DNA of 20,782 bases, from positions 1 to 20,782 of the IMG/VR virus record IMGVR_UViG_3300008012_000251; one strand, 5' to 3'. This DNA comes from a virus. Positions 1-20,782 of the stretch are shown here, one piece after another. A model generated the notes under the pieces. It did not search any database. It saw only the letters and a list, made by a program, of their open reading frames with translations, and was not told the origin of the DNA. The position numbers and the translations under genes were made by a program. Within the stretch, counting starts at the first letter, position 1. Each line of letters begins with the position of its first letter.

Positions 1-673
1 CTTCTTCTTCTTCTTCTTCGGTTGCAAACCCCAATCTATCCTTTGCCAGTTCTGCGGCTAGGCGCATGGCCTGGGCGTCTGTGACATATATGAAAACAAG
101 GTCATCCGTCACTTCGGTCAAGCGCTTCACATACTCCCCCAAGGGTTCCTTTCCCCTACTGAGGCCGGTGACAATGGTGACCGAGACTTGATCGGGAGAC
201 AGGTTCTCCCCTGAAAGCCTCACAACCTCTGAGAGTTCCTCGGGCGTCCTGATGGGATCCCCGGTCCACCTTCGGATTCTGCGGGTAGGTGAATCTTCGT
301 CTAGAGTAAGGGCAAACTCCATCTGTTTCCCGATTTCGCCAATCCTAGCAATCCGTTCCCTTCTGCTTTCTTCATCCGAGGCTTTGCCTATCTCATGGGT
401 TAGGAGGACCAACTCCTCTCCCCATTTCTCGGCCAGAATCCTAGTCCTAGCAACCCCCGCAATCTGAGAAGACTGATGCTCGGCAGAGTCCTTCTCCCCA
501 ATAGGTGCCAGATTGATAACCCCGTCCATGGTGTTCCCAGCAACCATGACGGCCAAGGCAATGGAAGTTTCAATCTCTTCATCGGCGGCGCCTACTGCCA
601 ACCTCACATTGGTTGCCCCCACTTCAAGGGATGCGTTCATCAACCCTGTCAACTTGTCTCTAACTCTATCCAT
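1..673 (-). CDS. Hypothetical protein, 3' end cut by window edge
   Basis: The frame is open from an ATG at 673 to the left edge, giving 224 visible codons without a stop. A GGTGAGGAA ribosome binding site precedes the ATG, and the upstream gene stops only 4 nt before it, so it belongs to the same operon. The protein is soluble-looking and rich in Glu, Arg and Leu, with no membrane segment or signal peptide. The visible end runs into a (GAA)n tract that encodes a row of glutamates at the edge. I do not recognise a family. Position at the end of the primase-helicase operon suggests an accessory phage function, but nothing in the sequence names it. Confidence 0.8.
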   Translation of the reverse strand, partial: MDRVRDKLTGLMNASLEVGATNVRLAVGAADEEIETSIALAVMVAGNTMDGVINLAPIGEKDSAEHQSSQIAGVARTRILAEKWGEELVLLTHEIGKASDEESRRERIARIGEIGKQMEFALTLDEDSPTRRIRRWTGDPIRTPEELSEVVRLSGENLSPDQVSVTIVTGLSRGKEPLGEYVKRLTEVTDDLVFIYVTDAQAMRLAAELAKDRLGFATEEEEEE

Positions 674-677
674 TTCC

Positions 678-1349
678 TCACCTGAAGTTTTGGGACATCT
701 GAAGTAGGGTTCTCTCGATTGCCCTTCTTGCGTAGATCTTACCCCATTCTTCGGTTTGCTTGCTAATGCTATCCGAAACTTCGGGGCCGAAAGATGCCTC
801 TAGGTTGTCAAGGGTGATGTAGTCAAACCGCCGGGGCTTCGCGTGTACTCCTTTGAACTCCTCAACAACTCTCAAACGGTCGCAACCCAAGGCAAGAGCA
901 ACCGAAGTCATGGCTTCGGTTGCGTGCTCTTGGGCTTCCAGTTCTTTGGCTCTAGAGTTCCATTCTTCCATGAACCTAACAACATCTAGGGGGGAAGGGG
1001 TCACGCCATCTGAACCTGGCACCTTTCCCCAATCGCCCCCGAGACGCCCCTTGACCCAATCAACCCAAGGCCGGTGCCCTCTTGCGCTCAAGATTGCTCG
1101 AAAGACCCGGAGAGGTTCTCTGACTAGCCGAATCACAGGCCCCGAAGTTCTCTCCCTGATTGCGGGTGAGTAGCCAAGGGCGAAGTTTGACACTTCAACC
1201 CTCTCCCCCTTGAACTCATCTCCAAAAGCATCGGGTCCCCGGTCGGTGTGAAAGAACATGACTTCATGCCTTGCGTCAAAACCGCACCCGGTCAGGAACT
1301 TTGAGCAATACAAGGTGCCACTGAAGGGCATTCCTACCACAAACCTCAC
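678..1349 (-). CDS. Sulfotransferase-like P-loop protein
   Basis: A 223-aa protein starting at GTG 1349, chosen because GGAGGG lies just upstream and the start overlaps the stop of the preceding 45-aa gene (GTGA). The N-terminus reads VVGMPFSGTLYCSKFL, which resembles the 5'-phosphosulfate binding loop of PAPS-dependent sulfotransferases, followed by a HE pair. Around residues 80-95, VIRLVREPLRVFRAILSA resembles the 3'-phosphate loop (RdP...S). A later W...RFMEEWNSRAKELE segment also fits the fold. The family transfers a sulfuryl group from PAPS to sugars or proteins; the substrate is unknown. A longer in-frame start at 1385 exists but lacks a good ribosome site. A P-loop kinase or other nucleotide-binding protein is the main alternative. 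Confidence 0.6.
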   Translation of the reverse strand: MRFVVGMPFSGTLYCSKFLTGCGFDARHEVMFFHTDRGPDAFGDEFKGERVEVSNFALGYSPAIRERTSGPVIRLVREPLRVFRAILSARGHRPWVDWVKGRLGGDWGKVPGSDGVTPSPLDVVRFMEEWNSRAKELEAQEHATEAMTSVALALGCDRLRVVEEFKGVHAKPRRFDYITLDNLEASFGPEVSDSISKQTEEWGKIYARRAIERTLLQMSQNFR

Positions 1350-1483
1350 TTCAAGCCCTCCTTCAACTTCAAGAGTTGATCCCAAGCCGATTGGCTTACA
1401 GCATCCCCAGCACTGATAAAATCAGGGTCAAGAACTCTAAGGAGGTTCTTGACCAAATCAACAAGTTTATCGTGAGAGGTCAA
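1346..1483 (-). CDS. Small coupled protein, 45 aa, unknown
   Basis: A 45-codon frame fills the gap between the winged-helix gene and the sulfotransferase-like gene. It starts at TTG 1483, preceded by GGGGAGG, with its start overlapping the upstream stop (TTGA), and its own stop overlaps the next GTG start (GTGA). This double overlap is the same spacing style as the rest of the operon and is the main support. The product (LTSHDKLVDLVKNLLRVLDP...) looks amphipathic and alpha-helical, with no cysteines or membrane segment. The function is unknown; a partner or adaptor of a neighbour would be a guess. Confidence 0.55.
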   Translation of the reverse strand: MTSHDKLVDLVKNLLRVLDPDFISAGDAVSQSAWDQLLKLKEGLK

Positions 1484-2007
1484 AGCAACCTCCCCGAGGT
1501 CTGAAGGGACCAAGCCCCCCGGACCTTCTCAACGTCCATCCCGAGAAGCAGACTTCTCACCTGGGCCTGTGACAATCCAGTTCCTTTCGATATCTCAACC
1601 ACTGTTCGGGGGCCTCCCCGTAGTTCTGCAACAACCATGGACTCTTTCTCTTCCTTGGTCAGATTCCTCTTTTCCTCTTCTGTCAGGGTCACAGGCAAGC
1701 CCTTTGTCTTGTTGTCAGGAATGATGAATTCTTCTCCCTCTCGGAAGACTCCCACATCCTCGACCACCACCCCACCAATTGAGTAGGCCAAGAGGTCGAG
1801 GTCCCTAAGCACCACCGAACCCCCGTCCTTGCCTAGCCCGTCGGCCTTGCTCAGTACACTCTGACTGACAACCCCCCAAGGCCCCTGACTGCTTACCCGG
1901 CAGAACTCTCTAGCCCCACTTACCGTCTTTGTGACATAGAGAGAAGCCTTCTGGGAAGGAAAGGCGGTAACCTTCTTCACGCCCCGGCGTTCCTTCAAGA
2001 CCCTCAT
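1480..2007 (-). CDS. Hypothetical protein with C-terminal winged-helix-like region
   Basis: A 175-aa protein from ATG 2007, whose start overlaps the primase-helicase stop (TGATG). A GTG at 2019 is in frame and would add four residues; neither has a strong ribosome site. The N-terminal ~110 residues are beta-rich and unrecognised. The C-terminal ~55 residues (from KEEKESMVVAELRGG through ISKGTGLSQAQVRSLLLGM to VRGAWSL) look like a helix-turn-helix with a short wing: helix, GLSQAQVRSLL recognition-type helix, then a terminal strand. That suggests DNA binding, either regulation or a loader for the primase-helicase just upstream. Function beyond that is inference. Confidence 0.7.
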   Translation of the reverse strand: MRVLKERRGVKKVTAFPSQKASLYVTKTVSGAREFCRVSSQGPWGVVSQSVLSKADGLGKDGGSVVLRDLDLLAYSIGGVVVEDVGVFREGEEFIIPDNKTKGLPVTLTEEEKRNLTKEEKESMVVAELRGGPRTVVEISKGTGLSQAQVRSLLLGMDVEKVRGAWSLQTSGRLL

Positions 2008-3980
2008 CAGAAGTCCCACTCATCAAAGTCTTCTTCTTCATTCAACTCCTCTGTCTCGGGTGGTATTGGAGAAGGCAAAAGCCTCAAGTCAGTCAACCTC
2101 TTCACGGCAGGGGCAGGGGTAACAACAACCTCACCTTCTGGGTCCGGGAGGTCCTCGAAAGACTCAAAGGCGATACTGTAAAGGAGGCGCCGCTCCCCAA
2201 GCCTCCCGAATGAAGCCCGCCGGAGTTTCTGTAGGCTTATCTCTGTCACTCCTCCATCAAAGCGGTCTTCTTCCCGGACTCTTCGCAAGACAAGGCCGTT
2301 GTCAATAATCTGCTCGATACTCGAAGACCCCGAGAAGTCCCGAAGGCTTGGCATCTCCTTATCCCTAGCGGCGCGGGAGATGTGAGCAACAAGGATCAAA
2401 TGAACCTGTCTGGACATGACAAATGCCTTCAACTGAAACATGAGGTCTGAAAGTTTCTCGTGGGAGGTAAGGCCATCGTCGGCAGATTGACGGAGAAAAT
2501 GGAGGTGATCAAGAACCACAACCTCAGTCCCGTTGCTCTCAATGGAGGCGTCAATCAAGGTGAAGATGTCCTCAATTCCCAAACGCTCCGAAGAGAGGAA
2601 CTGAAGAGGGACTTGTTCCATTGTCTTTGTAGCCCTGAGAACATCCTCACGGGTGGCTTTGTACTCCAGGCCCCCGAGGTCATCATTGCGCTCATGGAGA
2701 AACTTTCCCGTCTCCTGTTGGTATATCCTGCCCCAAACGTCTTCCTCCAAGAGTTCTAGGGACATGATTAAGGTGGGGACCTTGCTATCCCTAGAAAGCC
2801 GGTAGCAAAGGTTGGTGGTGAACGCTGATTTTCCGGCCCCGGTATGTGCTGTGACTCCGGTGATCTCCCCGGGTCGCAAACCTCCCATCAACTCATTGAG
2901 AGAAGACAGGTGAGTCTGAACCCCCTTGGCCTCTGAGTCATTCAAGGCCCCCATTGCGGCATTGAATCCTCGCAAACTCCCGAGGTTGTGGAGGCTGTCC
3001 GGGGCCTTTAGCGTGTAACGCTCGGCCCCTCGAATAGCCGCCACCACTTCGGCCCCTCGACCACTGCCCACAAAATCACAAACGTCTTTCTCCCCACTCG
3101 GAAGCAATGGAAGGTGAGCCACCCTAGCCTTCCCCTGCAAAAGCAATGCCAACTTCTCTGAGCCATCAACTCCCGCCTTGTCGTTATCGAAGACAAGGAC
3201 AATCTCCCTGAACCGACGCAAGGCAGAGGCAGAGGCAGAGGCAGAGGCCGCCCCGGCCCGAACCGAAACAACTCCGAACTGCCCCCCGAGAAGGTCAAAG
3301 AGAGACATGGCGTCTTCTTCTCCTTCGGTGACAAAGACAAGGCTTCGATCTGAAATCAGGTGAGAACCGAAGAGGGAATCGGTCAAGACTCCCGGTGGTT
3401 CTGTTGTGAAACGCTTGTCTCTTGTCTTGATCTTGTAGACATCCAAGTCCCCGGAAGAGTTGAAGTAGGGGAAACAAAGGCTTTCACCCTTCAAGCCCAC
3501 CCGGTACTTCTCGGCAGTCTGCCCAGAGATGCCCCTTCTTTCGAGGTCAAGGAGTCTTGCCCTGTTGCTTTGCAAGGCCCGGCATTTATCGCGCCAGTCA
3601 ATCGAGACTGAGGTTGTTTCAACGCTCCCTTCTTCGGCCTCTGCCTTCTCGGGTTGGTACTTGGGGGCCTGGACCTCCCTAAGCCTAGAAGAGAGGTCCT
3701 CTCTCTTCATGTCCGGCAAAATCACTCCATGCCTCTCCGCTAACTCAGTCACAGTGCCACTCCAGCCACATTTGTTTTTTCTCCAACATTGCCCCGCCCC
3801 GTCTGGAATATTGAGGTGAAGAGTCCGCTTCCCCGGTTCACTTCCACATTCAGGACAGACCAACTCAACCCAATCCCCACCCCGCCACCTGGACCAACCA
3901 TCGTGGTCTATCGATGCCGCCAAGGTTTTGACGCAAGCCTTGTTGTATTCCCCGAACTCTGCCCTGTCTTTACTCCCCAC
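2007..3980 (-). CDS. Fused primase-helicase (T7 gp4/Twinkle-like)
   Basis: A 657-aa replicative protein with primase-like and DnaB-family helicase parts. A zinc ribbon is formed by C42-x2-C45 and C65-x5-C71. The TOPRIM core follows, with E219 in VTEGEEDAM and D265/D267 in VFDNDKAG. The RecA-like helicase has a Walker A at AHTGAGKS (about 378-385), an SLE strand near 408, a Walker B ending in D491 (VVVLDHLHF) and H533 in the LILVAHISRA motif. This order matches phage T7 gp4 and Twinkle. An Ala-Ser run (about 242-253) interrupts the TOPRIM region and comes from a hexanucleotide repeat. The acidic C-terminus may contact partners. The start is GTG 3980, inside a G-rich tract only 12 nt after the SSB terminator, with no other start nearby; no separate promoter is visible. 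Without the T7-type RNA polymerase domain, whether the TOPRIM still primes is not certain. Confidence 0.92.
   Translation of the reverse strand: MGSKDRAEFGEYNKACVKTLAASIDHDGWSRWRGGDWVELVCPECGSEPGKRTLHLNIPDGAGQCWRKNKCGWSGTVTELAERHGVILPDMKREDLSSRLREVQAPKYQPEKAEAEEGSVETTSVSIDWRDKCRALQSNRARLLDLERRGISGQTAEKYRVGLKGESLCFPYFNSSGDLDVYKIKTRDKRFTTEPPGVLTDSLFGSHLISDRSLVFVTEGEEDAMSLFDLLGGQFGVVSVRAGAASASASASALRRFREIVLVFDNDKAGVDGSEKLALLLQGKARVAHLPLLPSGEKDVCDFVGSGRGAEVVAAIRGAERYTLKAPDSLHNLGSLRGFNAAMGALNDSEAKGVQTHLSSLNELMGGLRPGEITGVTAHTGAGKSAFTTNLCYRLSRDSKVPTLIMSLELLEEDVWGRIYQQETGKFLHERNDDLGGLEYKATREDVLRATKTMEQVPLQFLSSERLGIEDIFTLIDASIESNGTEVVVLDHLHFLRQSADDGLTSHEKLSDLMFQLKAFVMSRQVHLILVAHISRAARDKEMPSLRDFSGSSSIEQIIDNGLVLRRVREEDRFDGGVTEISLQKLRRASFGRLGERRLLYSIAFESFEDLPDPEGEVVVTPAPAVKRLTDLRLLPSPIPPETEELNEEEDFDEWDF
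3221..3248. repeat. AGGCAG hexanucleotide tandem repeat
   Basis: Four perfect copies of AGGCAG plus a partial copy lie inside the primase-helicase gene. On the coding strand they encode alternating Ala and Ser in the TOPRIM region. The unit is two codons, so slippage would change length without a frameshift. Confidence 0.9.
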
Positions 3981-3991
3981 CCCACCCCACC
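3975..3991 (-). other. G-rich tract over the primase-helicase start codon
   Basis: The minus strand reads GG-T-GGGG-T-GGGG-T-GGGG between the SSB terminator and the helicase coding region, and the GTG start at 3980 lies inside it. Four G-runs with single-base loops can in principle form a two-layer G-quadruplex in DNA or mRNA. It may also serve as the ribosome binding site, since no AGGAGG is present. Confidence 0.6.
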
Positions 3992-4026
3992 AAAAAAAAG
4001 AGGGACCCCCGAAAGGGTCCCTCTTT
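3992..4026 (-). terminator. Intrinsic terminator after SSB
   Basis: On the minus strand AAAGAGGGACCC (4026-4015 side) pairs perfectly with GGGTCCCTCTTT across a 6-nt loop, followed by eight consecutive T (3999-3992). It begins 25 nt after the SSB stop and ends 12 nt before the primase-helicase start, so read-through would be needed to transcribe the next gene. Confidence 0.92.
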
Positions 4027-4051
4027 CAGAGACCGCTGCTTCTAGCCCAGA

Positions 4052-4402
4052 CTAGAAGGGAACTTCTCCCCCATTCTCGCCCTCACCCTTCTTCCCGCCA
4101 ACCGGAGTAAAGGTGTTGACCTTGAAGTTCAAGGCCCGCCCCTTGTTCCCGTCCTTGGTCTCGTATTCGCGGGTTGTCACCTCCCCAGCGATTGCGAGGG
4201 CACTACCCTTTAGAACCGTCTCCTGTTTCCACTCAGGGATTCGGGAGAAGTTGAAGATGGTAGCCTCCAACCATGTGGTGGTCTTCTCGCCCTTGACCCA
4301 CCCCGTGGTTGCGAAGGAAAAGGAGGCGTGTTGCTCTTCGTCCCCAAAGCGTCGAATGTCACTCCCGACGCGCCCCACAACCGTTGCATTGAAAAGATCC
4401 AT
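4052..4402 (-). CDS. ssb: Single-stranded DNA-binding protein
   Basis: A 116-aa SSB. The OB fold spans residues 1-100: NATVVGRVGSDIRRF is the first strand, followed by ASFSFATTGW, the conserved aromatic TTTWLEATIF strand, LKGSALAIAGEVTTREYE and a final LNFKVNTFTPV strand. The Gly/Glu-rich tail ends in GGEVPF, the acidic tip with terminal Pro-Phe that bacterial SSBs use to recruit repair and replication partners. The linker is short compared with the 170-180 aa of E. coli SSB, which is usual for phage SSBs. The ATG at 4402 follows AAGGAGACAAGGAAC. The gene has its own promoter upstream and terminator downstream, so it can be expressed as a single-gene unit at high level, fitting its stoichiometric role in coating single strands for the neighbouring RecT and helicase. 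Confidence 0.93.
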   Translation of the reverse strand: MDLFNATVVGRVGSDIRRFGDEEQHASFSFATTGWVKGEKTTTWLEATIFNFSRIPEWKQETVLKGSALAIAGEVTTREYETKDGNKGRALNFKVNTFTPVGGKKGEGENGGEVPF

Positions 4403-4480
4403 GTTCCTTGTCTCCTTGCCTCCTCGACTGCTCGGGAGGACTTGCTAGGCCACCGGGGTGGCTCGTTATTCGGTCCTTAC

Positions 4481-4510
4481 AGGATACCACATCGGGAAAC
4501 GCTGGGTCAA
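4481..4510 (-). promoter_or_regulatory. Sigma70-like promoter for SSB
   Basis: Minus strand: -35 TTGACC (4510-4505), 18-nt spacer, -10 TATCCT (4486-4481) preceded by TGG, an extended -10. The same two hexamers occur upstream of recT. The 5' leader of about 70 nt contains a GCCAC/GTGGC hairpin at 4449-4462. The -35 overlaps the end of the preceding 76-aa gene. Confidence 0.75.
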
Positions 4511-4737
4511 CCTTCGGGGAGTTTTTCGACAAAAACCTCAGAGTTCCTGAAGAAAACGGGCACATCCAAGAGCAGTGAATCCCTAGACGCCCACCTCAAC
4601 TCCTTCTTCCCGGTCGAGGTCACCCAGAGTACCCGCTCCACTTCTACCCCTCCCCTTGAAACGTGCCGGAACTCTCTTGTCCTCTTGCCCCTTGTCGATG
4701 CCCGGGCGGTCTTGCTTAGTTTCCTCTTCCCAGCCAT
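4507..4737 (-). CDS. Small basic protein, 76 aa
   Basis: The start ATG 4737 overlaps the nuclease stop (TGATG) and follows an AAGGGAG ribosome site. The N-terminal half is strongly basic (MAGKRKLSKTARAS...RGKRTREFRHV), then a short beta-like stretch (VEVERVLWVTST) and a more neutral C-terminus. No cysteines or membrane segment. The charge suggests nucleic-acid binding and the operon (RecT, nuclease) suggests a recombination accessory, but no family is recognised. An in-frame extension to 4806 would lie wholly inside the nuclease gene and is less likely. Confidence 0.65.
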   Translation of the reverse strand: MAGKRKLSKTARASTRGKRTREFRHVSRGGVEVERVLWVTSTGKKELRWASRDSLLLDVPVFFRNSEVFVEKLPEG

Positions 4738-5369
4738 CACCCATCTCCCTTGTATCCGAACAATCCCCTTCTCATCATCGAGGCAACCTCTGCAATCCTT
4801 GTCCATTCTTGATCATGGCGGGGTTGGTCTCTCTCTTTGTAGGTCGGCTTGCTTCCAAGGTGGACTGTGACAAGTCGGTCCACCCTCTGACCAGTGAGCT
4901 CTTCCCACATCATGGCATAGGAGGTCAGTTGTAGAGGGTAACTCTTCGAGTTGGTCCCGCCCTTTATGTCCACAACCCAGGTTTGCCCCTCGACCGAGAA
5001 AACCCTGTCAATGGTCCCAGCCAACCCGAGGGTCTGACTGCAAACCATGGCCTCGATTGCGACAAGTTCCGCTTTGGGATTGTCGGCCCGCCACTGCCTC
5101 CATCCCTCTAAGGCTGGGAGAAGTTTTGGGTGAACACTCTCCTCGTCTAGTTCTCCGAGATCATCCAATTCAGTAATCTCATGGCGTAGAGTCCCCACCC
5201 TCAGTGCCCATGCTGGGATTCCCTCATAAGACTTCCCACCAAAGCCAAAGAGAGCGATAGTGTCAGAGACGCTGTAGAAAGGCTTTCCGGCTATGGCGTA
5301 AGAATGAAGCTCCCTGTCAAAATCCAGGTTGGGAACAAGGGCATTCCCCGTGATTATCTTTTTCGGCAT
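4737..5369 (-). CDS. PD-(D/E)XK nuclease (RecB/Cas4-like exonuclease)
   Basis: A 210-aa nuclease with the core of the RecB/Cas4/lambda-exonuclease fold. H63 and E64 lie in GTLRHEITEL, followed by the acidic strand around E106, D121 in LAGTIDRVF, the D134-x-K136 pair in WVVDIKGG, and QLTSYAMMW (Q147, Y151) as the motif IV helix. The family makes metal-dependent cuts and often resects double-stranded ends to give 3' single strands. Paired with RecT in the same operon, it would supply the single strand on which RecT anneals, as Red-alpha/Red-beta or RecE/RecT do. The ATG 5369 follows GAGGTGGGTTCA; a frame extension to 5480 overlaps the 44-aa gene and gives an unnatural hydrophobic leader. Exonuclease rather than endonuclease activity is inferred from context. 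Confidence 0.85.
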   Translation of the reverse strand: MPKKIITGNALVPNLDFDRELHSYAIAGKPFYSVSDTIALFGFGGKSYEGIPAWALRVGTLRHEITELDDLGELDEESVHPKLLPALEGWRQWRADNPKAELVAIEAMVCSQTLGLAGTIDRVFSVEGQTWVVDIKGGTNSKSYPLQLTSYAMMWEELTGQRVDRLVTVHLGSKPTYKERDQPRHDQEWTRIAEVASMMRRGLFGYKGDG

Positions 5370-5488
5370 TGAACCCACCTCGGGGGGCGCCTCTGCGAGA
5401 TGATGCGAGGATAAGTCAGGAACTCCAAGAGACAGATAAAGAAGATCCAGCAAACAACAAACCCCAACAAAACAAACCATTCACTCAA
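5354..5488 (-). CDS. Tiny single-TM membrane protein, 44 aa
   Basis: TTG start at 5488 preceded at 9 nt by GGAG, stop at 5354 overlapping the nuclease start by 16 nt. The product begins MSEWFVLLGFVVCWIFF: residues 4-24 are one clear transmembrane helix, then a strongly basic tail (PRIISQRRPPRWVQCRKR) that would stay in the cytoplasm. It occupies a gap that no other gene explains. Function unknown; small phage membrane proteins include lysis, superinfection and host-interference factors. The non-ATG start and short length keep confidence moderate. Confidence 0.5.
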   Translation of the reverse strand: MSEWFVLLGFVVCWIFFICLLEFLTYPRIISQRRPPRWVQCRKR

Positions 5489-5493
5489 GAAAC

Positions 5494-5664
5494 TCAACTC
5501 CTTTCGGTCAACTCATCTAGCCTGATTTCACAGCCACATTGGGCGCACCTGTAAACCTGAGAGAACGCACAGGTTGCACCCGGAACCGAAGCCCCAAAGG
5601 AAATCCCACAGTAGGTCATTTTCCCTGAGTGTCTGCAATCACTCTGACCCTTCGGGGCCTCCAT
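5494..5664 (-). CDS. Small Cys-rich zinc-ribbon-like protein, 56 aa
   Basis: ATG 5664 overlaps the recT stop (TAATG) and the frame runs 56 codons to TGA at 5494. It has six cysteines and a histidine in a regular layout: C10 and H12, C19, C32, then YRCAQCGCEIRLDE with C40-x2-C43-x-C45. The CxxCGxE knuckle is typical of zinc ribbons. Such tiny zinc proteins in phage recombination operons often bind nucleic acid or a partner, but no specific family is recognised. Tight coupling to recT suggests co-expression with it. Confidence 0.6.
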   Translation of the reverse strand: MEAPKGQSDCRHSGKMTYCGISFGASVPGATCAFSQVYRCAQCGCEIRLDELTERS

Positions 5665-6455
5665 TAGGAGACCCCTTCGAGGTGGTCGAGAATAAGTCCG
5701 AGGTCTTCCTCGGTGAGGAGTTTGGAGTCCTTGCTCTTCTCCTCACTCCCAGTCACCTCCAGAATCAACTTCTTGGCCTGTGGTGCCTTCATGCCCTTTG
5801 CCTTGACTGCGGCAAAGAAGCGTTCCCTGACACTCTTGTCTTCGCCCTCTTCAGAGGTCTCTTCGACGGTTGCCTTCCGCTTGGGGGAGGCGTTCTCTGA
5901 CCAGTGCCTCTCGCTTTGCCCTTCGGAGTTCTCGGCTTCTTCCCCAGAGGGGGAGGGGACCTCAACGTCAGGGAGGAACTCCTTAGCCTCATTGGGGTCA
6001 TACATCCCAGCGGCGCCGAGGAATCCAACACTCTTGAGACCGGCGGTGATGCACCGGGACCGAAGCATTGCCCGAGGGTAGGACTTCCAGACATTGCCCC
6101 CGAGCCCCGCCCGCTTGGCATCAGCAACGGAAAACTCTTCGGTGTGAGTGTCCTTGCCGTTGGGGTGGACAAGGACAAGCCTTGCCTCTGTATCGGTCAG
6201 AACCTCGAAGGTCGCAGACCCGCCCGCCACCTTGAACCGCCCGAGTTGAGAATCGGCGGCTTCAATGACCTTGCCCCGGACCACTTGAAGGTTGCGAAGA
6301 GCCGCCATCGGCTCAAGCCCGAGTTCTCCACCCGCCAGAATGATAGCAAAAGCCTTTGCTGGAGAATTGACGGTCTGAGGGAGGAGCCCACTCTCGACCA
6401 GAGTCTCGGCTAGTTCCTTCAACTCGGAAACACTCATTTCACTCGTTTTCTTCAC
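5664..6455 (-). CDS. recT: RecT-family single-strand annealing protein
   Basis: A 263-aa protein. Residues 30-60 (KAFAIILAGGELGLEPMAALRNLQVVRGK) match the start of the RecT core, and the signature continues as FSVADAKRAGL, WKSYPRAMLRSRC and GMYDPNEAKE (about 105-160). After an acidic, Ser/Glu-rich linker, the last ~60 residues form a small helical domain (RERFFAAVKAKGMKAPQAKK ... LTEEDLGLILDHL). RecT proteins anneal complementary single strands and promote strand invasion during phage replication and recombination. The nuclease downstream is its expected partner and SSB the expected substrate coat. The GTG at 6455 follows AAGGAGAAAAGAAAA; an ATG six codons later is possible. It is the first gene after a terminator and a clear promoter. 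Confidence 0.85.
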   Translation of the reverse strand: MKKTSEMSVSELKELAETLVESGLLPQTVNSPAKAFAIILAGGELGLEPMAALRNLQVVRGKVIEAADSQLGRFKVAGGSATFEVLTDTEARLVLVHPNGKDTHTEEFSVADAKRAGLGGNVWKSYPRAMLRSRCITAGLKSVGFLGAAGMYDPNEAKEFLPDVEVPSPSGEEAENSEGQSERHWSENASPKRKATVEETSEEGEDKSVRERFFAAVKAKGMKAPQAKKLILEVTGSEEKSKDSKLLTEEDLGLILDHLEGVS

Positions 6456-6502
6456 TTTTCTTTTCTCCTTGTTGCGCCTTTCGGCTCATTTGTGATCTTT
6501 CA

Positions 6503-6531
6503 AGGATACCATCCGAAGGAACCCGGGTCAA
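6503..6531 (-). promoter_or_regulatory. Sigma70-like promoter for the recT operon
   Basis: Minus strand: -35 TTGACC (6531-6526), exactly 17 nt spacer, -10 TATCCT (6508-6503) preceded by TGG (extended -10). It lies between the tail-operon terminator and the recT ribosome site. Both hexamers are identical to the SSB promoter at 4481-4510. Confidence 0.78.
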
Positions 6532-6541
6532 CGCCCCAGTC

Positions 6542-6582
6542 AAAAAAAACAAGCCCACACCCCTTGAGGGGGTGAGGGCTTG
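6542..6582 (-). terminator. Intrinsic terminator closing the tail operon
   Basis: Minus strand CAAGCCC-T-CACCCC pairs with GGGGTG-T-GGGCTTG (one mismatch, 5-nt loop; arms 6582-6569 and 6563-6550), followed directly by eight T (6549-6542). It starts 28 nt after the tail terminator gene. Confidence 0.93.
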
Positions 6583-6609
6583 CTTGCTCCTTCCCTATTC
6601 TAACACAGT

Positions 6610-7131
6610 CTAGGACTTATCTGGGCGGTGCGCGTTCCTGTAGTATCTGACCAGATAATCCACTTGCCCCACCACAACCCCTCGCGCAGAGTCTCCCCCT
6701 GGATTTAGGGAGTTGCTGATTTCAAGGATCTCAACCTTTTGGTCTCCAGAGACTCCGCTTCCGTAGTTCTGAACCGACACTGTGAGCCGGAGGTCATCAG
6801 GGTTGTTGAGTCCATTGCCCATGCAAGCCTGAATGTCAGAGAGGAGGGCTTCTCCAGCGCCGGTCGGGTCTCTAGAAGAGTCCGAGACATAGAACCCCAC
6901 CGAAACCGAAGCCTCCACTTCATAACGGTCATTAGCCACCGGCCCCCGGATAATTTCCCCACTCCAATAAACCACAATTGAGTTGTTGGGCAGTCGAGTG
7001 GGGGTCCGCTCAAAGGGATAGACCCGAGAGGTTCCAACCTGAGTGTTGTACCCATTGGCCTTTGTGATGTTCCCGAGGCGAGCAATCACCCCGTCCACAA
7101 TCTTGCTCCGAATGCTCGGGGTCATGCTCAT
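6610..7131 (-). CDS. Tail terminator-like protein
   Basis: A 173-aa protein in the position of the tail terminator (lambda gpU, HK97 gp11-like). It begins with a helix (IRSKIVDGVIARLGNI), then VYPFERTPTRLPNNSIVVYWSGEI, an alternating strand-rich centre (NDRYEVEASVSVGFYV), a helix (GAGEALLSDIQACM), and a final strand pair (QVDYLVRYYRN). This alpha-beta-sheet-helix-strand order and length fit the family, which caps the tail tube and joins it to the head. Start ATG 7131 overlaps the gp10-like stop (ATGA). A strong terminator follows, so this is the last gene of the structural operon. Family assignment is from pattern and synteny, not a strong motif. Confidence 0.68.
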   Translation of the reverse strand: MSMTPSIRSKIVDGVIARLGNITKANGYNTQVGTSRVYPFERTPTRLPNNSIVVYWSGEIIRGPVANDRYEVEASVSVGFYVSDSSRDPTGAGEALLSDIQACMGNGLNNPDDLRLTVSVQNYGSGVSGDQKVEILEISNSLNPGGDSARGVVVGQVDYLVRYYRNAHRPDKS

Positions 7132-7718
7132 TTTCTAGCCGCTTCCTTCAGTCGCTCTTTGATGATCCTTGCCGCGCCCCCACTTTCCATATCCATCGAG
7201 GGTCGGGAGAGGTACCCCGTCCCCGGGATCTTCACTGAGCTCTTCCTTGCAAAGAGAACCTCGACACTCCCGTCAGCCTTCTTGCCGAGAATTGCGGTGG
7301 CGGTTGTGAAGGTTGACTTGAAGCCGAACTCTTCGGGCCGGGAGATGACATCCCTTGCCGTTATCCCACCGACACCAGATGCCGTCTTCAGTCTTTCGGA
7401 AACTGGGATTGCTAGCTTCTGGGCCTTCTTCGGTCGAATAACCCCGCCCACGTCTTGAATCTCAGCATATATCAAAGGTTTTGTGTTCCCAACTCCCACC
7501 CCTGCCTCAACCCACCCAGAGTCTCCAGAGAACTTCACCTTGAAGGCTATATTTCTCCTTAGCTCCCCGGTGGAGATAGGGGCGCCGCCAATTGCCCTGT
7601 TGGTTATCTCGGCCCCTATATCAACTAAAGCGTCATTTAGGGCGGCAAAAACTCTGTCTGAGTTCTTTCTAAGGTCTTCCAACATCTCCCTTGCAGGGAA
7701 GTCCACAACGGCACTCAT
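7128..7718 (-). CDS. HK97 gp10-like tail-completion protein
   Basis: A 196-aa protein. An N-terminal helix (FAALNDALVDIGAEITNRA) is followed by GGAPISTGELRRNIAFKV, the typical 'P..TG.Lr.si' motif of the gp10 family, and by LIYAEIQDVGGVIRPKKAQKLAIPV, the conserved 'ya.~ve~G....ra~P' region. The C-terminal half has ISRPEEFGFKS and an acidic-basic helix (IKERLKEAARK). gp10-type proteins sit at the head-tail joint and complete the neck or tail. Overlaps both neighbours by 4 nt (ATGA). The visible C-terminal region is somewhat longer than the usual 110-150 aa family length. Confidence 0.8.
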   Translation of the reverse strand: MSAVVDFPAREMLEDLRKNSDRVFAALNDALVDIGAEITNRAIGGAPISTGELRRNIAFKVKFSGDSGWVEAGVGVGNTKPLIYAEIQDVGGVIRPKKAQKLAIPVSERLKTASGVGGITARDVISRPEEFGFKSTFTTATAILGKKADGSVEVLFARKSSVKIPGTGYLSRPSMDMESGGAARIIKERLKEAARK

Positions 7719-8683
7719 GGGAGGTAATTTCGGGTGTAGCTGGCCCAGACCTTTCGCACATCCTCAAGAAGGTCGGACTCATTGAGAGAGACAGAGGTTC
7801 CCGCGATAGACTCCCCGAGAATACCGAGGGAGGCCCGGCGCGTGTAAACAAAAGCCGCTTGTCTTGCTACGCTGTGCCTCAAGTCATGCGGCAAGCCGCC
7901 AACATTTCTGGCAAGCCCCCCGACATAGGTAACCTTCACGGTCCCAACCCCTCGGTTCCAAGGCCGATACCTAGCCCGGACAATCCCCTTTTCTGAAAGG
8001 GTAACCGCGTCATAATCATCGGTGTTGGTGGGCTGTACATCTTCAGAAAACCCACCTGTCCAGTCTTCCCATATCCCCGTGACTGATTGGATAGGGTAAC
8101 GCTTGAGGAAGAGGTTTCTCTGGTTCTTGTCGATGGAGTGATATTCGGTGCGGGTTGCCTTCATAAACTTCCGCTTGCAATGGGACTCACACCGCGCCGA
8201 AACCGCGTCAATGATGTTTTCGATAAATTGCCGGTCTAGGTTCTCCACTCCGGGGATTTGGAGTTGTACATCTTCAAACCGGCAGAGGGGAAGATTGTTC
8301 CTTACCCCGAGAATGTGCTCATGAGTGAGCGTCTTCGTATCCCCGTCTGTGTCTATGTAGGTCGCAACAAAGGTTGCCTTGTGCTCTTCAAGGCTCGGCT
8401 CTTCTTCCCCCGAGGTGTTGACAATGGTGGTGTCTGCGGGCTGAATCTGCCAAGTCAGGACCCCAGAAGAGTTCACTGTCACATTGTTTGTGTTGAGGTG
8501 GCTGTTACCAGTCCGGGAGTTTACAGAGGTCCCTGAGATTTCATCGACCAAAGAAAGGGTCAGGGTCAAGATCCTTGGGGTGGCTACCCCAAGAGAGTCA
8601 TAGACAATGGCGGTGCCGTCTGCGTTTCTAAGGGTCGCAGAGTAAACGGCACTCGAACCAGCCGGGTATCTAGCGGTTGACAT
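7715..8683 (-). CDS. Fused beta-domain and gp6-like head-tail connector
   Basis: A 322-aa protein with two parts. Residues 1-130 form a beta-sandwich-like region (RYPAGSSAVYSATLRNADGT, then LTLTLSLVDEISGT, GVLTWQIQPADTT and ATFVATYIDTDGDTKTLTHE), reminiscent of baseplate or Ig-like modules. Residues 131-320 fit the gp6-type connector: RFEDVQLQIPGVENLDRQFIENIIDAVSARCESHCKRKF, then RYPIQSVTGI, the GTVKVTYVGG strand and a closing helical segment (LPHDLRHSVARQAAFVYTRRA). Connectors form the ring below the portal. A typical gp6 is 100-200 aa, so the N-terminal domain is an addition that could face outside the neck. ATG 8683 follows AAGGAAG. Confidence 0.75.
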   Translation of the reverse strand: MSTARYPAGSSAVYSATLRNADGTAIVYDSLGVATPRILTLTLSLVDEISGTSVNSRTGNSHLNTNNVTVNSSGVLTWQIQPADTTIVNTSGEEEPSLEEHKATFVATYIDTDGDTKTLTHEHILGVRNNLPLCRFEDVQLQIPGVENLDRQFIENIIDAVSARCESHCKRKFMKATRTEYHSIDKNQRNLFLKRYPIQSVTGIWEDWTGGFSEDVQPTNTDDYDAVTLSEKGIVRARYRPWNRGVGTVKVTYVGGLARNVGGLPHDLRHSVARQAAFVYTRRASLGILGESIAGTSVSLNESDLLEDVRKVWASYTRNYLP

Positions 8684-9050
8684 TCTCTTCTTCCTTGCAG
8701 TCCATCAATGTGGCTAGCCTCTCAACTTTGATCTCTAGACCTCTAAGCCTGTCGGCCACCTGGGTTGTGTCGGTCAACTGTTTGTGCTCCTCCAGGTCGG
8801 CGCCGAGAGCGTCTAGGCTCACGTTGACAGGTTGGATGAAAAGGGCGCCGGTTGTAGTGATCGCAAAGACAATGGACCCCACAACCGCAATGAGTTGGGT
8901 GGTGTCAACCTTTCCGATCTTCGCAACCTCGGGGGAAACCCTTGCCTCAAAGGAGTCAAGTTCAATCTTCAGTTCTTTCAGGTCTTCGGTATTCTGAAGG
9001 CTTGTTTGCTCGGTTTGAGTAAGTCTCTCTAAGTAAAAGTTTTCACTCAT
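8670..9050 (-). CDS. Single-TM coiled-coil protein (possible holin-like)
   Basis: A 126-aa protein from ATG 9050 (ATGA overlap with the preceding gene). Residues 1-45 are helical with heptad-like spacing (LERLTQTEQTSLQNTEDLKELK), residues about 52-73 are one transmembrane helix (LIAVVGSIVFAITTTGALFI), and the C-terminal ~50 residues again look coiled-coil (DLEEHKQLTDTTQVADRLRGLEIKVERL). Coil-TM proteins of this size include XhlA/hemolysin-type membrane proteins near lysis genes, but XhlA ends in its TM, so this is only a structural resemblance. A membrane-anchored neck or adhesion component is another option. No endolysin is nearby. Confidence 0.75.
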   Translation of the reverse strand: MSENFYLERLTQTEQTSLQNTEDLKELKIELDSFEARVSPEVAKIGKVDTTQLIAVVGSIVFAITTTGALFIQPVNVSLDALGADLEEHKQLTDTTQVADRLRGLEIKVERLATLMDCKEEENVNR

Positions 9051-9424
9051 GGCGTGCCCGTGGGGGTGGGGGTGGGGGTCGGGGTGGGTCGAGGTAGGTT
9101 GTTGGCGGTGTAGACACTGGCTTCAATGAAATCCAAGACACCTAAAATCATGTCCACTTGTTCTTGAGTGTAACCCGCCTTGAGAGCCTTTTCTTCGGTG
9201 TAGACCGTCTTCACTTCACGGTTAGCGATAAACTCCCCGGCCTCTTCGTAACGTCGCTTATATGCAACCTCAAGATAAGGTTTCCCTCTTGAATCCCTGT
9301 AGACCGAAAACTTGATTTGATTAGCTTCAGCTAGGCCGATCCCCTGCGCCTGGGCTGGGCTAAAAGAGAGGCCCAAGATTGCCGCCGCCGCAATGAGGGC
9401 CTTTGTTGTCAGGTTTGGCTTCAT
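9047..9424 (-). CDS. Exported protein with Thr-Pro tail
   Basis: A 125-aa protein from ATG 9424, chosen because GGGGAGAAG lies just before it; the frame continues upstream inside the LamG gene but without such a site. Residues 1-27 form a classical Sec signal peptide: basic KPNLTTK, hydrophobic ALIAAAAILGLSFS, cleavage after AQA. The mature part (about 100 residues) is helical and charged (FSVYRDSRGKPYLEVAYKRRYEEAGEF) with no cysteines, then ends in a (Thr-Pro)n stalk encoded by a repeat at 9054-9088. Proline-threonine stalks usually act as stiff spacers. No family recognised; it is the last of four exported proteins in a row. Confidence 0.82.
   Translation of the reverse strand: MKPNLTTKALIAAAAILGLSFSPAQAQGIGLAEANQIKFSVYRDSRGKPYLEVAYKRRYEEAGEFIANREVKTVYTEEKALKAGYTQEQVDMILGVLDFIEASVYTANNLPRPTPTPTPTPTGTP
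9054..9088. repeat. Hexanucleotide-type repeat encoding Thr-Pro, G-rich on plus strand
   Basis: Repeated GTGGGG/GGTGGG units on the plus strand encode the C-terminal PTPTPTPT stalk on the minus strand. The plus strand carries several runs of four or more G with 1-2 nt loops, enough for a G-quadruplex on the non-coding strand. Confidence 0.85.
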
Positions 9425-9435
9425 CTTCTCCCCTA

Positions 9436-10284
9436 TTAAAAGCAAGCCGCGGATGGGTCGGAGGGCAGTTTGCAGTTCCCGCAATTGCTGCGATTGTATC
9501 CCGTGTCCACCCAGTGAGTTCCTAGTCTTGTGCAGTTGGAACCATCTAGCCAGCAAGAGCAGATTTGGCATAGTTCTTCTTCCGTAAGCGCGACATCAAA
9601 AACAGCCACTTCATCGCAAGCCGACCCATTAGTTAGAGGCCAGCAAAATCCACTGTTACCACCGGGGTTGCCAGCGGTTGCACTAACTGTCTGACATAGC
9701 CACCCCAATTCCCCCGGATCGCTACCGCAACCTTTCAGGGTGTTCCCAGCGTCATCATAGGAAATGGATAGAAACCCAAAGACAGTCGCGGATTCTATCG
9801 AACCGAATCCGACCTGATCTCCGTTCACTCCCGATGAGCCATTAGAGTTGACAAAGATATTTGATGTGGTGTTCCCCGACAAGAAAGCAACCTGAAACCC
9901 ACCAGACCCCTCCCTTTCCCAGCCGACAATTGATATATCCCCAGAAGGGAAGCAGGAAGAACTCACCCCACAGGTTAGCTCCTGCCCAAGAGTCATGGCC
10001 TTCGCGTTGCCCCTGATTCCAGTTGTATAACCAGCACTGCCGGGGTCGCTAAGGTCACAGTCAGTGCCCGACGCGCAAGAGCCAGCGGAAGCCTCAAGGC
10101 CACTCGCGCTGTCCATCGTCCAGTAGGCCACCAGCCCGGGGCATTGGCTCCAGTCAGGCAAGGACTCAGTGACAGCGGGGGTGAAGAAGATCCCATCGGC
10201 AACAATGCCGTCAGCAACCATCGCTCTGGCGTTGCCAGACAAGGCAACTAGAAGGATCAAGGCTGGGTATAGGTAATGACGCAT
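9436..10284 (-). CDS. Exported LamG/concanavalin-like lectin protein
   Basis: A 282-aa protein. Residues 1-21 are a Sec signal peptide (MRHYLYPALILLVALSGNARA, cut after ARA). The next ~200 residues have the LamG-like jelly-roll pattern: CPGLVAYWTMDSASG near residue 50, GIRGNAKAMTLG, FPSGDISIVGWE, and the closing ACDEVAVFDVALTEEELCQI, which matches the usual 'dEv.vy..aLt..Ei' end strand. About 70 C-terminal residues are very Cys-rich (LCQICSCW, NCTRLG, SNCGNCK). The fold usually binds sugars, and in phages occurs in tail spikes and fibres. The many cysteines suggest disulfides outside the cytoplasm. ATG 10284 follows GGGAGGTTTC and overlaps the preceding gene by 28 nt. Confidence 0.8.
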   Translation of the reverse strand: MRHYLYPALILLVALSGNARAMVADGIVADGIFFTPAVTESLPDWSQCPGLVAYWTMDSASGLEASAGSCASGTDCDLSDPGSAGYTTGIRGNAKAMTLGQELTCGVSSSCFPSGDISIVGWEREGSGGFQVAFLSGNTTSNIFVNSNGSSGVNGDQVGFGSIESATVFGFLSISYDDAGNTLKGCGSDPGELGWLCQTVSATAGNPGGNSGFCWPLTNGSACDEVAVFDVALTEEELCQICSCWLDGSNCTRLGTHWVDTGYNRSNCGNCKLPSDPSAACF

Positions 10285-11135
10285 GAAACCTCCCTACTCC
10301 CTGCACTGCCAGTCTCGTCCCAATGTAGTTGTATCGTATCACCAGCCGAAAAGATAACACTACATCCCCCAGCGTTCTTTGGAGATGAAGAACCGTCTTT
10401 GTAATCAATAGCACAAGAAGAATCAGCCCCGTTCTTTTGTATGTACACGGTCCTTCCATTAGGAGCGGTAGCAAAAGCAGCAGAGATCGCACAGTCAAGA
10501 TCGGTCACGGTTATAGCGTGAGGGAGAATCGTACTGTGGTTTGACGTGCTGCTACTAACGTGTCCACCATCACCTGAAATGGCTCTCCAGTTCTGATAGT
10601 AATCATTGTTAGTGCCTATACTGCTTGCAGCGTAAGCCAGATAACCGCTGGAGCAACTTCCAGAGCAAATCAACTCCTCAGACCCCCCGTTGGGGTAGTG
10701 ATAGAGTTTTGAGTCACTGCTCTTCGCATAAATCTTGGTATACCCACTAGGTCCAGCAGTCGAGGGAGGAGTTGCCATCAGAGTGACATACATCCCTTCA
10801 TCTTGATCCTCTGTGATTGTCCTTGGGCCGGGGGATGTGGTGCCGTTGGTGTACTCGAAGCAAGCGTCAATGCCTGTGGTGATAAAGTCCTTGTCGCAAT
10901 GGAACCTTGTAAAATCGTCGGCGGGGGCGCTTGGGGTAGTGGTATTCTGCTGAAGGTCAATGTACCTCGACCCATCGCTTGCTGTCCCGTTGATGGATGT
11001 TGCTGTGATCTCCCCTGTCCCCGTGGCGTTCAATGTCTGACCACTCGGGACCGCAACTGTGGCGCCGCTATTCTCCCAGTCCAGGGCCAGAGCCTGGCTG
11101 GGAATAAGTAGGAGGAGGAAGAAGAGGGAGATCAC
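10257..11135 (-). CDS. Exported beta-rich, Cys-containing protein
   Basis: A 292-aa protein starting at GTG 11135, preceded by GGGGCAAGG, just after the stop of the previous gene. This start gives a compact signal peptide (MISLFFLLLLIPSQALA, cut after ALA), though its n-region lacks a basic residue. A longer frame to TTG 11225 would bury the signal 30 residues in and overlap the upstream gene. The mature protein is Thr/Ser/Gly-rich with eight cysteines. Its last ~80 residues (ATAPNGRTVYIQKNG, CSVIFSAGDTIQLHWDE, SREVSCVITY) form a beta-sandwich-like module that resembles the C-terminus of the 209-aa protein two genes upstream. Likely surface or virion-associated; no named family. Confidence 0.75.
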   Translation of the reverse strand: MISLFFLLLLIPSQALALDWENSGATVAVPSGQTLNATGTGEITATSINGTASDGSRYIDLQQNTTTPSAPADDFTRFHCDKDFITTGIDACFEYTNGTTSPGPRTITEDQDEGMYVTLMATPPSTAGPSGYTKIYAKSSDSKLYHYPNGGSEELICSGSCSSGYLAYAASSIGTNNDYYQNWRAISGDGGHVSSSTSNHSTILPHAITVTDLDCAISAAFATAPNGRTVYIQKNGADSSCAIDYKDGSSSPKNAGGCSVIFSAGDTIQLHWDETGSAGSREVSCVITYTQP

Positions 11136-11151
11136 AGCAACCTTGCCCCTA

Positions 11152-11844
11152 TCAGGCTGTTTTCTGGAAGGAACAGGAGATGTGAGTCGAGGTCGGGTTG
11201 ATAGCTGTTGAAGCTCTGACGGCAACGCACTGACCAGCAGTCACTGACTGAGAATCTGTGTCTACACTCGGAGCGGTTGTCCCATTAACTATCTGGGCAA
11301 GGGTTCCATAGGTGAGGGCGCTTCCACAGGTTCCAACTCCAACCTCAACGGTAATGTTGCCAGCAGCGGTTGAAGAGATACACCGAAAATTACTATATGA
11401 CCCCGCACCCATGGGAACCATGACATTATCATCGGTGGTCGAGACCTTCCCGTTTAGTCCAATGAAGATCTCACTGGTTCCCCCACTGTCTAGGTCAATG
11501 GCGGTCTCGGTAGAAAAGGTAATCTCTGGGTTGATGGTGCTTCCCGCTGAAATCGTGGCGCAACTGAAGGTGTTGGGGCTTCCATCGGAAAAGTTCAAGG
11601 CTTCATTGGCCCCGTTACAGTTGGGAACATCTGTAGCCACCCAGGTGGTTCCATTGCCAACAAGAACATAGGTGTCAGTTGCCGCTGTTACATTGGTTCC
11701 GCCATTGGCAACAGGGACAGTCCCGGTGAGTGAAATGACGCCATTTGATACGTCAATATTAGTCGATCCCTCAATTGCCCAAGCAATCGAACTGCCAACA
11801 ATAATGATGGCTAGGGATTGGATAATGCTGTTTAATCTCTTCAT
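11152..11844 (-). CDS. Exported tail-fibre-like protein with GGT motif
   Basis: A 230-aa protein from ATG 11844 with an AGGAGG ribosome site. Residues 1-23 form a Sec signal peptide (MKRLNSIIQSLAIIIVGSSIAWA, cut after AWA). Residues about 38-70 read SLTGTVPVANGGTNVTAATDTYVLVGNGTTW, a pattern widespread in phage tail fibres and adhesins (lp.anGGTg...), followed by a Ser/Thr/Gly-rich beta region (VMVPMGAGSYSNFRC, GNITVEVGVGTCG). Six cysteines are spread along the mature chain. The signal peptide is unusual for a fibre, which normally assembles in the cytoplasm. First of four exported genes; no promoter is visible in the 38-nt gap upstream. Confidence 0.78.
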   Translation of the reverse strand: MKRLNSIIQSLAIIIVGSSIAWAIEGSTNIDVSNGVISLTGTVPVANGGTNVTAATDTYVLVGNGTTWVATDVPNCNGANEALNFSDGSPNTFSCATISAGSTINPEITFSTETAIDLDSGGTSEIFIGLNGKVSTTDDNVMVPMGAGSYSNFRCISSTAAGNITVEVGVGTCGSALTYGTLAQIVNGTTAPSVDTDSQSVTAGQCVAVRASTAINPTSTHISCSFQKTA

Positions 11845-11882
11845 TGATTTCCCCCCTCCTTGGGGTGTTGGATTGTCTGGGC

Positions 11883-12512
11883 TTAGGTCAAAACGTATCG
11901 CAGCGAGTAGCGATGGTGGGCGGTTGCGGCCCCAGAAGAAGTCTGGAGTCTGAGAGAGAGGCGGTCCCCGGTGCTACAAGTAACGGGGTCGGTTGATGTG
12001 CTCCCATCCTGAGAAGTCCCCGAGACCGTGATCGAAAGTCCAGAAACAACCCCATTCCTGATGATGTCATAAACAAAGGACTCCCCGGTCCCCGGCGCTG
12101 CTGTTGCCCTGACGTTTAACTCGACCGCTCGCCCCTCGGGGACGGGAATTGAGACCTTTGCATCTGTCTTGTCCTCGAAGGTTCCCAAGTACATGGTTTG
12201 AGAACTTCCAATTGAGGAAATGGTTGCACCAAGGATCATGTCCGGGGTCTCCTCCCTAGAGAGGGTTTCTGGGGTGTTGAAATCATCAAACCTCCCGCGA
12301 AGGCCCGCCCCGAGGTAGAGGTCCGCTGTTGACCTCTCAAGAGTGTCTGAGGTGGGGGAGGAGGTAGAGGGCGCCGCAGAATATCCGTAGCCCCGCCGCA
12401 AGAAGTCCAACTCAACCGAATCCAGGGCTGGAAAGGTGGACAAATCAAGGGCAAAACTCGGGTGGTGGTCAAGGAGCTCCGAGGTTTCAAAAGAAGGGGT
12501 GGCAACGGGCAC
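11883..12512 (-). CDS. Beta-rich structural-type protein, unknown
   Basis: A 209-aa protein starting at GTG 12512, 18 nt after the glycosyltransferase stop. The N-terminal ~70 residues are polar (SSPTSDTLERSTADLYLGAGLRG), the rest is beta-rich: MILGATISSIGSSQTMYLGTF, VPEGRAVELNVRATAAP, ESFVYDIIRNGVVSGLSITVSG and a last strand SLRYVL. The end resembles the C-terminus of the 292-aa exported protein (ATAP-G-xx-YxI-NG, then C-x-x-GDxLxL). It has no signal peptide and one cysteine. A decoration, fibre or receptor-binding accessory is plausible; no family recognised. The ribosome site is poor: TAGGGG abuts the GTG. Confidence 0.75.
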   Translation of the reverse strand: MPVATPSFETSELLDHHPSFALDLSTFPALDSVELDFLRRGYGYSAAPSTSSPTSDTLERSTADLYLGAGLRGRFDDFNTPETLSREETPDMILGATISSIGSSQTMYLGTFEDKTDAKVSIPVPEGRAVELNVRATAAPGTGESFVYDIIRNGVVSGLSITVSGTSQDGSTSTDPVTCSTGDRLSLRLQTSSGAATAHHRYSLRYVLT

Positions 12513-12518
12513 CCCTAC

Positions 12519-12524
12519 ATTATC
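12519..12524 (-). promoter_or_regulatory. Possible extended -10 box before the 209-aa gene
   Basis: Minus strand TGC-GATAAT in the 18-nt gap after the glycosyltransferase. Six bases lie between the box and 12512, so transcription would begin at the GTG start itself, giving a leaderless mRNA. No convincing -35 is visible, so this is tentative. Confidence 0.3.
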
Positions 12525-12530
12525 GCATAG

Positions 12531-13367
12531 TTAGAGGGAAAACCTTGATCGAGGGAAGGTGGGGGGAACTGGCCGGGGTTCTCCGTTGCGGTCTGCCTTG
12601 ACTGCATCCTGTAGGCTGGGGTCCTTGTCCACAAATTCCCACCAATCCCCGCCAAACTTCACCCTGTTTGCCGCTTCATGGTCAAAACGCCCTTCTGATT
12701 GACTCCCGAGGTGAAGAATTCTGGAAGCGGGTTCAATGACCACCTGTCTTCGATGTTCCGATCTTACCCGGTAACAAAGGTCAATGTCTTCATATCCGTT
12801 GCGGTAACGAGTATCGAAGAGAAGCCTCATGTCTCTTCTCATGGCAAGGCAAGCTCCGGTTACTGCCGGAACAATCTTCGCCCGAAGAGCAACATCGGGG
12901 ACTTCGGAGATTTGAACTCCTTGGTAAAGATGTTGAAGGGAGAAGGCTGGCCCTCCAGCCCCTTCATATTTCTTAGGGAAGACTCCAAGGTGGTCAACTG
13001 TGGTGCCGTCTTGCTTCAACTGAAGGTTGCCAACAAGCCCGATAGAATCCCACTCCAGCCACTTGAGAAGGGGACTGAGCCAATCCCCTAAGACCACCGT
13101 GTCGGAGTTCAAGAGAACAATCTTCTCACCCTGAGCCTGAACAATTGCAGAGTTGCAAGATACACTGAACCCCTTGTTTAGGGGAGACCGCAAAACACGC
13201 GCCCCGAACTCCTCAGAAACTGACCGGATCTCCTCCGCTTCTCGGGAGCCATCGTCGGAGACAATAACCTCCACCCCCGGGGGGACTGTCTCCCTTACCG
13301 ACTTCAGACAACCTGTCAAAAGGTCAACTCTTCCAAAAACCGGAACTATGATAGAGGTCTCAATCAT
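12531..13367 (-). CDS. Family 2 (GT-A) glycosyltransferase
   Basis: A 278-aa GT2-type enzyme. SIIVPVFGRVDLLTGCLKSV is the first strand and helix, VEVIVSDDGS (D38-D39) binds the nucleotide, and VLLNSDTVV (N87-S88-D89) stands in the place of the metal-binding DxD. Later, ACLAMRRDMRLLFD and GYEDIDLCYRV match the acceptor-side ED motif of rhamnosyl- and related transferases. Such enzymes add a sugar from a nucleotide sugar to a glycan or protein. The ATG 13367 overlaps the GT4 gene by 8 nt, so the two are probably made together. The substrate could be a virion protein or a host surface glycan; the sequence does not decide. Confidence 0.9.
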   Translation of the reverse strand: MIETSIIVPVFGRVDLLTGCLKSVRETVPPGVEVIVSDDGSREAEEIRSVSEEFGARVLRSPLNKGFSVSCNSAIVQAQGEKIVLLNSDTVVLGDWLSPLLKWLEWDSIGLVGNLQLKQDGTTVDHLGVFPKKYEGAGGPAFSLQHLYQGVQISEVPDVALRAKIVPAVTGACLAMRRDMRLLFDTRYRNGYEDIDLCYRVRSEHRRQVVIEPASRILHLGSQSEGRFDHEAANRVKFGGDWWEFVDKDPSLQDAVKADRNGEPRPVPPTFPRSRFSL

Positions 13368-14352
13368 CGAGGCGTTGGGTCAGGAGCTCAATGGCTTCCT
13401 TGAGGTTGTTGGAGGCATCGGTCCAGGTCATCGAAGAATGAACGCGCCGCGCCCCCCTTAGTGCTCTCTTGCTCCACTTCGGATAAGCCTTCACAACCTG
13501 TGCCATTGATCGGGCTAGGTCTACCCTGTCAGCAAGAGCAGCATGGAAGATTTCCCCGTCTGAGGATTTTGTCTCGACCATCTCAAAATCAGAGTAAAGG
13601 GCATCATCCTTGAGGAACTCTGGTGGTGCTGAGTGTTGTACCGTTATGACCGGGAGGCCAGAGGCAAGGGCCTCCAGGTGGCAGAGTCCAAAGCCTTCCC
13701 CGAAAGAAGGGAGAACGGCGCAATGGCTCTCTCCAACCAAAGCAGACATTTCCTCGGCAGGGAGAAAACGAGAGTCAAAGGTCACAGAATTGGACAGTTG
13801 AGAAACCTTCCCCTCGCCCTTCGGGTCTGTTGTCTTGATGGTCAGGTGGCACCAGTCTTGACCCTGAAAAGCCAAATCCCAAGCCCGAATGACGGGACTT
13901 GCCCCCTTCCTTCCGTTTGGGGCTCCTACCCAGAGAAACCTGAACTTCTCTCGGGGGTCAAAACTCCGGGGGGTTATGGGATGCTTGGCCGGGTCAAAGC
14001 CAAGGGGAGAAATAGCGGTTGGAACGTCCCACCTTGCCGCAACCGGGGCAAGGATTCGATCACAGAACCTAGAAGGAACAATCTGACCAGAGGCGCCGCC
14101 ATAGATGAAAGGGTCTTCATGGTAGGAAGGGGCTGGGTCTGTTTCGCACATTGTAAAGAGGAAATTCCTTTTGCTTGGGACCGGCTTGAAGACTTGTGGG
14201 TTGCAGAAATGAATTGCAACCTCTGCGTCTTCGGTGAGAGTGACTTCCGGGTCCTTCTCTAGTGCCTTGAAAAGGGAAGAAGACGCATACTGGTAACCAA
14301 GAGCGTTCCCAAAGAGGCTAACTTCTCGGTATCCTCGGAAGTCTAGCCTCAA
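13360..14352 (-). CDS. Family 4 (GT-B) glycosyltransferase
   Basis: A 330-aa GT4-type enzyme with a TTG start at 14352 preceded by GGGGA. The second Rossmann domain is clear: FRFLWVGAPNGRKGASPVIRAW (about 138-158), CHLTIKTT, then CAVLPSFGEGFGLCHLEALASGLPVI (about 211-236) with the E-x7-E pair E219 and E227 typical of retaining GT4 enzymes. The N-terminal domain (LFTMCETDPAP, GQIVPSRFCDRIL) looks like the acceptor-binding half seen in short GT4 proteins. It lies immediately after the 77-aa gene and overlaps the GT2 gene. Together they could build a disaccharide-type decoration. Confidence 0.9.
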   Translation of the reverse strand: MRLDFRGYREVSLFGNALGYQYASSSLFKALEKDPEVTLTEDAEVAIHFCNPQVFKPVPSKRNFLFTMCETDPAPSYHEDPFIYGGASGQIVPSRFCDRILAPVAARWDVPTAISPLGFDPAKHPITPRSFDPREKFRFLWVGAPNGRKGASPVIRAWDLAFQGQDWCHLTIKTTDPKGEGKVSQLSNSVTFDSRFLPAEEMSALVGESHCAVLPSFGEGFGLCHLEALASGLPVITVQHSAPPEFLKDDALYSDFEMVETKSSDGEIFHAALADRVDLARSMAQVVKAYPKWSKRALRGARRVHSSMTWTDASNNLKEAIELLTQRLDD

Positions 14353-14586
14353 TCAAAATCCCCGCACCACATAACCAAGACCGTTGGCAGGTTGTAGGGG
14401 AGGTTCGGTGGAGGTGAGGGGCTCCCCAGTTGCCAACTCAGCCTTGCCCCAATCGATCAATTGCCGGGCTTCGATGTGGCTAACTTCTACAACCGAGCCA
14501 GTCCGAAGGATTCCTCTTCCAATGATCGGGCAGGGTCCCAAGAGTTTGATCCTTTGCCCAATCCTCCCAAAATTGCTCTTCATCAT
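14353..14586 (-). CDS. Small hypothetical protein, 77 aa
   Basis: ATG 14586 with an AGGAGG site 8 nt before it; the stop is 1 nt before the GT4 start. Residues 12-50 read IKLLGPCPIIGRGILRTGSVVEVSHIEARQLIDWGKAELA, a beta-hairpin plus helix pattern ('~Gd.vevs..eA.~LI..G~A') common in short phage proteins encoded near capsid and connector genes. The C-terminal ~25 residues are Pro-rich and probably disordered. Function unknown. It follows a terminator-like hairpin, so its expression may depend on read-through. Confidence 0.72.
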   Translation of the reverse strand: MMKSNFGRIGQRIKLLGPCPIIGRGILRTGSVVEVSHIEARQLIDWGKAELATGEPLTSTEPPLQPANGLGYVVRGF

Positions 14587-14616
14587 GATATTTCCCTCCT
14601 TTTAGGGACTTAACAC

Positions 14617-14645
14617 AAAAGAGGCGCCCCGCAAAGGGCGCCTCT
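14617..14645 (-). terminator. Terminator/attenuator hairpin after the head protease
   Basis: Minus strand AGAGGCGCCC pairs with GGGCGCCTCT over a 6-nt loop (14645-14620), followed by TTTTGTGTT. The stem is perfect, the U-tract short. A weaker hairpin (GGCG/CGCC around GAAA) lies just upstream at about 14652-14667. Confidence 0.75.
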
Positions 14646-14682
14646 GATGTTACGCCGAAAGGCGCGTCTCTCTTTTGCGTTG

Positions 14683-16506
14683 TTACTTCTTGAACAGGGC
14701 CAGCAAGTACCCGGCTTCAAGTTCCTCTGCTACTCGCTCAAGGATATCATCCTCTTCCCCATCGACGTTTTCGGTGCCCTCAATTTCCTCAGTCGCTTCA
14801 GGGGCCTCCTCAGTCGCTTCAGGGGCCTCCTCAACCTCGATGGCCTCGGGGGCTTCTCTCTTCACAATTTCAACGGCCTCTTCGGCCTCGGGGGCCTCTT
14901 CGGCTCTTCCGTCCCCCTCATCAAGAATGCCTTTTGTCAATTCTCGGCAGTCCCCAAGGAGTTTGTAAACCTCTTTGATTCTCTCGGCCCTGCCCTTTGA
15001 GATCTTCTTTCCAACCCTTTCAAGAGTCTCCTCCTCGGGGGCTTCCTCCAGGTCCTGACTTCGGGATTCCTCTTCAGGGGCCTCTGCGGTCTGATCTTCT
15101 TCTTCCTCTTCTCCGTAACCCATGCACATGGCCGAGACTGCATCAGCAACCATCACAATCTCTTTGCAGATCTCTCGGATATGCTCCGAATGGTCAACCG
15201 CTTCTGTCTCCTCATCTTCCTCGGTAACCTCGGACTCTTCCATCATTTCCGAAAGTTGGGAGTAATAGCCCATAAGGGATTGAAGCAACCGCCCGAGATC
15301 CTCAACAAAGCCCATGTCTGAATCTTCTTCTGGGAGGTCATCCTCTGGCTCTTCTTCATGTTCATCCCTGCCATGCGCCTCTGGGGCTTCGGCAGTTTCA
15401 ACCGCCTTGACCTCCTCGACCGTCTCGACCGTCTCGACCGTCTCGACCGTCTCGACCATCTCGGGGGCTTCTCGCTCCTCTTCGTCAATCCTTTTCATTC
15501 GCTCCACAATTTCTCCGGCCCATCTCTGACCGGGATCTCCTCCCCAGAGAGCCCAAGCAATGCGCCCGGCGCTGGGATATCCGTCTTCCCCTACGTTGAA
15601 CCCTTCAGCGCCCTTGTCTGCTTCATGTCGCGCAAAGTAGGACGCCATTCTCTTGACGGTATCAAGAGAGAGATTCACCCGATTCTTCAAGTCTCTGGCC
15701 CGAGCAACACCCACTTCGGTTCCGCCCTTGCCGGTTTCTGATCTCCATTCAAGGCCCCGCTCGGCCTCTTCGGCCATTGCCTTGGTGGGCTTTGTGTCGA
15801 TCTCAACTCCTTTGTACCTAGCCCGAAGTTCCGAATTGACCTTTGCCAAATCCCTAGAAGACCCGTGGTCGAGGACGTAAGCAATGCCCCGGGAGTTGCT
15901 CTCAATCGCCCGGGCATCGAAATCTCCAATCTTCTCATAGGGAATCAACCCCCTCTGGGCTGCAACCATCAAGGCGTCAGGGTCGGCGGGAATATTGACA
16001 GCCGAAACTTCAAGGAGCTCGCTCTCAATGAAGTCCCATCCAATTTGGTTGCCGTCTTCATTAAGGAGAGGCTCCGCTCTCAGGGGTGTCCACCCAATCG
16101 AGACCGCTGAGAGATGGTCCTCCTTGTAAAGGGTATAAATCATGTCCGCGAAGGGATGGGAGGCAAACTCAACATCAATAATCATTGCGCTCCCCCCGTC
16201 TTCAATCTTCTCAAAGTCAATGTTCCTGACTGAGCCAATTGCCGGGATGCTTTCAGGCCCACTGTCATGGGACCAAAGAAACCGAGGGTTTTTGAGGAAG
16301 TTGTCAAGTTGCCAACCGTCATTTCTGACCTTGTTGCCATCTCTCTTGATTCCATCGGTGGACGCAACAAACCGCACCCGGCGGCTCTCTCCTTCTTCCA
16401 CCTCTCTAACACTTCCGAGGTTGCTCCTGCGGATAAGGACGGGGCGCCCATCTTCCAGGTCTTGGGAGAGGTTGCCACTGGGCTTGGTTGTTCTGTTGTT
16501 GTCCAT
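14683..16506 (-). CDS. HK97-type head protease with scaffold-like tail
   Basis: A 607-aa protein, far longer than the ~200 aa of a simple prohead protease. Residues 40-180 match the S78 family: FLWSHDSGPESIPAIG (H80), LSAVSIGW (S136) and ELLEVSAVNIPADPDAL, the usual strand before the protease end. Residues 255-335 (GVARARDLKNRVNLSLDTVKRM, FARHEADK, PSAGRIAWALWGGDPGQRWA) form a second conserved Trp-rich module seen beside phage head proteins. From about 345 the chain is very acidic, with tandem VET and EEAPEAT repeats and helices, as expected of a fused scaffold or delta domain, ending in LLALFKK. The protease would mature the procapsid and digest its own scaffold. ATG 16506 follows AAGGAG, 1 nt after the portal stop. 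No capsid protein follows. Confidence 0.85.
   Translation of the reverse strand: MDNNRTTKPSGNLSQDLEDGRPVLIRRSNLGSVREVEEGESRRVRFVASTDGIKRDGNKVRNDGWQLDNFLKNPRFLWSHDSGPESIPAIGSVRNIDFEKIEDGGSAMIIDVEFASHPFADMIYTLYKEDHLSAVSIGWTPLRAEPLLNEDGNQIGWDFIESELLEVSAVNIPADPDALMVAAQRGLIPYEKIGDFDARAIESNSRGIAYVLDHGSSRDLAKVNSELRARYKGVEIDTKPTKAMAEEAERGLEWRSETGKGGTEVGVARARDLKNRVNLSLDTVKRMASYFARHEADKGAEGFNVGEDGYPSAGRIAWALWGGDPGQRWAGEIVERMKRIDEEEREAPEMVETVETVETVETVEEVKAVETAEAPEAHGRDEHEEEPEDDLPEEDSDMGFVEDLGRLLQSLMGYYSQLSEMMEESEVTEEDEETEAVDHSEHIREICKEIVMVADAVSAMCMGYGEEEEEDQTAEAPEEESRSQDLEEAPEEETLERVGKKISKGRAERIKEVYKLLGDCRELTKGILDEGDGRAEEAPEAEEAVEIVKREAPEAIEVEEAPEATEEAPEATEEIEGTENVDGEEDDILERVAEELEAGYLLALFKK
14790..14831. 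repeat. 21-nt tandem repeat in the protease tail
   Basis: Two perfect copies of a 21-nt unit, encoding the seven-residue motif EEAPEAT on the minus strand. Degenerate EAPE motifs recur through the acidic tail, suggesting repeated local duplication. Confidence 0.9.
15415..15459. repeat. 9-nt tandem repeat in the protease linker
   Basis: Five head-to-tail copies of CTCGACCGT (last copy one base different) encode a Val-Glu-Thr run between the Trp-rich module and the acidic tail. The unit is three codons, so copy-number changes keep the frame. Confidence 0.92.
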
Positions 16507-16507
16507 G

Positions 16508-19135
16508 TTAACTCCTTCGCACAGGTCGGGTGGAGCACCGACAGTTGATGATTTCTTCTGGCTTGCCGCCAGCGTCTAAGGGACCCCGTAACCCATTTGA
16601 GAAGGTCTCTCCTATCGAAACAACCTCCCCGTCGATTTGATGGGTTCTCCTAACTCTTGCGTCCCCAGCCGAGAGCCATTCAATCTGAGAAACCCCGGCA
16701 TCTTCAAAGGCTTCAATCTGGGAGAGGCTTGCAGCAATGCCTGACTCGGTGCGGGCAATCACCCTCGACCTCCCGGTTGAGATAGTGCCCGAAAAAGCCT
16801 TCTTCACTCTTGAAATAGAGTCCGCTAGGTTGCTCCCAGCAGTATAGGAAGCAACCATTGAGTCCATTACGGACTTTTTGACCGATTCCGAGATGATGTC
16901 CCAATAAGGGACTCGGGAACGGTAAAAAGCATCAGAGAGAAGAGGAAGCCTCTTGGCGTTCTTCGGGTTTGGATATCCGGCAGCAACTGCAATTGACGTG
17001 CCAAGTTGATAACCAGACTCATAGCCCCCAATGACTATTGAGCTAACAGCAGAGGAAAGAACGACAGAGGCAAGAATCCCATCCACTTCTTTAAGGTCTT
17101 CGTCTGTGAGGGTCTGGTCTTCCAATGCCCTAGTCCCCGGAGAACTGGCAAGGGACTTGACAATCTTGTTGAGAAGTTTGTAGTGGAACCCTCGAATTGC
17201 CTTGAAGAGCTTGCTCTCTAGCGGGTAAAGGGCCTCTTCCATCTCTCGGGACAGTTCTGCCCTCCACTCGGGAAGTTGCCACTCTCCATCTTGCCCGATG
17301 TAGTCAGACCGAAGCCGTCCCTTCAACACCGAGACCCCATCGGCAATGTCAAAGACTCTGAGGGACCCAGAAACAAACTCTTCCTTAGAGCAGACAACCG
17401 AAGAGAGAACCCCATCCTCTTCCTTGAACTCTCCCCCTCTGATTTGATTGTCCAAACACCACCGCTTTGCATCCTCCAGGTCCCACTTGGAACTCTTGAA
17501 GTCTACGCTGTGAAGGTGAAGCCCCCGGTCTTCTTCCTCTGGTAGGGATGAAGAGAAACCCGGCGCCTGAACAATCGGGTCAACGTCATAGTCCGAAAGG
17601 AGGATCTCAACGTCTTCAGGCTCAATGCCGATGTTCTTGAGAAGAACCCGAGCCTGTGATGTTGTGATCCCCTTTCCGATTCGGTCTAGGACCGCAATGA
17701 CCCTTGCGGGGTCATGCTCTTCTTCTCTCCCAAAGGACTCTTCTTCTGGGTCTTCTTCCTCGGGGGCCTCTGGAAGGGTGACCTCCTCGGGGGTCTCTTC
17801 GGTGTTCCATGCGTCAATGACTGCCTTCTCGGGGATCAAGCCGGAAGGGACAAGTCTAACGTCCCCTTCGGGGGTGTTCTCCATCCCGAGATCAAACTTG
17901 AGGTTCACCTCATTCCGGGTATATCCAAGGTTGATATAGCCTTGCGCATTGTCGATCTTCTCGGAAAAGGAGTCTTGCAAGGAGTCAACCGCTGAGAAAT
18001 CAAATTTGACTTCAATGTCAAATTGAGAAACCGAGGTCAACCCTTCCGTCAAGACCTCCTGAATGTCAATCGCATTGGGTCCAATGTTTGTGGCGTGTAA
18101 AAGTTTCCACTGAACCTTGAGGCCCGCATCTGACAGACCGGAGTTCTCATATTCATTGAGAACCATGAGAGGCACATTCAAAGCCCGTGCGATCTCCTGA
18201 AGGTTGATCTTCCTTGCTTCACTCCATTGGATATCTCGGGCCGAGATTCCAAGGGAGTCATACTGGAAGTTAGAAGAGAGAACGGCAACCCCTTCGGGGG
18301 AGGTTCCGGCGCCGCCATAAGTATTCAACCACTGTTGCCGGACAATTTCCGCGTCAACCTCATCAAAAGGCCCGTCTCCCGTCCACCTGAGAACTCCCGA
18401 AGGAACCCCGGCGTTGGCTAGGACGTTCTTGTTGTAGATGGACGCTGCAAGGTCTGTGTCCAAAGCCATACTCACAACCCGCAAGGGGGAGACCCCCAAG
18501 ATGGCTGAAGCCGGGTTTACCCCATAGGGGAAATGGAGGATTCTGTTTCGGGGAATGATCTTGGCCTTGTCACTGCCTTCGGGGGAATATCTCCACCCGG
18601 TCAAGTCATAACCACCACTATCCCCGAAGACCGGCGCCATGGTCGAGGGGTAGAGAGGCAAGAGGGCGCGGGGATATCCGAGGGAGTTGGGGCTATCAAT
18701 GAAGACGTAAGCGTTCCCGTGGAGGATTTGATGGGCCGAAATAGTCTTCACAAACTGGGATTGTCTTTGGAGGTTGTTGGGTCGGTCAAGGAGAACCTGG
18801 AGGGGTGAGTTGGGTTGTGCAACTCCAGCCTTGTAAACTCTAAGCGGTGCCTGTGATAGTTGCTGGCCGATGATCTGAATTCCCCGGAAGACTGCCGGGT
18901 TCTGAAGATAAGGATTGGTTACCTCGACCGTTTGGCCGGTGGCGCCGCCCATCCCCGCAAGAATTGCCGAGATGTGAGCAGAAGCAGACCTCTCCTTCTT
19001 CGCACCCACCAAGGCGGTCTTCTTTGAGGCAATCTTCCTAGAAGCCGCCTTCTTTGAAGCAGTCTTCTTTACCCCTACAGGGGCGGGGCGCTTAGATGCG
19101 GCTTCCCCTGTCTTTGGGGTTGTTTTTCTCGGCAA
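16508..19135 (-). CDS. HK97-family portal fused to MuF/SPP1 gp7-like domain
   Basis: An 875-aa protein, about twice a usual portal. Residues 1-50 are Lys/Ala/Ser-rich (KKTASKKAASRKIASKK), like a histone H1 tail. Residues 72-440 are the portal: NPYLQNPAVFRGIQIIGQQLSQAPLRVY, ILHGNAYVFID, NRILHFPYG, GVSPLRVVSMALD, the IQWSEARKINLQEIARALNVP helix, and LGYTRNEVNLKFDL. An acidic linker (445-475) follows, then an unassigned domain (about 538-608). Residues 740-870 match MuF/SPP1 gp7: ARTESGIAAS, DARVRRTHQIDG and the final NCRC. Portals form the dodecameric DNA gate; MuF-type proteins enter the capsid and help assembly or ejection. The TTG start at 19135 follows GGAG at 7 nt, about 30 nt after a likely transcription start. 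The basic tail may bind packaged DNA, which is inference. Confidence 0.9.
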   Translation of the reverse strand: MPRKTTPKTGEAASKRPAPVGVKKTASKKAASRKIASKKTALVGAKKERSASAHISAILAGMGGATGQTVEVTNPYLQNPAVFRGIQIIGQQLSQAPLRVYKAGVAQPNSPLQVLLDRPNNLQRQSQFVKTISAHQILHGNAYVFIDSPNSLGYPRALLPLYPSTMAPVFGDSGGYDLTGWRYSPEGSDKAKIIPRNRILHFPYGVNPASAILGVSPLRVVSMALDTDLAASIYNKNVLANAGVPSGVLRWTGDGPFDEVDAEIVRQQWLNTYGGAGTSPEGVAVLSSNFQYDSLGISARDIQWSEARKINLQEIARALNVPLMVLNEYENSGLSDAGLKVQWKLLHATNIGPNAIDIQEVLTEGLTSVSQFDIEVKFDFSAVDSLQDSFSEKIDNAQGYINLGYTRNEVNLKFDLGMENTPEGDVRLVPSGLIPEKAVIDAWNTEETPEEVTLPEAPEEEDPEEESFGREEEHDPARVIAVLDRIGKGITTSQARVLLKNIGIEPEDVEILLSDYDVDPIVQAPGFSSSLPEEEDRGLHLHSVDFKSSKWDLEDAKRWCLDNQIRGGEFKEEDGVLSSVVCSKEEFVSGSLRVFDIADGVSVLKGRLRSDYIGQDGEWQLPEWRAELSREMEEALYPLESKLFKAIRGFHYKLLNKIVKSLASSPGTRALEDQTLTDEDLKEVDGILASVVLSSAVSSIVIGGYESGYQLGTSIAVAAGYPNPKNAKRLPLLSDAFYRSRVPYWDIISESVKKSVMDSMVASYTAGSNLADSISRVKKAFSGTISTGRSRVIARTESGIAASLSQIEAFEDAGVSQIEWLSAGDARVRRTHQIDGEVVSIGETFSNGLRGPLDAGGKPEEIINCRCSTRPVRRS

Positions 19136-19170
19136 TAAGAATCTCCACAGCCAACAGGGGCTTTCTGTTG

Positions 19171-19176
19171 ATTATA
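19171..19176 (-). promoter_or_regulatory. Candidate promoter -10 box for the portal operon
   Basis: Minus strand TGTATAAT, a perfect -10 hexamer, between the upstream terminator and the portal. No good -35 lies 16-18 nt upstream because the hairpin stem occupies that place, so it may need an activator or a phage factor. Confidence 0.5.
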
Positions 19177-19190
19177 CACCAAAAATGCAA

Positions 19191-19223
19191 GAAACCCCCG
19201 AGGGACCATCCCCCGGGGGTTTC
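19191..19223 (-). terminator. Terminator hairpin before the portal operon
   Basis: GAAACCCCCG pairs with CGGGGGTTTC (19191-19200 with 19214-19223), with a further GGG/CCC inside. On the minus strand it is followed by TTGCATTTTT. The stem is strong but the U-rich tract is interrupted, so some read-through is possible. The hairpin is symmetrical enough to act on either strand. Confidence 0.68.
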
Positions 19224-19330
19224 ATTGCGCCGATCTTAAAGGGAAGACAAGCAAGCCCTTTGGGTGGCAAACGAAGAGTTAAACCCAAAGAACCCCGGCA
19301 GAGTCTTTGTAGCTAGCGAGGCCCATGAAG

Positions 19331-19666
19331 TCAACGGCAAACTTTTTCCTCTTCTGGAATATGGACTTTTGCAATCTGCAAGAGGTAACGCTCCTCTGGG
19401 GTAAGGTACTTGTGAGTTTTGTGGACAGAACTCCACCGATACCGGCGCCCCCACCCCCTGGATTCACATTTATCAAGAAAGCCACCCATTTGGCCCATTT
19501 CTTCGGTATCGAGACGAAAAACGCCATGACCAAAGAGGCCCGCGTCAACGTCGATCAAGGGGACTCGGGAAATCACCAGAGTCAAAACAAATTCTGTGTT
19601 GACTGCTGGGTCAATCTTTCTGAGGAGGGCATCCCTAGCCTCTAGGAAGTCGATAACCTGACCCAT
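19331..19666 (-). CDS. Hypothetical protein, 111 aa
   Basis: ATG 19666 preceded by GGCAAGG. A helical N-terminus (VIDFLEARDALLRKI) leads to a hydrophobic strand pair (TEFVLTLVISRVPLIDV), then a Gly-rich stretch and a charged helix (TPEERYLLQIAKVH). One cysteine in DKCESRGWGRRYRW. No family recognised, no membrane segment. It sits upstream of the portal, where small terminase or packaging-related genes are often found, but no helix-turn-helix is evident. The 19224-19330 stretch after it holds only frames of 15-31 codons that I do not call. Confidence 0.72.
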   Translation of the reverse strand: MGQVIDFLEARDALLRKIDPAVNTEFVLTLVISRVPLIDVDAGLFGHGVFRLDTEEMGQMGGFLDKCESRGWGRRYRWSSVHKTHKYLTPEERYLLQIAKVHIPEEEKVCR

Positions 19667-19691
19667 GACCCTTGCCTCAGTCTATCACATT

Positions 19692-20000
19692 TCAAAGGGA
19701 AGGGTCCGAGGCACTCCGGGCCATACAGGACAAGACCGCAGAAACATCGATCGAGACAATTGCAGCGGTTAGGGTCTTGACCACATTTTCAAAGTCTTCA
19801 CCATGACTCTCCCGAATTGACTTCCTGTAAAGGTTTGAAATCAACCCATAGTGTCGAAAGAGGAAACTGGTGAAAGGCAACCTTGGGGCATACTTCTCGG
19901 GGTTGACCAAGAAACTCCACGCTGGGATTCCCAGAGACTCTAGGTGGTGGAGGTCATTCCTAACTTTATTCTCGGTTTCGACCCAGGCCCGATATTTCAT
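19692..20000 (-). CDS. Hypothetical protein, 102 aa
   Basis: The start is ATG 20000, which overlaps the stop of the 49-aa membrane gene (ATGA). A GTG 16 codons upstream is in frame but would overlap that gene almost fully. The product is mainly helical: YRAWVETENKVRNDLHHLESLG, then PAWSFLVNPEKYAPRLPF and a C-terminal amphipathic helix (FENVVKTLTAAIVSIDVSAVLSCM) that is hydrophobic enough to pack or touch a membrane but is not a clear TM. No family recognised. Confidence 0.68.
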   Translation of the reverse strand: MKYRAWVETENKVRNDLHHLESLGIPAWSFLVNPEKYAPRLPFTSFLFRHYGLISNLYRKSIRESHGEDFENVVKTLTAAIVSIDVSAVLSCMARSASDPSL

Positions 20001-20146
20001 GGGCAGAAACCAGAAATGGATTCCCTCAAGAGTTCGGCAACCTTCCACAGTCCGAAGGGAAGCATTAGGAGACTGGAGAACGCTAGAATCTTGGCCCAGG
20101 TGCCGGGCCTCTTCCTTGTCATTTGTCTAGGGTCTGACTGGAACAT
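19997..20146 (-). CDS. Tiny membrane protein, 49 aa
   Basis: ATG 20146 overlaps the stop of the 88-aa gene (TGATG) and follows AAGGAG at 5 nt, a strong site. It stops at 19997 with an ATGA overlap to the next gene. The N-terminus is basic (RQMTRKRPGTWAK), then one hydrophobic helix (ILAFSSLLMLPFGLWKVAELL) and a short polar end. The charge layout predicts the N-terminus inside. A pinholin-like or superinfection-related role is possible; nothing confirms it. It fills an otherwise empty 145-nt stretch. Confidence 0.65.
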   Translation of the reverse strand: MFQSDPRQMTRKRPGTWAKILAFSSLLMLPFGLWKVAELLRESISGFCP

Positions 20147-20412
20147 CAAAACTCCTTTAGGCTGTGCGTTGGGTAGGGAACCGAGGTGTCTCTAAACTTC
20201 AAGTCTTCGGGAAGGTCGAAGATTTCCCCAGAGAGGCGTTCAAATATATCAACGGCAGTCTCTAGGTCAAACCTAGCGTGTTGAAGATCTTGCCACATCT
20301 GCAAGTTTGCGTTCCCACAGCAGACCTCTTCAAGGAGGGCTTCAACCTCGGCGCCTACAATTGCAATGCGGTGCTTTGCCGCTTCAATGCGGGCCTTTTC
20401 AGTCCTGTCCAC
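20146..20412 (-). CDS. Hypothetical helical protein, 88 aa
   Basis: GTG 20412 overlaps the preceding stop (TAGTG) and follows GAGGGG. Residues 1-60 are almost entirely helical and rich in Ala, Glu and Arg (RTEKARIEAAKHRIAIVGAEVEALLEEV, then MWQDLQHARFDLETAVDIFERL), which suggests a coiled-coil or helical hairpin, with a CC pair at the turn. The C-terminal 25 residues are loop-like. Family unknown; such proteins can be structural adaptors or inhibitors. Confidence 0.68.
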   Translation of the reverse strand: MDRTEKARIEAAKHRIAIVGAEVEALLEEVCCGNANLQMWQDLQHARFDLETAVDIFERLSGEIFDLPEDLKFRDTSVPYPTHSLKEF

Positions 20413-20782
20413 TACTCTTCCCCCTCGACAATCAGGGTTGATTCAGGAATCCCAAAAAGAGAAGAGAGGGCAGGGTCTAGGAACTCCCCGCCATCTGAAA
20501 AGAAGGTCAGGTCTTCATTTCTCAGTTTGTCAAGAATTCTTCCGGGGACTCTGATGGTCTCATCTAGGGTCACAAGTTCAAGCCTGACCTCTGGCTCCCC
20601 ATCCTCGGCGGCTTCGCAGATCTCCAATAAGGCTTTCTCTGCCATGCTGACAGGCAATCCCTCCGCTAGAGAACCAACCACCTCTTCTTGGATGTGGATA
20701 AGAACCTCCTCGGGGATAATGACGCTCACTCGATAGGCGAAGGGCTTATCAGCGGTGACCCCTTCTCCAAAGAGGAAACCCA
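20412..20782 (-). CDS. Hypothetical protein, 5' end cut by window edge
   Basis: The frame is open to the right edge, about 122 visible codons. A GTG at 20729 is available but has no ribosome site, and the 17 codons before it read naturally (GFLFGEGVTADKPFAYR), so the true start is probably outside. The product is acidic and contains helices (MAEKALLEICEAAEDG) and strands (VRLELVTLDETIRVPG, STLIVEGEE at the end). No family recognised. It leads the cluster of small genes upstream of the portal. Confidence 0.7.
   Translation of the reverse strand, partial: GFLFGEGVTADKPFAYRVSVIIPEEVLIHIQEEVVGSLAEGLPVSMAEKALLEICEAAEDGEPEVRLELVTLDETIRVPGRILDKLRNEDLTFFSDGGEFLDPALSSLFGIPESTLIVEGEE

Follow-up and report, generated by a model that had tools for sequence, protein, structure and literature searches.

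Four consecutive genes for predicted exported proteins, in part fibre- and lectin-like, in the head-tail operon of an uncultured tailed phage

The uncultured tailed phage analysed here (IMG/VR record IMGVR_UViG_3300008012_000251, positions 1 to 20,782; this stretch of 20,782 nucleotides is the window) contains four adjacent minus-strand genes, SP1 to SP4 (9047–11844), whose products look as if they carry functional Sec-type signal peptides. Judging from orthologous genes, related phages appear to swap the mature bodies of these proteins and to keep their own signals, which suggests that the proteins act outside the cell and not as ordinary tail parts. The most likely reading is that the phage exports fibre heads and lectins which work independently of the virion by binding the host envelope, and which perhaps exclude superinfection.

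The cassette and its signals

SP1 (11152–11844, minus strand, as are all features given below) encodes 230 amino acids and starts with a 23-residue signal (11776–11844) ending in AWA, with the junction IAWA/IEG. SP2 (10257–11135) encodes 292 amino acids from a GTG start and has a 17-residue signal (11085–11135) ending in ALA (QALA/LDW); a TTG at 11225 would lengthen the protein by 30 residues relative to the GTG. The signal of SP3 (9436–10284; 282 aa) spans 21 residues (10222–10284) and ends in ARA (NARA/MVA), and that of SP4 (9047–9424; 125 aa) spans 26 residues (9347–9424) and ends in AQA (AQA/QGI). SP4 has a Pro-Thr repeat tail; its ORF as listed extends to 9571, and the ATG at 9424 stands behind AGGGGAGAAG. 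With 6, 8, 16 and 0 cysteines in SP1, SP2, SP3 and SP4, three of the four are cysteine-rich, in agreement with the preliminary description.

The position of the set between glycosyltransferases and head-tail genes, also described earlier, is borne out by profile searches. On one side lie a 209-aa protein without a signal (11883–12512), a GT2 glycosyltransferase adjoining the cassette (12531–13367) and a GT4-type glycosyltransferase (13360–14352; GT4-conflict was matched too), the two enzymes being matched by Pfam at 1e-12 and 5.9e-21. A 126-aa protein (8670–9050) and a head-tail adaptor that has an additional domain at its N-terminus (7715–8683; phrog_442 at 1.7e-20) lie on the other, the adaptor forming the downstream border.

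The preliminary description had read four consecutive Sec-type signals with AxA ends at these coordinates and had named failure of most signal predictions as grounds for rejection. All four proteins pass a home-made rule, used in place of SignalP, whose thresholds were chosen after the sequences had been seen; SP2 passes only from the GTG, and its longer TTG form fails. None of the 21 other window proteins (17 + 4) passes. Judged by this rule, the ground for rejection named earlier did not arise. The rule does not tell membrane anchors from signals, and in the viral contig L199 two membrane-type proteins were flagged too. Of two tighter forms, the lenient one accepts all four proteins and the strict one three, SP2 failing because its n-region, as read from the GTG, carries no charge. 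Among 1,775 distinct called genes of other viral loci (a survey without the window, L001–L005, L010, L066, L006, L007 and duplicates), the lenient form accepts 42 (2.4%) and the strict form 25 (1.4%). These loci, like those of our survey of signal genes (without the window, L001–L005, L010 and L066), were largely gathered by LamG/GGT motifs and are therefore biased towards fibre regions; gene calls were simple ORF choices, except that in the GC-rich contig L205 the frames were read directly. When the first 40 residues were shuffled, the lenient form passed 69, 63, 192 and 176 times per 2,000 for SP1, SP2, SP3 and SP4. The mature parts show no second prominent hydrophobic segment. We rejected the possibility that the four are lipoproteins, since they have no lipobox (first cysteine at residue 76, 80 and 48, and none in SP4).

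Orthologs of SP1 were found in two other phage contigs, L198 and L205, and a partial ortholog of SP2 in L198, whose contig stops inside the gene. All three SP1 and both SP2 proteins pass the home-made rule, as does the gene that takes the place of SP1 in a further contig, L216; four proteins of the 209-aa family fail it. Retention of the predicted signals in the orthologs is the independent evidence for them, apart from a rule set post hoc, and an artefact of start choice was rejected on the same ground. That the signals are false, being uncleaved hydrophobic N-termini on ordinary cytoplasmic fibre proteins, is highly improbable. Such a reading would fit the uncharged n-region of SP2, the failure of the L198 SP2 signal under the tighter forms and the rule's inability to exclude membrane anchors. 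It is at odds with ortholog signals that are physically alike though diverged in sequence, with a mature start that is conserved at the cleavage site, with the conservation of the cysteines (6/6 in the three SP1 proteins; 4/4 within the overlap of the two SP2 proteins), and with the lack of signals at distant fibre loci described below. In L198 SP2 the rule places the site at TLA, position 18, whereas the alignment gives the junction GFS/LDW.

Apparent exchange of mature parts between phages

Between L198 and L205, the mature part of SP1 has 96% amino acid identity and a dS of 0.11, compared with 40% and 1.48 for the signal. The two genes share a DNA block of 649 nt (95.4% identical, 30 mismatches) that begins 24 nt ahead of the cleavage codon and ends 10 nt beyond the stop. 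Its flanks have no DNA match, and the two contigs have 46% and 69% GC. In L198, GC3 is 0.53 in the SP1 signal and 0.89 in the mature part. The relationship of the SP1 proteins conflicts with that of the capsids: the L205 capsid is 52% like that of the window phage and 40% like that of L198, whereas its mature SP1 is 96% like that of L198 and 45% like that of the window. For SP2, window and L198 share 90% identity in the mature part (dN/dS 0.11) and 18% in the signal. Exchange at the signal junction was thus seen in two cases, with one border visible in the second. An assembly chimera in L198 is an unlikely source of the shared block, given its 30 mismatches, its borders near the ORF ends and the in-frame signal. 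In the open-licence PMC literature, which leaves out most subscription papers, we found no report of the boundary between signal and mature protein as an exchange point.

The mature proteins would accordingly resemble plug-in cassettes, with phages of different capsids trading the mature coding sequence behind a signal of their own. Fibre tips are swapped between phages, and ordinary fibres retain their N-terminal virion anchor when this happens. That swapping, and the location of the genes inside a head-tail operon, would also suit exported virion adhesins, which would acquire their fold and their disulfides in the periplasm and would attach to virions when the cell lyses or afterwards, serving as additional host-range fibres. 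We consider this unlikely: the resident N-terminal piece is here a predicted signal and not a virion anchor, and nearly the same mature SP1 occurs in phages whose capsids are about 40% identical, two observations that speak to some degree against a part built into the virion.

Cassette-like exchange is likewise compatible with secreted adhesins or glycan binders that are carried as morons and serve the infected or lysogenic host in particle attachment or biofilm formation. The lectin-like and possibly C1q-like folds described below point the same way, and GC3 is lower in SP1 (0.50) and SP2 (0.53) than in any other of the 20 window genes listed, as would suit acquired genes. A service to the host is nevertheless distinctly unlikely, as reading the ORFs across 34 kb of G001 brought no recognisable integrase or lysogeny gene to light. 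Moreover, two scans for a host in genome_contigs (one genome each for 84,980 species), one by capsid alignment and one by SP1 alignment from short degenerate peptide seeds only, gave no match, and hence no relative of SP1.

Conservation of gene order in metagenomic phages, which the preliminary description had proposed as a check, was found for part of the cassette. The 209-aa gene directly precedes SP1 in the window phage, L198 and L205, and the order of glycosyltransferases, 209-aa gene and signal-bearing gene recurs in all four contigs reaching that region, with a methyltransferase interposed in L205. L198, L205 and L216 end before the position of SP3 and SP4, and no ortholog of either was obtained.

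Fibre and lectin modules

SP1 is fibre-head-like, consisting of a GGT fibre module and a C-terminal domain. The tail-fibre GGT motif claimed earlier for one of the genes is real, though the similarity is modest (phmmer, five phage fibre proteins, 1.1e-4 to 0.028). The C-terminal domain is common to the SP1 family and the 209-aa family: hhalign aligns the two at E 1.1e-5 with a probability of 82%, compared with 0.0076 for the best among 100 column shuffles and 8.7e-4 for the best among 350 random viral proteins. SP1 of the window, taken by itself, has no significant match to the 209-aa family (E 0.075). A match of SP2 to the 209-aa family is weak (E 0.0078) and no better than the best shuffle in the SP1 control; a C-terminal domain common to SP1 and SP2 was a first guess that was not confirmed (E 0.18). 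The AlphaFold2 (AF2) model of SP1 is weak (mean pLDDT 49.4), with block values of pLDDT 51–75 across residues 121–230. Its top match is pgp3 (5.5e-4), followed by CD40L, C1q, CBM6 and a phage cement protein at E values of about 2e-3 to 2e-2; on this model, the SP1 head may be C1q/TNF-like. A somewhat unlikely extension is that SP1 and the 209-aa protein are twins: a related head would be made twice, once without a signal and once as the disulfide-hardened, exported SP1 that masks the receptor, and mature-head cassettes passing between phages of different hosts would dock behind a resident, host-tuned signal in place of a virion anchor.

SP3 looks concanavalin-A/LamG-like from its sequence relatives and predicted fold. 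A profile of seven relatives matches it at 6.6e-7 among 1,870 proteins, a value biased by the collection of these relatives with SP3's own motif, and its weak AF2 model (mean pLDDT 50.3) gives a Foldseek value of 2.2e-5, the listed matches being mostly lectin-type by title. The LamG-like domain of the preliminary description is retained to this extent; the Pfam search gave no LamG (Laminin_G) match, and the LamG end motif scores only 4.6 bits. SP3 shares its predicted fold with LamG/concanavalin-A-like virion lectins, its best Foldseek match being the tailspike of cyanopodophage Pan3, and differs from them in its signal, its 16 cysteines and its position beyond the reach of Pfam models.

Among fibre families, SP2 matched phrog_7049 only (0.073), and no fibre modules were found in SP4. 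None of the four received a Pfam or PHROG assignment, with weak matches only (for example BON, P22_AR_C, UBA_6 and phrog_7049). Against 50,697 phage records, tblastn gave no match for SP1, SP2 and SP4 (E 1), SP3 (E 0.01) or the 209-aa protein of L198 (E 0.01).

Signal-bearing fibre genes elsewhere and a possible role

The earlier statement that ordinary fibres lack signals was upheld at distant GGT-fibre loci (9/9, six of them distinct at 95% identity) and in the isolate genes examined. The L216 protein in the SP1 position matches phrog_677 (8.7e-11) and, in 12 isolate records, genes for tail fibres or fibritin; the four genes examined from these have no signal. A signal-bearing protein of L201 matches phrog_37013 tail fiber (1.1e-15), and its match in phage DSL-LC04 is also signal-less. 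These family matches would favour exported virion adhesins, and the signal-less isolate genes speak against them. The statement did not hold throughout: signal-bearing fibre-type genes occur in unrelated phages as well (L199/L024, L200/L135 and L201/L182; a single gene in L202/L160). These IMG/VR contigs resemble the cassette in that two to three signal genes stand side by side, some of them encoding LamG, GGT, beta-helix or tail-fibre proteins. They differ from it in gene order, in lying nearer to tail or lysis genes, which would suit a virion role, and in having no match to SP2. Of 81 GGT ORFs in the 80 loci listed among 120, six pass the signal rule and two of these were judged convincing (L075, L135). 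SP1 shares its module content with GGT-repeat tail-fibre proteins, and the nine distant loci and four isolate genes differ in having no signal and 0–4 cysteines.

The exported system proposed earlier is retained in that a predicted exported set, partly of fibre and lectin modules, lies in a head-tail operon; the three roles then offered (receptor mimics, surface proteins blocking other phages, virion proteins matured in the periplasm) are candidate functions. Our preferred explanation, which taken as a whole we hold to be a little short of probable, combines Sec export, action outside the cytoplasm, plug-in mature cassettes and occupation of the host surface. SP1 to SP4 would do their work in the periplasm, on the cell surface or in the surrounding medium, and not as fixed components of the tail; Sec export by itself would bring them no further than the periplasm of a Gram-negative host. 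At least two would carry adhesion modules, a GGT stalk with possibly a C1q/TNF-like head in SP1 and a LamG-type lectin in SP3, and extracytoplasmic disulfides would likely stabilise SP1 to SP3. The most likely task of the proteins would be to cover glycans or receptors on the surface of the infected host and in this way to keep related phages, as well as the phage's own progeny, from adsorbing again; the adjoining glycosyltransferases may modify the same surface.

By analogy, superinfection would perhaps be excluded as by Llp of phage T5, an exported protein that blocks re-adsorption and whose gene lies beside that of the receptor-binding protein (PMC9586334). Llp and Cor are comparable in their way of working only, being phage-encoded, signal-exported and, for Llp, disulfide-containing; they are small and lipid-anchored, whereas SP1 to SP4 have no lipobox and are mostly larger (PMC9586334). 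SP1 and SP3 differ further in consisting of fibre and lectin modules. If our explanation is right, the Sec pathway lets phages place receptor binders of the fibre type outside the virion, which would be a new way to exclude superinfection or to remodel the surface, and some of the metagenomic genes annotated as tail fibre do not encode parts of the virion. Exchange at the boundary of signal and mature protein would then be a distinct form of mosaicism and would offer a simple test, at the level of the genome, for phage proteins that are exported.

It is very unlikely that the cassette instead assists lysis, with SP4 and the 126-aa membrane protein joining in a complex of the envelope when the cell lyses, while the other proteins are passengers. 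No endolysin was recognised beside the cassette on reading the window, SP1 and SP3 resemble adhesion modules, and SP4 has no lipobox. Such a role would fit the signal genes of L200 and L202, which lie near or beside GH108 lysins, and the 126-aa gene itself, a candidate spanin or holin gene, which overlaps the SP4 stop by 4 nt. Its product has one transmembrane-type segment, is coiled-coil-like by reading and matches DUF2730 below the Pfam cut-off.

Predicted export and relationships of the four proteins

The four minus-strand genes SP1 (window 11152–11844), SP2 (10257–11135), SP3 (9436–10284) and SP4 (9047–9424) overlap or are closely spaced, and at the N-terminus of each product, a charged or very short n-region precedes a hydrophobic core and an AxA site. 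These features were absent from all 21 other window proteins tested. SP2 is the least typical of the four, with no positive charge from its GTG start; a TTG 90 nt upstream would give a charged extension, overlapping SP1. SP1, SP2, SP3 and SP4 contain 6, 8, 16 and 0 cysteines, respectively, and no second membrane-type segment was seen in their mature parts. Export of SP1–SP4, as predicted from these N-termini, is well supported. In G001, a longer contig of the window phage, SP3 and SP4 differ from the window at four positions, all synonymous, and SP1 and SP2 at none. The C-terminus of SP4 is a Pro-Thr repeat (window 9047–9090), coded by a simple GGGGGT-type repeat; it has the same length in G001 and is possibly a length-variable tail.

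The mature part of SP1 opens with a GGT fibre module, which matched five fibre proteins of other contigs (phmmer, 1.1e-4 to 0.028). The last 100 residues of SP1 show a relationship to the signal-less 209-aa family, whose window member (11883–12512, minus strand) lies directly upstream of SP1 (hhalign probability 82%, E 1.1e-5; controls: 0.65 for the reversed sequence, 0.0076 for the best of 100 column shuffles and 8.7e-4 for the best of 350 random viral proteins). As single sequences against this family, the window SP1 gave 0.075 and that of the related contig L198 gave 5.4e-4. The AF2 model of SP1 is weak overall (pLDDT 49), with a better C-terminus. For this weak model, the top Foldseek match was the chlamydial secreted protein pgp3 (5.5e-4), followed by TNF-like CD40L, C1q, CBM6 and a trimeric phage cement protein (E about 2e-3 to 2e-2); BFVD gave matches to viral collagen-repeat proteins and to phage proteins, the best at 2.9e-6. 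SP3 aligned with LamG proteins from further viral contigs at the start as well as the end of the domain, and its model (pLDDT 50) had mainly lectin-type Foldseek matches, the first being the tailspike of cyanopodophage Pan3. SP2 and SP4 received no assignment.

Related loci and exchange at the signal junction

No relatives of SP1–SP4 were found by tblastn in 50,697 phage records, and peptide seeds of SP3 matched only the window phage's own contig in IMG/VR. Searches with SP2, the SP1 alignment and the capsid alignment yielded, respectively, the contigs L198 (IMGVR_UViG_3300025687_009342, 14,199 bases), L205 (IMGVR_UViG_3300006867_004813, 9,382 bases) and L216 (28,455 bases). Of the nine capsid relatives returned, L216 was the only new locus: L214 is G001, L217 is L198 and L215 is the same phage, while L218–L221 end before the locus and L222 is distant, and these yield nothing additional here. 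All four contigs (window, L198, L205 and L216) share the order of glycosyltransferase genes, 209-aa family gene and signal-bearing gene, except that a methyltransferase gene lies in between in L205. Our signal rule was passed by the three SP1s, both SP2s and the L216 gene product, and by none of the four 209-aa family proteins. The SP2 of L198 fails tighter forms of this rule, and its cleavage site according to the rule lies seven residues upstream of the one read from the alignment. A radical SAM gene lies within the glycosyltransferase cluster beside the signal-bearing genes in L198 (9957–11081, by Pfam) and L216 (14602–15726, by a similar sequence start).

The mature SP1 parts of L198 and L205 are 96% identical over 204 codons (dS 0.11, dN/dS 0.22), whereas their signals are 40% identical (dS 1.48). 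Likewise, SP2 of the window and L198 shows 90% identity over 187 codons in the mature part (dS 0.46, dN/dS 0.11) and 18% in the signal. The shared DNA block of L198 and L205 (649 nt, 95.4%) begins 24 nt ahead of the cleavage codon and ends 10 nt after the stop; outside this block, blastn found one 64-nt capsid match only, and the neighbouring genes encode distant homologues (209-aa family 35%, capsid 40%). The GC content is 46% in L198 and 69% in L205. Within the L198 SP1 gene, GC3 is 0.53 in the signal versus 0.89 in the mature part, pointing to a GC-rich origin of the body and a resident signal that was kept. L205 is nearer to the window phage than to L198 in its capsid (52% versus 40%) and its 209-aa gene (45% versus 35%), and thus the history of the SP1 body is not that of the phage carrying it. 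For SP2, DNA identity between the window and L198 starts no more than 30 nt downstream of the cleavage codon; the other border lies beyond the L198 end. The left border is the same in both cases of exchange, in a small sample (n = 2). Because mature parts were exchanged between phages with diverged capsids, and because the signal is the only resident N-terminal piece, we infer that SP1–SP4 may act independently of the virion.

Genome context of the cassette

The window, an IMG/VR virus record of 20,782 bases, matches G001 (IMGVR_UViG_3300006810_000173, 34,315 bases) at 99.88% over 20,284 bases, and 488 of its remaining 498 bases also match. By ORF reading, the G001 genome is siphovirus-like. 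One side contains the genes for portal (MuF-like at its end) and prohead protease, the glycosyltransferases and the cassette, as well as head-tail adaptor, gp10-like and tail-completion genes; a replication block (RecT-like, exonuclease, SSB and primase-helicase) is next, followed by the terminase, major capsid, tail tube and tape measure genes. Family or tblastn matches provided the names for portal, protease, glycosyltransferases and adaptor, and reading those of all others. Also by reading, about 20 kb, including the replication block, separate portal and protease from terminase and major capsid in G001 (L006, L007), an unusual head-gene split. L215 (G011), with a capsid protein identical to that of the window phage, reaches beyond the 2,001-aa tape measure, where genes of 272 aa and at least 1,237 aa occupy the usual tail-tip position; the cassette is therefore not at the ordinary tail-tip place.

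At its N-terminus, the head-tail adaptor (window 7715–8683) has an additional domain of roughly 125 aa, which seems to be a stand-alone gene that has been fused; relatives of this domain lie in 145-aa open frames of L004 and L005 (33–35% identity). The GT4 gene (window 13360–14352) matches Pfam GT4-conflict (1.4e-12), whose name refers to conflict systems. Across the compared genes, five amino-acid differences separate window and G001, and three of them cluster in the C-terminal part of the portal (S694A, G686K and T668A; window 17056–17134).

Possible function and wider occurrence

Receptor masking would be the simplest use of exported fibre heads and lectins encoded beside glycosyltransferases; in a Gram-negative host, this would need an extra step to the surface, or periplasmic action. 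T5 Llp is an example of an exported protein, encoded beside the receptor-binding protein, that can mask the receptor, although Llp is a lipoprotein working from the periplasm (PMC9586334). A study of DGRs in Bacteroides phages states that signal peptides, present on bacterial DGR proteins, are missing from those of phages (PMC6199706), and among five rumen phages, signals are reported in two Bacteroides phages only (2 and 1; PMC5723332). The available parts of PMC8143477, PMC3338817 and PMC13274417 hold nothing relevant to signal-bearing phage proteins. No description of exported fibre-type proteins or of exchange at signal junctions stood out in searches of the open-licence PMC literature, outside which subscription papers mostly lie.

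The SP1 search returned 12 loci: three full-length orthologs, one being that of the window phage, all with a signal, and nine loci matching the GGT module only (six distinct proteins at 95% identity), none with a signal. The signal-bearing L216 protein (at least 749 aa, running off the contig end) matches phrog_677 and tail-fibre or fibritin genes in 12 isolate records; none of the four counterparts examined has a signal. A signal-bearing 372-aa protein of L201 matches tail-fibre family phrog_37013 (1.1e-15), and its counterpart in phage DSL-LC04 is without a signal. The strict signal rule was passed by 1.4% of 1,775 distinct called genes, from loci largely collected by LamG and GGT motifs, with four adjacent same-strand pairs observed versus 0.26 expected by chance. 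Runs of signal genes were found in L024/L199 (two by the strict rule, with an adjacent beta-helix protein also flagged), L135/L200 (two) and L182/L201 (three), indicating that the class is present in further environmental phages as well, frequently close to tail or lysis genes. The 794-aa signal-bearing beta-helix protein (L199:7028–9412) also has DUF5018, which fits a Bacteroidota host for this phage. Small membrane-type proteins with stretches that read as coiled-coil-like lie downstream of signal-gene runs in three different phages (window 8670–9050, L199:6388–6789 and L200:15710–16302).
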